Below are positions 1 through 64,000 of a DNA stretch of 64,000 bases, piece by piece. Source of the stretch: Rhodococcus sp. KRD162 (GTDB lineage: Bacteria > Actinomycetota > Actinomycetes > Mycobacteriales > Mycobacteriaceae); contig NZ_JABFAU010000001.1 in the NCBI RefSeq assembly GCF_017168335.1, positions 1-64,000 of the forward strand, given 5' to 3'. Below the pieces are notes generated by a model, which saw only the letters and a list, made by a program, of their open reading frames with translations, did no database searches and had not been told where the DNA came from. A program made the position numbers and the translations under genes. Position 1 is the first letter of the stretch. Every line of letters begins with the position of its first letter.

Positions 1-124
1 CAACACTCGTACGATGATTCTTCACTGGGGCCTCCCACATCTGTGGCTCTACCGGCCAGGACCCACTCCTGTCGGCAACCCACGCTTACATGCGGAGGGG
101 CCCCAGCCAAGACCTCCATACCGT
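1..124. other. No gene recognised at left edge
   Basis: This short stretch lies downstream of the minus-strand yajQ gene. I see no tRNA, no convincing reading frame and no clean terminator. A GGGGCC-rich segment near 27-35 can pair imperfectly with one near 97-106, but the arms are too far apart to call a terminator. Confidence 0.4.
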
Positions 125-625
125 CTAGCGGTAGTTGACGAACTGCAGCGCGATGCCGAAGTCCTCGTTCTTGAGTAGTTGCTGGACGGCCTGCAGATCG
201 TCGCGCTTCTTGCTGCTCACGCGTAGCTCGTCGCCCTGAATCTGCGCCTTGACGCCCTTGGGGCCGTCGTCGCGGATCTTCTTCGAGATCTTCTTCGCGT
301 TTTCGGTGGTGATGCCCTGAACGAGCTTGCCGGTGACCTTGTAGACCTTCCCGGACGCGGCCGGGTCGTTGGTCTCGAACGCCTTGAGCGAGACGTCACG
401 TCGAATCAGCTTTTCCTTGAACACGTCGAGGGCGGCCTTCACCTTTTCCTCGGATTCGGAGGTGATGACGATGGTCTCGGCCTCGCCGCTGCCGGACCAT
501 TCGATGCTGGTGTCGGATCCGCGGAAGTCGAAGCGGGTCGCCAGCTCCTTCGCTGCCTGTCCCAGAGCGTTGTCCACTTCCTGGCGGTCGACTTTGCTCA
601 CTACGTCGAAGGACGAATCAGCCAC
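125..625 (-). CDS. yajQ: YajQ family nucleotide-binding protein (UPF0234)
   Basis: This 166-residue protein has the length and sequence of the YajQ/UPF0234 family. It opens with [20 protein letters not shown], and FDFRGSD (about residues 33-39) and the C-terminal [12 protein letters not shown] are family hallmarks. Members have two similar alpha/beta domains; some bind cyclic di-GMP and act as effectors, but the role in actinobacteria is unsettled. The start is a GTG at 623-625 preceded on the minus strand by a GGAGAG ribosome-binding site. The gene is transcribed away from the tRNA-Tyr gene. Family assignment is firm; ligand and function are inferred. Confidence 0.93.
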
Positions 626-727
626 TTCTCACACTCTCCAGTCGAATCGGAATTTTGGTCTTGCGGTGGTGTCGGTCCACAGCCCGCAGGGACTTTATCG
701 GCCCGCTACCGACCGTATCCACCCGGT

Positions 728-758
728 TTGCGTTCCGGGGGGACGTTCGTTGTATTCT
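728..758 (+). promoter_or_regulatory. Candidate promoter of the tRNA-Tyr gene
   Basis: TTGCGT at 728-733 is a possible -35. It is followed by TGTATT at 751-756 (17-base spacer) or TATTCT at 753-758 as a possible -10. This places transcription start about 35-45 bases before the mature tRNA-Tyr. The match is by eye only. Confidence 0.35.
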
Positions 759-800
759 TCTCACCGCGCCGAAGAGCAGGTTGAGCTTCGATCGCAACAC

Positions 801-883
801 GGCAGATTGCCCGAGCGGCCAATGGGAGCGGACTGTAAATCCGTCGGCTTATGCCTACGTAGGTTCGAATCCTACATCTGCCA
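801..883 (+). tRNA. tRNA-Tyr (GTA)
   Basis: The acceptor arms GGCAGAT (801-807) and ATCTGCC (876-882) pair perfectly, with discriminator A883. The anticodon loop CTGTAAA at 833-839 carries GTA at 835-837. A long variable arm lies between the anticodon stem and the T arm, as expected for bacterial class II tRNA-Tyr. The T loop GTTCGAAT is canonical, and no CCA is encoded in full. Confidence 0.97.
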
Positions 884-888
884 CACTT

Positions 889-924
889 GGAACCCCGGCG
901 AGTGCTTCTCTCGCTGGGGTTTCC
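889..924 (+). terminator. Hairpin after tRNA-Tyr, possible terminator
   Basis: GGAACCCCGGCGAG pairs with CTCGCTGGGGTTTCC around a short loop, just 5 bases after the tRNA. There is no strong T-tract, so it may be a processing structure or a weak terminator. Confidence 0.5.
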
Positions 925-1051
925 ACGTGAAGAGGGTTCTAACACCTGAAGAGAGAGATAGATGGTTCGCTGACCACGCAATTTGGTACTGGGCGCTCCG
1001 AATGTGTAACCTCTTGAAGGCTTCAGCGCACGGCTAGCAAGTGCTGATCCT

Positions 1052-1124
1052 GCCCCCTTAGCTCAGTCGGTAGAGCGTTTCCATGGTAAGGAAAAGGTCA
1101 ACGGTTCGATTCCGTTAGGGGGCT
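1052..1124 (+). tRNA. tRNA-Thr (GGT)
   Basis: A 73-nucleotide cloverleaf. The acceptor arms GCCCCCT (1052-1058) and AGGGGGC (1117-1123) pair, and the discriminator is T1124. The D arm GCTCAGTCGGTAGAGC is present. The anticodon loop ATGGTAA has GGT at 1085-1087, and the T arm ACGGTTCGATTCCGT is canonical. It sits between tRNA-Tyr and tRNA-Met, as in related actinobacteria. Confidence 0.97.
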
Positions 1125-1186
1125 CGCTGGATTGGATGGCTCGACGTCGCGTTCCCCGCGTGGGATGGTGGACGACGAGCACCTGA

Positions 1187-1259
1187 GGCGGTGTAGCTCA
1201 GTTGGTAGAGCAAACGACTCATAATCGTTGCGTCGCCGGTTCAAGTCCGGTCACCGCTA
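1187..1259 (+). tRNA. tRNA-Met (CAT), elongator type
   Basis: A 73-nucleotide cloverleaf with anticodon loop CTCATAA and CAT at 1220-1222. The acceptor arms GGCGGTG (1187-1193) and CACCGCT (1252-1258) pair with a G:T at the first position, and the discriminator is A1259. The D arm GCTCAGTTGGTAGAGC is normal. It lacks the C1:A72 mismatch and GGG:CCC anticodon-stem pairs of an initiator, so elongator Met is preferred. Its position directly before rpmG is the conserved actinobacterial arrangement. Confidence 0.93.
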
Positions 1260-1343
1260 CACAGTAGGCGAGCACGACACAAAGCAGCACCCGAGAACAG
1301 TCCTGATTGACCCAGATCAGATTTACCCGAAAGTAGGCGTCCA

Positions 1344-1511
1344 GTGGCCTCCTCCACCGATGTGCGGCCCAAGATCACCTTGGCCTGCGAGGTTTGCAAG
1401 CATCGCAACTACATCACCAAGAAGAACCGTCGGAACGATCCCGACCGCATCGAGCTGAAGAAGTTCTGCTCCAACTGTGGCACTCACCGTGCTCATCGCG
1501 AGTCTCGCTAG
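1344..1511 (+). CDS. rpmG: 50S ribosomal protein L33
   Basis: A 55-residue L33 starting at GTG 1344 ([20 protein letters not shown]). The C-terminus reads [17 protein letters not shown]. Two CxxC pairs (CEVC and CSNC) make it the zinc-binding form. Length and sequence are normal for the family. It follows tRNA-Met and precedes hadA, which is the order seen around rpmG in mycobacteria. The start is weakly supported by an upstream AAGTAGG. Identification is certain from the sequence. Confidence 0.95.
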
Positions 1512-1621
1512 TCCGCACGGGTCGCTGGTTTTGCAGTTCCGATCGCTAGTCGGCGCCCGGCGTTAGGTCGCTTCTTCTCTCCCTAACGGCTCTTGCGTCC
1601 AGGGTAGAAAAGGTCTTCACA

Positions 1622-2164
1622 GTGTCACAAGCTCCACATGATGTCCCGGCCATGGATGCGTCCGCACATGCGGCGTCCATGGTCGGTTCTCATTTTCGCG
1701 TCGACGACTTCTACGAGGTCGGCCGCGAAAAGGTCCGTGAGTATGCGCGTGCCGTCCAAGATTCTCATCCCGCGCACCACGACGAGGACGCAGCGAAGGG
1801 CCTCGGTTACGACGGTCTCATCGCGCCCTTGACCTTTGTTTCCCTTATCGGGATCATGTCGCAGACCAGGATGCTGAAAGAGGTCATCACCGGTTACGAT
1901 CCGAGCCAGATCCTGCAGACCGATCAGCGACTGGAATTTCATCGACCGATCCAGGTCGGCGACCGCATCTTCTGCGATGTCTATCTCGAGTCGTTCCGCC
2001 AGATGAGTGGCAGCGACATCATGACCACCAAGAACATCATCACCGATCAGAACGGTGATCTCGTGCAAACTACGTGGACGACCATCGTGGCGCGGACCGG
2101 CGGAGAGATCGACGAGAACATCGCTCATGCTGTGAAGGAAGTGATCATGCATGGCGCGTCGTAG
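1622..2164 (+). CDS. hadA: (3R)-hydroxyacyl-ACP dehydratase subunit HadA
   Basis: This protein resembles mycobacterial HadA (Rv0635), the substrate-binding-type hot-dog subunit of the FAS-II beta-hydroxyacyl-ACP dehydratase used in meromycolate elongation. Recognisable blocks are HFRVDDFYEVGREKVREYA (about residues 24-42), GYDGLIAPLTF and the strand region DIMTTKNIITDQNGDLVQTT. The annotated GTG start at 1622 gives 180 residues, longer than the usual ~158. The internal ATG codons at residues 11 and 20 could be the true start; an AAAAGGT lies before the GTG. The stop overlaps the start of hadB by 14 bases, so the two are coupled and presumably form the HadAB heterodimer. Confidence 0.9.
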   Translation: MSQAPHDVPAMDASAHAASMVGSHFRVDDFYEVGREKVREYARAVQDSHPAHHDEDAAKGLGYDGLIAPLTFVSLIGIMSQTRMLKEVITGYDPSQILQTDQRLEFHRPIQVGDRIFCDVYLESFRQMSGSDIMTTKNIITDQNGDLVQTTWTTIVARTGGEIDENIAHAVKEVIMHGAS

Positions 2165-2576
2165 TTTCGAGGACGTGTCCGTCGGAGATGAGCTGCCCGA
2201 ACGGACCGTGTCACTTACTCGCGGCGATCTGGTGAACTACGCAGGCGTGTCCGGGGATCCCAATCCGATCCACTGGAGCGACGAGGTTGTCGCACTGGCC
2301 GGTTTGGACGACGTCATCGCCCACGGAATGCTCACCATGGGTCTCGGTGCAGGCTTCGTCACGTCCTGGCTGGGCGATCCGGGTGCGGTCACCGATTACA
2401 ACGTGCGCTTCACCAGTTCGGTGTTCGTACCGGCGGACTCGCCGGCGTCGGTGGAGTTCACCGGAAAGATCAAATCGATGGACAGCGAGAAGCGCACTGC
2501 GACCGTTGCCATCGTTGCGAGATCCCGGGGCAAGAAGATTTTCGGGCGAGCGACCGCTACGGTCCAGTTGGCCTGA
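2151..2576 (+). CDS. hadB: (3R)-hydroxyacyl-ACP dehydratase catalytic subunit HadB
   Basis: A 141-residue MaoC-like single hot-dog protein matching HadB (Rv0636). It contains the hydratase-2 motif region YAGVSGDPNPIHWSDEVVAL (about residues 26-45), in which Asp32 and His37 are the expected catalytic dyad, followed by GMLTMGLGAGFVTSWLGDPG. It supplies the catalytic residues for the HadAB dimer that dehydrates 3-hydroxyacyl-ACP. The ATG lies within the 3' end of hadA. In Mycobacterium tuberculosis hadC follows; here the next gene is tRNA-Trp and no hadC is present in the window. Confidence 0.92.
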   Translation: MARRSFEDVSVGDELPERTVSLTRGDLVNYAGVSGDPNPIHWSDEVVALAGLDDVIAHGMLTMGLGAGFVTSWLGDPGAVTDYNVRFTSSVFVPADSPASVEFTGKIKSMDSEKRTATVAIVARSRGKKIFGRATATVQLA

Positions 2577-2621
2577 CATGGTCGATCCGGCAGGGAACGT
2601 ATCCGGCCGGGACGACGGGAT

Positions 2622-2651
2622 TTATCTGTTCCGAAGGGTGTGCAGTACACT
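2622..2651 (+). promoter_or_regulatory. Candidate promoter for tRNA-Trp-secE-nusG
   Basis: TACACT at 2646-2651 is a good -10 hexamer in the gap between hadB and tRNA-Trp. The -35 region (TTATCT or TATCTG near 2622-2628) is weak. It would drive tRNA-Trp and possibly read into secE. Confidence 0.35.
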
Positions 2652-2763
2652 GAGATTTCTGGGGTAATCCGGCGCTGTGCGCTGCCCGCGTCCTCCTCAC
2701 AGGGTGGCGTAGGTGGGAGGTGCAGTCGGATGGACACCAGAGCGGCCGAGAGTTTTCGGCCGA

Positions 2764-2836
<73 letters not shown>

Positions 2837-2866
2837 CCCAAGGTGTCAGCAACTGAGAGGAACGAC

Positions 2867-3334
2867 GTGAGCGAGGAGCGCGGTAAGCGCGACGGTCGAT
2901 CGGAGGAGTTCGAGAACTCCTCGGCTTCAGACGACGTCGCACCTGGCTCCGAGGGCCGTCACTCCGATGCTGATCAGACCGCCGCTGATTCGAGTGCCGC
3001 AGCAGTGGTACCAACCGGCAAGAGGTCGTCCGGCCGGTCCCGTGGCAGCGCTGCAGGGGTATCGATGTCGAAGTCCTCGACAGCGGCGACGAAGACCAAA
3101 ACCGGTAAGGCTCGTTCGGGCAAGGTCAAGGCAGACAAGCGGCCGAACGTGTTTCTGCGTCTGCTGCAGTTCTTCCGTGAGGTCGTTGCCGAGCTCCGCA
3201 AGGTCATCTGGCCGAACAAGAAGCAGATGGTCACCTACACCAGCGTCGTGCTCGTCTTTCTGGCGTTCATGGTCGCGTTCATCAGTGGCCTCGACGTGCT
3301 GTTCCTCAAGGGCGTCGGCTGGCTGTTCGGCTGA
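2867..3334 (+). CDS. secE: Preprotein translocase subunit SecE
   Basis: SecE is the small essential subunit that clamps the SecY channel. The conserved core is at the C-terminus: FLRLLQFFREVVAELRKVIW, then PNKKQMVTYTSVVLVF and one membrane span (about residues 115-150). The first ~90 residues are a hydrophilic, Ser/Ala/Lys-rich extension typical of actinobacterial SecE. The GTG at 2867 is chosen because GAGAGG (2855-2860) lies 6 bases upstream; an earlier in-frame GTG at 2843 has no such site and would abut the tRNA. Length is 155 residues. nusG follows after 66 bases. Confidence 0.93.
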   Translation: MSEERGKRDGRSEEFENSSASDDVAPGSEGRHSDADQTAADSSAAAVVPTGKRSSGRSRGSAAGVSMSKSSTAATKTKTGKARSGKVKADKRPNVFLRLLQFFREVVAELRKVIWPNKKQMVTYTSVVLVFLAFMVAFISGLDVLFLKGVGWLFG

Positions 3335-3385
3335 CCGAGCTCAGCTGGCGGGACTTTTCGACGATCGAACCGAGCAGGAAACTAG

Positions 3386-4243
<858 letters not shown>

Positions 4244-4306
4244 AAGCCGACGCACAGACTTGCAGTAGCAACCGCAAGAAACCCGAGCGAATACAAGGAA
4301 ACAGAA

Positions 4307-4741
4307 ATGCCCCCGAAGAAGAAGAAGCTAGCCGGGATCATCAAGCTTCAGATCCAGGCCGGTGCCGCCAACCCGGCACCGCCCGTCGGCCCCGCGCTGG
4401 GTCAGCACGGCGTCAACATCATGGAGTTCTGCAAGGCGTACAACGCCGCGACCGAGTCGCAGCGCGGCAACGTCGTGCCCGTCGAGATCTCGGTCTACGA
4501 AGACCGTACGTTCGACTTCAAGCTCAAGACTCCTCCCGCTGCCAAGCTGCTGCTCAAGGCCGCAGGCGTGGCGAAGGGCTCCGGCGAGCCGCACAAGACC
4601 AAGGTCGCCAAGGTGACCATGGATCAGGTGCGCGAGATCGCCAAGACCAAGGCCGAGGACCTCAACGCCAACGACATCGATCAGGCCGCGAAGATCATCG
4701 CCGGTACTGCTCGCTCGATGGGTATCACCGTCGAAGGCTGA
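4307..4741 (+). CDS. rplK: 50S ribosomal protein L11
   Basis: L11 is 144 residues and starts [20 protein letters not shown]. The proline-rich N-terminal hinge ([19 protein letters not shown]) and the C-terminal rRNA-binding part ([32 protein letters not shown]) are intact. It forms the GTPase-associated stalk base with L10 and L7/L12. Spacing to rplA is 109 bases, with no terminator seen in between, so the two are probably cotranscribed. Confidence 0.98.
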
Positions 4742-4850
4742 TTCACCCAGCAGGAGCAAAACCTGCTGATCGATCAGCAGACACAGCATCACGTGGGAGA
4801 GCCGGCCAGGCTCGTCAACCACACTGAACTCGAACGAAGGACAGCACAAC

Positions 4851-5570
4851 ATGGCAAAGCGCAGCAAGGCCTACCTCGAACAGGCCGCGAAGATCGACCA
4901 GGACAACCTCTACTCGCCTCTCGAAGCCGCGAAGTTGGCCAAGGAGACCGCGTCGAGCACGTTCGACGCCACCGTCGAGGTCGCCGTGCGACTCGGCGTC
5001 GACCCCCGCAAGGCCGACCAGATGGTGCGCGGCACCGTCAACCTTCCCCACGGCACCGGCAAGACCGCTCGGGTTATTGTTTTCGCCGCTGGTGAGAAGG
5101 CTGCAGAGGCCGAGGCAGCAGGAGCCGACGTCGTCGGCGCAGAGGATCTGATCGAGCGCATCCAGGGCGGATTCCTGGACTTCGACGCCGCGATCGCCAC
5201 CCCCGATCAGATGGCGAAGGTCGGCCGTATCGCTCGTGTCCTCGGACCGCGTGGCCTGATGCCGAACCCGAAGACGGGCACGGTCACCAACGATGTGACC
5301 AAGGCTGTCAACGACATCAAGGGCGGCAAGATCAACTTCCGCGTCGACAAGCAGGCCAACCTGCACTTCGTCATCGGCAAGGCCTCGTTCGACGAGGCCA
5401 AGCTGGTGGAGAACTACGGTGCTGCACTGGACGAGATCCTGCGTGCGAAGCCGTCGTCGGCCAAGGGTCGTTACGTCAAGAAGGTCACCGTCTCGACAAC
5501 CACCGGACCGGGCGTTCAGGTCGATCCGAACCGCACTCGCAACCTCCTCGAGGACGACGCGAACGCGTAG
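4851..5570 (+). CDS. rplA: 50S ribosomal protein L1
   Basis: A 239-residue L1. Recognisable blocks are [20 protein letters not shown] (about residues 47-66), [30 protein letters not shown] (about residues 130-145) and [20 protein letters not shown]. It binds 23S rRNA at the E-site stalk and in many bacteria represses its own operon by binding the mRNA. A GAACGAAGGACA ribosome-binding site precedes the ATG. Transcription should end at the hairpin immediately downstream. Confidence 0.98.
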
Positions 5571-5585
5571 AGTCACAGCAGCGAA

Positions 5586-5620
5586 CGAAGGCCGGCACCC
5601 CGCGGGGGTGCCGGCCTTCG
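5586..5620 (+). terminator. Intrinsic terminator after rplA
   Basis: A perfect 16-base-pair stem (CGAAGGCCGGCACCCC at 5586-5601 and its complement at 5605-5620) with a 3-base loop, followed by TCGTCCTGTC. It separates rplA from the convergent hydrolase gene and could serve both strands. Confidence 0.85.
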
Positions 5621-5638
5621 TCGTCCTGTCACCGAAAG

Positions 5639-6550
5639 TCAGGCCGCCTTCGCGCGCGCGAAATTGGCCAGAATGATCCCGCTGATGCGGTCGAGCAACG
5701 CGGCGGGCAGATCATGGGCCATACCGTCGATCAGGGTCAGCTCGGCACCGGGGACGGCGCGAGCGATGGCCTTGCCGCCGGACGGACGCACCAATCTGTC
5801 GGACGTGCCGTGAATGACGGTGGTGGGTGCGGTGATCTTGCTCGCGTAGGGCCGCAGGCTGCCGGTGCCGGTGATCGCAGCCATCTGACGAACGACGCCC
5901 GACGGGTTGTAGTTTCGCTCGTACATCACCTGCGCGATCTCCAGTTGCTCCTCGATCGGAGTGCGGTAGCCGGGAGAGCCGATGGTCGCCAGCGTCTTCG
6001 CCGAGTGCGCGATGATCTCCTCTTTCGTGGCGTCCTTCCCGACGCCGCCGATCAACGGCAGCAGCGCCCATGGGTCCGGTGGGGGAAGGAACCGCTCGTT
6101 GGTGCTCGAGAAGAGGATGCCCACGGACTCTGTTCGTTCGGGGTAGCTGCCGGCGAAGACCTGGGTGATCATCCCGCCCATCGAGGCGCCGACGACGTGC
6201 GCTGCGGCGATGTCGAGGTGGTCGAGTACTCCGACGGCATCGGCTGCCATGTCGACGATCGTGTACGGCACATCCGAGGGCATCCCGAGCTCGTGGCGGA
6301 TCAGCCGAAGGATCTGTGACCCGTGCACCCTCTGCCCGGTCATCTTGGTGGACAAGCCGATGTCCCGGTTGTCGATCCGGATCACCCGGTAGCCCGCGTC
6401 GACCAGGCGGGTGCAGAAGTCCATGGGCCACAACGTCAATTGTGCGGACAGGCCCATGATGAGCAGTACCGCGGGATCGTCCACCGAGCCCATGTCCTCG
6501 TATGCGATCTCGACCGAATTCGAGGGCGCGATGCCTTGTTCGATTCTCAT
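5639..6550 (-). CDS. Alpha/beta hydrolase
   Basis: A 303-residue alpha/beta-hydrolase-fold protein. The nucleophile elbow is GASMGG with Ser123, the acid is probably in HGTSDRLV and the base in DGMAHDLP near the C-terminus. The oxyanion region LIMGLSAQLTLWP and RIDNRDIGLSTK are typical of the esterase/lipolytic branch. The ATG at 6550 is chosen because AGGAACGAG lies just upstream; an ATG 27 bases earlier would overlap the upstream gene. It is the second gene of a minus-strand pair with the CocE-type hydrolase, 10 bases away. The substrate is unknown. Confidence 0.88.
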   Translation of the reverse strand: MRIEQGIAPSNSVEIAYEDMGSVDDPAVLLIMGLSAQLTLWPMDFCTRLVDAGYRVIRIDNRDIGLSTKMTGQRVHGSQILRLIRHELGMPSDVPYTIVDMAADAVGVLDHLDIAAAHVVGASMGGMITQVFAGSYPERTESVGILFSSTNERFLPPPDPWALLPLIGGVGKDATKEEIIAHSAKTLATIGSPGYRTPIEEQLEIAQVMYERNYNPSGVVRQMAAITGTGSLRPYASKITAPTTVIHGTSDRLVRPSGGKAIARAVPGAELTLIDGMAHDLPAALLDRISGIILANFARAKAA

Positions 6551-6560
6551 GTTCTCGTTC

Positions 6561-8507
6561 CTACCAGCCCGGCTCACCGAGTAACGGTGCCACCAGAAAG
6601 CTCGGACTCTCCGGATCGATGGAGATGTCCTGCGGGCGCAGTCGAGTTCGGATCAGGTCCGGCAGAATCGGAATGAACCGTGGTGCGTCGGTGGCGAATA
6701 CGTCGACGCGCAGCCGGTGTCCGCAGGCGATGACGGCCTCGGTGGTGAGGATGTCTATGTCGAGGGTGATGGGTTCGCCGACGGGTACCGGCAGCAGGGA
6801 TGCTTCGGTGAGTGGATGGTAAGGACGGGTGTAGTCGCCGTTCGGGGCGAACAGCGAACGCTCGTCGTCGACGGCTCGGCGGGAGGTGAGCAGCGCACCG
6901 TTGCTCAGCACTGTCGATGTGCCGTCCGGAGCCACGTCGCAGATCATGATGGCCCACAATGCTTCCGGCGCGCGGCACACCACCCGCAGATGTAGATTCA
7001 TCGGGCCGGACAGGACGGTGTCCGACTCGGTCGGGCCGGTGGTGAAGGCGAGCGCGGCCCGCTCCGCGAATCGATTGTCATAGGTGAATCCACCGCCGAG
7101 AACGGCCGTCACCCCGGCGAGAACCTGGGTGGTGTCGCGGGATACGACGGCTCGCATCGACGGTCGGACCGTCAGCATGGCCGAGACTGCGGCGGGCTCG
7201 GAGGTGAGACTTCCGTCGGCGACGGCATGAGCCGCGGTTCCCGAAGCCGAGGCGGACAGATAGAGCCGGCGCGGCTCGGCCCGGGGAGCGGGAAAATGCC
7301 CGTGCGCTGTCCACGTGCCGCCCTGTTGACGCAAGGTCACCGGTCCGAAGTCCTCGATACCGTTGTCGATATCGCACAGCCACCGGTCGAACCAGGCGCG
7401 CTCGAGCACATCGAGGCGTGGCGGAAAACCTGGTTCACCGAATCCGATTCCTGGGTTGCCGTGGTATCCGTCGCCGACGAGCAACTGCTTGAATCCGCGC
7501 TCGAGTGAGAGCCGGTTGTAGATGTCGGGTGCGGAGCCGCCGAAGATGTCGTGCCAGCAGCCGTACAGGAATGTCGGCGCGGCGATGTCCTCGATGACGG
7601 CATCGATGGCCTCGTAGTACTCGTCGTCGTAGATTCGCCGGTCACGGCCTGTGACGAAGCCTTTGGCGAGATCGAACAGGTTGGTGGCCGGGGATTTCGC
7701 GCGATCACGGAGCCAGGTGAAGACATCGATTCCGCCGATGGCTGGTGCCCATTTGAGTCCGTTGACGGCCGCGAGCCATAGCGGTATGAACGCCGAGGTG
7801 GCCCCTCCGGTGGCGAAGATTTCACGAACGATGTCCACTGACCCCTCGACTGCGAAGATCGCATCGAGGCCGGCGGGTTGCTTGGCTGCGGCTTGCAGTG
7901 CGTTGATCGCGGAGTACGAGATTCCGGCCATGCCGATGCGTCCGTTGCACCAGTGTTGGCCTCGGGCCCAGTCGATCACTTCGAGCGAGTCCTGTTGCTC
8001 CCGGGTGCCCAACACATCCCAGGTGCCGGTCGAGCTGCCCGTGCCTCGAACGTCGACGATCATCTGCACGTAGCCGCTGCGGACGAGATGGCGGTTGACC
8101 GACAGCAGATCTGCTGCACCTCCGGCGACCACTCGGGTGATCTCGGTGATGCCGTCGAACGGTGTCCCGGTCAGATCGAACGTGGACGAGAACGTTCTGA
8201 TCGCACGCCCCAGGACAGGGGCCTCGAGGATCGTGTCGATGCCCTTGATCAGCAGCTTGTTGTACGGCGTGAGATTGAGAACGGTGGGGAATGCTCCCGC
8301 CACGGCCTGTCCCGACGCGTCCGCGGGGCGGAAGAGATATGCGCGCAGTACTGTTCCGTCGCTCATCGGAATGCGTACGTTCGCAGCGATGGCCACTTTT
8401 GGGTAGCGCGGTTGCTCGCGCACGATTTCTGCCCAGTCCGTCGCTGTGTCGCCGCCGCTGGGATCGCGGTCGGGCTGTAGGAGGGGGTGGGGCTGCACAG
8501 CCGTCAT
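6561..8507 (-). CDS. CocE/NonD family serine hydrolase
   Basis: A 648-residue member of the CocE/NonD (X-Pro dipeptidyl-peptidase S15-like) family of acyl esterases. The N-terminal alpha/beta domain holds VDVRGTGSSTGTWDV and the elbow GISYSA with nucleophile Ser197. A helical cap segment follows (about residues 225-330), then YGCWHDIFGGSAPDIYN and the His region DGYHGN. The C-terminal part is the jelly-roll DUF with GPMNLHLRVVC. No signal peptide is visible, so it is probably cytosolic. It pairs with the smaller hydrolase downstream; physiological substrate unknown. It is divergent from the lipid operon at 8745. Confidence 0.9.
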   Translation of the reverse strand: MTAVQPHPLLQPDRDPSGGDTATDWAEIVREQPRYPKVAIAANVRIPMSDGTVLRAYLFRPADASGQAVAGAFPTVLNLTPYNKLLIKGIDTILEAPVLGRAIRTFSSTFDLTGTPFDGITEITRVVAGGAADLLSVNRHLVRSGYVQMIVDVRGTGSSTGTWDVLGTREQQDSLEVIDWARGQHWCNGRIGMAGISYSAINALQAAAKQPAGLDAIFAVEGSVDIVREIFATGGATSAFIPLWLAAVNGLKWAPAIGGIDVFTWLRDRAKSPATNLFDLAKGFVTGRDRRIYDDEYYEAIDAVIEDIAAPTFLYGCWHDIFGGSAPDIYNRLSLERGFKQLLVGDGYHGNPGIGFGEPGFPPRLDVLERAWFDRWLCDIDNGIEDFGPVTLRQQGGTWTAHGHFPAPRAEPRRLYLSASASGTAAHAVADGSLTSEPAAVSAMLTVRPSMRAVVSRDTTQVLAGVTAVLGGGFTYDNRFAERAALAFTTGPTESDTVLSGPMNLHLRVVCRAPEALWAIMICDVAPDGTSTVLSNGALLTSRRAVDDERSLFAPNGDYTRPYHPLTEASLLPVPVGEPITLDIDILTTEAVIACGHRLRVDVFATDAPRFIPILPDLIRTRLRPQDISIDPESPSFLVAPLLGEPGW

Positions 8508-8581
8508 GAAGGTCGATTAGACCGCCGATTGAGCCGTTTTGTCCTGTGGAACGCGAATCAGTCGTAATCTGCTCCAAGAAT

Positions 8582-8601
8582 AACCACGACTCTCTGTGGT
8601 T
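8582..8601. repeat. Inverted repeat between divergent genes
   Basis: AACCAC (8582-8587) and GTGGTT (8596-8601) form a 6-bp inverted repeat with an 8-base spacer, in the 237-base gap between the CocE-type gene and the forward lipid operon. It may be an operator. A smaller CAAC-AAAA-GTTG repeat follows. Confidence 0.35.
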
Positions 8602-8744
8602 CGTTGGGATCCTTCTCAACAAAAGTTGAGCCCCGCTATGGGGCGTACCAGACTTTTTCGGTCACCCGATCTTCGGTCGAGACCATTGCTAACGTCAGCC
8701 AGTCCGAAGTGACATGGGACACCGATCGTTGCAGGGGAGCGAGA

Positions 8745-9983
8745 ATGCACGTACAAGCACTGTTCGGAGACGGATCGTTGCGGCCGATCTGGCCGCACGC
8801 GGATGCGTTGATCACCAGCGAGTGCCCAGGGCTCCGGTTCGGAGGTAAGTACGCGGACGTCGTTGCGCTGAGCAACGGTGATCCCACCGCACTCCGCCCG
8901 TTCATCGACGAAGACACCCGCCGCAGAGTCGCAGGCATGCCTGCACCGCGTATCGATACCGCGCTGGTTCTGGGAGCGAACGGTTTCCTCGGCGCTCACC
9001 TGATCGGCCGCCTGACGCGTGATTCGGCCGTGGAGATCGTGTACGCGATGGTTCGTCCCACCGAAGAGGAGTCGGCTCTCGAGCGCCTCCAGCGCACCTT
9101 CGATCGCTACGAGATCGCGGTGGACGCCGACAAGATCCGCATCGTGGAGGGCACACCCACCGCATTCCGTTTCGGTCTCGACAAGCCGTCCTACTACGAG
9201 CTTGCCGCCGGAGTGGGGCAGATCTTCAACTGCGCCAGCTCGACCGATTACACCGAGAGCTACGCAGATCTGCGCGAGGACTGGTTCGTCAGCGTGCTGC
9301 GCATCCTCGAGTTCAGCATCACCTCCACCCGCAAGCACCTGACCTACGTGGGCAGTATCGGCGCTCACCTGTACCAGAAGCCGGAGGACTTCCGGCGTCC
9401 CGATTCGTGGTGGTACTCCGGTTATGCCCAGATGAAGTGGGTCAACGCAACGCTGCTCGGATGGTTGTCGATGTCGGACACCTATTCGGTTACCTTGTGC
9501 GAGGCACCGTACATCCTCGGCAGCACCGAACTCGGACGCGATCCGGGGCGGGTATACAGTTTCTGGCGCATCATCGAGCTGGCGATCGCCGCCGGTGCCA
9601 TTTGGGACGGTCCCGGTATGAATTACGTTCCGGTAGACGTGATGTGCGATGTCATGGCGAGCAACTCGCTGCGCAGTCACCCCCGGACGCGGCTGTTGCC
9701 GAGCAACCCCACCGGCTACGGTCACGATCTCTACGCTGAACTCCTCGGACTCGATCTGGTCAGCTGGGACGAATTCGTCGAGCGCGTCAGTGTGCGCATC
9801 TCACCTCGGTTCGCGCAGACCATGTTGTCCGAGAACATCGACAACCTGATGCGCCTCGTCCACAAGCCCGAGGCGATTCTGCCGGTCGATCACGACACGT
9901 CCTGGTGTGACCACCGCCGACTTTTCGAGCTCTACTTCGAGAAGGCTCAGCTCAAGACGCTCACCCCTGCTGTCGTCAACTGA
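8745..9983 (+). CDS. Thioester-reductase-like SDR (NAD(P)-dependent)
   Basis: This 412-residue protein has an extended SDR fold most like the terminal thioester reductase domains of NRPS/CAR enzymes and fatty acyl reductases. The nucleotide-binding loop is GANGFLG (residues 77-83). The catalytic set is Ser204 in YVGSIGAHLY and YAQMK (Tyr227, Lys231). Residues 1-70 form an unrecognised N-terminal extension. The ATG 8745 is preceded by GGGGAGCGAGA. By analogy it would reduce an acyl thioester to an aldehyde or alcohol with NADPH; this is inference. It is the first gene of a run of five coupled genes ending with an MMPL transporter. Confidence 0.75.
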   Translation: MHVQALFGDGSLRPIWPHADALITSECPGLRFGGKYADVVALSNGDPTALRPFIDEDTRRRVAGMPAPRIDTALVLGANGFLGAHLIGRLTRDSAVEIVYAMVRPTEEESALERLQRTFDRYEIAVDADKIRIVEGTPTAFRFGLDKPSYYELAAGVGQIFNCASSTDYTESYADLREDWFVSVLRILEFSITSTRKHLTYVGSIGAHLYQKPEDFRRPDSWWYSGYAQMKWVNATLLGWLSMSDTYSVTLCEAPYILGSTELGRDPGRVYSFWRIIELAIAAGAIWDGPGMNYVPVDVMCDVMASNSLRSHPRTRLLPSNPTGYGHDLYAELLGLDLVSWDEFVERVSVRISPRFAQTMLSENIDNLMRLVHKPEAILPVDHDTSWCDHRRLFELYFEKAQLKTLTPAVVN

Positions 9984-9984
9984 C

Positions 9985-10182
9985 GTGGCGGAGGGATTCG
10001 AGCCGACCTCGGTGCGGTTACGGGACCTGTCCATTGGTCATGAGGCAACCAATGCCGTTCTGTCCGTTGGTTTCTACATCATCTGTGCCTTCATCGGGCT
10101 GTTGCCGAGATCGCTGCGGCACCGGGCAGCCGACGCGTTCGTGAGCTGGTCGGAGAGCATCGACGAACAGCGGCACATCTGA
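9985..10182 (+). CDS. Small single-span membrane protein
   Basis: A 65-residue protein reading from GTG 9985, one base after the preceding stop. One hydrophobic segment, AVLSVGFYIICAFIGLLP, is followed by the basic stretch RSLRHR. The stop TGA shares its last base with the ATG of the next gene (TGATG), which argues for real translation. No family is recognised. It could anchor the neighbouring soluble enzymes to the membrane or assist the decarboxylase; this is speculation. Confidence 0.6.
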   Translation: MAEGFEPTSVRLRDLSIGHEATNAVLSVGFYIICAFIGLLPRSLRHRAADAFVSWSESIDEQRHI

Positions 10183-10922
10183 TGTCTCGCGTGCGGTGGG
10201 CGGTCGGCGTCGTTTCGGCGTCGGCAGCTCCGTTTGCGGTGTTCGTCTACTGGCGCACCCGCTTCTTCTTCCGCGATCCGCACCGCGTGCCGCCTGCGGA
10301 CCCTCGGGCGGTGACGGCCCCCGCCGACGGCTTCGTCACGTACGTCAAACGGGTGGAGGCGGGCACCACGGCGTTCGCCGTCAAGAATGGACGCACGATA
10401 GCCCTCGACGAGATCGCCGGTGTCGCCGCGAACGACAACGGATATCTCATCGGCATCTACATGTCGGAATACTCGGTGCACCGCAACCGAATTCCGATCG
10501 CGGGCATCATCGGGATGCGTCGTCATCGGTCGGCAGCACCGTTCAACAAGTCGATGGCCAGGGTCGGGGCGAACCTGTTGACCCGGCGCACTCCCTACGA
10601 CGAGGGCTGCGACTACCTGCTCACCAACGAACGGCTCACCATCTCCATCGAGCATCAGTCCGGAGCGGTGGTGACGGTGACGCAGATTGCCGATCTGTGG
10701 GTCAACCGCATCGTCGCGCACCTCTCGGTCGGCGACACCGTCGAACGAGGCGAGCAGTACGGGATGATCCGGTTCGGTTCTCAGTGCGACGTGTTCGTGC
10801 CGGACGCACTCGTCGACGAGATCACCGTCCGGCCAGGTAATTACGTGTTCGCCGGGGAGACGACGGTGGCCCGTTCACCGATCCTCGTCGACGGCAGTCA
10901 ACAGAGCGAAGAGGAACGATGA
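10182..10922 (+). CDS. Phosphatidylserine decarboxylase-like protein
   Basis: A 246-residue homologue of pyruvoyl-dependent phosphatidylserine decarboxylases. Conserved features are the N-terminal membrane-facing RTRFFFRDPHRVPP, APADG with Asp49, the YSVHRNR motif with His100, and the self-cleavage site RFGS with Ser200, which would become the pyruvoyl group. Family members cleave into beta and alpha chains and decarboxylate PS to PE. Because it sits between a reductase-like SDR and an acyltransferase-like gene, its substrate may be a different amino-acid-bearing lipid. It overlaps the next gene by 4 bases (ATGA). Confidence 0.85.
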   Translation: MSRVRWAVGVVSASAAPFAVFVYWRTRFFFRDPHRVPPADPRAVTAPADGFVTYVKRVEAGTTAFAVKNGRTIALDEIAGVAANDNGYLIGIYMSEYSVHRNRIPIAGIIGMRRHRSAAPFNKSMARVGANLLTRRTPYDEGCDYLLTNERLTISIEHQSGAVVTVTQIADLWVNRIVAHLSVGDTVERGEQYGMIRFGSQCDVFVPDALVDEITVRPGNYVFAGETTVARSPILVDGSQQSEEER

Positions 10923-12073
10923 TCACGATCGAAGCGGTCGACGGCAAAGCCGGCTGGCGCGAGTTCGAGGCAGTATCCGACCTGGTCTACCAGGGCGATC
11001 CGTACCGCCTACCCGACGAATCGATCGACCTGCGTCGAGTGCTCATCGCACCGCCTTCCTCGATCGCCGCCACCCGCATCACCAAGGCCTTTCTGGCGCG
11101 CGAGAACGGAATTGCCGTGGGCCGCGTCGTGGCGATCCACGATCTGTCGTTCACCGAGTACACGGGGGAGTCGATCGGCTTCTTCGGCTTCTACGAGGCC
11201 GTCGACGATCACGACGTCGCGAAAGCGTTGCTCGACGCTGCGGCGCACTGGCTTTCGGAGCGCGGGCTCGCGACGATATCCGGTCCGTTCGGGCCCTCGA
11301 TGTTCTACAGCGCAGGCGTCGTCGTCGACGAGATGCCAGCGCTGCCACTGGTGGGGATGCCACACAATCCCCTCTACTACGCGGCTCACTTCGAGAAGTG
11401 GGGCCTGATGGCGGTCAAGGACTTCTACAGTTACCTCTTCGACGACCCGTGCATCATCTACAACCGGCCGGAATACGCACGACACATGCAGATCTTCGAG
11501 AAGATCAAGGCGCGGTCGGAGGTGACGTTCCGGTCGATGAAGTACCGGACGTTGCGCCGCGACGCGCGCATCGTGCGCGATCTCTACAACAAGACGTTCG
11601 TGAACTTCTGGGGATTTTCGCCGCTGTCCTACGCGGAGCTGTTCGAATTGCTGAAGATGATGCTTCCGGTCATCGACCGCCGGCTCACTCTGCTGGCCGA
11701 ACTCGACGGCAAGCCCGTCGGCTTCCTGATGGGAATCCCGGACGTCAACCAGGCCGCCGCGAAGGCATCGCACCTGAAGTCTCGCTGGGCGCGCGACCTG
11801 GTGACGCTGTGGCACGTCAAGCGTCCGGGTCGCACGGAGGTGATCGACGGCGTGCGGGTGGACATGCTGTTCGTCGATCCGGATTGCCCGGACCGCGCGG
11901 TGTCCTCGCTGCTCATCATGGAGATGTCGGTGCGGATGCGCGATCTCGGTTACACCCGCGTCGAGGCAGCCCCGGTGCTCGACGACAGTCCGTGGATGAA
12001 GGGCTCGGTCCTGTCCCGAACCAAACTCGCTCCGCATCGCACCTATCGCATCTTCAGCCGGGAGTTGACGTAG
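10919..12073 (+). CDS. GNAT-fold acyltransferase-like protein
   Basis: A 384-residue protein that resembles YghO-like two-domain GNAT proteins. It has an N-terminal segment with FLARENGIAVGRVVAIHD and SIGFFGFYEAVDD, then GPFGPSMFYSAGVVVDEMPA and MPHNPLYYAAHFEKWGL. A second half carries LTLLAELDGKPVGFLMGIPD and VDPDCPDRAVSSLLIMEMSV, the GNAT strands near the acyl-CoA site. It starts by ATGA overlap with the decarboxylase-like gene and ends directly before the MMPL gene. I infer an N- or O-acyl transfer onto the operon's product. The family assignment is moderate. Confidence 0.6.
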   Translation: MITIEAVDGKAGWREFEAVSDLVYQGDPYRLPDESIDLRRVLIAPPSSIAATRITKAFLARENGIAVGRVVAIHDLSFTEYTGESIGFFGFYEAVDDHDVAKALLDAAAHWLSERGLATISGPFGPSMFYSAGVVVDEMPALPLVGMPHNPLYYAAHFEKWGLMAVKDFYSYLFDDPCIIYNRPEYARHMQIFEKIKARSEVTFRSMKYRTLRRDARIVRDLYNKTFVNFWGFSPLSYAELFELLKMMLPVIDRRLTLLAELDGKPVGFLMGIPDVNQAAAKASHLKSRWARDLVTLWHVKRPGRTEVIDGVRVDMLFVDPDCPDRAVSSLLIMEMSVRMRDLGYTRVEAAPVLDDSPWMKGSVLSRTKLAPHRTYRIFSRELT

Positions 12074-14293
12074 ATGACCGACACGATCCCGCGAATCGAC
12101 CCGCGGGAGACCAAGGGAAACATCGGCAACCGGTGGGGTCGACTGGTTGCGCGTCGTTGCTGGGTGGTGCTGGCGATCTGGACGCTGCTCGCGATCGGAT
12201 CCGCAGTGCTGTATCCGTCGCTGCAGAATTCGCTGGTCGGAGCCAACTTCTCGGTGCCTGGCACCGAATCCAGCCGGGCCGACGACCTGATCGCGCGCCA
12301 TTTCGAATCGTTCGGCTCCGAACAACTCGTCGTCACCTTCACCTCCGAATCGGTGAACACCTCGAACCCGGCGTTCCGTGAGCGAGTGGGGGAGGTCGTC
12401 GGTCAGCTACGACAGTCACCCGACGTGCTGCGGGTAGTCGACCCCTACGAGACCGCAGGCTTCGTCCCAACGATCTCCGAGGACGGCACGTCGGCGCTGG
12501 CGTTCGTCGGTATCGGCGGAGAGGCCAGCGACCGGATCGCAATCGCCGAGCGCATACAGGAGATGGTGGCCGCGGCATCCGGCGACGGCGTCGAGGTGGC
12601 GGTGACCGGGTACTCCCCGATGACGGTCGATCTCACCCGCGTCGAGTCCGAGGACGCCGTCCGGGCCGAGAGCATCGGCCTTCCCATCGCCTTCGTGGTC
12701 CTGATTCTGGCACTGGGATCCGTGGTCGCAGGCATCGTGCCGTTGGTCTCCACCGGAATCGGCGTGCTGGCGGCGTTCGGAATGTTCGCGTTGTTGTCCA
12801 ATGTGATGACCTTCGACGTTCTCGTCACCACCGTGGCTGCGATGTTCGGTCTGGGGCTCGGGATCGATTACGCACTGTTCATCGTCAGTCGGTTCCGGGA
12901 GGAGATCGGGCGAGCCGGGCCACCGGAGGACCCGGCCCGGACGGAGCGGGCGGTGGGTGCGGCCATGGGTACCGCCGGGCACACCATCGTCATCTCCGGC
13001 CTCGTCGTGTTGATCGCACTCGGAGCCCTCGCCATCGTCGATGTTCCTGCGGTACGCAGCATCTCGTTGGTCGTCGCACTCACCATCGCCACCGTCGTCG
13101 TGGTGGCGTGGACTCTGTTGCCTGCGATTCTCGCGGTCCTGGGACCACGCATCGGTGCCTGGTCTCTGCCGCGCAGATTCCAACCGCCTTCGGTCGACGA
13201 GCACGCCGTCGCCGTCTCCACGTGGTGGTCGCGGTGGGCGCAACACGTCATCGAGCGCCCGTGGCGCTACACCGCCGCGTCGGCCGCGGTCCTCATCGTC
13301 TGTCTGATTCCCATCGGTTCCATCTCGTACGGCGTCGACCTCGGAGCCGAGGCGCTGAGTGCGGAACCGTCCGGACGGGCCAACACGGTCCTGACCGAGA
13401 AGTTCGCGCCCGGGACCATCTCGCCGATCACCATCGTCTTCACGGGGGAGGGCGACAGTCCGCTCGGACCGCAGCAGATGGCCACCGTCAACGCGTTCGC
13501 CGAGGCCGTACGCAGCGACGATCGTGTCGCCTACGCATTGGCTCAACCAGAGGACGGGAGGTCGTTGCTGATCGTCGTTCCGTCGGTATCGATCGACTCG
13601 ACGGAGGCCTCCGATCTCGTCGGAGCTCTTCGCGCTCGCGCGATCACGGCCGGTGACACGGACGGCACGAACGTCTCGGTCGGCGGTACCACCGCGCTGG
13701 TGGTCGACGCCTCCGACGAGATCTCGGGCAAGTTCGGCTGGGTCGTGGCCGCGGTACTGGCTTTTTCCCTCTTCTACCTGGCCTTCGTCTTCCGCAGCGT
13801 GGTGATTCCGCTCAAGGCTGTCGCTATGAACCTGCTGGTCACCGGGGCAGCGCTGGGTGCGACCGTTGCCGTCTTCCAATGGGGTTGGGGGGCGAGCATT
13901 CTCGGCTTCGAGAGCCCGGGGTACATCCAGGTGTACTTACCGGTGACGGTGTTCGCCGTGGTCTTCGGCCTGTCGATGGACTACGAGGTGTTCCTCATCG
14001 GCCGCATGCGCGAGGTGTTCGTGCGGGGAGCGAGCAACGATGTGGCCGTCGTCGACGGAATCGAGCACACCGCGCGGCCGATCACGGCGGCCGCCGCGAT
14101 CATGATCGCCGTGTTCGCCAGCTTCCTCACTGCCGACGTACTCGAGCTCAAACAGTTCGGCTTCGCTCTCGCCATTGCCGTGCTGTTCGACGCGGTGCTG
14201 GTGCGCATGATGATGGTGCCCGCGATGATGAAGCTCTTCGGCGAGCGCAACTGGTGGCCCGGTTCCAGACGCTACGAGGCGCTCGGCAGCTGA
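12074..14293 (+). CDS. MMPL-family RND lipid transporter
   Basis: A 739-residue MMPL/RND membrane protein with the usual layout. It has one N-terminal span (about residues 30-50), a periplasmic loop, five spans (about 195-365), a second periplasmic loop and five or six C-terminal spans (about 555-725). GLGLGIDYALFIVSRFREE (near residue 256) and GLSMDYEVFLIGRMREVFV (near residue 633) are the conserved proton-relay signatures containing the paired Asp-Tyr. Family members export complex lipids such as trehalose monomycolate. The ATG directly follows the preceding stop, so it is probably the exporter for the lipid made by the four upstream genes. Its 3' end overlaps the convergent anti-sigma gene by 22 bases. 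Confidence 0.92.
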   Translation: MTDTIPRIDPRETKGNIGNRWGRLVARRCWVVLAIWTLLAIGSAVLYPSLQNSLVGANFSVPGTESSRADDLIARHFESFGSEQLVVTFTSESVNTSNPAFRERVGEVVGQLRQSPDVLRVVDPYETAGFVPTISEDGTSALAFVGIGGEASDRIAIAERIQEMVAAASGDGVEVAVTGYSPMTVDLTRVESEDAVRAESIGLPIAFVVLILALGSVVAGIVPLVSTGIGVLAAFGMFALLSNVMTFDVLVTTVAAMFGLGLGIDYALFIVSRFREEIGRAGPPEDPARTERAVGAAMGTAGHTIVISGLVVLIALGALAIVDVPAVRSISLVVALTIATVVVVAWTLLPAILAVLGPRIGAWSLPRRFQPPSVDEHAVAVSTWWSRWAQHVIERPWRYTAASAAVLIVCLIPIGSISYGVDLGAEALSAEPSGRANTVLTEKFAPGTISPITIVFTGEGDSPLGPQQMATVNAFAEAVRSDDRVAYALAQPEDGRSLLIVVPSVSIDSTEASDLVGALRARAITAGDTDGTNVSVGGTTALVVDASDEISGKFGWVVAAVLAFSLFYLAFVFRSVVIPLKAVAMNLLVTGAALGATVAVFQWGWGASILGFESPGYIQVYLPVTVFAVVFGLSMDYEVFLIGRMREVFVRGASNDVAVVDGIEHTARPITAAAAIMIAVFASFLTADVLELKQFGFALAIAVLFDAVLVRMMMVPAMMKLFGERNWWPGSRRYEALGS

Positions 14294-15045
14294 GCGCGTG
14301 CCAGGACCGTCCCACCGGCAGTACGGATTTCGATCTCGGAGACATCGCCGCGAAGAACCGCGGCGTTCATTCGACACTCGATGGTGACATCGCTACCGAG
14401 GAAGGTTCCCGACGGTCGTTCGGCCCCCGACCGGTCGACGAGAATCACCTCGTACGGTCCAGGTTCGGAGATGCCGTCCATTTCCAGAACGGTCTCGGTA
14501 CCCCATGTGTGGGCGACGAGGCCTCCTTCGATGTCGACGCTCGCAGTGCTGGTCGTGAACGCGACCTCCTCGTACGCGCCGAGGGTTCCGGGTGGACCGG
14601 TGATTGCCGCAGGCGGATTCTCGGGCTGCCCGCGGAGGCCGTCGACTCCGAGCACGACGCCACCGCCGAGCACGACTCCCGCGATCGCGGCGGCTGCAGC
14701 AGTGAGTACAGCCGACCTGCGTCGACCGAACCGGTGTTCGTCGAACCGTCGTTTCTCGAACGGCTGCTGCGTCGGTGCGGTTCGGAGGAACGGCTCCGGC
14801 TCGGAGTAGACAGTCGCTCCGAGAATTTTCTCGCGTAGTTCGGGTGCAGGCGAGAGATCGAGCCACGGTTCGGTGGGCCTGTTGCCGCTCAGGTTCGCCG
14901 TCATTGCGCGTAGCTCGAGGATGTCGGTGGCGATCGTGGGGTCGGCCGCGGCGAGCTCGTGGAGTTCGGCGGTCTCGGCCTCGTCGAGGTCGTCGGCGAC
15001 GGCCGCGGCGATCAGCTCGGCGCGGCGATCCTCGGACGCGCTCAT
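14272..15045 (-). CDS. Anti-sigma factor, RskA-like, membrane-anchored
   Basis: A 257-residue anti-sigma factor. An N-terminal cytoplasmic helical domain (about residues 1-80, DRRAELIAAAVADDLDEAET, ELHELAAADP) should bind the sigma factor. One membrane span covers about residues 111-134 (SAVLTAAAAAIAGVVLGGGV). The C-terminal extracytoplasmic domain (AAITGPPGTLGAYEEVAF, GPYEVILVDRSG) matches the RskA C-terminal family. No zinc-binding HxxxCxxC motif is seen. Its ATG overlaps the sigma-factor stop by 4 bases, so the pair is cotranscribed. Release from the membrane probably requires regulated proteolysis. Confidence 0.88.
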   Translation of the reverse strand: MSASEDRRAELIAAAVADDLDEAETAELHELAAADPTIATDILELRAMTANLSGNRPTEPWLDLSPAPELREKILGATVYSEPEPFLRTAPTQQPFEKRRFDEHRFGRRRSAVLTAAAAAIAGVVLGGGVVLGVDGLRGQPENPPAAITGPPGTLGAYEEVAFTTSTASVDIEGGLVAHTWGTETVLEMDGISEPGPYEVILVDRSGAERPSGTFLGSDVTIECRMNAAVLRGDVSEIEIRTAGGTVLARAQLPSAS

Positions 15046-15575
15046 GTTTCGTCCTTTCGGTCGAGGTGCTCCCGTAGTGCCCTCAGGGCGTAGAACGTTC
15101 GGGTGCGCAGTGTTCGTACGGCAACACCGGTCGATTCCGACACCTCGGCGTAGGTGCGGCCCGTCAGGTGCACTGCGACGACGACTTGGCGGTGCTCGGG
15201 GGAGAGCTGTGACAGCGCAGCGATGATGCGTAGTCGCTCGTCAATGTCGGGGCTGGTGTCGCGCGAGACCGTCCCGGAATGCCGGTCGACGTCGTCGATC
15301 CGATCCGAGGCAGGCACCGGCAGTCTGGCCAGTGACCGCTGCACATCGACTACGACATTGCGCGCGATGGCGAACAGCCACGTGCGTAGCGATCCGCGGG
15401 CTGGATCGAAGCGTGACCGGGCTCGCCAGGCTCGCAGGAACGTTTCCTGGACGCAGTCCTCGGCCAACGTTCGGTCTCGAAGCGTGTTGACGGCGAATCC
15501 GAGCAGCGCCGACGCGTGTTCGTCGTAGGCGGCGGCGACGTCGAAGTCCAGTTCGATCACGCTCCCGATGCTCAT
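15042..15575 (-). CDS. ECF-type RNA polymerase sigma factor
   Basis: A 177-residue ECF sigma factor. Region 2 spans AYDEHASALLGFAVNTLRDR to FDPARGSLRTWLFAIARNVV (about residues 15-80), including DCVQETFLRAW. Region 4 holds LSPEHRQVVVAVHLTGRTYA (about residues 120-140) and the HTH EVSESTGVAVRTLRTRTFYA. It is closest in organisation to SigK/SigL-type factors paired with RskA-like anti-sigmas. A -35/-10-like motif upstream (15583-15611, minus strand) resembles that before the divergent CHRD gene, implying autoregulation. The ATG at 15575 lies about 8 bases after the -10, so the mRNA may be leaderless. Confidence 0.92.
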   Translation of the reverse strand: MSIGSVIELDFDVAAAYDEHASALLGFAVNTLRDRTLAEDCVQETFLRAWRARSRFDPARGSLRTWLFAIARNVVVDVQRSLARLPVPASDRIDDVDRHSGTVSRDTSPDIDERLRIIAALSQLSPEHRQVVVAVHLTGRTYAEVSESTGVAVRTLRTRTFYALRALREHLDRKDET

Positions 15576-15582
15576 GACAGTG

Positions 15583-15611
15583 ACTACGTCGGTGGACGCT
15601 CGGGCGTTCGA
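15583..15611 (-). promoter_or_regulatory. Candidate autoregulated ECF promoter
   Basis: On the minus strand TCGAAC (15611-15606) and CGTAGT (15588-15583) are separated by 17 bases. The pair resembles the ECF pattern TGAAC-N16/17-CGT and the promoter facing the other way at 15644. The predicted start of transcription falls on or next to the sigma-factor ATG at 15575. Confidence 0.4.
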
Positions 15612-15643
15612 ATCCGAGACTTGGAAATTTCTTTACCGAGCAT

Positions 15644-15671
15644 TGAACATTCTGGCACCGGCCGCCGTACA
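15644..15671 (+). promoter_or_regulatory. Candidate ECF promoter of the CHRD gene
   Basis: TGAACA (15644-15649), a 16-base spacer and CGTACA (15666-15671) fit a SigL-like ECF promoter (TGAACC-N16-CGT). The predicted transcript would start near 15678 and have a 40-base leader with GGAAGG before the ATG. Confidence 0.45.
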
Positions 15672-15718
15672 CCTTGCACGGGCTCGCCTGCCCGATACTC
15701 CCACGGAAGGCACACGAG

Positions 15719-16483
15719 ATGACCAGACGCTCCGTCCCACGCCCGACTCGCTCGATTCAGCGCACCGCCACGGCCGTTGTCGGCGGCACGGCCACCGCCG
15801 CTGCCCTGATGTTGTTCGCCGCGGCTCCGGCCGGTGCGGACACCCCGGTTGCCGAGCCGGATTCGTTCACCAGCGCTTTCACTGCCATGGCCACACCCGA
15901 TCAGGTGGTGAACGGTGAGGGCGTCGCCACGCCCGGGGAGCCGGGCGCGATGGGCACCTTCACGCTGCGCATCAACTCCGACCTCGACATCGTCTGCTAC
16001 GACATCGCGCTCGAGGGTGTCACCGGCGATTACATGAGTGCGGCCAAGACCGCCACGCACCTCCACGAAGCGTCGGCAGGAGCAGCAGGGCCGCCGCGCC
16101 TGGCGTTCCCGAACCCGACACCGATCGGTGACGGCCCGCGCAGCAGCAGCGGTTGCATGCAGGGGCCGTTCACGACCGGACTGACTCCGGACGGAGCCGA
16201 TGCGGACAGCGGTACCGGATTCACCCTCGACCGGATCGAGGCGAATCCCGCAGGCTTCGCCGCCGACACCCACACCGCGGACTTCGTGGCGGGAACCGTA
16301 CGCGGACAGCTCACCCAGATTCCGGTCGGTTCCGTTGCGACCGGCGGCGGCGGTTCGGCGATCGCGGCATCCGATTCGGCGTCGAGCTCGGTGCTGCCCG
16401 TGGCAGGCGCGGTCGCTCTCGGTGCGATGGCGATCGCCGGAGTGACGGTGGTTGCCCGCCGTAGCGGAACGGCACGCAGCTGA
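15719..16483 (+). CDS. CHRD-domain exported protein with C-terminal sorting-type signal
   Basis: A 254-residue secreted protein. Residues 1-40 are a long signal peptide (basic n-region, hydrophobic [15 protein letters not shown], cleavage after AGA40). A CHRD domain fills about residues 45-200, with [20 protein letters not shown] and the THLHEA motif. The C-terminus has LPVAG (226-230), a hydrophobic stretch (231-246) and the basic tail RRSGTARS, the layout of a cell-wall sorting signal. The next gene is a sortase. The ATG 15719 is set by GGAAGG at 15705-15710. It faces an ECF sigma/anti-sigma pair with a similar promoter. Surface anchoring by the neighbour sortase is inferred. Confidence 0.85.
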
Positions 16484-17148
16484 AGTCTGCACTGCTGCGG
16501 TCTGCACTGCTGCGGTCTTCACTGCTGATCGCGATCACGGCGGTGGTGGTGGTGGGTTGTTCGGCCACTCCGCCACCGCCTGTCGGCGCGCCGACACCGC
16601 CCGTCGGCTCCTCGTCACCGCCCGTCGGCTCTTCGCTACCAACAGGGTCGATGCGCGCGCAGGCGACCGGTTCGCTCGAACCGGAGTCCGCGGCGGAGTT
16701 CGAGCAACCGGCACCGGTGCGGGTGAATGCCCCCGCCATCGGCCTCGACGAGCCGTTGATCGGCCTGGGTCTCACCGAATCGGGGGAGATGCAGGTACCC
16801 ACCGACTACGACGACGTCGGCTGGTTCACCGGCGGGGGTCGACCCGGCGCGATCGGCAGTCCGACGGTGCTGGCCGGGCACGTCGATTCGAAGACCGGTC
16901 CCGCGGTCTTCGATCGGTTGTCCGAGCTCGACGCCGGCGATGTGGTCCTCGTGCAGGACGCGGCGGGTGGCAGCGCCGAGTATCTGGTCGACCGCATCGG
17001 CGACTACGGCAAGGCGGAGTTCCCGACGGCTCTCGTCTTCGGTGCTGTGCCTTCCGACGAGCTCCGGCTGATCACGTGCGCAGGGGATTTCGACGCGGCC
17101 GTGGGCAGCTACGAACGCAACCTGGTCGTGTACGGGGTGCGCCGCTAG
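16480..17148 (+). CDS. Class F-like sortase, predicted lipoprotein, probable CTG start
   Basis: A sortase with catalytic His in LAGHVDS, Cys in RLITCAGDF and Arg in [11 protein letters not shown], as in actinobacterial class F (formerly orphan) sortases. A low-complexity linker with three PPVG repeats follows the N-terminus. Reading from the first GTG (16543) gives MVVVGCSA, which is too short for a signal peptide. Reading in frame from CTG 16480, which overlaps the CHRD stop as CTGA, gives a normal lipoprotein signal ([13 protein letters not shown], hydrophobic core, lipobox VVGC with Cys27). No ATG, GTG or TTG exists in between. It probably attaches the CHRD protein to the cell surface. Confidence 0.82.
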
Positions 17149-17157
17149 CAGACCGTT

Positions 17158-17187
17158 TTGGAGCTGACGCCGTCGGTGTTGTAGTCT
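17158..17187 (+). promoter_or_regulatory. Candidate promoter of rplJ-rplL
   Basis: TTGGAG (17158-17163), an 18-base spacer and TAGTCT (17182-17187) lie just after the sortase gene. This would start a transcript near 17194, about 290 bases before rplJ, which fits a long L10 leader. Confidence 0.45.
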
Positions 17188-17193
17188 GGGCGA

Positions 17194-17483
17194 CGGTCCG
17201 GAAGGCTCGTGTTCGCTTGCGTTCACCTCTTCCGATCAGCCCAATCAAGTTCTACCCAAGACCGTTGGTCACCGCCTTCTCGAAGGATTCGTTTCCGGGA
17301 GTTGCGCGGTTGAAGGTCCGAGATCGCCTCGGGCGGCCCACGCAGGAGAACGCGGTAGGGAACCTGTACGCAGCCTTGCGGCTGTTCGCTCGTTCACGCC
17401 CCGTGTGCTTCCGCGCATCGGGGCGTTCGTCGTTTTCCGGCCCTCTCGCGATCGACACAACTTCCCACGAGAGGAGGCGAAGT
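17194..17483 (+). promoter_or_regulatory. Untranslated leader upstream of rplJ, probable L10 autoregulatory leader
   Basis: About 290 bases without a convincing gene precede rplJ. In many bacteria this position holds the L10 leader, which L10(L12)4 binds to repress translation. Several GC-rich potential stems are visible (for example around 17401-17430 with CGGGGCG-type arms). I did not fold it, so the motif is inferred from position and length. A GAGGAGG ribosome-binding site at 17470-17477 closes the leader. Confidence 0.5.
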
Positions 17484-18065
17484 ATGGCAAAGCCCGAAAA
17501 GGTCTCAGCAGTATCGGAGATCACCGAACAGTTCAAGGGTTCGACGGCTGCCGTCGTCACGGAATACCGTGGCCTGTCGGTGTCCGGTCTGACTCAGCTC
17601 CGGCGTGCGCTCGGCGAAGGTGCCACGTACTCCGTCGCCAAGAACACCCTGGTCAAGCGCGCAGCGGCCGAGGCAGGTATTACCGGCCTCGACGAGTTGT
17701 TCGTCGGACCGACCGCCATTGCATTCATCAAGGGCGAGCCGGTCGACGCAGCGAAGGCCATCAAGGCCTTCGCGAAGGACAACAAGGCCTTGATCGTCAA
17801 GGGCGGCTACATGGACGGCGCAACGCTGTCCGTGGAAGAGATCAACAAGATCGCAGACCTCGAGTCGCGCGAAATCCTGTTGGCCAAGCTCGCCGGCGCC
17901 ATGAAGGGCAACTTGTCGAAGGCTGCAGGCCTGTTCAACGCTCCCGCATCGCAGTTCGCGCGTCTGGCGTTCGCGTTGCAGGAGAAGAAGGCTGCCGGCG
18001 CACCCGCCGCAGCCGAGGCACCTGCAGAAACAGAAGCACCGGCGGAAGCTCCCGCCGAAAGCTGA
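17484..18065 (+). CDS. rplJ: 50S ribosomal protein L10
   Basis: L10, 193 residues from the ATG at 17484, starting [20 protein letters not shown]. The conserved blocks [20 protein letters not shown] and [13 protein letters not shown] are present, as is FVGPTAIAF. The last ~20 residues form an Ala/Glu/Pro-rich tail ([16 protein letters not shown]), a common actinobacterial extension after the L7/L12-binding helix. The GAGGAGG ribosome-binding site decides the start; a frame open upstream into the sortase region is not part of the gene. rplL follows after 90 bases. Confidence 0.97.
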
Positions 18066-18155
18066 TCCGCTGGTATTGGCGTACAGCTCAGCTCCACACC
18101 ATCAACACCATGCCGCGGATCAGCGGTTAGGTACTTACAGGAAGGACCCGCCACC

Positions 18156-18542
18156 ATGGCGAAGCTCAGCACCGAAGAATTGCTCGACCAGTTCAAGGAG
18201 CTCACTCTCCTCGAGCTCAGCGAGTTCGTGAAGGCATTCGAGGAGACCTTCGAGGTCACCGCAGCTGCCCCCGTCGCCGTTGCTGCTGCAGGCGGCGGCG
18301 CAGCCCCCGCCGAGGCTGCTGAAGAGCAGGACGAGTTCGACGTCGTCCTCGAGTCGGCCGGCGACAAGAAGATCCAGGTCATCAAGGTCGTCCGTGAGGT
18401 CGTTTCCGGCCTGGGCCTGAAGGAAGCCAAGGATCTCGTCGAGAGCGCTCCGAAGGCAATTCTGGAGAAGGTTGCCAAGGACGCAGCCGACGCCGCCAAG
18501 GAGAAGCTGGAAGCTGCCGGCGCGAAGATCTCCGTCAAGTAG
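18156..18542 (+). CDS. rplL: 50S ribosomal protein L7/L12
   Basis: A 128-residue L7/L12 stalk protein. The N-terminal dimerisation domain is [20 protein letters not shown]. An Ala/Gly hinge ([16 protein letters not shown]) follows, then the C-terminal factor-binding domain with [37 protein letters not shown] and [22 protein letters not shown] precedes the ATG. The operon ends at the strong hairpin downstream. Confidence 0.98.
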
Positions 18543-18588
18543 GACCGCTTCGTTGCAGTCGTGCTTCGTGCTCTGAACGCACGAGCGC

Positions 18589-18632
18589 AAGAAGGGCCGT
18601 TCCCACCTCGGTGGGGACGGCCCTTCTTCTGT
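18589..18632 (+). terminator. Intrinsic terminator after rplL
   Basis: AAGAAGGGCCGT pairs with ACGGCCCTTCTT, and the inner TCCCACC with GGTGGGGA, followed by a pyrimidine-rich CTGTTCTC. It cleanly ends the rplJL transcript before the 350-base non-coding stretch upstream of mkl. Confidence 0.85.
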
Positions 18633-18776
18633 TCTCGGACACCGCACGGGGTGCACCGTTGTGATCGATCACGGACTCCTGCAAATCGCGTGACACCGGC
18701 CTTGTGCCCCTGTTTACTCGGTTTCGCCGAAGTCCAAAGCATTCCGAAGGGTTTCGGCGGTCATTGTTTGTGGCGT

Positions 18777-18792
18777 GTCACAGCTTTGTGAC
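18777..18792. promoter_or_regulatory. Inverted repeat upstream of the mce operon, possible operator
   Basis: GTCACA-GCTT-TGTGAC is a perfect 6-bp inverted repeat at 18777-18792, followed by a further TTGTCACAG at 18801-18809. It has the half-sites of a CRP-type site in opposite order, so a different regulator is likely. It lies about 200 bases before the mkl start in the 443-base gap after rplL, where I see no gene. Confidence 0.4.
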
Positions 18793-18906
18793 GCAGGGAC
18801 TTGTCACAGTTCTGGCGAGTCGCCGACCGTGTCGCGTGAGATGAGCCACACTGATGCAAGCTCTACAGCCTGACTCGGGGAAGTTCTTACTGGGCGGTAA
18901 GCTCCC

Positions 18907-18938
18907 GTGTCGGTGCGGACACGTGCATGGGATACAGT
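18907..18938 (+). promoter_or_regulatory. Candidate mkl/mce promoter with overlapping inverted repeat
   Basis: TACAGT at 18933-18938 can serve as -10. The -35 region is weak but lies within GTGTC-GGTGCG-GACAC (18907-18922), a 5-bp inverted repeat that could be a repressor site. The mkl GTG is about 48 bases downstream of the -10. Confidence 0.3.
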
Positions 18939-18985
18939 GACACAACCCACATCCGGGTCGATGTGTACGAATTGTGGAGGTCAGC

Positions 18986-20161
18986 GTGGGAGTCGAGGTT
19001 TCGGTCGAGGGATTGACCAAGTCTTTCGGGGTACAGAAGATCTGGCAGGACGTGACGTTGACCCTGCCGAAGGGTGAGGTCAGTGCGCTCCTCGGTCCTT
19101 CCGGTACCGGCAAGTCGGTCTTCCTGAAGTCCTTGATCGGCCTCCTGCGTCCCGAACAGGGCAAGATATTCATCGACGGAACCGACATCCTGCAGTGCTC
19201 CTCCCGTGAGCTCTACGAGATCAGGAAGCTGTTCGGGGTGCTGTTCCAGGACGGCGCACTGTTCGGCTCGATGAACCTCTACGACAATGTCGCGTTCCCG
19301 CTCCGCGAGCACACGAAGAAGTCCGAGTCCGACATCCGCAAGATCGTCATGGAGAAGTTGGAACTGACGGGTCTGCTCGGTGCCGAGGACAAGCTGCCCG
19401 GCGAGATCTCCGGCGGTATGCGTAAGCGCGCCGGTCTCGCCCGCGCTCTGGTTCTCGATCCCGAGATCATCCTGGTCGACGAGCCGGACTCCGGCCTCGA
19501 TCCCGTTCGCACTACGTACATCTCGCAGACCCTGATCGACATCAACGCCGAGATCGACGCCACGATCCTGATCGTGTCGCACAACATCAACCTCGCTCGG
19601 ACGGTGCCCGACAACATCGGCATGCTCTTCCGTCGCCAGCTGGTCATGTTCGGCCCCCGCGAGGTGCTCCTGACGAGCGACGAGCCGGTAGTCAAGCAGT
19701 TCCTCAACGGAACGATGATCGGTCCGATCGGCATGTCGGAGGAGAAGGACGAGGCGCAGATGGCGCAGGAGCAGGCCATGGTCGACGCCGGCCACCACGC
19801 CGGCGGCGTCGACGACGTCGAAGGCATCGTGCCGCAGATGAAGGCCACTCCCGGAACTCCGGTGCGCGAAGCCGTCGGGCGTAGGCAGGAGCGCGTCCGC
19901 CAGATCATGCACACCCTGCCGCACAATGCCCAGGTTGCGATCCAGGAAAGCCTCGACACCACCGACCCGGGTCAGCGTTACCCCGCGTATGCAGACCAGC
20001 AGCAGGGTTACGACCAGCAGGGATACGACCACCAGGGTTACGACCACCAGGGTTACGACCACCAGGGTTACGACCAGCAGAGTTACGACCAGCAGGGTTA
20101 CGGCGGGCAAGGTCATGATCAGCAGGGCTACCAAGCTCCAACACAAGGTTGGGGTCAATAG
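18986..20161 (+). CDS. mkl: Mce transporter ATPase Mkl/MceG
   Basis: A 391-residue ABC ATPase of the MlaF/Mkl type that powers Mce lipid importers. Walker A is GPSGTGKS (37-44), the Q-loop is FQDG, the signature is ISGGMRKR (141-148), and Walker B is IILVDEPDSGLDP (from 161). The extra C-terminal region (about 260-340) is the MceG-type extension. The last ~50 residues are nine imperfect GYDQQ/GYDHQ repeats, which I do not know from mycobacterial MceG. GTG 18986 is preferred because GGAGG (18976-18980) lies 5 bases upstream; a GTG 12 bases earlier overlaps that site. The yrbE and mce genes follow directly. Confidence 0.93.
   Translation: MGVEVSVEGLTKSFGVQKIWQDVTLTLPKGEVSALLGPSGTGKSVFLKSLIGLLRPEQGKIFIDGTDILQCSSRELYEIRKLFGVLFQDGALFGSMNLYDNVAFPLREHTKKSESDIRKIVMEKLELTGLLGAEDKLPGEISGGMRKRAGLARALVLDPEIILVDEPDSGLDPVRTTYISQTLIDINAEIDATILIVSHNINLARTVPDNIGMLFRRQLVMFGPREVLLTSDEPVVKQFLNGTMIGPIGMSEEKDEAQMAQEQAMVDAGHHAGGVDDVEGIVPQMKATPGTPVREAVGRRQERVRQIMHTLPHNAQVAIQESLDTTDPGQRYPAYADQQQGYDQQGYDHQGYDHQGYDHQGYDQQSYDQQGYGGQGHDQQGYQAPTQGWGQ
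20003..20137 (+). repeat. 15-bp tandem repeat inside mkl
   Basis: Nine consecutive 15-base units, consensus CAGGGTTACGACCAC, encode the QGYDH/QGYDQ tail of Mkl. Units 2 to 6 differ by one or two bases and later units are more diverged. The unit is a multiple of three, so copy-number change would stay in frame. Confidence 0.9.
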
Positions 20162-20166
20162 CAGAC

Positions 20167-20961
20167 ATGGGGGGATCGAAGAAGTCCACGTTCGCTCCGG
20201 CGAGCGCCGCTCTGACACAAGCCGGCAATATCGTCGAACTGTTCGTCGAGGTGGTTCGCAACACCTTCCGTAGGCCGTTCCAGTTCCGCGAGTTCATCGA
20301 GCAGGCCTGGTTCATCGCCAGCGTCACGATTCTGCCGACGGCGCTCGTCGCCATTCCGTTCGGCGCGGTCGTGGCGCTGCAGACCGGATCGCTCATCAAG
20401 CAGCTCGGTGCCGAGTCGTTCACGGGTGCGGCCAGCGTGCTCGCGGTCATCCAGCAGGGCAGTCCGATCGTGACCGCACTGCTGGTGGCCGGCGCTGCCG
20501 GTTCTGCTGTGACTGCAGACCTCGGCTCGCGCACCATCCGCGAGGAGATCGACGCCATGCGAGTGCTGGGTATCGACCCGGTACATCGTCTCGTCGTTCC
20601 CCGAGTGCTCGCGATGATCCTCGTCGCACTTTTGCTCAACGGCCTGGTCTCGGTCGTCGGCATCGCCGGCGGTTACTTCTTCAACGTGATCCTTCAGGGC
20701 GGCACCCCCGGTGCATATCTGGCGTCGTTCTCGTTTTTGGCCCAGCTGCCGGATCTGTATGTCGCCGAGGCGAAAGCAGCAATCTTCGGACTCATCGCGG
20801 GCATCATCGCCTCCTACAAGGGCCTCAATCCCAACCCCGGACCCAAGGGCGTCGGCGAGGCAGTGAACCAGACGGTTGTCATCACGTTCCTGCTGCTCTT
20901 CTTCGCCAACCTCATCCTGACCCTGGTCTATCTCCAGGTCGTCCCAGCGAAGGGAGCGTAA
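20167..20961 (+). CDS. yrbEA: YrbE/MlaE-type permease A of the Mce system
   Basis: A 264-residue MlaE-family integral membrane protein, one of two permeases of an Mce importer. Hallmarks are GAASVLAVIQQGSPIVTALL, AGAAGSAVTADLGSRTIREE (the conserved coupling-helix EExDAM segment) and IDPVHRLVVPRVLAM. Five membrane spans are likely. ATG 20167 gives MGGSKKSTFAPAS, 5 bases after the mkl stop; a TTG 18 bases earlier is possible. The partner permease starts 5 bases downstream. Confidence 0.93.
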   Translation: MGGSKKSTFAPASAALTQAGNIVELFVEVVRNTFRRPFQFREFIEQAWFIASVTILPTALVAIPFGAVVALQTGSLIKQLGAESFTGAASVLAVIQQGSPIVTALLVAGAAGSAVTADLGSRTIREEIDAMRVLGIDPVHRLVVPRVLAMILVALLLNGLVSVVGIAGGYFFNVILQGGTPGAYLASFSFLAQLPDLYVAEAKAAIFGLIAGIIASYKGLNPNPGPKGVGEAVNQTVVITFLLLFFANLILTLVYLQVVPAKGA

Positions 20962-20966
20962 CCGCG

Positions 20967-21827
20967 ATGACGATCGCAAGAGGTCGCGGTGACCGCACGC
21001 TGATGCGCGTCAAGCGCGTCGGCAACGCCCCGCTCAACGTGCTCGACCGCGCAGGCGAGCAAATGTCGTTCTACCTGCGGGCCATCGGGTGGATTCCCAA
21101 GACCGCAGTGCATTACAAGAAGGAGGTGCTCCGCCTGCTGGCGGAGGTCACCTTCGGCAGCGGTGCGCTCGCCGTCATCGGTGGGACCATCGGCGTGATC
21201 GTGATGATGTCCGGCTTCACCGGCATCGTCGTCGGTCTACAGGGCTATGCAGCCCTCGAACAGCTCGGTAGCTCCGTGCTCACCGGATTCCTGTCCGCGT
21301 ACGTCAACACCCGTGAGATCGCGCCGATTGTCGCAGGACTGGCACTCTCGGCCACCGTCGGCTGTGGTTTCACCGCCCAGCTCGGTGCCATGCGAATCTC
21401 CGAGGAGATCGACGCGCTCGAGGTGATGGCCGTACCCAGCGTGCCGTTCCTCGTGACCACCCGCATGATCGCAGGCTTCGTGGCCGTCATCCCGCTGTAC
21501 ATCGTCGGGCTGTTGGCGTCGTACGTCGCATCCCGAGGGATCAGCACCATTTTCAACGGGCAGTCCACGGGGTCCTACGACCACTACTTCAACCTCTTCC
21601 TACCTCCGGAAGACGTGTTGTATTCGTTCTTGAAGGTGCTGATATTCGCCTTCGTCCTGATCATGATCCACTGCTATTACGGCTACCACGCCTCTGGCGG
21701 ACCGGCTGGTGTCGGCGTCGCAGTGGGCCGTGCCGTTCGTACCGCGATCGTCACGATCGCCGTACTGGACTTCTTCTTGAGCCTCGCCATCTGGGGCACG
21801 ACCACCACAGTGAGGGTTGCGGGATGA
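20967..21827 (+). CDS. yrbEB: YrbE/MlaE-type permease B of the Mce system
   Basis: A 286-residue second MlaE-family permease. The coupling-helix motif reads LSATVGCGFTAQLGAMRISE, EEIDALEVM, followed by AVPSVPFLVTTRMIAGFVAV. Five membrane spans are likely, and YNHYFN-like segments near 'SYDHYFNLFLPPEDV' are typical of the YrbEB branch. A GAAGGGAGC ribosome-binding site lies within the end of yrbEA. Its stop overlaps the mceA ATG by 4 bases, so it is coupled to the substrate-binding genes. Confidence 0.93.
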   Translation: MTIARGRGDRTLMRVKRVGNAPLNVLDRAGEQMSFYLRAIGWIPKTAVHYKKEVLRLLAEVTFGSGALAVIGGTIGVIVMMSGFTGIVVGLQGYAALEQLGSSVLTGFLSAYVNTREIAPIVAGLALSATVGCGFTAQLGAMRISEEIDALEVMAVPSVPFLVTTRMIAGFVAVIPLYIVGLLASYVASRGISTIFNGQSTGSYDHYFNLFLPPEDVLYSFLKVLIFAFVLIMIHCYYGYHASGGPAGVGVAVGRAVRTAIVTIAVLDFFLSLAIWGTTTTVRVAG

Positions 21828-23179
21828 TCGACTCGCCGTCGCGACTGAAGCGAGTACTCCTCGGTTTGGCGTTCTTCCTGGTGCTCATCCTGTTCCTGGG
21901 GTGGAGCATCACGTCCTACAACAAGACGTTCAAAGATGTGGTGAAAGTCAGCCTCGAAACCGACTCGGTCGGCAACGCGCTGCCGATGAACGCGGATGTC
22001 AAGGTGCGCGGAATGATCGTCGGCGAGGTGCGCTCGGCGTCCACCGTCGACGGCGTCGTGACCTCGCAGCTCGCCATCGATCCGGACAAGGCACCGCTGA
22101 TTCCGTCGAACGTGACGGCACGGTTGCTTCCCAAGACACTGTTCGGTGAGCGCTACGTCTCGTTGATCGTGCCCGAGAACGATGCGGCGTCGCCGATCTC
22201 CGAGGGCACGGTCCTCAAACAGGACACCAGCGGAAACGCCATCGAGGTCGGGCAGTTGCTCGACGGCTTGCTTCCACTGCTGCAGGCGATTCCGCCACAG
22301 GATCTGGCGAACACCCTCGGGTCGTTGGCGCAGGGCCTCAGCGGGCGCGGTGAGCAACTGGGCCAGACCATCGACAACCTGACGAACATCGTGTCGGGTC
22401 TGAACACGGAGTTGCCGAACATCCAGCAGACGTTGGTCGGGCTGGCCGACTTCTCGCAGACCTACGCAGACGCGGCACCGGACTTGGTCTCGGCGCTGGA
22501 CAACTTGCGGACGACGGGCAACACCGTGGTCGAGCGGCAGTCCAGCCTCGACACGCTGTACGGCTCCCTGACCTCGGCGTCGTACACCACTGCGGACTTT
22601 CTACAGACCAACTCCGAGAACCTGATCGGATTGGCCGCGAACTCTCGGGAAGCGCTCGAGCTGCTGGCCGAGTTCTCCCCGACGTTCGGCTGCACGTTCA
22701 CTTATTTCGCCGAAGGTGCCAGGCGCGGAAAAGTCGTACTCGGTGAGGGCGACGAGTACCCCGGCATCAACGTCTCCGCACCGTTCGTCAACCCGAAGGG
22801 TCGTTACTTGCCGAACCAGGACGAGCCGCGCTTGTTCGACGATCGCGGAGCCACCTGTTTCGAGCCCGCGGCGCCGGGGGAGTTCTTCCCGCAGTATCCG
22901 GGAGGCTCGATCAACGACGGTTCCTACCAGGTGCCGACCCGGAACCCGGGCCCGCAGGTGATCGAAGGACAGGGACCACCGAAGTCTGCCCAGAGTTCCA
23001 TCGTTCCCGCCGTCTCCGCATCCGCGCAGCCGGCGAGCTACGAGGGCTCCGACTTCGAGCGCGACACTCTGGCCGTGATCTACGGACAGGCGAGTGGTGT
23101 TGCACCGGACAGTATTCCGTCGTGGGCGGCCGCTATCGGCGCACCGGCACTGAGAGGAGTGGAGGTGACCGTGCCATGA
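21824..23179 (+). CDS. mceA: Mce family protein MceA
   Basis: A 451-residue Mce protein. One N-terminal membrane anchor (about residues 9-27) is followed by an MlaD/MCE domain (about 38-115, with ADVKVRGMIVGEVRSA and LLPKTLFGERYVSLIVP). A long helical needle region comes next (QLLDGLLPLLQAIPPQDLAN to about residue 290). The C-terminal part (RGKVVLGEGDEYPGINVSAP) belongs to the MceA-type tail. Six such subunits (A-F) form the periplasmic tunnel that carries lipids from the outer layer to the YrbE permeases. ATGA overlaps join it to yrbEB and mceB. Confidence 0.92.
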   Translation: MIDSPSRLKRVLLGLAFFLVLILFLGWSITSYNKTFKDVVKVSLETDSVGNALPMNADVKVRGMIVGEVRSASTVDGVVTSQLAIDPDKAPLIPSNVTARLLPKTLFGERYVSLIVPENDAASPISEGTVLKQDTSGNAIEVGQLLDGLLPLLQAIPPQDLANTLGSLAQGLSGRGEQLGQTIDNLTNIVSGLNTELPNIQQTLVGLADFSQTYADAAPDLVSALDNLRTTGNTVVERQSSLDTLYGSLTSASYTTADFLQTNSENLIGLAANSREALELLAEFSPTFGCTFTYFAEGARRGKVVLGEGDEYPGINVSAPFVNPKGRYLPNQDEPRLFDDRGATCFEPAAPGEFFPQYPGGSINDGSYQVPTRNPGPQVIEGQGPPKSAQSSIVPAVSASAQPASYEGSDFERDTLAVIYGQASGVAPDSIPSWAAAIGAPALRGVEVTVP

Positions 23180-24243
23180 GAGGCCTTCTCGCGCCGATCA
23201 TCAAGTTGGTCGTGTTCGCCGTGATTACGATCATTGCTACGGCCACCCTTGCCTTCACCATCGCCAATTCCAGCGGCGGCGGCGGCACCAAGTTCTCGGC
23301 TGTGTTCACGGACGTCACGTCTCTCAACGAGGGCGACGAGATTCGTATCGCGGGCGTTCGTGTCGGCCAGGTCGACAAGATCGAGATCGCCAACGAGCGC
23401 GAAGCCAAGGTGGACTTCACTCTGAGCAGTCGTGATTGGCTCCCGGCCAGTTCGACGGCGACCATCCGATTCCGGAACCTGGTGGGCCAGCGCTACATCG
23501 CCATCGAACAGGGTTCGGGAGATCAGGGTCGGAAGATCACCGACGGTGCCACCATTCCGTTGGAGCGGACCAAGCCTGCGGTGAACCTGACCACGCTCTT
23601 CGACGGCTTCCGCCCGCTGTTCACCACGCTCAGCTCCGATGACGTCAACAAGCTGTCGTACCAGATCATTCAGGTGTTCCAGGGGGAGTCGGGCACCATC
23701 AACGAACTGGTCACCAATACGGCGACCCTGACCAACACCGTCGCCGACAAGGATCAGGTCATCGGGCAGGTCATCACCAATCTGAACAACGTGTTGGAGA
23801 CGGTGAACCAGAACGACGGGCAGCTCGACAGCCTGATCGTCAACACGCAGCAGCTCGTCTCGGGCCTGTCGGCCGACCGTGGTGTCGTCGGCTCCGCCGT
23901 GACGTCGCTCGCCGGCCTGACCAACGCGACCGCCGACCTGCTCGAGCCGACCAGGCCGTCGATCCAGGGTTCGGTGACTGCGTTGAACACGTTGGCCGAG
24001 ACAGTCAACCGACGAAGCGACGACGTGGACACGGTCCTCGGAATTCTGCCCGTCAAACTCGAGAAGCTCATTCGCACGGCCCAGCAGGGATCCTGGTTCA
24101 CCTTCTATCTGTGCGGTATCGACATCGTCGCCGGACCGGGTAGTTCGCCGAATCTGAATCTGCCGACCGGGCTGCCGACCGTCAACCAGCCGCTGTACAC
24201 GAACTCCGCAGCGCGTTGCAAAGCTGGGGGGATCAAGCAATGA
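23176..24243 (+). CDS. mceB: Mce family protein MceB
   Basis: A 355-residue Mce subunit. The ATG at 23176 overlaps the mceA stop (ATGA) and gives MRGLLAPIIKLVVFAVITII with an N-terminal membrane span. The MCE domain contains DEIRIAGVRVGQVDKIEIAN and IRFRNLVGQRYIAIEQG. The helical region includes QIIQVFQGESGTINELVTNT and VFQGE-type heptads. The tail ends in FYLCGIDIVAGPG and a conserved Cys-containing stretch. A longer upstream extension in the same frame is not needed. Confidence 0.92.
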   Translation: MRGLLAPIIKLVVFAVITIIATATLAFTIANSSGGGGTKFSAVFTDVTSLNEGDEIRIAGVRVGQVDKIEIANEREAKVDFTLSSRDWLPASSTATIRFRNLVGQRYIAIEQGSGDQGRKITDGATIPLERTKPAVNLTTLFDGFRPLFTTLSSDDVNKLSYQIIQVFQGESGTINELVTNTATLTNTVADKDQVIGQVITNLNNVLETVNQNDGQLDSLIVNTQQLVSGLSADRGVVGSAVTSLAGLTNATADLLEPTRPSIQGSVTALNTLAETVNRRSDDVDTVLGILPVKLEKLIRTAQQGSWFTFYLCGIDIVAGPGSSPNLNLPTGLPTVNQPLYTNSAARCKAGGIKQ

Positions 24244-25238
24244 AATCTCGTCGTAGTCCGGCCACCATCGGTGCGCTAGGTATCGCAATCATCCTGCTCG
24301 CCACGATGTCGGTCTTCTTTCTCGACCGGCTCCCGATCATCGGTGCGGGTTCGGTGTACACCGCCGAGTTCAGCGAGGCAGCAGGGCTCAAGCCGCCCAA
24401 CGAGGTCCGTATCGCGGGCGTGAAGGTCGGCAAGGTCACCGATGTGCGTCTCGACGGCGACCGGGTGCTCGTGGACTTCACGGTCAAGGACGCCTGGGTC
24501 GGCAACGAGTCGCGAGCGGCCATCGCCATCAAGACTGTGCTGGGGCAGAAATATCTGGCGCTCGACCCGAGCGGTCCGGAGACGTTGAGCCCCAAGGACC
24601 CGATTCCGCTCGAGCGCACCACGTCCCCGTACGACGTGATCGACGCGTTCTCCGCTGCGGCCTCGACCATCAGCGACATCGACACCGATCAGCTGGCGAC
24701 GAGCATGCGGACCCTGTCCGAGGCGTTCTCCGAGACGCCTGCGAACATCCGTGCCTCGCTCGACGGTGTGACTCGGTTATCGCAGACCGTGGCCAGCCGT
24801 GACGAGGAACTGAAGAAGCTGTTCGAGGCCACCGGCGAGACCTCGAAGGTGCTGGCCGACCGCAACGAGCAGTTCAACCAACTGATCACCGACGCGGGCC
24901 CGCTTCTCGAAGAGCTCAACAATCGGCAGCAGGCCATCTCGCAGCTGCTCACCGGCACTCAGCGAGTGTCGCAAGAGCTGACCGGCCTGGTTCGCGACAA
25001 CGAGGCCACCATCAACCCGATGTTGCAGCAGCTCAACGGCACCATCGAGATCCTGCAGCGCAACAACGACAACCTCGACCGTGCGCTGAAGCTGTACGAA
25101 CCGTTCATTCGGCTGTACACGAACCTGACCGGCAACGGCCGGTGGATAGACATCACGCTGGCAAACCTCACACCGCCCGGAGTTCCGTTGATACCTGGTT
25201 ACCGCCAGCCCTCGCTCGATACGTTGGCGGGGAACTGA
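24240..25238 (+). CDS. mceC: Mce family protein MceC
   Basis: A 332-residue Mce subunit from ATG 24240 (ATGA overlap with mceB), starting MKSRRSPATIGALGIAIILL with a membrane anchor. The MCE domain has NEVRIAGVKVGKVTDVRLDG and IKTVLGQKYLALDPSG. Coiled helical segments follow (EAFSETPANIRASLDGVTRL; ASRDEELKKLFEATGETSKV). It lacks the Pro-rich tail seen in some MceC proteins. It shares one base with the mceD start (TGATG). Confidence 0.92.
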   Translation: MKSRRSPATIGALGIAIILLATMSVFFLDRLPIIGAGSVYTAEFSEAAGLKPPNEVRIAGVKVGKVTDVRLDGDRVLVDFTVKDAWVGNESRAAIAIKTVLGQKYLALDPSGPETLSPKDPIPLERTTSPYDVIDAFSAAASTISDIDTDQLATSMRTLSEAFSETPANIRASLDGVTRLSQTVASRDEELKKLFEATGETSKVLADRNEQFNQLITDAGPLLEELNNRQQAISQLLTGTQRVSQELTGLVRDNEATINPMLQQLNGTIEILQRNNDNLDRALKLYEPFIRLYTNLTGNGRWIDITLANLTPPGVPLIPGYRQPSLDTLAGN

Positions 25239-26521
25239 TGACAGACACGCAGACAGCACCGAGAAGCAAGAACAAGCTCGCGCTGATCGCCGTCGTCGTG
25301 ACCGTGGCGCTCGTCCTCGCGGTCGCCGGCTGGTGGCTGTTCACCAGGGCCGGAACGACCAAGATCACCGCCTACTTCGACAAGTCGATCGGCATCTATT
25401 CCGGCTCGGAGGTGCGCGTGCTTGGCGTCAAGGTCGGTACGGTCGACTCCGTGACGCCGCAAGGCGAAGACGTGGAGGTCGTCCTCCGCGTCGACCGTGG
25501 GGTCGACATTCCTGTGGACGCAAAGGCCGTGCAGGTCACCCCGTCGCTCGTCGCCGACCGCTACGTCCAGGTTTCACCCGCCTACACCGGCGGCGACACC
25601 ATGGCCGACGGCGCGACGATCGGTCGCGATCGCACCGCAACACCCGTCGAGGTCGACGAGCTGTACAAGTCCATCGACGACCTGTCCACCGCCCTCGGTC
25701 CGGACGGCGCGAACAAGGACGGCGCTCTCACAGATCTGGTCAACACCGGTGCAGCCAACCTCGACGGCAACGGTGAAGCGTTGGGCAACAGCATCACCCA
25801 GCTCTCGGCCGCCGGTCGAACGTTGAGTGACTCGCGCACCGACGTGTTCGACACGATCAAGAACCTGCAGACGTTCGTCAGCGCCTTGGCCGTCAACGAT
25901 CAGCAGGTACGCAACTTCAACACCCAGTTGGCCGACCTGACCGGTTTCCTGTCGGGGCAGCGAGAGGACCTCGGAGCTGCACTCCAACAGCTGTCGGTCT
26001 CGCTCGGCGACGTGGCGACGTTCGTCGCGGACAACCGGACCCAACTGACCGATGCCGCGAACGGTCTCACGGTTCCGACGCAGACACTCGCCGACAACCG
26101 CGAGCAGCTGGTGCAAACGCTCACGTTGCTGCCGCTGGCCATCAGCAACCTGGTAAACGCCTACGACGCCGAGTCGGGAACGCTCGCCACGCGCGCCAAT
26201 CTCCAGAACGAGACCCAGGATCCGCTCGGCACCCTGTGTCAGCTCATCGATCTCGGAAAGCTGGTTCCCGGTGATCCGCGCTTCGAAGCACTCGGTGCGC
26301 AGATTCAGCCGATCATCGATCAGTGCTCCAACATCACCACGATGATCCAGGCCCCGATCAAAGACCAGAACCGGATCGTGCTGCCGTTCGGCGTTCTCAC
26401 CAACGACATCGAGCAGAACGTGTCCGTGCCGGGCACCGTGCCTGGCGTCGTCTCGCCCAGGCTCGGAAACAGCTCGATGCCCGGACTGGAGCAGTCGTAC
26501 ATCGGAGGTGGGGGACAGTGA
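25238..26521 (+). CDS. mceD: Mce family protein MceD
   Basis: A 427-residue Mce subunit from ATG 25238 (MTDTQTAPRSKNKLALIAVV), with a membrane span at about residues 14-34. The MCE domain contains SEVRVLGVKVGTVDSVTPQG and VTPSLVADRYVQVSPAYTGG. The needle helices include ALGPDGANKDGALTDLVNTG, characteristic of the MceD branch. The C-terminal domain carries DPLGTLCQLIDLGKLVPGDP and a second Cys in DQCSNITTM. The TGATG junction with mceC and the GTGA overlap with mceE keep translation coupled. Confidence 0.92.
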   Translation: MTDTQTAPRSKNKLALIAVVVTVALVLAVAGWWLFTRAGTTKITAYFDKSIGIYSGSEVRVLGVKVGTVDSVTPQGEDVEVVLRVDRGVDIPVDAKAVQVTPSLVADRYVQVSPAYTGGDTMADGATIGRDRTATPVEVDELYKSIDDLSTALGPDGANKDGALTDLVNTGAANLDGNGEALGNSITQLSAAGRTLSDSRTDVFDTIKNLQTFVSALAVNDQQVRNFNTQLADLTGFLSGQREDLGAALQQLSVSLGDVATFVADNRTQLTDAANGLTVPTQTLADNREQLVQTLTLLPLAISNLVNAYDAESGTLATRANLQNETQDPLGTLCQLIDLGKLVPGDPRFEALGAQIQPIIDQCSNITTMIQAPIKDQNRIVLPFGVLTNDIEQNVSVPGTVPGVVSPRLGNSSMPGLEQSYIGGGGQ

Positions 26522-27816
26522 GAGCCTCTGTGAATCGGAATCGAGCTCGAGTGAAGCGTTCTTTGGTGGTCGGAGCCGGTGCGTGCGTGGTGGCGCTGTC
26601 GGCCGGAGCATGCTCGTCGGCCGGCATCTACGCGATACCGCTGCCCGGCGGTGCCGACGTCGGTGAGAACCCGTTGAACCTGACGGTGCAGTTCGACGAC
26701 GTACTGGACCTCGTCCCGCAGTCGACCGTGAAGGTCGACGGCGTCTCGGTCGGCCGCGTCGACTCGATAACGGTCCCGAACGACGGCTGGACCGCCGACG
26801 TCAACGTCATCTTGAACTCCGATGTCGACCTACCGGCGAACGCCACCGCCTCGGTTCAGCAGACCAACCTGCTCGGCGAGAAGTTCGTACAGCTCTCCGC
26901 GCCGGTGGGAGAACAGGAAACCGGCCGTCTGCAGAACGGTGACACGATCCCTCTCGATCGCACCCGCCATGCCACCGACATCGAGCAGGTCCTCGGTGCC
27001 CTGTCGCTGCTGCTCAACGGTGGCGGTGTCGGTCAGCTCTCGCCGATCGTCAAGGAACTGAGCACGGCGTTCGACGGTCGGGAAGGTAAGACCAAAGAGC
27101 TGTTGCAGCAGGCGAACTCGCTGATCGACGGACTCAATCAGCAGCGTGACGACATCACCCGCGCGATCGACGGTCTCGACACGCTCAGTGGGCGTGTCGC
27201 CACCCAGACCGACAAGATCGATGCCGTGCTCAACGACCTGCCGATTGCTACCGATGTTCTCGAGCAGCAGCGACCGCAGCTGACCGAGATGCTCGGCGCG
27301 CTCGACCGCCTCGGTGCCGTCGGCACCGACGTGATCAATCGATCCAAGGACGATCTGATCGCGGACCTGCGGGCACTGCGTCCGACATTGCAGGCCCTGG
27401 CCGATTCGGCTGACGACGTCGTGACCTCGCTCGCGGTGATCCCGACGTTGCCGTTCGCAGACGGCACCGAGAAGATCATCGAGGGCAACTCGGCCAACCT
27501 CTTCCTGTCGCTGGACCTGTCGATCGGAACGGCACTTCGTAACTTCGGTGTCGGAGAAGGCGATCCGGTGTACATCCAGCCCAAGTACGGCAACACACTC
27601 CCCGTGGTCGACCCGTCCAACCCGTACTACAACGGAAACGGACCGCGTCCGGGTTGGCCGACGATCTCGTTGCTGCCGTTGCCCCCGATCATCCCGTCAC
27701 CGGTTCCCGGTCCGGGAGCACCGAACGCAGGCGCGAACCCTGCGCCTGCACCTGCACCATTCGACCCGTTGGCACCGTTGAATGATCTGCTCGAACAGTT
27801 CGGAGTTGGCCAATGA
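26518..27816 (+). CDS. mceE: Mce family lipoprotein MceE (LprN-type)
   Basis: A 432-residue Mce subunit in the lipoprotein position. GTG 26518 overlaps the mceD stop (GTGA). The N-terminus RNRARVKRSLVVGAGACVVA leads to Ala-Gly-Ala-Cys32, a plausible though not perfect lipobox. The MCE domain has STVKVDGVSVGRVDSITVPN and VQQTNLLGEKFVQLSAP. The needle region follows, then a Pro-rich C-terminus (LPLPPIIPSPVPGPGAPNAG). It overlaps mceF by 4 bases. Lipidation is inferred. Confidence 0.92.
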   Translation: MRASVNRNRARVKRSLVVGAGACVVALSAGACSSAGIYAIPLPGGADVGENPLNLTVQFDDVLDLVPQSTVKVDGVSVGRVDSITVPNDGWTADVNVILNSDVDLPANATASVQQTNLLGEKFVQLSAPVGEQETGRLQNGDTIPLDRTRHATDIEQVLGALSLLLNGGGVGQLSPIVKELSTAFDGREGKTKELLQQANSLIDGLNQQRDDITRAIDGLDTLSGRVATQTDKIDAVLNDLPIATDVLEQQRPQLTEMLGALDRLGAVGTDVINRSKDDLIADLRALRPTLQALADSADDVVTSLAVIPTLPFADGTEKIIEGNSANLFLSLDLSIGTALRNFGVGEGDPVYIQPKYGNTLPVVDPSNPYYNGNGPRPGWPTISLLPLPPIIPSPVPGPGAPNAGANPAPAPAPFDPLAPLNDLLEQFGVGQ

Positions 27817-29060
27817 GATCGAAGCTCGTTCGGTACCAGTTGGTGATATTCGTCGTGATCGCCGTGCTCGGGTTGATCTACGTCGGCGGAAAGTACGTAC
27901 GCCTGGACAACATGCTCGGGTTCGGGCAGTACGACGTGAAGCTCAATCTCGCCGACTCCGGTGGAATCTTCACCAATGCCGAGGTCACGTACCGGGGTGT
28001 GCCGGTAGGCACCGTCGGTGCCTTGCAGTTGACGCAGGACGGCGTTCAGGTGAATCTGAAGCTCGATGACGGCGGTCCGGATATCCCGGCGGACACGGAG
28101 GCCGTCGTCGCGAACAGGTCGGCGATCGGTGAGCAGTACGTCGATCTGCAGCCACGAACCGACCAGGGACCGTTCCTGGTCGACGGCTCCGAGATCGCGG
28201 TGGCCGACACCTCCACACCCGTTCCCGTGGAACAGGTGCTGGCCAACGCGAACACGTTGGTCCGGTCGGTGCCGCTCGACAACCTGACGAAGGTCGTCAA
28301 CGAACTCGGTGTGGCGTTCGACGGCAAGGGCAGCGATCTGCAGTCCCTCGTCGATTCGCTCGGCAACATCTCCGAGGCGGGCAACGAGGCGCTGCCGCAA
28401 ACCCTGGCATTGGTGCGTGATGCCGTGCCGGTGCTGAACACGCAGACCGAGCAGTCGGACCTCATCCGCCAGTTCAGTACGAGCCTGGATCAGGTGACCG
28501 CTCAGCTCAAGTCCAACGATCCCGACATTCGGCGTCTCATCGACACCGGAACCGCTGCAGGCGACCAACTCGGTGGTCTGATCACCGACGCCGGGCCGTC
28601 GTTGACGACCGACATCAACAACCTTGCTCTCGTCGCGGCTCAAGCGGAACCCCGCTATGTCGCTCTGCGGCCGTTCCTGACGTTCCTGCCCGCGCTCGGT
28701 GCCGGTATCTCGACGATCGTGCCGGACGACGGAACCATCCACCAGGGTCTGTTGCTCGAGACCAACAACCCACCGCCGTGCACCATCGGGTACGAGGGTT
28801 CGCAGGCGATCCTCGACGAGGAGAAGCGCAAGAACCCGAACTTCGATCCGACTCGGGAGAACTACCCGCTGAACCTCGACGCGAACTGTGCGACACCGCA
28901 GGGCAGCGTCACGGGCGTTCGTAGCGCGAACCGAATCGTCTTCGCCGATCCGGACGTTCCGCAGCCGTGGGATCTCAAGCCGAAGGTCGATCCCGACAAG
29001 CTCAACCTCAACCCCATCGCCACCCAGTTGGCACCGCTCATCGGCGTCACGCCGAAGTAG
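27813..29060 (+). CDS. mceF: Mce family protein MceF
   Basis: A 415-residue last Mce subunit, starting MRSKLVRYQLVIFVVIAVLG with an N-terminal membrane anchor. The MCE domain has AEVTYRGVPVGTVGALQLTQ and AVVANRSAIGEQYVDLQPRT, and the conserved LLETNNPPPCTIGYEGSQ sits near the C-terminal domain. It ends the overlapping block of eight genes. An 83-base gap separates it from the first Mce-associated gene, with no terminator recognised. Confidence 0.92.
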   Translation: MRSKLVRYQLVIFVVIAVLGLIYVGGKYVRLDNMLGFGQYDVKLNLADSGGIFTNAEVTYRGVPVGTVGALQLTQDGVQVNLKLDDGGPDIPADTEAVVANRSAIGEQYVDLQPRTDQGPFLVDGSEIAVADTSTPVPVEQVLANANTLVRSVPLDNLTKVVNELGVAFDGKGSDLQSLVDSLGNISEAGNEALPQTLALVRDAVPVLNTQTEQSDLIRQFSTSLDQVTAQLKSNDPDIRRLIDTGTAAGDQLGGLITDAGPSLTTDINNLALVAAQAEPRYVALRPFLTFLPALGAGISTIVPDDGTIHQGLLLETNNPPPCTIGYEGSQAILDEEKRKNPNFDPTRENYPLNLDANCATPQGSVTGVRSANRIVFADPDVPQPWDLKPKVDPDKLNLNPIATQLAPLIGVTPK

Positions 29061-29143
29061 CGCCATCGAAAGAACTGCTGCTCAGCACTGTCATCGGGTC
29101 GAGAGCGGTTCGGCCGGATATTACCGAGTAGTAGGGTGAAAGT

Positions 29144-29833
29144 GTGAACTCGAGCACCGAAGCCCTGGAGTCCCCAGCGACTCCAGGGCGCAACAAGACA
29201 GCAAAAATTCTTCTTGCCGTCGTCACGGTGATCGCCGTGGCGGCACTCGCCGCAGCCGTGTTCTTCGGCTACGGCTGGGGCATTGCGTTGTTCGGGCAGA
29301 AGCCCACCGCTGATACCCGCGACGCCGCCCTCACCGGCGCACAGCAGGCTGCGGTCAACCTGAACACGGTCGACGCTGCCGACATCGATCAGTCGTTCGA
29401 CAACATGAAGTCCTCGATCACCGGTGACTTGATGCTCAACGACCTCGAACAGACCCGCTCGGGCATCACCGATCAGGTTCGGCAGTCTGGTGCGAAGAGT
29501 GAGGCCGAGGTTCTGCACGGAGCGTTGACCGAGCTCAGCACGGACGAGCACACTGCTACCGCACTGGTTGTCGTCGCTACGACCACCACCTGGCCCGATC
29601 GTGTGGAGCGAAGCAAGCTCACGATGCGACTGGCCATGGAGGAGGTCGACGGGGTGTGGAAGACCAACAAGGTCGACCCCATCGGATCACGGATCTCACT
29701 CGACAATCCGAACACCAACCCCGTCATTCCGACCGATCCGGGTGCTACCGATCCGAACGCGGCCGACCCGAACGCGGCGGACCCCAGCACGGAAGCCACG
29801 CCGACTCCGCAGCCGGATTCCGGCGGCAACTGA
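29144..29833 (+). CDS. Mce-associated membrane protein (Mas) 1
   Basis: A 229-residue single-span protein. The cytoplasmic N-terminus (~20 residues) is followed by a span at about residues 24-48 (ILLAVVTVIAVAALAAAVFF) and an extracytoplasmic NTF2-like fold region (DAALTGAQQAAVNLNTVDAA to KLTMRLAMEEVDGVWKTNKV). The tail is a DPNAADPNAADP repeat with Pro/Thr. Such Mas proteins follow mce operons throughout actinobacteria and are thought to stabilise the importer. The start is GTG 29144 with AGGGTGA before it. Confidence 0.85.
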   Translation: MNSSTEALESPATPGRNKTAKILLAVVTVIAVAALAAAVFFGYGWGIALFGQKPTADTRDAALTGAQQAAVNLNTVDAADIDQSFDNMKSSITGDLMLNDLEQTRSGITDQVRQSGAKSEAEVLHGALTELSTDEHTATALVVVATTTTWPDRVERSKLTMRLAMEEVDGVWKTNKVDPIGSRISLDNPNTNPVIPTDPGATDPNAADPNAADPSTEATPTPQPDSGGN

Positions 29834-29893
29834 CGTCATCCGGCAGGGCTGTATTCCGTCTGTAGTGAAGTAAGTTTCGAAGGAGTTCTGTTA

Positions 29894-30793
29894 GTGCCTC
29901 CCCAGCGTCGCAAGATCGTTCCCCCCACCACCACCAGTAAGGTGCGCCGCAAGGTGGCAGGTACCGGAAAGTCGGCCGCTTCCACCCCGGATGCGACCGG
30001 CGTCGAAGGATCCGAGTCGACCGAGACGGCAGCGAGCACCCCGGCCGTCGAGAAAGCAGGCGCTGAAAAGTCCGGCGCTGAAAAGTCCGGCGCTGAAAAG
30101 TCTGGCTCTGCGAAGCCCAGCGCGGACAAATCCAGCCCTGCCAAGTCCAGCCCTGCCAAGTCCAGCCCTGCGAAGCCCTCGCTCTCCAAGGCCGGTGCCG
30201 CCGAGACCTCGTCCGACGAGAAGACCGATCCGGTGACCCCAGAGGTCTCCGAGGATTCGGAGACGGTCGAATCACCCGCGGCGTCTTCCGGCGGGTCGAA
30301 GTCGGGGATCGGCTACAAGCACGTGATCATCGTTGCGGTGATCGCTGTTGTACTCGGCGCTTTTGCGACTCTCGCGTGGTTCAAGCCCTTCGCCACGATC
30401 GACAACGAAGCGTGGGTGGATTCCGCGGCCACGCAGGAGGTCACCTCGGCGGCAACCGATGCACTGCAGACGCTCTACACGTACAAGGCCGAGACGATCG
30501 ATTCCGATTTCGACGCGGCTCGCGCGGTGCTCAACCAGTCGATGCTCGACGAGTTCAACTCCACCGCGGATACAACCAAAGCGGCTGTGGTGCAGACGGA
30601 TACGGGCACCGAGGCCATGGTCACCGACATCGGGGTGACCCTGCTACAGGGCGACAAGGCCGAGCTGCTCGCAAACGTGAACATCAGCGCCACGCAGAAC
30701 GGATCCGCGTCGGGAAGCGCCGAGGGCCCCTTGACGGTCAACATGGAGAAGATCGACGGTACGTGGAAGCTGTCCGCCATCGACGACCAGTAA
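29894..30793 (+). CDS. Mce-associated membrane protein (Mas) 2 with repetitive cytoplasmic tail
   Basis: A 299-residue Mas-type protein. Residues 1-140 are a low-complexity Lys/Ser/Ala/Pro/Glu-rich tail including three EKSGA units and three KSSPA units. A membrane span follows (about 146-166, VIIVAVIAVVLGAFATLAWF). The NTF2-like extracytoplasmic domain runs from about residue 170 to the end (AATQEVTSAATDALQTLYTY, GPLTVNMEKIDGTWKLSAID). The start is GTG 29894 with GAAGGAG upstream. It is the last gene of the mce locus, followed by a terminator. The repetitive tail is probably disordered. Confidence 0.82.
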   Translation: MPPQRRKIVPPTTTSKVRRKVAGTGKSAASTPDATGVEGSESTETAASTPAVEKAGAEKSGAEKSGAEKSGSAKPSADKSSPAKSSPAKSSPAKPSLSKAGAAETSSDEKTDPVTPEVSEDSETVESPAASSGGSKSGIGYKHVIIVAVIAVVLGAFATLAWFKPFATIDNEAWVDSAATQEVTSAATDALQTLYTYKAETIDSDFDAARAVLNQSMLDEFNSTADTTKAAVVQTDTGTEAMVTDIGVTLLQGDKAELLANVNISATQNGSASGSAEGPLTVNMEKIDGTWKLSAIDDQ

Positions 30794-30826
30794 TACCGGA
30801 AACGGTTTCGGCCAGCTCTTCGATCA

Positions 30827-30867
30827 GGCCCCGTTCGACGCAGACCACTGCTCGGACGGGGCTTTTT
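30827..30867 (+). terminator. Intrinsic terminator of the mce locus
   Basis: GGCCCCGTTCG pairs with CGGACGGGGC (one T:A-flanked wobble), with a 13-base loop and a following TTTTT at 30863-30867. It ends the twelve-kilobase Mkl-YrbE-Mce-Mas region. Confidence 0.8.
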
Positions 30868-31015
30868 CGTGCGCTTCTCGCCCATCTGTCGCGTGCGTGC
30901 GTGCGAGTTAACATCGCGATTGCGTCCTGGCTTGGGACGAGCCCTGGTTGCTCGGGACAACCATTCGACGCTCGACAGCCAGGGATGGATCCGATGAATA
31001 CGGAGCAAACTGGTC

Positions 31016-33592
31016 ATGACCGACACAACTATCGACTTTTCCGTGCTGGAATCGAGGTCCGGTCGTTCGGGCTTCGCCGAGAACGTGAATCCCGAACTGT
31101 ACCGATTGTTGTCTGCGCTGAATCTCGATCGTGAGTATGTTCGCGGCGACGGGACCGTGCTGTTCGACGCAGTGGGCCGTCGCTATCTCGATTTCGCGGG
31201 GGCATACGGTGCCCTTCCTTTCGGACACGGCCCCACCCCGATCTGGCAGGCAATCAACGATGTTCGCTGCAGCGGGGAGGCCATCTTCGTGCAGCCTTCG
31301 GTGCTGACGGCGGCCGGTGAATTGGCACATGAGTTGGGGCGCATCGCTCCCGGAGGGTTGACCCGAACGACGTTCGTCAACAGTGGTACCGAGGCGACGG
31401 AGGTGGCGCTCAAGATCGCTCGGGCACATACCGGGCGGCTCGGTGTGTTGACCACTGGGAACAGCTTTCACGGCAAGACGCTGGGAGCGCTGTCCGCGAC
31501 CGGAAATATCGAGTATCAAAGCGGATTCGGGGCACCGGTCGAAGGGTTCGATCACATAGTTTTCGGTGATTCCGATGCGCTCGATGCGGCCCTGTCCGCT
31601 GCGCCGGGGCACTACGCGGTGTTCCTGGTCGAGCCGATCCAGGGTGAGGGGGGAGTGGTCTGCCCACCGGACGGTTACCTGCACCGGGTGCGGGAAATCT
31701 GCGACCGGCACGGGGTGCTGTTGGCGTTCGACGAGGTCCAGACCGGGCTCGGCCGGACCGGGCGGATGTTCGCGTGCGAACACGAGGGCGTCGTACCGGA
31801 CATCGTGACTCTCGCGAAGGCACTGGGCGGCGGAATCGTGCCGGTGGGTGCGGTGCTGTGTGCTCCGAAATTGGTGGACGAAGGGTTCGCGCTGCGGCAC
31901 ACCTCGACGTTCGCAGGCAACGCGTTGGCCGCGCGGGTGGGCCTCGCGGTCGTCGACGAACTGACTCGGGACGACTGCGCGGTGGTGACGAACGCAGCGG
32001 TGCTCGGTCGGCAGTTGAAAACAGACCTGACGGCTCTGGCCGAGAAGTATCCGTCGGTGATCACCGATGTTCGCGGGCGCGGCCTGCTGCTCGGGATCGA
32101 GTTCAGCGCGGACCTGAACTTTGTCGGCCGGCAATCGCTGCTGGGTTCCATTGCCGAGCAACGCAATCTGACTGCGGTGATCTGCTCCTATCTCCTCAAC
32201 GTCGAGGGTATCCGAGTGGCTCCGACGCTGTTCGGTACCAGGGTGATTCGCATCGAGCCTCCGCTGACTGTGACGGCAGTGCAGTGCACACGCCTGGTGG
32301 CGGCACTGGATCGGGCGCTCGGGTATGCGGCGATGGGGGACTTGGACGGATTGTTCGGGCACCTGTTGGGGCGGCCGACCGTCGCCACTCCACCTGCGCT
32401 TGCTGCGCTGCGTCCGGGGCGGACCCCCGACATCGACGTTCGACCCTCGGATCGCCGGTTCGCCTTTGTCGCTCACCCTCTGGATCTGGGGTTCTTCGCC
32501 GCGTTCGACCCTGCCCTCGAGGTGTTCGATCATGCCGAGCGACAGGATCTGCTCGAGCGTTTCGCCGCGTCGACGTCCGAGCTCGACCCGGCCTCGTTCG
32601 TCATCGGCAGCGGCCGCGTCATCGGCGGTGGGGAGGCAACTGCTCACGGTGACCTGATCGGCTTGCCCTACACCTCCGAGCAACTGCTGCGATTGCCTGC
32701 CGAACAGGCGTTGCGTGTGGTGGGCGGTGCCGTGGACCTGGCGATCTCCCGCGGTGCCACGGTGGTGGGATTGGGCGGTTATTCGTCGGTGATCACCGGG
32801 AACGGGTTGGGCCTCGGCGTGACAACGCGGCCGATCACGACCGGAAACACCTTCACGGCCGCGGCGAGTCTACGGGCGGTACGACGCGTATGCCGCGAAC
32901 GCGGAATCGATGTCGGCCGGGCTCGGGTGACGATTCTCGGTGCTGCCGGAGCGATCGGCCGGACCATCGGCAGGCAATTGGCCGGCGAGGTCGGCAGCAT
33001 CGCATTGGTCGGCAGGCGGGGCGAGAGCTCGGTGATCGCGCCGAAGCTGTGGGCGGCGGCGCAGGAGATGGTGGCCGGTGCGAGAGCGGGTTCCGGCTCG
33101 GGGGATCTGGCCGGTGCTGTGGCCGCGGTCGATGGCGACATCGATGACCTGATCCGGTCGCGGCACATCGAGTTCTTCACCGATCCTGTTGCTGCGGTAC
33201 GGGATTCGTTGATCGTGATCGCAGCCACGTCGGCACCGCATGCGTTGATCGATCCGACGGATCTGATGGAGGGTGCCATCGTCTGCGATGTTGCGCAGCC
33301 ACCGAACATCGGCCGCGACGTGCGCGGTGAGCGGCCGGATGTGACCGTGTTCGACGGCGGCATCGTTCGGGTGCCGTCGGGTTCGGATTTCGGGTTGACC
33401 TACGGGTTGGCTCCCGGCCTGACATACGCCTGTATGGCCGAGACGATGCTGATCGCGTTGTCGGGCGAGTTCGAGCTCCGCAGTATCGGTACCAGTCTCG
33501 ACGGTGACAGCGTCGAGCGGCTGGGTGAGTTGGCCGATATACATGGGTTCGCGCTCGCCGAGGCGACGCGGTGGCGCGACGGCGGTCGGTAG
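31016..33592 (+). CDS. Fused class-III aminotransferase / acyl-ACP-reductase-like protein
   Basis: An 858-residue two-domain protein. Residues 1-430 are a complete class-III PLP aminotransferase: VNSGTEATEVALKIARAHTG, SFHGKTLGALSATGN, DEVQTG with Asp239, and LAKALGGG with the Schiff-base Lys268. Residues ~480-858 resemble cyanobacterial acyl-ACP reductase: GLGGYSSVI, TTGNTFTA, a Rossmann loop LGAAGAIG (641-648) and YACMAETMLIALSGEFE, whose Cys806 aligns with the acyl-accepting Cys of that enzyme. Acting in sequence the domains could reduce an acyl thioester to an aldehyde and transaminate it to an amine. That activity is inferred. The ATG has GGAG about 10 bases upstream. It stands alone between the mce locus and rpoB. 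Confidence 0.85.
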   Translation: MTDTTIDFSVLESRSGRSGFAENVNPELYRLLSALNLDREYVRGDGTVLFDAVGRRYLDFAGAYGALPFGHGPTPIWQAINDVRCSGEAIFVQPSVLTAAGELAHELGRIAPGGLTRTTFVNSGTEATEVALKIARAHTGRLGVLTTGNSFHGKTLGALSATGNIEYQSGFGAPVEGFDHIVFGDSDALDAALSAAPGHYAVFLVEPIQGEGGVVCPPDGYLHRVREICDRHGVLLAFDEVQTGLGRTGRMFACEHEGVVPDIVTLAKALGGGIVPVGAVLCAPKLVDEGFALRHTSTFAGNALAARVGLAVVDELTRDDCAVVTNAAVLGRQLKTDLTALAEKYPSVITDVRGRGLLLGIEFSADLNFVGRQSLLGSIAEQRNLTAVICSYLLNVEGIRVAPTLFGTRVIRIEPPLTVTAVQCTRLVAALDRALGYAAMGDLDGLFGHLLGRPTVATPPALAALRPGRTPDIDVRPSDRRFAFVAHPLDLGFFAAFDPALEVFDHAERQDLLERFAASTSELDPASFVIGSGRVIGGGEATAHGDLIGLPYTSEQLLRLPAEQALRVVGGAVDLAISRGATVVGLGGYSSVITGNGLGLGVTTRPITTGNTFTAAASLRAVRRVCRERGIDVGRARVTILGAAGAIGRTIGRQLAGEVGSIALVGRRGESSVIAPKLWAAAQEMVAGARAGSGSGDLAGAVAAVDGDIDDLIRSRHIEFFTDPVAAVRDSLIVIAATSAPHALIDPTDLMEGAIVCDVAQPPNIGRDVRGERPDVTVFDGGIVRVPSGSDFGLTYGLAPGLTYACMAETMLIALSGEFELRSIGTSLDGDSVERLGELADIHGFALAEATRWRDGGR

Positions 33593-33596
33593 TCGA

Positions 33597-33637
33597 CCGG
33601 GCCCGGGGTCTGCGGAAGGCAGTGGACCCCGGACCCG
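33597..33637 (+). terminator. Hairpin after the fusion gene
   Basis: CCGGGGTC (33603-33610) pairs with GACCCCGG (33625-33632), and flanking GGGC/ACCCG extends the stem loosely. A GC-rich terminator without a T-tract is likely, beginning 5 bases after the stop codon. Confidence 0.6.
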
Positions 33638-33764
33638 TCCTCGCTGGTGTCGACGGGTCGACATCACCGGTGGGAGGTCGCGAGCGTGTACGACGAATTC
33701 GCTGTACCTCTTGACGAAGGAAGACGCAGGGGTCACTCTTGTCGTGAAGGAGCACCCCCGTGGG

Positions 33765-33784
33765 GACGATCGCATGCGATCGTC
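33765..33784. repeat. 20-bp perfect palindrome upstream of rpoB
   Basis: GACGATCGCATGCGATCGTC is identical on both strands with no spacer. It lies 169 bases before the -35 of the candidate rpoB promoter. It may be a dimeric protein's binding site; with no loop it is a poor RNA hairpin. Confidence 0.75.
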
Positions 33785-33952
33785 TTCCGTCGCTTTCAGG
33801 TCGCCAGCCATCGAGGTCGCCGCAGCTTTTCGTTCGATCCGCAGTTGTCTGTTCGCCCGCAGTGGTCGGATGTGATGTGCATCTGCGCGTTCGACACGCT
33901 GTTGCCGACTCGGCGCGTGATTCGATCTCGGGTGCTACTTTTGATGCCCCCA

Positions 33953-33981
33953 TTGCGCTGTGCGCACATTTGGGGTACCTT
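33953..33981 (+). promoter_or_regulatory. Candidate rpoB promoter
   Basis: TTGCGC (33953-33958), a 17-base spacer and TACCTT (33976-33981) form a reasonable housekeeping promoter. The implied leader to the rpoB TTG is close to 200 bases, a length also described for other actinobacterial rpoBC operons. Confidence 0.5.
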
Positions 33982-34185
33982 TGGACGTTGCGCTGGCTGC
34001 CTCCTGTCCACCTCTCGATCGCTGTTTCCCGAAGCCTCGTTTTCGGGCCGCTGTGATGGGGATTCGGTCTGGTTGCGACCAGCCGAAATTCGCCCCACAT
34101 ATAGCAAACAGATACAGCGGCGGTCGCCATGTCGTTTCGGTTGACAGAACGGCGCGACCCGCGTGAGGTGCTGGAAGGACGCATC

Positions 34186-37100
34186 TTGGCAGTCTCTAGC
34201 CAGACCAAGGCAGTTGTCGGAACACCGGGAGCCCCGAGGAGGGTTTCGTTCGCGAACATTCGCGAGCCGTTGGAGGTACCCGGTCTCCTCGATGTACAGA
34301 CGGATTCGTTCGAGTGGCTGGTAGGTGCGCAGAGTTGGCGTGACCGTGCCGCCGCCCGCGGAGACAGCAGTGTCTCCGGCGGACTCGAGGACATCCTGAC
34401 CGAGCTCTCTCCGATCGAGGATTTCTCGGGCTCGATGTCGCTCTCCTTCTCCGACCCACGATTCGACGAGGTCAAGGCCTCGACCGATGAGTGCAAGGAC
34501 AAGGACATGACGTACGCAGCTCCGCTGTTCGTCACGGCCGAGTTCATCAACAACAACACCGGTGAGATCAAGAGCCAGACGGTCTTCATGGGTGATTTCC
34601 CGATGATGACCGACAAGGGCACCTTCATCATCAACGGCACCGAGCGCGTCGTCGTTTCGCAGCTGGTGCGTTCTCCGGGCGTCTACTTCGATCATTCGAT
34701 CGACAAGACCACCGAGAAGGATCTGCACAGCGTCAAGGTCATCCCCGGACGTGGTGCATGGCTCGAGTTCGACGTCGACAAGCGCGACACCGTGGGCGTC
34801 CGTATCGACCGTAAGCGTCGTCAGCCCGTCACGGTGCTGTTGAAGGCTCTGGGTTGGTCCACCGAGCAGATCACCGAGCGCTTCGGCTTCTCCGAGATCC
34901 TCATGGCCACGCTGGAGAAGGACAACACCGCAGGTACCGACGAGGCTCTCCTCGACATCTACCGCAAGCTGCGTCCGGGCGAGCCGCCGACCAAGGAGTC
35001 GGCGCAGACCCTGCTGGAGAACCTGTTCTTCAAGGACAAGCGTTACGACCTCGCTCGCGTCGGTCGCTACAAGATCAACAAGAAGCTCGGCCTCAACGCG
35101 GGTCAGCCGATCGTGGCATCGACCCTCACCGAGGAAGACATCGTCGCGACCATCGAGTACCTGGTGCGTCTGCACGCAGGTGAGACCTCGATGACCGCAC
35201 CCGACGGCGTCGAGGTTCCGGTCGAGGTCGACGACATCGACCACTTCGGCAACCGTCGTCTGCGTACCGTCGGCGAGCTGATCCAGAACCAGATCCGCGT
35301 GGGCCTGTCCCGCATGGAGCGCGTCGTGCGCGAGCGGATGACGACTCAGGACGTCGAGGCGATCACGCCGCAGACCCTGATCAACATCCGTCCCGTCGTG
35401 GCTGCGATCAAGGAGTTCTTCGGAACCTCCCAGCTCTCGCAGTTCATGGACCAGAACAACCCGCTGTCGGGTCTGACGCACAAGCGTCGCCTGTCGGCAC
35501 TGGGACCCGGCGGTCTCTCTCGTGAGCGCGCCGGCCTCGAGGTCCGCGACGTTCACCCTTCGCACTACGGCCGCATGTGCCCCATCGAGACCCCGGAAGG
35601 CCCGAACATCGGCCTGATCGGATCGCTCTCGGTGTACGCACGGGTCAATCCGTTCGGCTTCATCGAGACCCCGTACCGCAAGGTCGTCGACGGCCAGGTG
35701 ACCGACGAGGTCGATTATCTGACTGCCGACGAGGAGGATCGCCACACGCTCGCGCAGGCGAACTCTCCCGTCGACGATTCGGGCCGCTTCACCGAGGACA
35801 AGATTCTCGTTCGTCGTAAGGGTGGAGAGGTCGAGTTCGTCTCGTCCGACGACATCGACTACATGGACGTCTCGCCTCGGCAGATGGTCTCGGTCGCCAC
35901 CGCGATGATCCCGTTCCTCGAGCACGACGACGCCAACCGTGCCCTGATGGGCGCGAACATGCAGCGTCAGGCCGTTCCGCTGGTGCGGAGCGAGGCTCCG
36001 ATCGTCGGTACCGGCATGGAGCTGCGCGCCGCTGTCGATGCAGGCGATGTCGTCATCTCGGAGAAGACCGGTGTCGTCGAAGAGGTTTCCGCCGATTACG
36101 TCACGGTCATGGCCGACGACGGATCACGTAAGACCTACCGGATGCGCAAGTTCGCGCGCTCCAACCAGGGCACGTGCGCCAACCAGCGTCCGATCGTGGA
36201 CGAGGGACAGCGCGTCGAGTCCGGTCAGGTCCTCGCCGACGGCCCCTGCACCGAGAACGGTGAGATGGCACTCGGCAAGAACCTGCTGCTGGCGATCATG
36301 CCGTGGGAGGGCCACAACTACGAGGACGCGATCATTCTGTCGCAGCGCCTCGTGGAAGAGGACGTCCTGACCTCGATTCACATCGAGGAGCACGAGATCG
36401 ATGCTCGCGACACCAAGCTCGGTGCCGAGGAGATCACTCGGGACATCCCGAACGTCTCCGACGAGGTCCTCGCGGATCTGGACGAGCGCGGCATCATCCG
36501 CATCGGTGCCGAGGTTCGTGACGGCGATGTGCTGGTCGGCAAGGTCACGCCGAAGGGCGAGACCGAGCTGACCCCCGAGGAGCGCCTGCTGCGCGCCATC
36601 TTCGGTGAGAAGGCTCGCGAGGTTCGCGATACCTCGCTCAAGGTTCCGCACGGCGAGAACGGAAAGGTCATCGGCATCCGCGTGTTCTCGCGTGATGACG
36701 ACGACGATCTGCCTCCCGGCGTCAACGAGCTGGTCCGCGTCTACGTCGCCCAGAAGCGCAAGATCCAGGACGGCGACAAGCTCGCAGGCCGCCACGGCAA
36801 CAAGGGCGTCATCGGCAAGATCCTCCCGCAGGAGGACATGCCGTTCCTGCCCGACGGCACCCCGATCGACATCATCCTCAACACCCACGGTGTGCCGCGT
36901 CGTATGAACATCGGTCAGGTCCTGGAAACCCACCTGGGTTGGATCGGCAAGACCGGTTGGAACGTGCAGATCGCCACGGACGGGACGAAGCCCGATTGGG
37001 CCGAGCGCCTGCCCGAGGAGATGTTGGCCGCTCCGGCCGACAGCAACATCGCCACCCCGGTGTTCGACGGTGCCAAGGAAAATCAGCTCGCCGGCCTGCT

Positions 37101-37674
37101 GGAGAGCACGATTCCCAACCGCGACGGCGAGCAGATGGTCGGTTCCGACGGAAAGGCCACGTTGTTCGACGGCCGCTCCGGCGAGCCGTTCCCGTACCCG
37201 GTGTCGGTGGGCTACATGTACATCATCAAGCTGCACCACTTGGTCGACGACAAGATCCACGCTCGTTCGACCGGGCCGTACTCGATGATCACGCAGCAGC
37301 CCCTCGGTGGTAAGGCCCAGTTCGGTGGACAGCGCTTCGGTGAGATGGAGTGCTGGGCCATGCAGGCCTACGGTGCCGCGTACACGCTGCAGGAGCTTCT
37401 CACCATCAAGTCGGACGACGTCGTCGGCCGCGTGAAGGTGTACGAGGCGATCGTCAAGGGCGAGAACATTCCCGAGCCCGGCATTCCCGAGTCCTTCAAG
37501 GTGCTCCTCAAGGAGCTCCAGTCGCTGTGCCTGAACGTGGAGGTGCTGTCTTCCGACGGCGCTGCCATCACGATGGCCGACGGCGACGACGAGGACCTCG
37601 AGCGTGCCGCAGCCAACCTGGGAATCAACCTTTCCCGCAACGAAGCTGCGACGGTCGACGATCTCGCTCAGTAG
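34186..37674 (+). CDS. rpoB: DNA-directed RNA polymerase subunit beta
   Basis: The beta subunit, 1162 residues from TTG 34186. GGAAGGA (34173-34179) lies 6 bases before this TTG, and the resulting N-terminus ([20 protein letters not shown]) parallels the TTG start used in M. tuberculosis. An in-frame GTG at 34168 (MLEG-type start) and an ATG at 34129 are weaker. The rifampicin region [35 protein letters not shown] is wild type, with Asp422, His432 and Ser437 at the common resistance positions. Downstream blocks include [20 protein letters not shown] and [19 protein letters not shown]. rpoC follows after 97 bases. Confidence 0.96.
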
Positions 37675-37683
37675 TTCTGTGAT

Positions 37684-37728
37684 CCCCGTGCCTGCGTCAC
37701 CGCAGGCACGGGGGTGATCACGCTTTTT
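37684..37728 (+). terminator. Terminator-like hairpin between rpoB and rpoC
   Basis: A perfect 13-bp stem (CCCCGTGCCTGCG at 37684-37696 with CGCAGGCACGGGG at 37701-37713) and a TCAC loop, followed 10 bases later by TTTTT at 37724-37728. Because rpoB and rpoC must be expressed together it is more likely an attenuator or RNA-processing site than a full stop. Confidence 0.65.
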
Positions 37729-37771
37729 CTGATTCGGTATCACAACACCCATAACGGGGAAAGGAAGTTAC

Positions 37772-41728
<3,957 letters not shown>

Positions 41729-41749
41729 AGCGACTCCGTCGCACAGCTG

Positions 41750-41789
41750 ACAGGGCCCCGCATCGACTTCGGTCGATGCGGGGCTCTGT
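41750..41789 (+). terminator. Intrinsic terminator after rpoC with TTCG tetraloop
   Basis: ACAGGGCCCCGCATCGAC (41750-41767) pairs with GTCGATGCGGGGCTCTGT (41772-41789) around a TTCG loop; only one G:T occurs. The following CGTTTCG is a short T run. This is an 18-bp stem and a convincing end of the rpoBC transcript. Confidence 0.9.
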
Positions 41790-41841
41790 CGTTTCGAGAG
41801 AGCAGCGGTGAGTTTTGCTTGCCACTCGGGTCGGTAACGGT

Positions 41842-42228
41842 ATGACTGAACAATCCAGCACCATCGCGAACATCGGCGTGGCCATGTTCACCGTCGCAGA
41901 CCAGGACGCCGCTCTCGAGTTCTATTCACGCGTACTCGGCTTCGAGATTCGCGGAGATCTGCGCTTCGGACCCGAGGGCGAGAATCGTTGGTTGGAGGTG
42001 GCACCTCCCGGTTCGACGGCGCGTCTGGCCCTCAATCCGCCGATGGGGGGCACGCCCGGTGGCGGGTCCATCGGCGTCGAGACTGCCGATGTCGCGGCCG
42101 AGCATGCGCGGTTGAGTGCTCTCGGCGACGTCGATCTCGACGATTTCATGGAGGAGGTGGACGGTGTGCCGCCGATGTTCGCCCTTCGCGATCCCGACGG
42201 TAACTCGATCTGGGTCGTGCAGGCCTGA
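41842..42228 (+). CDS. VOC family (glyoxalase-like) protein
   Basis: A 128-residue single-module VOC protein beginning MTEQSSTIANIGVAMFTVAD. It has DQDAALEFYSRVLGFEIRGD at the first beta-alpha unit and FALRDPDGNSIWVVQA at the end, where Asp-Pro-Asp-Gly-Asn precedes the usual metal-ligand position. The expected His at the first beta strand is replaced by Val/Ala, so metal binding is unsure. The true reaction cannot be told; members range from glyoxalases to dioxygenases and resistance proteins. It follows rpoC's terminator and is probably transcribed alone. Confidence 0.85.
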   Translation: MTEQSSTIANIGVAMFTVADQDAALEFYSRVLGFEIRGDLRFGPEGENRWLEVAPPGSTARLALNPPMGGTPGGGSIGVETADVAAEHARLSALGDVDLDDFMEEVDGVPPMFALRDPDGNSIWVVQA

Positions 42229-42317
42229 CGGATCTGCCGGGATGTTTCTGATCGACGACGGCGAAGGTGGTGCGTCGATTGTTGTCCGGTCGCCCACCTC
42301 AATCACGAGGAGGTCGT

Positions 42318-42740
42318 TCATTCGTGGTGGCAGACGGCCTCGAGGTCGATGCCGTTGAGGTCGCGCACGAATGATCCGTAGTACGTCGCGTGGTACTCCG
42401 GCTGTAGTCCCGGTGGCCGGAGCTCGATCGCTCCTGCTGCCAGGGCCGCGGCGTGGAATGCATCGACCGTGGCTCGGTCTTGTGCACTGAACGCGAGATG
42501 GGTGTGCGGTCCGATAGCCGACTCCGGTGCGTCGACGATCCAGAAGAAGGGCTTCACCTGAGCCCAACCGAATGCGATCATGGCGAGCTGGTTCGCCTCG
42601 GGAGTGTGCGGTACCCGCATGATCTCGGTGATCCCGAGCGGTTTCAGTGCAGCACCGTAGAACTCGGCGCTGGCGGCGAGATCGGCTACGCCGATGTTGA
42701 GGTGGTCGATTTGGGATCCGGTGCGGTCGGTGTTCGTCAT
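42318..42740 (-). CDS. VOC family protein
   Basis: A 140-residue VOC protein starting MTNTDRTGSQIDHLNIGVAD, with His13 in IDHLNIGV as the typical first metal ligand. It continues DLAASAEFYGAALKPLGITE and PHTHLAFSAQDRATVDAFHA, and ends with SFVRDLNGIDLEAVCHHE, placing Glu at the last ligand position. This is the standard metal-binding pattern. The chosen ATG at 42740 avoids a long upstream extension without family similarity. It is divergent from the phosphatase gene at 42862. The substrate is unknown. Confidence 0.85.
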   Translation of the reverse strand: MTNTDRTGSQIDHLNIGVADLAASAEFYGAALKPLGITEIMRVPHTPEANQLAMIAFGWAQVKPFFWIVDAPESAIGPHTHLAFSAQDRATVDAFHAAALAAGAIELRPPGLQPEYHATYYGSFVRDLNGIDLEAVCHHE

Positions 42741-42861
42741 GCGTTCGAGTTTTGCCGAGATCGCGGACGAGTTCGGTCCTGAATGGGTTGGATCGGTCGT
42801 GTTCACCTCGGCGTCGAGTCGATGACGGTCGGAGTTTGCCCGGGCACGACAGTCTCGAACA

Positions 42862-44475
42862 ATGGTGAGACGGGGTAACGAGATACGGATCGGGCGGGAC
42901 ATCTCTCTACGGGCGGGGGCCACGCGCCGACAGTTTTTGACGTGGAGTGCGTTGGTCGGGGCACTGGCGTTCACTCCCGAACTCGCGGGCGCGACGGCAC
43001 ACGCGCAGTCGGTTGTGACCCCCGACTACCCGTTCCGACTCGGCGTTGCCTCGGGTGATCCGCTGCCCGATTCGGTGGTGCTGTGGACCAGGCTTGCCAC
43101 CGATCCTTTTGCGCCGCTGGGCGGAATGACCCCTGGCGTGGTGCCGGTACGGTGGCAGATCGCAGCGGACGAGAGATTCGCGAACATCACCCGCGAGGGG
43201 ATCGAACTCGCCACCGAGTTCGACGGCTGGTCGATTCACGTCGACGTCCGAGGTCTCGATTCCGCTCGCGAGTACTTCTATCGTTTCCTCGTCGGACCGC
43301 ACGCCAGTCCGGTGGGGCGCACCAAGACTGCGCCGGCGGTGGGGCAGCCGCTCGCGAGGCTCGATTTCGCCTGGGCATCGTGCCAGAAATGGGAGGACGG
43401 CTACTTCGGCGCGTACCAGGACCTGGCGGCGTCGAACCTGGACGTGGTGTTCTTTCTGGGCGACTACATCTACGAGTACGCGATCAAGGACCAGGGCGCG
43501 CGTCAGGGACAGCCGCGCACCGAGTCGGCGGCGCGCGAGACCATGGTGCTCTCCGATTACCGTGATCGGTACGCCCTGTACAAAGCCGACGAGAATCTGG
43601 CTGCTGCGCATGCGTCGGCGCCGTTCGTCTCGACGTTCGACGACCACGAGGTGGACAACAACTGGGCCTCGCAGATCAGCCAAGACAACGATGATCCGCG
43701 AGAGTTCCTGCTACGCAGAGCCGATGCGTTCAAGGCGTGGTGGGAGAACACTCCGGTTCGTGCGAACCTGAAGCCCGTCGGCCCGGACATGAAGGTCTAC
43801 CGCCGGTTCACCTTCGGCGATCTGGTGGACTTCTCGGTGCTGGACACGCGGCAGTACCGCAGCGACCAGGCGCACGGGGACGGCGAGCATGCGCAGGACG
43901 CCGAGACTGCCGACCCGTCGCGCACCATTACCGGTGCGGCACAGGAACAGTGGATTCTGGACGGCTTCGCATCACCGTCGACCTGGAACTTTCTGGCGCA
44001 CCAGACGGTCATCTCCGATCTGGCGCGGGGAATCGGCAGTGAACGCAAGGTCGGTATGGATCCGTGGAGCGGGTACGAGGCCTCGCGTCACCGAATCCTC
44101 GACGGTGCCCGGGATCGCGGTACGAAGAACGTGGCGTCCATCGTCGGCGATATCCACCGCACGATCGTCTCGGAACTGCGTCGCGACTACCAGGATGGGG
44201 TCTCACCGGTGCAGGGCGTCGAGATTGCGACCACGTCCATCGCGTCGGGCAAGGACGGTGCCGATGTGGACTCCGCCGGTGCGGCGATCGCCGAGGCCTC
44301 GCCGCACGTCAAGTACGGCAACGCCCGGCGCGGCTATCTCCGTAGCACGCTGACGAACACCGAATGGCATTCGGAGGTCCGGGTTCTCGATGCGGTGTCG
44401 ACGCCCGGCAAGCCGGTTCGCACCGCCGCAGCCGTCACCGTCCCCGAGGGCCGTCCCGAGATTCAGTTGGGTTGA
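42862..44475 (+). CDS. phoD: PhoD-family alkaline phosphatase/phosphodiesterase, Tat-exported
   Basis: A 537-residue PhoD-type enzyme. The N-terminus carries a twin-arginine signal (ATRRQFLTWSALVGALAF, about residues 19-36). Conserved parts are FRLGVASGDPLPDSVVLWTR, DFAWASCQKWEDGYFGAYQD, FFLGDYIYEY, FDDHEVDNNWA and HRTIVSELRRD; the Asp, Asn and His residues in these make the calcium/iron metal centre. It would hydrolyse phosphate esters or diesters outside the cell. No Pho-box-like repeat was recognised upstream. The start is ATG 42862 without a strong ribosome-binding site. Confidence 0.88.
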   Translation: MVRRGNEIRIGRDISLRAGATRRQFLTWSALVGALAFTPELAGATAHAQSVVTPDYPFRLGVASGDPLPDSVVLWTRLATDPFAPLGGMTPGVVPVRWQIAADERFANITREGIELATEFDGWSIHVDVRGLDSAREYFYRFLVGPHASPVGRTKTAPAVGQPLARLDFAWASCQKWEDGYFGAYQDLAASNLDVVFFLGDYIYEYAIKDQGARQGQPRTESAARETMVLSDYRDRYALYKADENLAAAHASAPFVSTFDDHEVDNNWASQISQDNDDPREFLLRRADAFKAWWENTPVRANLKPVGPDMKVYRRFTFGDLVDFSVLDTRQYRSDQAHGDGEHAQDAETADPSRTITGAAQEQWILDGFASPSTWNFLAHQTVISDLARGIGSERKVGMDPWSGYEASRHRILDGARDRGTKNVASIVGDIHRTIVSELRRDYQDGVSPVQGVEIATTSIASGKDGADVDSAGAAIAEASPHVKYGNARRGYLRSTLTNTEWHSEVRVLDAVSTPGKPVRTAAAVTVPEGRPEIQLG

Positions 44476-44484
44476 TGCCGACGG

Positions 44485-44826
44485 TCACTGACGAATGGCG
44501 AACATCGGCATCGCCAGACCGAGCAGCATCACGGTGAACAGGAACCATGCCGCGCCCTGCCAGACCGGCCACGTGCCACCGGCGCGATAGGACCTGTAGC
44601 CCAACGCCAGAGCACCGATGCCGCCGAGGAAGCACACCGCAGGGACCGATGCGGCCAAGAACGGATTCGTGCGGTCGACGGCGAGGAACACCGCGGTCAG
44701 CGTCGCGGCCACCGCCACCATGCCCGCGCAGTATCCCGCCGCTCTGCGGATGGCAACAGGGTCATTCCAGCGCTTTTCGACGTCGCGGTCGGCAATTGTG
44801 CGTTCGGTCGGATCGTCGTCGTTCAT
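44485..44826 (-). CDS. Hypothetical three-span membrane protein
   Basis: A 113-residue protein with a hydrophilic, acidic N-terminus (NDDDPTERTIADRDVEKRWN) and three predicted membrane spans: about residues 33-50 (AGMVAVAATLTAVFLAV), 56-76 (FLAASVPAVCFLGGIGALAL) and 90-110 (GAAWFLFTVMLLGLAMPMFA). I recognise no family or function. It ends 9 bases from the phoD stop (convergent) and lies 45 bases from the end of the upstream GMC oxidase gene, so it could be the second gene of that transcript. Confidence 0.7.
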   Translation of the reverse strand: MNDDDPTERTIADRDVEKRWNDPVAIRRAAGYCAGMVAVAATLTAVFLAVDRTNPFLAASVPAVCFLGGIGALALGYRSYRAGGTWPVWQGAAWFLFTVMLLGLAMPMFAIRQ

Positions 44827-44871
44827 ACCTGTGGGCTACCCGTTCGGTGCGGGTCTACCCACGTCGGACGG

Positions 44872-46512
44872 TCAGCGCCCGTCGGAGATGATCTGCGCGA
44901 CGTTGCGTTCGGCGAGCGCGGTGATGGTCAGTGACGGGTTGGCTGCTCCCGTGCTGCCGGGGATCAGCGCACCGTCGACGACGTAGAGCCCGGGGTGGCC
45001 CTTGACTCGGCCGTACCCGTCGGTGACGTCGCCGAGTACCGCGCCGCCGAGTGGGTGGGCGGTGAAGGTGTCGTCGACATCGCGGGTGAAGGGCTCGGCC
45101 GCGACGAGGGTTCCGCCGGCCTGAGCCATCCGATTCTGTACGGCGCGTAGGGATTCGACGGTGTCGCGACTGCCGCCCTTGGGCCAGTTCAGGGTCAAAC
45201 GGTCGGTGGCAGAATCGAATCCGAAATTACCGCGCAGCGGGTCGATGGTCATACCGAGCGAGCCGATGAAGCCGAGATTGACCGGAACGCCTGGGACGTA
45301 CCAGTTCTCGACGGTCAGCGGAAGGCCGGTGTCGTCGACGATGCGGGAGGCGCACGGCGCTCCCTGCGGTCCGGCGGACATCGGGCCGAGCGATCGTGTC
45401 ATCGAGGCGTCGCCGTTGGTACCCCAGCCGGTGCCGACGAATTCGTTCAGGTTCCCCAGCGCTCCGGTGGTGCGGGCGCGCATCAGCAGTTCGGTGGTGC
45501 CGATGGATCCGGCTCCGAGGACGAGGGTGTCGCAGGTGATGGTGCGAGTTTCGAGAACGTTGCCGAAGGGGTCGAGGCGTTCGACGTCGACGCGGTAGCG
45601 GCCGCCGGATTCGGTTCCGATCGCTGCGACGCGGTGGCTGTGGCACACGGTTGCGCGGCCGGTGGCCTCGGCCTGGGGGATGTAATTCTGCGTCAGGTCG
45701 TGCTTGGCGCCGTTGGAGTTGCCGAAGGTGCTTGCGCCGACGGTGGCGGATGGGCGGGATCGGCCGGCGAGCTCGTCACGGACGATGTTCCAGTTCCAGT
45801 TGCCGTCGACGGCCTCGGGGGTGAAGCCGGCTCGGCGAGCGTGGTCGTCCCAGGTTCGCGAGTGCGCGAAGTTGGGGCTGTTGTAGATGTCCTCGGGCAT
45901 CGCCGACGGCCGGAGCATGGAGCGGGCCTTGGGGTACCAGGTGGCGGCCATCTCGTCGTAGTTCAGGCGTCCGCCGAAGGAGAGGTCGAAGAACTTCTTG
46001 TCCGGGGCGATCGTCACGCCGGTGTAGACGATCGAGCCGCCGCCGACGGCGGCCCCGCGCCAGACGGAAAGGTTTTCGAAGCGGGTGGTGTCGAGCACGC
46101 CGTCGAATACGTCGACGGGACCCACGGGCATTCCGGTGATGTTGGTGAACGAACTCTGCTGCCACAGTCCGCGTCCGTCGGCGGTCATGTCTGCGGTGAA
46201 GATTTCCCGCCACGGGTCGCGGGGCCAGCGCAGTCCACGCTCGAGTACGGTCACCTGGCTGCCCGCCTGTGCCAGGCGCAGCGCCGCGGCGCTGGCACCG
46301 AACCCGGAGCCGATGACGATGACGGGGGAGTGGTCTGCTGGGCGCGGTGGGTCGGCGAACAGTTCGGGAACCAGTGACCGAATTCGTTCGGCACCGATGG
46401 GCAGTGCGCCTGCGGTGGCCGAACCCGGCATGCCGGCAGAGCTCAGCACGGGAGCGGCAGCAGCGCCGAGCATTCCGGCAGCGGCCAGCCTGAGCAGTTG
46501 CCTTCGGTTCAC
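44872..46512 (-). CDS. GMC oxidoreductase, cholesterol-oxidase-like, Tat-exported
   Basis: A 546-residue flavoenzyme of the class I cholesterol oxidase (GMC) type. The GTG at 46512 has AGGGGGA upstream and gives VNRRQLLRLAAAGMLGAAAA, a twin-arginine signal. The FAD loop is VIVIGSGFGASAAALRLAQA. AAVGGGSIVYTGVTIAPDKK and LGAGSIGTTELLMRARTTGA match cholesterol oxidases, as does the C-terminal HPLGG with His486 and NPSLTITALAERN with Asn525, the expected active-site pair. It probably oxidises a 3-beta-hydroxysteroid or related alcohol extracellularly; sterol specificity is inferred. Confidence 0.85.
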   Translation of the reverse strand: MNRRQLLRLAAAGMLGAAAAPVLSSAGMPGSATAGALPIGAERIRSLVPELFADPPRPADHSPVIVIGSGFGASAAALRLAQAGSQVTVLERGLRWPRDPWREIFTADMTADGRGLWQQSSFTNITGMPVGPVDVFDGVLDTTRFENLSVWRGAAVGGGSIVYTGVTIAPDKKFFDLSFGGRLNYDEMAATWYPKARSMLRPSAMPEDIYNSPNFAHSRTWDDHARRAGFTPEAVDGNWNWNIVRDELAGRSRPSATVGASTFGNSNGAKHDLTQNYIPQAEATGRATVCHSHRVAAIGTESGGRYRVDVERLDPFGNVLETRTITCDTLVLGAGSIGTTELLMRARTTGALGNLNEFVGTGWGTNGDASMTRSLGPMSAGPQGAPCASRIVDDTGLPLTVENWYVPGVPVNLGFIGSLGMTIDPLRGNFGFDSATDRLTLNWPKGGSRDTVESLRAVQNRMAQAGGTLVAAEPFTRDVDDTFTAHPLGGAVLGDVTDGYGRVKGHPGLYVVDGALIPGSTGAANPSLTITALAERNVAQIISDGR

Positions 46513-46644
46513 GAAAAGTCCCCCTACTTGACTCACGGACAGCGTTGTCGATTGTGTCGTGTTTGTGACGAGAAAGCCAACGGTTCGGTCGGAATTGAGG
46601 ATGCTTCCCAGCCGGGCCTCAGGTTTGCCTGTCAGACTTCGCTC

Positions 46645-47610
46645 ATGGTGTGGGCATCGGTGGCCGTGTTGCTGCTCGTCGCAGCGGTGACCGGCATAGT
46701 TGCGCATCTTCTCGACGCCCGATCACAGCCGATGCTCGTCGCAGCCGCGTTGGCACATGTCCTCATGCTCGCCGCTGTGCCCGGCACGGCCGCGGCCGGT
46801 ATCGCGTTCGGGGGTTGGGGTGTGGCGGCCGGTCTGCTGGTGTCCGCAGGCGCCGTGGCGACACAAGTGCCGCTGCATCGGGTGCCGCTGCATCGGGCCC
46901 GCGCCGACACCGATTCCGAGGGCTCGCCGTTGACGGTGTTGCACGCCAATATCTGGCTGGGCCAGGCCGATCTGGATGCACTTGTTGCGCTCGTGGACAC
47001 GCATCGACCGGATGTGTTGACGCTCGTGGAGCTGACGCCCGAGGCCGACGCGCAACTCCGCCCGAGGCTGTCCGAGCTGTTGCCGTACGTGCATGTCAGC
47101 GCTGCTGCGGGCGGCGAGGGCACCGGAATCTACAGCCGTTGTCCGCTCGTCGACCAGCAGCGCCACGACGGCTTCGTCACCGAGCTGCTCTCTGCTCGGG
47201 TGCAGATGCCGGGCCGTCCGCTGGTGTTCGCGGTGCACCCGGTGCCGCCGTGGCCGCGCGAGCCGTCGGAGTGGGTTCGTGAACTGGGTCTGTTGCGGCA
47301 ACTGCTGGCGAAGATTCCCGTCGACGACGGCCCGGTGGTGGTGGCGGGCGACTTCAACGCAACGCATGATCATCGGCGATACCGTGACCTGCAGGACGGC
47401 CGGTTCGTCGATGCCGCGGTGGCGGCCGGGGCCGGGATGCTCAGGACGTACCCGGCGCACACCTGGTATCCGCCCGTCATCGCCATCGACCATGTTCTGG
47501 TGGCCGACCTGCAGGTCAGGTCCGTCGAGGTCGTGACGATTCCCGGCTCGGACCACCGCGGCATTCTGGCTCGGTTGGCGTTCGGTCCCGAACTAGGACT
47601 GCGCGGGTAA
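46645..47610 (+). CDS. Membrane-anchored endonuclease/exonuclease/phosphatase (EEP) family protein
   Basis: A 321-residue protein with two or three N-terminal membrane spans (about residues 1-85) and an extracytoplasmic EEP domain. Motifs in order are LTVLHANIWLGQ with Asn for metal, TLVELTPEADAQL with the catalytic Glu, VVVAGDFNATHDH, and PGSDHRGILARLAF with the final Asp-His. Proteins of this layout act as phosphodiesterases or phosphatases on lipids or nucleic acids, and the substrate here is unknown. The start is ATG 46645 (a GTG follows 3 bases on). Its 3' end overlaps the convergent VOC gene by 18 bases. Confidence 0.87.
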   Translation: MVWASVAVLLLVAAVTGIVAHLLDARSQPMLVAAALAHVLMLAAVPGTAAAGIAFGGWGVAAGLLVSAGAVATQVPLHRVPLHRARADTDSEGSPLTVLHANIWLGQADLDALVALVDTHRPDVLTLVELTPEADAQLRPRLSELLPYVHVSAAAGGEGTGIYSRCPLVDQQRHDGFVTELLSARVQMPGRPLVFAVHPVPPWPREPSEWVRELGLLRQLLAKIPVDDGPVVVAGDFNATHDHRRYRDLQDGRFVDAAVAAGAGMLRTYPAHTWYPPVIAIDHVLVADLQVRSVEVVTIPGSDHRGILARLAFGPELGLRG

Positions 47611-47967
47611 TTGCTGCAGCGACCACTGGTTGCCATCGGGGTCGGCGAAGTACACGAAGGTACCCCAGCCCTCGTCCTTGGGTGGTTCGACGGTCAGGCC
47701 CACGGCGGTGAGGTGCTCGTAGGCATCCTGGGCGCTGTCGACGACCATCAGGGTTCCGGCTCCCTTGCCCGGCTCTGCCTCGGTGATGCCTTCGCCGATG
47801 ACGATGGAGCAGGCCGAACCCGGGGGAGTGAGCTGAACGTATCGGATGCCGTCCCAGGGGCGCGCGTCGTGGTCGGCGTTGAAACCGATCGAGGTGTAGA
47901 AGTCCTTGGCGCGGTCGACATCGGTGACGGCGAGGGTGACGAGTTCGATCTTCATGGTGAGGTTCAT
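47593..47967 (-). CDS. VOC family protein
   Basis: A 124-residue VOC-domain protein. It starts MNLTMKIELVTLAVTDVDRA, followed by KDFYTSIGFNADHD, and ends FVYFADPDGNQWSLQQLPAQ, with a Gln/Trp-containing terminal strand typical of the bleomycin-resistance-like subgroup. The second Met (47955) is an alternative start. No metal His is obvious in the first strand, so a binding rather than catalytic role is possible. It is the third single-module VOC gene within 6 kb, but the three are not close copies. Confidence 0.83.
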   Translation of the reverse strand: MNLTMKIELVTLAVTDVDRAKDFYTSIGFNADHDARPWDGIRYVQLTPPGSACSIVIGEGITEAEPGKGAGTLMVVDSAQDAYEHLTAVGLTVEPPKDEGWGTFVYFADPDGNQWSLQQLPAQS

Positions 47968-48003
47968 GGACGATTGACGGCAATTGCGGACATATTCGGT
48001 CCG

Positions 48004-48651
48004 CTATAACGACTCGTCGAAGAACTTTCCGATAATTTTTCGTCCTTCCTCGGCAACGCGGGCGAGGAACTCTGCGTCCGGTGCCGTTCCCGCCGGCATG
48101 TGGGCCTCGAGCATCGATTGTTCTGCCGGGGTGAGCTCGACGTGGAACTGCAGTCCGAGGCCGCTGCCGAACCGAAACGCCTGATTGCGGTAAAGGTTGG
48201 AGCTGGCCAGCAGTTCCGCGCCCGCGGGCAGATCGAAGGTATCGGTGTGCCAGTGCACCACCGGCACTGCCGCATCCCCGAGCAACGACACACCGGCCGC
48301 GGTCGCGCCGACTTCTCCGGATCCCAGCTCCGCTACAGGTCCCGGGTACACCGCGCAGCCCTGTGAGGCTGCCAGCAGTTGCGCGCCCAAGCAGACCCCG
48401 AGCACCGGAATCTCACGTCGCAGACATTCGGAGATCAGTTCGCGTTCTGCTCGTACGTGCGGGTGAGCGAGGTCGCCCCACGCATTCATCGGCCCACCCA
48501 TCACGATCAACCCGGAGATGTCCTCGGCCGTGGGTAGCGGGTCGCCGCCACTCATGCTGGCTACCGAGTGCTCGATTCCGCGCTCGATCATGACGGTCCC
48601 GATCAGGGCCGGACCCTCGATGTCGACATGTGTGATCACCCACCAACTCAT
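48004..48651 (-). CDS. Type 1 glutamine amidotransferase
   Basis: A 215-residue class I glutamine amidotransferase domain standing alone. Catalytic Cys87 is in LGVCLGAQLLA, with His170 and Glu172 in LGLQFHVELTP. The oxyanion strand is IVMGGPMNAWGDL. Similar stand-alone proteins are annotated as GMP-synthase-like; they may be gamma-glutamyl hydrolases or degrade gamma-glutamyl compounds. The ATG at 48651 is chosen over a longer frame because MSWWVITHVD begins the domain. Its start lies 10 bases from the divergent LLM gene, leaving almost no room for two promoters. Confidence 0.85.
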   Translation of the reverse strand: MSWWVITHVDIEGPALIGTVMIERGIEHSVASMSGGDPLPTAEDISGLIVMGGPMNAWGDLAHPHVRAERELISECLRREIPVLGVCLGAQLLAASQGCAVYPGPVAELGSGEVGATAAGVSLLGDAAVPVVHWHTDTFDLPAGAELLASSNLYRNQAFRFGSGLGLQFHVELTPAEQSMLEAHMPAGTAPDAEFLARVAEEGRKIIGKFFDESL

Positions 48652-48661
48652 GACGAGAAAT

Positions 48662-49660
48662 ATGCCCGACGCCCCGTCGGTTGTGCCAGCTGTGTTGATT
48701 TCCTTGCTGGACCGATCTCGCACTCGAACGGGTTTCGACGACGCGTCGGCGCTGCGCCATACCGTCGAACGGGCGGTACACGCCGAGCAGATCGGGATGC
48801 ATCGATTCTGGGTGGCCGAGCACCACGGTGTGCCGGGCATCGCATCGGGTGCACCGGCAGTATTGGCCGCGGCGGTGGCCTCGCGGACCTCGCGTATCCG
48901 CGTCGGCTCCGGGGGAGTGATGCTGCCCAATCATCAGCCGCTGGTGGTGGCCGAGCAGTTTCTGATGTTGGAGTCGCTGTTTCCCGGCCGAATCGATCTG
49001 GGGGTCGGCCGCTCGCTGGGTTTCACCGAACCGGTGCGGGCAGCTCTGCGTCGAGATCGCGAAACCCCTGACAGTTTCGAGGCCGATATCGCCGAACTGC
49101 GTTCGTATCTGGACGGTGCGGCACCGGTGACGGCACGGCCGGCCGCCGCACCTCCGGCGATGTTCGTACTCGCGACGGGTTCCGGCCTCGAGGTGGCCGC
49201 CCGCGCCGGCCTTCCGGTCGTCCTCGGCGGCCCTGTCCTGCAGCAGGACGATCCGTCCGCGCTGTATCGCAAGCACTTTCGGCCGTCGACGGCCAATACT
49301 GAACCCCGCGTGATCGTCTCGCTCGACGTGATGATCGCAGCCGACGCGGCCGAGGCCCGCAGGCTCGCGATTCCCGAAGCGTGGGCGATGGCCAGATCGC
49401 GGCGCGAGGGCGAATTTCCGGCCTTGGAATCGGTCGCGGATATCGAGGCCTCCCGGTGGACACCGCAGACGCGCGACCGAATCGAGGCCACGTTGGCGTC
49501 GACGATTCTCGGCACCGCGACTCAGGTTCGTTCCCGGCTCGAGGAATTGGTCGAGCGCACCGGCGCGAACGAGATCATGGCGTCGACATCGACGTACGAT
49601 CGCAGCGAGTTGTTCGATGCGGATGCCGCGCTCGCTCAACTGGCCGGTGCGGCCGGTTGA
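48662..49660 (+). CDS. LLM class flavin-dependent oxidoreductase
   Basis: A 332-residue luciferase-like monooxygenase-fold protein of the MsnO8 type. It starts MPDAPSVVPAVLISLLDRSR, followed by HAEQIGMHRFWVAEHHGVPG, the diagnostic AEHHG region. RIRVGSGGVMLPNHQPLVVA and LFPGRIDLGVGRSLGF are also typical. It should use FMN/F420-type flavin; the substrate is unknown. ATG 48662 is used; an ATG at 48650 would place the start inside the TCATGA shared with the divergent gene. The 3' end overlaps the convergent LysR gene by 25 bases. Confidence 0.86.
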   Translation: MPDAPSVVPAVLISLLDRSRTRTGFDDASALRHTVERAVHAEQIGMHRFWVAEHHGVPGIASGAPAVLAAAVASRTSRIRVGSGGVMLPNHQPLVVAEQFLMLESLFPGRIDLGVGRSLGFTEPVRAALRRDRETPDSFEADIAELRSYLDGAAPVTARPAAAPPAMFVLATGSGLEVAARAGLPVVLGGPVLQQDDPSALYRKHFRPSTANTEPRVIVSLDVMIAADAAEARRLAIPEAWAMARSRREGEFPALESVADIEASRWTPQTRDRIEATLASTILGTATQVRSRLEELVERTGANEIMASTSTYDRSELFDADAALAQLAGAAG

Positions 49661-50535
49661 ATTGGTGCTGTTGCCGCCAGCGCGGCGACCAGATCGCGTT
49701 GAATGTCGGTGACCGGCTCGGTGGCGTCGACCACCGCTGATACCGGTAGTCGCAGTCGGCGGTCGGCCTCGGTGCGGAACACCAATCCGGTCTTCGGGGT
49801 GCTGTCTGCTGTGCTGGAGTACAGGATCGACCAGCACTGCGGGTTCTTGAGCAGTTCGGCGCTGGCCGTGTGATCCGACGCGACGGGTGGCCCGAAGGTC
49901 AGCGGTAGGCCGCTGCGTTTCATCTCGCGCTCGATCACCCGGTGCAGCAGGATCTGTTCGCTGCGTTTGGGAAGCAGCAGGGGGTATTCGGCGAGCTGGC
50001 TCAGGCTGGGGTTGTCTGTGTCGGCCAGGGGATGTCCCTCGGGGAGAACGACGACGAGGTCCTCGGTCCACAGTTCGGTCACGTGCAACCCCGACCGTTC
50101 GACGCTGCCGCGGATGAGGGCCACTTGGCAGTCCCCTGACGTCACTGCTTCGATCTGTTCTGCGAATCGTTTCAGGACGAAGTCGATCTCGGCCTCGGGA
50201 TGGCGTTCGCGTACCGAGACGATGGCGGCGATGGCATTGGCAGCGAAGGTCATGTTCCCGGTCAGGCGTAGTTGGTGTCGGCGTCGCGTCGTCAACGCCA
50301 GGGCGGATTGTTCGAGTTCCACCATGTGCCGAGCGATGGAGACCAATTGCGCTCCGACGACGGTCAATCGGACGGTTCTCGAGGTTCGTTCGAACAGTGG
50401 CTCGCCGATCTCCCTTTCCAGTTTCGCGATCTGCAGGCTGATTGCCGATTGCGAAACGTAGCAGCGTTCTGCCGCCCGGGAGAAGTTCAGTTCCTCCCCG
50501 ACGGCAAGGAAGTACTTGAGCTGTCGTAGTTCCAT
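49636..50535 (-). CDS. LysR-family transcriptional regulator
   Basis: A 299-residue LysR regulator. The winged helix-turn-helix occupies residues 1-60 (MELRQLKYFLAVGEELNFSR, AAERCYVSQSAISLQIAKLE). The effector domain follows (LRLTGNMTFAANAIAAIVSV, LVVVLPEGHPLADTDNPSLS). The gene is divergent from the NADH dehydrogenase gene, whose GTG lies 131 bases away, the usual position of a LysR target. The ligand is unknown. It overlaps the end of the LLM gene, which is convergent. Confidence 0.9.
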   Translation of the reverse strand: MELRQLKYFLAVGEELNFSRAAERCYVSQSAISLQIAKLEREIGEPLFERTSRTVRLTVVGAQLVSIARHMVELEQSALALTTRRRHQLRLTGNMTFAANAIAAIVSVRERHPEAEIDFVLKRFAEQIEAVTSGDCQVALIRGSVERSGLHVTELWTEDLVVVLPEGHPLADTDNPSLSQLAEYPLLLPKRSEQILLHRVIEREMKRSGLPLTFGPPVASDHTASAELLKNPQCWSILYSSTADSTPKTGLVFRTEADRRLRLPVSAVVDATEPVTDIQRDLVAALAATAPIQPAAPAS

Positions 50536-50666
50536 CTGCGGCCCCTTCCATGAGCTCCACTCATAGATGCTATTTCAATTTCCGCGTTGATAGAGCGCCG
50601 GGTTCGGAGTTCCATGGAGTTGGTTCTTCGTATGGGAAAGGACTTGGGCTAGGAAAGGAAAGTGCA

Positions 50667-51989
50667 GTGCAAACGTACGACGTCGTCATCGTGGGATCGG
50701 GATTCGGAGCTTTGGCCGCCGCCAAGTCTCTGGGCAAGGCCGGTGTGACGTTCTCGCTGATCTCCAGCACCACCGAACACCTCTTCCAACCCCTGCTCTA
50801 CCAGGCCGCCACCGGGATGCTCTCGACGGGCGAGATCGCTCCTCCGATTCGCCGCATCCTCGCGCAGTACGACTCCGCCGACGTCCGTCTGGGACGCGTC
50901 GTCGATGTCGACCCCGAGGCTCACCAGGTCACGTACATCGGTGCCGGCCAGAGCCACACCATCGGTTTCGGTCGCCTCATCGTCGCAACCGGTGCCACGC
51001 AGGCGTACTTCGGCCGCGACGAGTTCAAGGACCGCACGTACGCGCTCAAGACGGTGGACGATGCGATCGCACTGCGCGAGCAGATTCTGAGCTGCTACGA
51101 AACCGCGCACACGACCACCGATCCCGATCTCCGCACAGAGCTGCTCAGCTTCGTCGTGGTCGGAGCAGGCGCGACGGGCGTCGAGCTCGCAGGCCAGATC
51201 CGGGATCTCGCGCACCGCTACTTTGCCGGATCGTTCCCCGATATCGACCCGGATGACGTCACCGTCACCCTCGTCGACGGTGTCGACGAGGTGCTGCCCG
51301 CATTCGGCGGAAAACTCAGCGCGTACGCCCGCACGAAGCTCGAGAAGTCGGGCGTCGATGTCGTCACCGGGGCGATGGTCACCGATATCGCCGACGACGT
51401 CGTCACCGTGCAGGACGTCGAGACCAAGGCTGTGCGAACCTATCCGGCCAAGACGGTCATCTGGTCGGCAGGCGTTCAGGCCAGTGATCTGGCGGCCACG
51501 GTCGCCGAGCGCACCGGCTGCGAGACCGACCGTGCCGGACGCCTTCTCGTGCACGACGACCTGACGGTCGGCTCGGCGAAGGACATCTTCGCGATCGGCG
51601 ATGTGACCTCGTTGCACAAGTTGCCCGGCCAGTCGCCGGTCGCGATGCAGCAGGGTCGCCACGTGGCCAAGATGATCATCGGAAAGGTCGACGCGGGAAC
51701 CGCGTTCGAGTACACCGACAAGGGCAGTATGTCGATCGTCGGCCGGTTCAGTGCCGTGGCACGATTGTTCGGCAAGGTCGATATGTCGGGACCGATCGCG
51801 TGGCTCATGTGGCTCGCCGTACATCTGATGTACCTCGTCGGATTCCGCAATCGATATGTGGCGGTGGTGTCCTGGATGACCTCGTACATCGGTGACAAGC
51901 GTCCGCACTTCCAGTACACCGACAAGTCGGCGTCGATGGAGGATCCGGCAGTTACGGCATCCGATGAAGACGAGCGCAGAGCGGCCTAG
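50667..51989 (+). CDS. ndh: Type II NADH dehydrogenase-like FAD oxidoreductase
   Basis: A 440-residue NDH-2-type protein that would pass electrons from NADH to quinone at the membrane face. The FAD loop is VIVGSGFGALAAAKSLGKAG (Gly10, Gly12, Gly14), and the NADH loop is VVVGAGATGVELAGQIRDLA. GSAKDIFAIGDVTSLHKLPG positions the flavin, and PVAMQQGRHVAK is the quinone-site motif. A hydrophobic C-terminal segment (IAWLMWLAVHLMYLVGF) mediates membrane binding. GTG 50667 has AGGAAAGGAAA upstream. A LysR gene is divergent. Other pyridine nucleotide-disulfide oxidoreductases are possible but less likely. Confidence 0.88.
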   Translation: MQTYDVVIVGSGFGALAAAKSLGKAGVTFSLISSTTEHLFQPLLYQAATGMLSTGEIAPPIRRILAQYDSADVRLGRVVDVDPEAHQVTYIGAGQSHTIGFGRLIVATGATQAYFGRDEFKDRTYALKTVDDAIALREQILSCYETAHTTTDPDLRTELLSFVVVGAGATGVELAGQIRDLAHRYFAGSFPDIDPDDVTVTLVDGVDEVLPAFGGKLSAYARTKLEKSGVDVVTGAMVTDIADDVVTVQDVETKAVRTYPAKTVIWSAGVQASDLAATVAERTGCETDRAGRLLVHDDLTVGSAKDIFAIGDVTSLHKLPGQSPVAMQQGRHVAKMIIGKVDAGTAFEYTDKGSMSIVGRFSAVARLFGKVDMSGPIAWLMWLAVHLMYLVGFRNRYVAVVSWMTSYIGDKRPHFQYTDKSASMEDPAVTASDEDERRAA

Positions 51990-52636
51990 CTGCTTACCAG
52001 GCCGTTGCGGTAGGCCCAGATCACCACGTGCACTCGGGTATTGACGTCGAGTTTGCGGCAGATATTGCCGATGTGGGTCTTCACCGTGCTCTGTTCGAGA
52101 TGGAGGGATCGGGCAATCTCGCTGTTGCCGAGCCCCTGGGCCAACAGCTGCACCACCTCCATCTCGCGCGCGCTCAGATCATGCTGCGGTGCGGTCGAAC
52201 TCGGGGCGCGGGTGCCGCGGCGAGCGAACTCGCTCATCAACCGCGGCGTCAGTCGTGGTGAGAGCGCAGCCCCACCGCCTGCCACGGTCACCACGGCCGC
52301 GGCCAATTCCTCCGGGTCGGTGTCCTTGAGCAGGAATCCGGACGCACCGATATCGAGAGCTGCGAACACGTATTCGTCGAGGTCGAACGTGGTGACGACG
52401 ATGACGCGTACGCCGTCGAAGCGAGCAAGTATCTCGCGGGTCGCAGTAAGCCCGTCGCCGTTAGGCATCCTGATGTCCATCAGCACCACGTCGGGTCGCA
52501 GCGCCGATACCTGTTGAACAGCATGCGTTCCCGAGTGTGCGTGCCCGAGCACCTCGATGTCGGGACTGCCGGCGAGGAACAGCTCGAACCCCTGCCGCAC
52601 GACGGGTTGGTCGTCGGCAATGAGGACGGTGATCAT
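51986..52636 (-). CDS. NarL/FixJ-type response regulator
   Basis: A 216-residue response regulator. The receiver domain has the acidic pair Asp8-Asp9, phospho-acceptor Asp54 in VVLMDIRMPNGDG and Lys in GFLLKDTDPEEL. The LuxR-type helix-turn-helix reads DLSAREMEVVQLLAQGLGNS, then EIARSLHLEQSTVKTHIGNI. Its ATG overlaps the stop of the kinase gene by 4 bases, so kinase and regulator are translated together. The 3' end overlaps the stop of the convergent NADH dehydrogenase gene by 4 bases. The regulated genes are not evident. Confidence 0.93.
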   Translation of the reverse strand: MITVLIADDQPVVRQGFELFLAGSPDIEVLGHAHSGTHAVQQVSALRPDVVLMDIRMPNGDGLTATREILARFDGVRVIVVTTFDLDEYVFAALDIGASGFLLKDTDPEELAAAVVTVAGGGAALSPRLTPRLMSEFARRGTRAPSSTAPQHDLSAREMEVVQLLAQGLGNSEIARSLHLEQSTVKTHIGNICRKLDVNTRVHVVIWAYRNGLVSS

Positions 52637-53916
52637 GCCGATGCCTGCCGCAGCTGAGAGATCTTGCCGCCGATGGGTAGCCGAGCGTGCACGGTCCAGG
52701 TCGATTCGTCGGCAGACAATGCGGCGTCGAGGGTTCCGCCGAGCAGGGCAGCACGCTCCCGCATTCCTGGGATGCCGAACCCCTGTCCCTGAGAATCGGA
52801 TTGGACGGAGCTGCCTGTTTCGACAGTGTTGGCGACTGTCACCTCGATGGTCGAGGAAAGTTCCGTGACCTGAACGCGTACCGCGCATCTCGGTGCGTGG
52901 CGGCGGGCATTGGACAGCGCTTCCTGAACGACGCGGTAGCACGTCAATTGCACCCCACTGTCGATCTCGGCTGTCTGTCCGGTGATGTCGATGTCGATGG
53001 AGGCGAACGAGATCGCAGACTGTTCGATCAACTCGGGGATATCGGAGATCATCGGCTGCGGAGCGCTGTCGACCAGGTTGCCCGGGCGCAGGATCCCGAC
53101 GATTTGACGCAGGCTGTCGAGGGTGCGCTGGCCGTGTCCGATTGCACCGGTGAGCAGTTCGCGGGCCTGATCGGGATCCGTCGCGATGAGCGTCTTCGAT
53201 GCCTTGGCCGAAATGAGCATGCCGGTCAGGTGATGGGCGGCGACATCGTGCAGTTCGCGGGCCATGGCGCGGCGTTCGTTGTGGACAGCGGCGTCCAGTC
53301 GTTCTCGGTGTTCCGATTCCGCACGGTCCAGTGCCGCCTCGCTCTCGAGTTCCTGGGCCCGGTTCCGGGCGATGTACTTACCGAGTGCGACGAGGACCGT
53401 GTAATTGATGGCGAGGTTCGCCACCTGCTCGGCGACGACACCGATAGTGCCTCCGGGGCCGGCCGCCGCATCAGGGAAGGACAGGCGAGTGTCGACGCTG
53501 ACGAGGATCTCGAGGGTCAACCCGAGGGCGATAGGGGCGAACAGCCGCACACCGGTCACTCGAATCGCCAAGGCCGCGATGGCGAACCAGTACAGCGGGG
53601 TGAACCCCAGAGTGCGGTCCGGGAGAACGAGAATCAGCGCCACGCTGATGGCCACCACTGTCAGATACGACGAGACGGGAAATCTCCTGCGCACACACGT
53701 CACCGCGGTCATCGCCAGCAGGGCAGCGATACTCGCGGCGACGAGCAGTGGGTTGCCGAGCAGTTCGTCGCGCGTATCACCGACCATGCCCGTGGAAAGT
53801 TGGAATCCGGCGTAGACGAGGGTGGCGAGCAACATCTCGATCGGAAGCACCACGGGGTTGCGTGGCCGCCAGGCGGGACGAAACGTGCTCCACCAACGCG
53901 TACCACCGAGTGTCAC
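52633..53916 (-). CDS. Sensor histidine kinase (HisKA_3 / NarX-like)
   Basis: A 427-residue membrane kinase. Five or six membrane spans fill about residues 15-195 (LLATLVYAGFQLS, LLVAASIAALLAMTAVT, YLTVVAISVALILVL, LYWFAIAALAI). The dimerisation/phosphorylation box is AMARELHDVAAHHLTGMLIS with the acceptor His in RELHD. The ATPase domain has YRVVQEALSNARRHAP and GQGFGIPGMRERAALLGG. GTG 53916 is set by a GGAG 7 bases upstream and by GTGA overlap with the preceding membrane-protein gene. The signal is unknown. Confidence 0.9.
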   Translation of the reverse strand: MTLGGTRWWSTFRPAWRPRNPVVLPIEMLLATLVYAGFQLSTGMVGDTRDELLGNPLLVAASIAALLAMTAVTCVRRRFPVSSYLTVVAISVALILVLPDRTLGFTPLYWFAIAALAIRVTGVRLFAPIALGLTLEILVSVDTRLSFPDAAAGPGGTIGVVAEQVANLAINYTVLVALGKYIARNRAQELESEAALDRAESEHRERLDAAVHNERRAMARELHDVAAHHLTGMLISAKASKTLIATDPDQARELLTGAIGHGQRTLDSLRQIVGILRPGNLVDSAPQPMISDIPELIEQSAISFASIDIDITGQTAEIDSGVQLTCYRVVQEALSNARRHAPRCAVRVQVTELSSTIEVTVANTVETGSSVQSDSQGQGFGIPGMRERAALLGGTLDAALSADESTWTVHARLPIGGKISQLRQASA

Positions 53917-54497
53917 AGCCGACTCCGTTCTCCTGCCGCGTCTTGGGAACCCGTCTTCTTCGATCCCAGCACCCACAGCGGTCCGGTCACGAACCAGAAG
54001 AACGTGATGACTCCGAGCGGTGTGATCACGGTCTTCAACGCTGCTGCCTGCTCCGAGTCTGCCACGGTGTACGCGAGTCCGTAGGTGATCACCAGCGCGA
54101 TCGCGGCGGCGCACAGCCATTTCACGAATCCGCGGATCTCGTTGCGATAGGCCTGTGGACCGGCTTTGGGAGGCTTGACCGGTGCCGGTCCGCCTGCGAA
54201 CCGGTGGGCGAAGCGGACGTCGAGCCACGCCACCGTGGAGTGCGCGAACACCACGGTCCAGCCGAGGTAGATCCCGGCGAGTCGGTGCGCGAATTCGACC
54301 TCGCCGCCTCTGTGTAGGTCGAGAGCCACTGCGGCCACGAGGATGATGTCGAGGACCGGGAGCAATGCCAGCGTGATGGTGCTGGCGCGCCGCATCCGCG
54401 CCACGTAGCGCAGGCACAGTCCGCCGATCACCAGCACCCAGAAGCCGATCTCGCAGACTGCGATCGTGAGCAGAATCGGATTGTTCATGGGGTCCAT
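53913..54497 (-). CDS. Integral membrane protein upstream of the two-component genes
   Basis: A 194-residue protein with about five membrane spans (LLTIAVCEIGFWVLVIGGLC, TLALLPVLDIILVAAVALDL, IYLGWTVVFAHSTVAWL, WLCAAAIALVITYGLAY, VITFFWFVTGPLWVLGS). A central cytosolic loop holds HRFAGGPAPVKPPKAGPQAY. I do not recognise the family. Its stop overlaps the kinase start (GTGA), so the product may feed the sensor or be its accessory subunit; that is inferred from context. A second Met at residue 4 is an equally good start. Confidence 0.75.
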   Translation of the reverse strand: MDPMNNPILLTIAVCEIGFWVLVIGGLCLRYVARMRRASTITLALLPVLDIILVAAVALDLHRGGEVEFAHRLAGIYLGWTVVFAHSTVAWLDVRFAHRFAGGPAPVKPPKAGPQAYRNEIRGFVKWLCAAAIALVITYGLAYTVADSEQAAALKTVITPLGVITFFWFVTGPLWVLGSKKTGSQDAAGERSRL

Positions 54498-54600
54498 GTC
54501 ACCGCAGCCGATGCCTCACGAGATACCCCCGGCGTGGCGTCGTAGCTGGTGGTTCGGTAGAAGGTACGACGCCGGGCTCCACCGAAAGTCGTAGCGCTCC

Positions 54601-55941
54601 ATGTCGGGCGATCGGCGGGTTAGGCTCGTCGACGTGATCCACCGCAGTCTTTTCGGGCACAGGGTTGCCGCGCGTCAGCCGAAGATCTTCTGGCTCTTTC
54701 TCGCTTTTGCAATCGTCGCGACGGGCGTGATCGTCGTGGAGTCGCGTGCACCCGACGCGACCGAGGTCGCGCTTCCCGAAACGCCCGGGACGAGTGCGTT
54801 CAGTGCGGTGTCCGACGATCGGAGCGATCCACCAACGGAAATTCCCGGGTGTGCAACAGTTCTCGCTCCCGACAATTCCGCAGTAGCTTTCGTGGTCGAT
54901 GAAGGCAGTTACGACGATCCTCGCTATCCGTGGTTGTCCGGGCGTAAGGCAACTGCTCTGTCCGACGCACTTGCGTCCGCATTGCCGAACGACACAACCA
55001 TCGAGTTCGCTGCGCCGGGCAGCGCCCTGTTTCTTACCGAATCGGCACTTCGTTTCGGTCCCGTTCAAGGTCCCTCGCGCAGTAGTTCGGTGGACGACCC
55101 GTCGTTCTTCGCGAGCTCGAATGCGGCCGGACTGCTGATCCGCAACGGCCGGGGCGTCGACCTGAATGTGTCGCTCTCTCAATCGAAGCGCGGTGCACCG
55201 TCCTGCATCGGTGGGAATCTCGATCGCAGACAGGTGTTGGCCGACGGTACGGTCGTCGACACCAAGGAGTCCACCGGCGACGTCGCCGGTAGAACTGCGG
55301 TGATCAGGACGGTATCCGCGTACGCACCGGACGGAACGACTCTGTCCGTCAACGCAAGTCAATTCGTGTCCTCGGACGAAGTGATGTCGATGGAAGACCT
55401 GGTGACTGTTGCCTCGTCGAGCGATCTGCGCATCGACGCACCCATACCGCCCGGCACTCGCCCGGCACCTCGGCCCTGCAGCGGTACTGGCACCGCTCAG
55501 GATGGACCCGCTGTCACGTGGTCCGATGCCGACCGTATCGGTCGGGCATTGGAACATGCTCGTATCCGAGCGTTGCGGGCCGTCATCGCATTCGAGCAGC
55601 CGCTGACCCCGATGCAACGAGGTTCGTTCACCGACGACACGTTGTGCACGTCCGGAACGATCATGACGCCGGGTTCGGAAGGGGTTCTGAGCGTCTCGAT
55701 CACAGGAGGGCAGCCGCTTCCGGAGATTCCCGACCGGTACGACCCGGCTGCCGATCGTTCGGTCGACACAGTCCGCTTGCCGGACGGATCGATCTCGGAG
55801 CGCTCGAAGCGCGGGGCTCGGACCGTCACTGTCACCCGGCCGTCGGGCACTCGTGTTCGGATCTCGTCGACGTCCGCGGGTGATCTCATCACCATCGGCA
55901 ATCTCGAGTCCATCGCAACTGCACCGGGTTTGGACCTGTGA
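54601..55941 (+). CDS. Hypothetical single-span exported protein
   Basis: A 446-residue protein of unknown family. A membrane anchor lies at about residues 28-48 (KIFWLFLAFAIVATGVIVVE), and the rest is predicted to be outside. Four Cys (IPGCATVLAP, GAPSCIGGN, PRPCSGTG, DDTLCTSGT) could form two disulfides. The end contains TVTVTRPSGTRVRISSTSAG. Its stop overlaps the start of the beta-propeller gene by 4 bases (GTGA), so the two products probably act together. The ATG 54601 lacks a strong ribosome-binding site, and a GTG at 54634 is an alternative start. Confidence 0.7.
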   Translation: MSGDRRVRLVDVIHRSLFGHRVAARQPKIFWLFLAFAIVATGVIVVESRAPDATEVALPETPGTSAFSAVSDDRSDPPTEIPGCATVLAPDNSAVAFVVDEGSYDDPRYPWLSGRKATALSDALASALPNDTTIEFAAPGSALFLTESALRFGPVQGPSRSSSVDDPSFFASSNAAGLLIRNGRGVDLNVSLSQSKRGAPSCIGGNLDRRQVLADGTVVDTKESTGDVAGRTAVIRTVSAYAPDGTTLSVNASQFVSSDEVMSMEDLVTVASSSDLRIDAPIPPGTRPAPRPCSGTGTAQDGPAVTWSDADRIGRALEHARIRALRAVIAFEQPLTPMQRGSFTDDTLCTSGTIMTPGSEGVLSVSITGGQPLPEIPDRYDPAADRSVDTVRLPDGSISERSKRGARTVTVTRPSGTRVRISSTSAGDLITIGNLESIATAPGLDL

Positions 55942-57350
55942 GCATTCGGTGGCCGGTCTGGGCCGCGGGAGCTGTGGCACTGGTGACCGTCGTTGCTGCG
56001 GTGATCGTCGTCGCGCAGGATGACCCTGTGCCTGCGGTTGCGACTGCGCCGAACGCGGCGACCACGACGACCACGGCGACCAAGGTGGTTCCCCGTTCGC
56101 CCGAGGTCCAGTGGTCCAGATCGGCCGAGGATGTGTACGGCCGCGAGTTCGCGAAGTTCGGTGATCTGGCTCTGGGGAACCGATTCCATTCCGGTTCAGC
56201 ATCATTCATCGATGCGGGCCAGGTGTACATCACCTCCGTGGGTCTGCCGGATCCTGCCAACGGAAACTTCGACGCGCCCGCGATGGTGGGACTCGCGGCC
56301 GGAGATGGGTCCACCGTGTGGCGGCGCGACGACATTCGTGTCGACTCCTGCGCCGAGCAGCTTCTGGCCGGATCCCTGGTCTGCCTGTCGGACGACGAAT
56401 CGGAGAGCCCGGAATCGACGATCGTCCTGGTGAACGCCATGACCGGTGCGGACCGCTCCGTTCGGGTGCCGTACCCGATCATCGCCATGGGGACCGACGG
56501 ATCTTCTCTCTATTCGGTCAATTCCACTGTGGCACCTGGAGGTTACGAGGGCGCGCCGCAGCTTCAGAAGGGTTCCGCGGACGATCTCGGGCGTGAGTGG
56601 GTCACCGAGTTTCCCGGCCAGGCGCTCTATGCGGGTTTGCCGAGTTCGGCGATCACCGTCGACGGCTCCTATGGCCTGGGACGCTTCGGCCCCACGGCAA
56701 TAGGATTCGACTCGGCTTCCGGTGTAATCACCTGGTATCGGGGGTATCCCAACATCTGCATCCAGCAACCGCACCGGGTGCAGCCGGCATTGGTGATCAT
56801 GACCGAGTTGGTGTGTTCGCAGTCCGAATCGTTCACCGGCACCGCCGCGGTCACTTACGATGGTCGAGTTCTGGCCAGGTCGTCGACGCCGATCTATCCT
56901 TTTCCCGAGATCGACGCTCCCGCTGACCTGTCGCTGCCGATGATTGTCGGTGACACCGCGTTCGACCGTTCGACCGGAGCGTTCGCCTGGTCGAGTCCGC
57001 TGTTGGCGTCGACCAACGGGGTGGCCGTCGCCGGTGACGTGGTGATCGCGCGGGCCCCCGGCACCGCGCACGTGAGCGCCCTCGACCTGCGAACCGGCGC
57101 AGTCCGGTGGGAGAACGATCCTGGTGACTACTATCCGATTACCGCGTACGCCGATGGTCTCGCGTACTTCACCGTCGGCGGCACCGTCGAGTCGATTGCA
57201 CTCGATGACGGTTCGACTCGACGCCGGGTCGAGATCGAGCCGACACCGGACCGTTTCAGCCGCGAACCGTCCCTCGGATCGCGGGTGACGCAATCCGGCG
57301 ATCGCCTCGTGTACTCGTCCACGGCCCACCTTGCCCTCGTCGACCGATAG
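55938..57350 (+). CDS. Exported PQQ-like beta-propeller protein
   Basis: A 470-residue protein with an N-terminal membrane anchor (about residues 6-27, WAAGAVALVTVVAAVIVVAQ) and a Thr-rich linker. Repeated propeller-type strands follow, for example MVGLAAGDGSTVWRRDDIRV, AIGFDSASGVITWYRGYPN and HVSALDLRTGAVRWENDPGD. The 'D-x-x-T/S-G-x-x-x-W' pattern marks PQQ-like blades, but no cofactor-binding residues are evident. It may be a scaffold or sensor on the outer face. It is coupled to the upstream unknown gene by GTGA overlap. Confidence 0.75.
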   Translation: MSIRWPVWAAGAVALVTVVAAVIVVAQDDPVPAVATAPNAATTTTTATKVVPRSPEVQWSRSAEDVYGREFAKFGDLALGNRFHSGSASFIDAGQVYITSVGLPDPANGNFDAPAMVGLAAGDGSTVWRRDDIRVDSCAEQLLAGSLVCLSDDESESPESTIVLVNAMTGADRSVRVPYPIIAMGTDGSSLYSVNSTVAPGGYEGAPQLQKGSADDLGREWVTEFPGQALYAGLPSSAITVDGSYGLGRFGPTAIGFDSASGVITWYRGYPNICIQQPHRVQPALVIMTELVCSQSESFTGTAAVTYDGRVLARSSTPIYPFPEIDAPADLSLPMIVGDTAFDRSTGAFAWSSPLLASTNGVAVAGDVVIARAPGTAHVSALDLRTGAVRWENDPGDYYPITAYADGLAYFTVGGTVESIALDDGSTRRRVEIEPTPDRFSREPSLGSRVTQSGDRLVYSSTAHLALVDR

Positions 57351-57412
57351 CCGAACGCGCTACTGTGGAACTACACATACAGGACAGCGCACCCACGATC
57401 AGGGAGTCCACC

Positions 57413-57613
57413 ATGGCAGGCAAGAAGATCGACAGAGTCCATGCACAATCTGCATTGGAGACGGTTCGCGAAAATCCCGGAATCGCACTGATCGCCGCTG
57501 CGCCCGCGTTGGTGGTGTTGGCAGTGGTGTGGTGGTTGCTCGGATTCCCCGCGGCGTTGATTCTGTTGATCGCAGCGGGTGGTGCCGGCTATCTGTATCT
57601 CAGAAACCGTTAG
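57413..57613 (+). CDS. Small membrane protein, 66 residues
   Basis: The protein starts MAGKKIDRVHAQSALETVRE, followed by two closely spaced hydrophobic segments (ALIAAAPALVVLAVVWWLL and FPAALILLIAAGGAGYLYL), and ends RNR. An AGGGAG ribosome-binding site (57401-57406) decides the ATG at 57413. It is probably a small two-span membrane protein of unknown function. The stop codon lies in the first copy of a 19-bp tandem repeat. Confidence 0.65.
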   Translation: MAGKKIDRVHAQSALETVRENPGIALIAAAPALVVLAVVWWLLGFPAALILLIAAGGAGYLYLRNR

Positions 57614-57655
57614 TCGTCTCAGGAACCGTTAGTCGTCTCAGGATCCATTAGTCGG
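57606..57655. repeat. 19-bp tandem repeat between convergent genes
   Basis: About 2.6 copies of ACCGTTAGTCGTCTCAGGA with a 19-base period, beginning in the last codons of the small membrane protein gene and running into the end of the phosphatase gene. The third copy is diverged (TCCATTAGTCGG). Confidence 0.85.
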
Positions 57656-58175
57656 TTTCGGCGCGGGGGATACAGAACTCGGTGATCGTGGCCGATCCGG
57701 CAGCCATCTCTGCCCAGGACTGCTCGGTGGTGAGCACCGCAATCGCGGACGTAGGGAAGCGATGTCGGACCTCGCGGGCCAGGTCGGTGTCGTCGTCGGT
57801 CGCCAATTCGAGTGCTGTCCAGGGGATTCCCGGTTCGTGTCCGACGACCAACAGCGTCGAGACGGCCACGTCGTCGAAATAGGTGTCCGCAAGACGGATC
57901 TCGTCGATGATCTCGTCCGCCGACCCGCCGTAGATGTCTCGCTCGAATCGAGTGGGCGCATCGCCCAGCCCGGTTGCGGCCAAGGTTTCTCGGGTGCGTA
58001 GGGCGGTCGAGCACAGGACTGCATCGACGGTGCCGACGTGCTCGCTGATCCAGGCTCCGGCGAGTCCGGCCTCGCGTTGGCCGCGCGGTGCCAGGGGACG
58101 CTCGTGGTCGGGAATTCCGTCGGGGTAGCCGGATTTGCCGTGCCGCATCAGCACGAGGGTCCTAGTGGTCGCCAT
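57648..58175 (-). CDS. Histidine phosphatase family protein (SixA-like)
   Basis: A 175-residue branch-1/2-type histidine phosphatase of the SixA subgroup. The phospho-acceptor His12 is in LVLMRHGKSGYP. Other parts are RPLAPRGQREAGLAGAWISE, LCSTALRTRETL and VVGHEPGIPW, with the second His. SixA removes phosphate from phosphohistidine in phosphorelays or PTS proteins, and actinobacterial substrates are not known. ATG 58175 is preferred (GGTGGA upstream) over a GTG 9 bases earlier. It overlaps the start-distal end of the gtrA gene by 14 bases. Confidence 0.88.
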   Translation of the reverse strand: MATTRTLVLMRHGKSGYPDGIPDHERPLAPRGQREAGLAGAWISEHVGTVDAVLCSTALRTRETLAATGLGDAPTRFERDIYGGSADEIIDEIRLADTYFDDVAVSTLLVVGHEPGIPWTALELATDDDTDLAREVRHRFPTSAIAVLTTEQSWAEMAAGSATITEFCIPRAETD

Positions 58176-58704
58176 GCTGTCCACCGTAAACGGTCAGAGC
58201 GTGCGAATCGGTTAGAACGTCCACCGGTTCCGGGAAGACGAATCGGCGCATCGCCCACCATCGAAATGCGGTCGCCAACAGGGTGCCGATGATGGAACCA
58301 CTGACGAAGTCCGCGATGTTCTCGGTGAGGAAGGACACGTTGGGAGCACGGAGATCCAGCACGTAACTCGACGCCCAGAGCGGGAGTTGGTTGATCGCCA
58401 GGCCGGTTCCGGCGACGATGAAGAAGAGCGCTGCCTCATGGTGTCGACGACGTCCGCCGCGGGCTGTGAAGGACCATTCGCGGTTGAGGATGTAGGACAC
58501 GATCGTCGCGATCAGAACGGCCAGAACGTTCGCCGTCACAGGCTTGTCCTGCAGGATCGTCCACTTCAGGCCGAAGAACAGGACGACGGTCACGACGAAG
58601 GTGATCGCTCCCACGATGAGGAACTTCAGGGCCTCCGCGTGCTTGACGAGGGGCTCGAGCCATCGCTGGGGAACGTGGTCGGTGAGGCGGTCGGACACAT
58701 GCAT
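58162..58704 (-). CDS. GtrA family membrane protein
   Basis: A 180-residue GtrA-like protein with four membrane spans: FLIVGAITFVVTVVLFFGLK, VLAVLIATIVSYILNREWSF, ALFFIVAGTGLAINQLPLWA and VSGSIIGTLLATAFRWWAMR. The YILNREWSF (R/KxxTF-type) motif after span 2 is diagnostic. The family is linked to transfer of polyprenyl-phosphate-linked sugars, such as arabinogalactan precursors. The 3' end runs into the phosphatase gene, so both are probably one transcript. The function is inferred from the family. Confidence 0.88.
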   Translation of the reverse strand: MHVSDRLTDHVPQRWLEPLVKHAEALKFLIVGAITFVVTVVLFFGLKWTILQDKPVTANVLAVLIATIVSYILNREWSFTARGGRRRHHEAALFFIVAGTGLAINQLPLWASSYVLDLRAPNVSFLTENIADFVSGSIIGTLLATAFRWWAMRRFVFPEPVDVLTDSHALTVYGGQHGDH

Positions 58705-58766
58705 CCCATCGACGTTACCTCGAGTAAGGGATTGGGTTCGCCGGTGAACGATAGGCTCGCGGCGTC

Positions 58767-59960
58767 ATGAACAGAGCCCGCTTGTCCGTCCTGGTGGTCT
58801 TCTTCGTCAACGGCGCGGTGTTCGCGAACTGGGCTCCCCGCATTCCGGAGATACAGAACGCGTTGTCGATCGATGTCGCGACGCTCGGGCTCGCATTGAC
58901 CGGAGTCGGTCTCGGCGGGCTCGCGGCCGCGCCCCTGGCGGCCTCGCTGGTTCGACGGTTCGGCAGTCGGTGGGCGATTCTGGCCTCGGGCTTGCTGTTG
59001 TGCTCTTCGTTCGTGCTCCCCGCAGTGGCCGTCTCGTGGTGGACGCTGCTTGCCGCGCTGGTGCTGCTCGGCGGTGCGGACTCGGTGATGGACATTTCCA
59101 TGAACGCGCAGGGCGTGCTCGTCGAGGAACGCCTTGGTAGATCGGTGCTGAGCAGCTTCCATGCTGCGTGGAGCGTCGGTGCCGTGGTCGGGGGAGTCAC
59201 CGGTGCGGCGGCGGCAGGCGTCCGGATGCCGGTAGCTGCGCACTTCGGCTTGGTGGCTGTGGTGCTGGGGGCGGTCCTGGCTGCAGTCGGGCGGGGCCTG
59301 CTGGGCCCGGAACCCGTCGCGCCCACATCCGATGTCGACCGCGACGTGCCGCAGGTGGTCGTCCGTCCCACCGCCGCGCTGGCGATGCTCGGTGTCGTCG
59401 TACTGCTCGCGGGTTTGATGGAGGACTTTCCGCAGTCGTGGAGCGCTGTCTACATGACGACGGAAGAGGGCGCGGGTCCCGGCTCGGCGGGTATCGCATT
59501 CGTAGCCTTCTCGGCGGCGATGCTGATCGGCCGGTTGGTCGGAGATCGGATCGTCGATCGGTTCGGGCCGTCCGCGGTGTTGACGGGTGGCGCGTCTGTG
59601 GTCGCCGTGGCTTTCCTCGTCATCCTGGGGGTGTCGAGTCTCGCCGCGGATCTACCGGTACTGGTCATAGCGGCCTTCGCCCTTGCAGGTCTGGGCTCGA
59701 GTCCGCTGTTTCCTGTCGTCTTCAGCCTGGCCGGGCGGCTCCCGGGTATGTCCTCGGCCGCGGCCATCTCGGTCGTCTCGCTGGTCTCACGCATCGGTTT
59801 TCTTCTGGCACCGTTGGCGGTCGGTCACGTCGTGGACGCGTCGGGCTTCGGACCGGTGCTGGCTGCTATCGCAGCGGCCGGTGTCGTCGTTGCGGTGATC
59901 GGCTGGTGTTACGGCCGCAGATTCCCCATCGATACCGATCAGAGCCGCGACCGAAGATAG
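58767..59960 (+). CDS. MFS transporter
   Basis: A 397-residue major facilitator with twelve likely spans. It starts MNRARLSVLVVFFVNGAVFA, followed by NWAPRIPEIQNAL. The loop 2-3 region contains LVRRFGSRWAILASGLLLCS, matching the conserved G-x-x-x-D/R-R signature loosely. ADSVMDISMNAQGVLVEERL resembles a group of sugar or drug exporters (FucP/YfcJ-like). The substrate is unknown. It is convergent with a TetR regulator gene, with 22 bases of overlap. Confidence 0.87.
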   Translation: MNRARLSVLVVFFVNGAVFANWAPRIPEIQNALSIDVATLGLALTGVGLGGLAAAPLAASLVRRFGSRWAILASGLLLCSSFVLPAVAVSWWTLLAALVLLGGADSVMDISMNAQGVLVEERLGRSVLSSFHAAWSVGAVVGGVTGAAAAGVRMPVAAHFGLVAVVLGAVLAAVGRGLLGPEPVAPTSDVDRDVPQVVVRPTAALAMLGVVVLLAGLMEDFPQSWSAVYMTTEEGAGPGSAGIAFVAFSAAMLIGRLVGDRIVDRFGPSAVLTGGASVVAVAFLVILGVSSLAADLPVLVIAAFALAGLGSSPLFPVVFSLAGRLPGMSSAAAISVVSLVSRIGFLLAPLAVGHVVDASGFGPVLAAIAAAGVVVAVIGWCYGRRFPIDTDQSRDRR

Positions 59961-60544
59961 GTGCGCAACGACTGTCGTACCTCCTCGGCTGCAAACTGGT
60001 CGGGATATGTCACTGCCTGCAGAGTCAGCCCATCGATGAACGTGTGCAGTTCGGCGGCAGCGTGTTCGTCCGCGGCGCGGACGAATGTGAAGGCGGGAGA
60101 GCCCGGTCGATCGAGATCGTGCAGGTGTGCCCACGCGAGCCGGCACAGGTACCGACTGCCGAACCATCCTGCCGTCTTGAGGGCGGCGAGTCGTTCGTCG
60201 AATCGGGCTCGCACGATCGCTTCCAGCCAGACCGACGCTTCGGCTCGGCGGTCCTCGTCGAGTGGTAGCAACTCTTCGAGCACGCGGATTGCGCGTACGT
60301 GGCCGTCACCGTCGGTCGGGTGCGTCTCCAAGCGATGTACGACGCGTTGCGTCATGGCCTCGGCCGCGAACAGGACGAGTTCTCCTTGGTCGGAGAAGTA
60401 GTACCGCAGTGACCCGGGCGAGACTCCGGCTTCGGCGGCAACGCTGCGCACCGTCGCCCCGTTCATCCCGGCTCGTTCGATGACGCGCCACACCGCAGCG
60501 ACGATCTCGGCCCGGCGTGCGTCGTGGTCGACGATCTTCGGCAT
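59939..60544 (-). CDS. TetR-family transcriptional regulator
   Basis: A 201-residue TetR regulator. The helix-turn-helix is in residues 8-54 (ARRAEIVAAVWRVIERAGMN, GATVRSVAAEAGVSPGSLRY, YF). The C-terminal ligand domain is like BetI/AcrR members (ELLPLLDEDRRAEASVWLEA-type). It is divergent from the GAP-family membrane gene, with a 65-base gap that contains a promoter; this gene is the most likely regulatory target. It is convergent with the MFS gene on its other side. Confidence 0.92.
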   Translation of the reverse strand: MPKIVDHDARRAEIVAAVWRVIERAGMNGATVRSVAAEAGVSPGSLRYYFSDQGELVLFAAEAMTQRVVHRLETHPTDGDGHVRAIRVLEELLPLDEDRRAEASVWLEAIVRARFDERLAALKTAGWFGSRYLCRLAWAHLHDLDRPGSPAFTFVRAADEHAAAELHTFIDGLTLQAVTYPDQFAAEEVRQSLRTYLRSRL

Positions 60545-60572
60545 CGGTCTGTTCTAGCACGAGAAAATCTTT

Positions 60573-60601
60573 TTGATACAAGTGTGCTTTCAAGTGATAC
60601 G
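60573..60601 (+). promoter_or_regulatory. Candidate promoter, possibly leaderless
   Basis: TTGATA (60573-60578), a 17-base spacer and GATACG (60596-60601). Transcription would start at about 60608-60610, which is the GTG of the GAP-family gene, so the mRNA may have no leader. The spacer contains two CAAGTG direct repeats that could bind the divergent TetR regulator. Confidence 0.5.
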
Positions 60602-60609
60602 GTACAGCT

Positions 60610-61251
60610 GTGTTAATTAAGCTGACGGGGCTGGCGTTGGTGGACAGCATCGGTGTCGGCACTCTTGCGGTTCCGCTGTGGATGATGCTGCGGCCGTCGT
60701 TCCGGGCGCGGGTCGTTCTGCTGCATCTGACTGTGTTGGGACTGATCTACCTCGGGGTCGGTATCGCCGTGTGGGCAGGCACCGATGGGCTGAGCGTGGC
60801 GCTTCCCGGCAACGCGTGGATTCGCTTGGCGGTGGGGCTTGTGGTTGTGGCCACGGGGCTGGTCTGTGACCGTCGGCGGCGGGGTGAGGGCAGGACGTGG
60901 TGGACGCGGCCCCCTAGGGGTGTTCGCGGGGTGGTGCTGCTCGCTGCGGTTGTGGGCGCGGTGGAGGTGGCGACGATGCTGCCCTACTTCGTGGCGATCG
61001 ACACCGTGGGCGAGGCCGGACGGGGATGGGGCGTCTCGGCGCTGCTGCTCGCGGGTTACGTGCTGGTGACACTCGCGCCGGCGCTCGTCCTGCTCGCAAT
61101 CAGAGTATTTGCGCAAGAACATGTTTCGTCGATCATTCCCGCGCTGCTCCGGTGCGTGGATCGCTGGAACGGGGGCTTGACGGCAACGGTGTTGCTCGTG
61201 GTGGGCGCACTACTGGCCGCGGATGCGGCACTCGAACTGAACCTGGTCTGA
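60610..61251 (+). CDS. GAP family (Sap-like) membrane protein
   Basis: A 213-residue membrane protein with about six spans, beginning at GTG 60610 (LIKLTGLALVDSIGVGTLAV, PLWMML). The family motif ALVDSIGVGTLAVPLWML is close to the GAP/'Sap, sulfolipid-1-addressing protein' group that helps lipid export in mycobacteria. A basic loop CDRRRRGEGRTWWTRPPRG follows span 3. It is divergent from the TetR gene and may be controlled by it. A role in lipid transport is inferred from the family. Confidence 0.8.
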   Translation: MLIKLTGLALVDSIGVGTLAVPLWMMLRPSFRARVVLLHLTVLGLIYLGVGIAVWAGTDGLSVALPGNAWIRLAVGLVVVATGLVCDRRRRGEGRTWWTRPPRGVRGVVLLAAVVGAVEVATMLPYFVAIDTVGEAGRGWGVSALLLAGYVLVTLAPALVLLAIRVFAQEHVSSIIPALLRCVDRWNGGLTATVLLVVGALLAADAALELNLV

Positions 61252-61285
61252 CCTGACTGTGATCCGAATCGATGAAGGGCAAGCG

Positions 61286-61537
61286 ATGAAAGCAAGAGAT
61301 GCGGGCAGTATCGCCATGATCGTGGCCGGAGCTGTGCTGGCGCTGTTCTTCTGGGACCTGCGGGTGTTGTGGTTTCAGGGCGGCCCGATCGGCTGTCTCC
61401 TGTTGGTGCTCGCGACGGTCGACGTATGGGATTCGCGTCGCGGCACCCCGAAGCAGGGACTGCTTGCGGAACTGCGAGACGACGTCGTCGGCACGAAAGA
61501 CTCGAGCGATGAGTCCGGGCGTGACACTCGTCCGTGA
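61286..61537 (+). CDS. Hypothetical two-span membrane protein
   Basis: An 83-residue protein from ATG 61286 (GAAGGGC ribosome-binding site at 61274-61280). Two hydrophobic spans (AGSIAMIVAGAVLALFFWDL and FQGGPIGCLLLVLATVDVW) are followed by a hydrophilic tail (RRGTPKQGLLAELRDDVVGT, KDSSDESGRDTRP). No family is recognised. It is in the same direction 34 bases after the GAP-family gene and probably belongs to that transcript. Confidence 0.65.
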   Translation: MKARDAGSIAMIVAGAVLALFFWDLRVLWFQGGPIGCLLLVLATVDVWDSRRGTPKQGLLAELRDDVVGTKDSSDESGRDTRP

Positions 61538-61642
61538 CCGGTGCCGCCGACTCGGGTCGCCTGTACGGTACTGAATTCTCGGCGCAGCCGTGATAAACAA
61601 GCTGTTCGGCGATGCTCTACCGAACGGAATGGTGGTGACCTG

Positions 61643-62605
61643 GTGACGACCGGTGTCGACGCGGGGTCCGCTACTCGCTCGCCTCGGCGTGGTCTGGCCG
61701 CAGCAGGCACTGTCGTGATGGTCCTCGGTCTCGTGGCCGGTTGGGTCTTCGTCTACTTCATCGGCCTGGTGGGTGCGCTGTGGCGATTCCGTGAACCGAA
61801 TGCCTCGCCGCCCACCCTCACGCTGTCGGACCAATGGATGGACCTTGCGGTCGGTCTCGCGCAGGTGGCCGTCGGGGCTGTCGCGATTGCGGCTGTGTAC
61901 CTCGTGCGTCGCCGAACCTTGCCTTCGGTGTTGCCGCCGCGTCGCGGCACCGCGTTCGAGGCGGCCATCACCTGGTGTGCGGCAATCGGGGCCGCGTCCG
62001 TGTTGTTGCTCGTGTTGTCGCGGATGGATGTGTTGCGGTTCAGCTTCTCCGTACCGGCTTCGGTCGAATCCGATTGGCTTGCAGTGCTTTCGGCGCTCAC
62101 CGTGGGTTTGCGTGAGGAGCCGATCCTGGTGGCCCTCCCGGTGCTGCTGCTTGTGGGCAGGGTGCCGATCTGGGCGATCGTGGCGTTGTCGGCGTGCATG
62201 CGGGGCCTTCTCTACCTGTACTTCGGCGGCGGCGGCTTCCTGTGGGCGCTGTGCTGGGGCGCGGCCGCGGTGTGGGTGTTCTATCGCTACCGGCGGCTGT
62301 GGGTATTGATCGTGGTGCACGGGTTGGTGATGAACGTCCAGGTCTTCGATCGAGTGATCCCGTCCGAGAACGCAGCGACGATCATGCAGTGGGTCAACAT
62401 ACTGATCCTGTTCACTGCGCTGTTGTGGTGGCTGACTCCCAGAGCGCTCGAGGCGTTTCTGCCGAACACGGTATCCGTGCGGTACAGCGAGTTGACAGCC
62501 GAGATGACGCCCGTGGTGGCCGAGGTCGTGCTCGATCCGAAGAAGCTCGATCCTGGTAGCGGCGATCCGGGTGTGCGTAGAAGCGGACCGCCGGTCACGT
62601 CCTGA
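61643..62605 (+). CDS. CPBP-type intramembrane metalloprotease-like protein
   Basis: A 320-residue protein with about eight spans. The motif VGLREEPILVALPVLLLVGR supplies the double Glu (EE) of the CPBP/Abi family. HGLVMN near residues 230-235 supplies the His and Asn, and FYLYFGGGGFLW-type loops lie between. The usual EExxxR pattern is replaced by EEPILV, so activity is uncertain. GTG 61643 is used; frames upstream lack ribosome-binding sites. The last 11 bases overlap the convergent GNAT gene. CPBP members process prenylated or bacteriocin-related peptides elsewhere; the role here is unknown. Confidence 0.75.
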   Translation: MTTGVDAGSATRSPRRGLAAAGTVVMVLGLVAGWVFVYFIGLVGALWRFREPNASPPTLTLSDQWMDLAVGLAQVAVGAVAIAAVYLVRRRTLPSVLPPRRGTAFEAAITWCAAIGAASVLLLVLSRMDVLRFSFSVPASVESDWLAVLSALTVGLREEPILVALPVLLLVGRVPIWAIVALSACMRGLLYLYFGGGGFLWALCWGAAAVWVFYRYRRLWVLIVVHGLVMNVQVFDRVIPSENAATIMQWVNILILFTALLWWLTPRALEAFLPNTVSVRYSELTAEMTPVVAEVVLDPKKLDPGSGDPGVRRSGPPVTS

Positions 62606-63107
62606 CCATGCGGGCATTGAGGCAGTCCCACTCCGGGTCCAGCACTGTGGTGCCGTCCAATTCGAAACGATGCTTGCGATAGAACGCGATGGCGCGCTCG
62701 TTTCCTGCAGCCAGCCACAGATACGCGGGTTCGTCTGTGCCGCCGATCACGTCGGTCATCAGGTCCGTTGCGATTCCGGTGCCGTGGTGCTCGGGCACCA
62801 CGTTCAGTGACCACAGTTCGGTCGACGCAGGCGCATCGAGGTCGCGTGGTGGGCCGCCGGTGGCGAAACCGACGATGCGCGCATCGCTGGAGTCGACGGC
62901 GCACCGGGTCCGCACACCGCGGCTCGATTCTTCGTCGCGGCGGGCGATGATCCGTTCCCATCGTTCGATGCGATCGCAGGGGCGTATCGCATCGAGCTTG
63001 GCGCTGTTCATCATTCCCGCATACGTGGCCTTCCAGATTGCCACGTGCGCAGTGCCGAGTTGCTCTTCGTCGCCCGGTCGGACGTCACGGATCGTGTAGC
63101 TGGCCAC
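62595..63107 (-). CDS. GNAT family N-acetyltransferase
   Basis: A 170-residue GNAT enzyme. It has the N-terminal strand ASYTIRDVRPGDEEQLGTAH and the acetyl-CoA region ELWSLNVVPEHHGTGIATDL (Q/HHGxGxA-type loop), followed by AYLWLAAGNERAIAFYRKHR and the closing strand FELDGTTVLDPEW. The GTG at 63107 has no ribosome-binding site but TATAAC lies 7 bases upstream on the minus strand, so the mRNA may be leaderless. The acyl acceptor cannot be told from sequence. It overlaps the end of the CPBP gene. Confidence 0.88.
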   Translation of the reverse strand: MASYTIRDVRPGDEEQLGTAHVAIWKATYAGMMNSAKLDAIRPCDRIERWERIIARRDEESSRGVRTRCAVDSSDARIVGFATGGPPRDLDAPASTELWSLNVVPEHHGTGIATDLMTDVIGGTDEPAYLWLAAGNERAIAFYRKHRFELDGTTVLDPEWDCLNARMVRT

Positions 63108-63183
63108 GGTTGTAGTTATACCGATACGGGGGTCGATCGGTCGTCGGAATTTCTTGTCGTACCCCTCTCGTACTATCGAATGT

Positions 63184-63408
63184 ATGTTCGATACGGGTGG
63201 GTGGGGAGCGGCGCAGGCACCGCTGGTCGATGACTGCATTGCAGGGTTTCTCGACGTCATCGCGCTCAACCGTGTCAACGAGAACCTTGCCCGCGCGGCG
63301 ACTGTGCTCGCGTACTGCGATGTGCTCGAGATGCGCCTCGAGGCGGCCGAAGCCGCCGGCGGCGATCCGGGCGAGACCGTCCGCGGTGCCCTGTGCGATC
63401 TGGCGTGA
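63184..63408 (+). CDS. Small protein, possible N-terminal part of a split DUF222 gene
   Basis: A 74-residue protein (MFDTGGWGAAQAPLVDDCIA, then GFLDVIALNRVNENLARAAT) ending in GDPGETVRGALCDLA. The ALNRVNENLARAATVLAYCD helix looks like the N-terminus of DUF222/13E12-type proteins. TACTAT at 63170-63175 is a possible -10, and the ATG may be leaderless. The next frame starts 2 bases after this stop with sequence that matches the middle of DUF222 proteins, so a frameshift or gene split is plausible. Confidence 0.55.
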   Translation: MFDTGGWGAAQAPLVDDCIAGFLDVIALNRVNENLARAATVLAYCDVLEMRLEAAEAAGGDPGETVRGALCDLA

Positions 63409-63410
63409 CG

Positions 63411-64000
63411 ATGACCAAAACGCGTCACGATGCGTCCGTGGTGCACGATGTCGCGGAGCGTCTGCATCGAATGCCGTTGACTGCCTTGCGTTTCGTGACC
63501 GGCAGCTTCGACTGGTCGACGGTGGTCACCATCACCTCGGTCTTGCATCGTGCCAGTGACGAGACGATCGCGAACCTCGAATTCGAGGTGTGTGCATCGG
63601 GTGGTCGAATGCGTCCGCAGGCGCTGCGCAATCGGATCTGGCGGCTGTGGACGAAGGCCGATCCGATCGGTGCCGCAGCGGCCCATGAGACCGCGAAGTC
63701 CGAGGAGCTCGGAGTGAGAGTCGACCGCACCGGTCCGGGCGGGATTGCGTCGCTCATCGCGAAGATCACCGATCTCGAAGCTGCGGAAGCCGACGCACTC
63801 ATCGTCGAGATCGTCGGGACGGTCTGCACGGGCGACCCACGGTCGACGGGTGCGTTGCGGGCCGCGGGTCTGATGGCGTTACTGCACGGCGAGCATTCGC
63901 TGGCGTGTCAGTGCGATCGCGGCGACGACTGCCCGGTGGCGGGCGCTGTCGACGATATTCCTCCTCGGTGCGGGCATCTCCTCCAGATCGTGGTGGCGGT
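63411..64000 (+). CDS. DUF222/13E12-family protein, truncated by window end
   Basis: The frame runs from ATG 63411 off the window edge (196 codons seen, no stop). DUF222-like parts are AERLHRMPLTALRFVTGSFD, WSTVVTITSVLHRASDETIA and STGALRAAGLMALLHGEHSL, followed by ACQCDRGDDCPV (a Cys-rich element before the region that often leads to an HNH nuclease domain). These proteins are found in many copies in actinobacterial genomes and their function is unclear. It may be the continuation of the small frame just upstream. Confidence 0.7.
   Translation, partial: MTKTRHDASVVHDVAERLHRMPLTALRFVTGSFDWSTVVTITSVLHRASDETIANLEFEVCASGGRMRPQALRNRIWRLWTKADPIGAAAAHETAKSEELGVRVDRTGPGGIASLIAKITDLEAAEADALIVEIVGTVCTGDPRSTGALRAAGLMALLHGEHSLACQCDRGDDCPVAGAVDDIPPRCGHLLQIVVA

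Follow-up and report, generated by a model that had tools for sequence, protein, structure and literature searches.

Does a solitary gene lying between an mce operon and rpoB in a rhodococcus encode, in one chain, a route from an activated acyl group to an amine? The question arises from a 64,000-nucleotide stretch of DNA of Rhodococcus sp. KRD162, hereafter called the window, in which a preliminary description had noted a fusion of a transaminase with a domain resembling cyanobacterial acyl-ACP reductase (AAR). We refer to this gene here as TATR (transaminase-thioester reductase). The reading that we favor, with a probability of about 0.78, is that TATR is a TamH-type bifunctional enzyme that, by analogy with characterized relatives, would convert an acyl-carrier thioester via an aldehyde to a primary amine.

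Domain composition of TATR

As the preliminary description had it, the gene is one continuous frame of 858 codons (31016-33592, + strand) with an ATG start and 0 internal stops. A whole-genome search recovered it as a single copy at 100% identity (G000:C1:31016-33589) in the 5.9-Mb genome of the window strain, for which all whole-genome statements refer to a 109-contig assembly with a completeness rating of 100%; the remaining 13 matches show 30-42% identity and are confined to the transaminase (TA) part. The features are given below, with conservation counted in alignment A1, which comprises 37, among them the window's own sequence, of the 56 full-length fusions (55 homologs plus that sequence).

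31016..33592, + strand: fused TATR gene, 858 codons; start (MTD or MTG) conserved in 28 same-genus relatives
31130..32320, + strand: class-III PLP transaminase domain, aa 39-435 (Pfam PF00202, Aminotran_3; E = 1.2e-86)
31730..31732, + strand: codon of Asp239, which from its family would contact the PLP ring (37/37 rows)
31817..31819, + strand: codon of Lys268, the Schiff-base lysine as predicted from the family (37/37 rows)
32453..33565, + strand: AAR-like thioester reductase domain, approximately aa 480-850 (sequence and profile matches; Foldseek search with a reductase-only model)
32939..32959, + strand: GxxGxxG nucleotide-binding motif (G642, G645, G648; 37/37 rows)
33431..33433, + strand: codon of Cys806, aligned to the AAR active-site cysteine and to the cysteine of the PigE CMAET motif (37/37 rows)

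The N-terminal domain is, as had been proposed, an intact class-III aminotransferase with Asp239 and Lys268 in place, and its nearest solved structures are the TA domain of PigE (PDB code 4ppm) and the putrescine transaminase YgjG (4uox/4uoy). The C-terminal domain has no match to a Pfam family above the cut-off. Comparison of aa 456-858 with solved structures recovered the N-terminal domain of PigE (4ppm; E = 4.3e-25) and cyanobacterial AAR (6jzq; E = 4.2e-16), and profile searches with the reductase part unified it with the same two at 3.2e-56 and 2.3e-40. The suggested profile search against the AAR family itself bore out the similarity (TIGR04058, acyl-ACP reductase; E = 3.2e-16) and not the membership: the score of 59.6 bits is far below the curated cut-off of 449.7, so that the equivalog assignment fails. 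Structure prediction with AF2, likewise suggested at the outset, gave a confident whole-chain model (pLDDT 86.9, pTM 0.85), which has the PigE TA as its top PDB match, and in Foldseek searches with the reductase-only model (pLDDT 87.6, pTM 0.88) ranks 1-4 are all AAR chains (TM-score 0.69-0.71 by query). Judged by its sequence, the domain is correctly termed AAR-like, putative acyl-accepting Cys806 included, and to call it an AAR is too strong. Where the second strand of the nucleotide fold ends, 17 of the 37 rows of A1 (14 same-genus, 2 Nocardia, and L148) have the arginine that is Arg667 in TATR, aligned with an arginine of AAR, and the other 20 have Asn (18) or Ser (2); this residue hints at use of NADPH, as against NADH for PtTamH.

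Relationship to characterized enzymes

The supposition that no described enzyme has this architecture did not hold, since PtTamH, a 941-aa fusion from the tambjamine YP1 pathway of Pseudoalteromonas tunicata, has the identical TA-reductase order and performs the reaction in vitro. According to the published report (PMC9594044), PtTamH with TamA converts a C12 acid to the C12 amine via C12-ACP, using NADH and L-Glu; C12-CoA yielded no amine, ACP-bound substrate being required, and the reductase domain was recognized there as AAR-like. By that published description, PtTamH shares with TATR an N-terminal class-III TA, a C-terminal AAR-like reductase with a catalytic cysteine and GxxGxxG motif, and a linker of about 45-50 aa; it differs in needing NADH, whereas TATR has Arg667 and no TamA-like gene adjoining. 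TATR thus combines, in one chain, what marks the TamH/PigE-type fusions (a TA with the PLP Lys and Asp, and an AAR-like reductase with the catalytic Cys and GxxGxxG) in the domain order of TamH proper, and where TamH has TamA (adenylation-ACP) in the same cluster, the neighbors of TATR are the mce block and rpoB.

PigE, from the MAP branch of prodigiosin synthesis in Serratia, contains both domains and is the top-scoring solved relative of each by sequence, but its order is reversed, with the reductase first, and TATR scores 513.1 bits against a cut-off of 850 for the NCBIfam PigE equivalog (NF053554). In cell lysate PigE converts a thioester to a cyclized amine, while no product formed when the purified protein was given thioester and NAD(P)H (PMC8341465), by analogy with which enzymes of this kind may need further factors for activity. 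The cyanobacterial AARs (6jzq/6jzu/6jzy) share fold, active-site Cys, and motifs with the TATR reductase but stand alone, and they are 21-24% identical to it in Foldseek alignments. In PKS systems that pair a thioester reductase with an omega-transaminase, as for coelimycin (genes that we take to be CpkC/CpkG), the two activities lie in separate proteins. The coelimycin PKS, with reductive release and then an omega-transaminase, is drawn as an analogy in PMC9594044. The kind of enzyme is therefore already known from TamH, and TATR opens no new enzyme category.

In the part of the literature accessible to us, we found no Rhodococcus gene or product of this kind. Among 369 genomes of P. gingeri's class, 41 had a match at 1e-90, mostly to the TA part alone, and five carried fusions (G101, G529, G693, G702, and G584); the PtTamH-like spacing of motif Lys and Cys was absent from the four fusions examined. 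In G584 (L212) the TA-reductase pair lies inside a 3015-aa open frame. In two further proteins (L217/L218; G705/G670), with frames of about 950 aa, the class-III TA lies some 500 residues in, and the portion examined showed no match to a reductase.

Distribution and gene contexts of homologs

Homologous loci were taken as the best 80 of at least 583. Among the matches listed (loci L010-L149), at least 55 distinct homologs span more than 760 query residues: 28 from the same genus, 2 from Nocardia, 3 from Pseudomonas, 1 labeled Deltaproteobacteria, 20 from Bacillota, and L148 from the same family. Within the genus, the reductase is present in 29 of 37 genomes, the window's own counted. TATR is rare elsewhere in the phylum sample of 396 genomes: the reductase is matched in 45 at 1e-12, and at 1e-60 just in the own genome and G232, whose protein (L189) is a full fusion with 44% identity. 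Most of the remaining matches fall in frames of 200-460 aa; those in G436 and G445 are longer (779 and 754 aa). Two of 148 genomes carry the fusion in the genus of the Nocardia locus L046. Trees built by a quick method, with several long branches, and by a careful one both unite the same-genus sequences in one group, which the two Nocardia sequences adjoin. More distant fusions, at about 29-31% identity, are found at L148 (G042) and L149 (G028).

The gene contexts outside the genus link the fusion to carrier-bound acyl chains. In Nocardia sp. CDC159 (L046:75-10571, + strand), the TA-reductase module directly follows the second ACP of a PKS in one 3499-aa chain, KS-AT-DH-KR-ACP-KS-AT-ACP-TA-reductase (open frame, 3561 aa); genes for a fatty acid desaturase and a P450 come next. 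A PKS ending in an ACP lies just upstream of the fusion in N. puris (L064), an AMP-ligase and a desaturase lie upstream in a Pseudomonas (L060), with an ACP 5.4 kb downstream, and at L148 (17-14364) the fusion has as neighbors an NRPS module and a PPDK-like protein with a carrier domain. Together these contexts support a mechanism that starts from a carrier-bound acyl thioester.

At 10 of the best 80 loci (L070, L081, L084, L092, L094, L097, L100, L101, L102, and L103), TA and reductase are separate neighboring frames. In five of them (L094, L097, L100, L101, and L103; Atribacteria-labeled MAGs and one uncultured MAG), a small ORF lies between the two, which in L100 (3420-3863), the one checked, has a polyketide-cyclase/lipid-transport domain by Pfam; the other four have like genes. 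Stand-alone AAR-like reductases occur at L114-L117 (two Heliobacterium, Sporomusa, and a Bacillota MAG), near genes that by eye resemble greA and lysS and each with a neighboring protein of about 300-360 aa from one cluster; the one such partner tested (L115:7073-7975) has no Pfam or NCBIfam match.

The locus within Rhodococcus

In the window, the gene order is ABC ATPase, MlaD/Mce-type protein, mas1, mas2, TATR, and rpoB, where mas1 and mas2 are positional names for two genes with no Pfam match. The arrangement of mas1-mas2 followed by TATR in the same orientation recurs in 28 of the 28 other same-genus carriers, and mceF was found in 27 of them (not in L146). Two features flank TATR.

30826..30869 (approximate), + strand: intrinsic terminator after the mce operon, between mce and TATR, a strong hairpin followed by U5 (the z of -3.5 is that of the whole 224-nt stretch)
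33593..33641, - strand: short stretch like the 3' end of the MMPL gene of a sister strain (75.5% over 49 bases to L123, E = 9.7e-5; at the protein level a weak match of 17 aa, E = 0.018)

The mce terminator of the preliminary description is thus borne out, even though a simple scanner that allows loops of 3-8 only did not list it. A strict script that demanded exact stems detected the same GCCCCG..CGGGGC stem with TTTT in 9 of the 28 relatives; in 3 others it picked out a different hairpin, and in the remaining 16 no hairpin at all. We rejected adjacency to mce alone as proof of function: G016 (L179) has the mce block by rpoB without TATR, and in G010 (L178), also without it, a PKS cluster lies between the mce block and rpoB.

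The other flank is more variable. Among the 28 other same-genus carriers, the interval between TATR and rpoB holds a PKS cluster in 10 (G003, G004, G006, G011, G018, G020, G027, G028, G030, and G032), an MMPL gene alone in 6, and neither in 10, as in the window; 2 run into contig ends. Encoded on the strand opposite to TATR, the cluster (loci L168-L178, e.g., L170:1244-13295) consists of a small acetyltransferase-like gene (Pfam, just 18.7 bits against a cut-off of 27), an MMPL transporter (best NCBIfam match MmpL3, 515 bits against 1400), a BioF/serine-palmitoyltransferase-like oxoamine synthase (best match bioF, 329.7 bits against 426), and a PKS. The PKS is fully reducing (KS-AT-DH-ER-KR-ACP), its domains having been checked in G020 and its presence elsewhere scored by tblastn, as for all cluster gene counts; GC-based gene calling overlooked the oxoamine synthase gene of L173, L175, and L178. 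A KASIII gene lies on the other strand in 6 of the 10 cluster genomes. In G006 and G018, 7.0 and 1.6 kb of other sequence separate TATR from the cluster, and G018 has its PKS divided between two contigs. The view of TATR as standing alone with no pathway partner hence holds for this locus in the window strain and fails for the 10 of 28 carriers with the cluster.

A tight partnership of TATR and PKS is unsupported, because whole-genome searches found no PKS ortholog in 18 of the 28 other carriers and the fusion gene is missing from G010, which has the cluster. Across 36 genomes, a PKS ortholog (at least 73%) occurs in 11, of which 10 also hold TATR. A PKS elsewhere in the window genome was considered and rejected, the best match, to a different protein of 1686 aa, being 42% over a single KS and 31% over the part that follows; nor does that genome hold a close relative of the adjacent type of MMPL (best, 53%). 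On the fusion-gene tree built by the careful method, PKS presence needs at least four changes and MMPL presence at least five, and the window sequence groups with three MMPL-bearing strains at a support of 91/77, which is not strong. Given this grouping and the 49-base MMPL-like stretch, a possible scar of MMPL loss by its sequence, the orphan state in the window probably arose by loss, as read from gene order and one gene tree. In the genus, TATR probably once adjoined a lipid-type PKS cluster and was kept after the cluster was lost.

Selection on the fused gene

In 13 pairs chosen from 18 of the 29 genus sequences, dN/dS is 0.065-0.146 throughout (TA alone, 0.048-0.137; reductase alone, 0.056-0.143), and the matched region is free of stops in all 28 relatives. 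The seven pairs in which both members are orphans give 0.065-0.102, which is strong purifying selection, so that orphan TATR very probably works in the absence of the PKS. The terminal branch of the window sequence is long (0.075-0.078), but shows no elevation of dN/dS (0.065-0.084 across four pairs).

Predicted function and alternatives

The TamH-type reading builds on intact domains, conserved catalytic residues, predicted folds, purifying selection, and genomic associations, with the reaction, its carrier-bound substrate, and its direction taken by analogy from the characterized relatives. An acyl group on a carrier (acyl-ACP or another phosphopantetheine thioester), docked at the C-terminal AAR-like domain, would be transferred to Cys806 and reduced there by NAD(P)H to the aldehyde, which would be handed to the N-terminal PLP transaminase and converted to a primary amine with an amino acid as donor. 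Feeding of the aldehyde to the transaminase of the same chain, as envisaged from the start, is in keeping with the predicted folds and residues and with the homologs TamH and PigE. Since the PKS cluster was probably lost while the gene was kept, the most likely source of acyl groups for TATR in the window strain is the ordinary fatty-acid pool or another carrier. No carrier or ligase gene lies beside TATR in the window. Elsewhere in the genome, the 7.7-kb contig C68 (G000:C68:11-4925; L230) encodes an adenylation-ACP didomain, a formyltransferase-like protein, and an MMPL protein in a row, and this didomain, although unlinked to TATR, is a possible acyl supplier.

The same two domains could in principle run the other way, the TA deaminating imported alkylamines or diamines and the reductase acting as an acylating aldehyde dehydrogenase that passes an acyl thioester to beta-oxidation, with mce importing the substrate. 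Each half-reaction is in principle reversible, YgjG, which among solved single-domain enzymes is closest to the TA, is catabolic, and TATR follows the two genes downstream of mceF in all 28 other carriers. We nevertheless regard catabolism as unlikely: both characterized fused relatives are biosynthetic, fusion or proximity to genes for PKS, NRPS, ACP, and desaturase points the same way, and the position next to mce is weak evidence because mce loci without TATR exist in G016 and G010 and a terminator separates the two in the window. Still less probable is that TATR serves the PKS/oxoamine-synthase/MMPL pathway as its dedicated off-loading or amination step, with the copy in the window a remnant in the course of being lost. 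The shared locus in 10 genomes, the co-occurrence in 10 of the 11 genomes with a PKS ortholog, and the possible MMPL remnant would fit such a history, but the orphans are equally constrained and free of stops, the cluster has a probable off-loader of its own in the BioF-like oxoamine synthase, and G010 keeps the cluster without TATR.

The reductase domain also shows weak similarity to glutamyl-tRNA reductase (GluTR; 3oj0, E = 5.4e-6; 1gpj, E = 1.3e-5), and channeling between GluTR and GSAM has been discussed as an analogy (PMC8341465). A pair resembling GluTR and GSA aminomutase, with an aminoacyl group in place of a fatty acyl group as its substrate, is, however, very improbable, as the PigE and AAR profile matches are far better and cover both domain halves, and the AAR chains lead the Foldseek ranking, in which the first GluTR entry is at rank 39. 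We thus retain the TamH-type reading, in which TATR would make a primary amine from a carrier-bound acyl chain.

Implications

These observations take the TamH type of enzyme beyond a few pigment pathways: in one Rhodococcus genus, 29 of 37 genomes have the gene, and there are full-length fusions in Bacillota, Nocardia, and Pseudomonas as well. TATR offers a natural one-protein route from an activated acyl chain to an amine, with a PKS-fused natural version in a Nocardia, and its locus points to an uncharacterized PKS/oxoamine-synthase/MMPL cluster at rpoB. As a speculation that we hold to be doubtful in its entirety, rhodococci of the window's group might make an undescribed amino-lipid: TATR would supply a primary fatty amine, the ancestral cluster (acetyltransferase-like, MmpL3-like, BioF/SPT-like, and fully reducing PKS) would elaborate and export a sphingoid-like or N-acylated envelope amine, and several lineages, the window's among them, would have dropped the PKS part and kept amine synthesis. 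If this is true, the fatty-amine step would belong to the near-core envelope chemistry of the genus and not to antibiotic chemistry.
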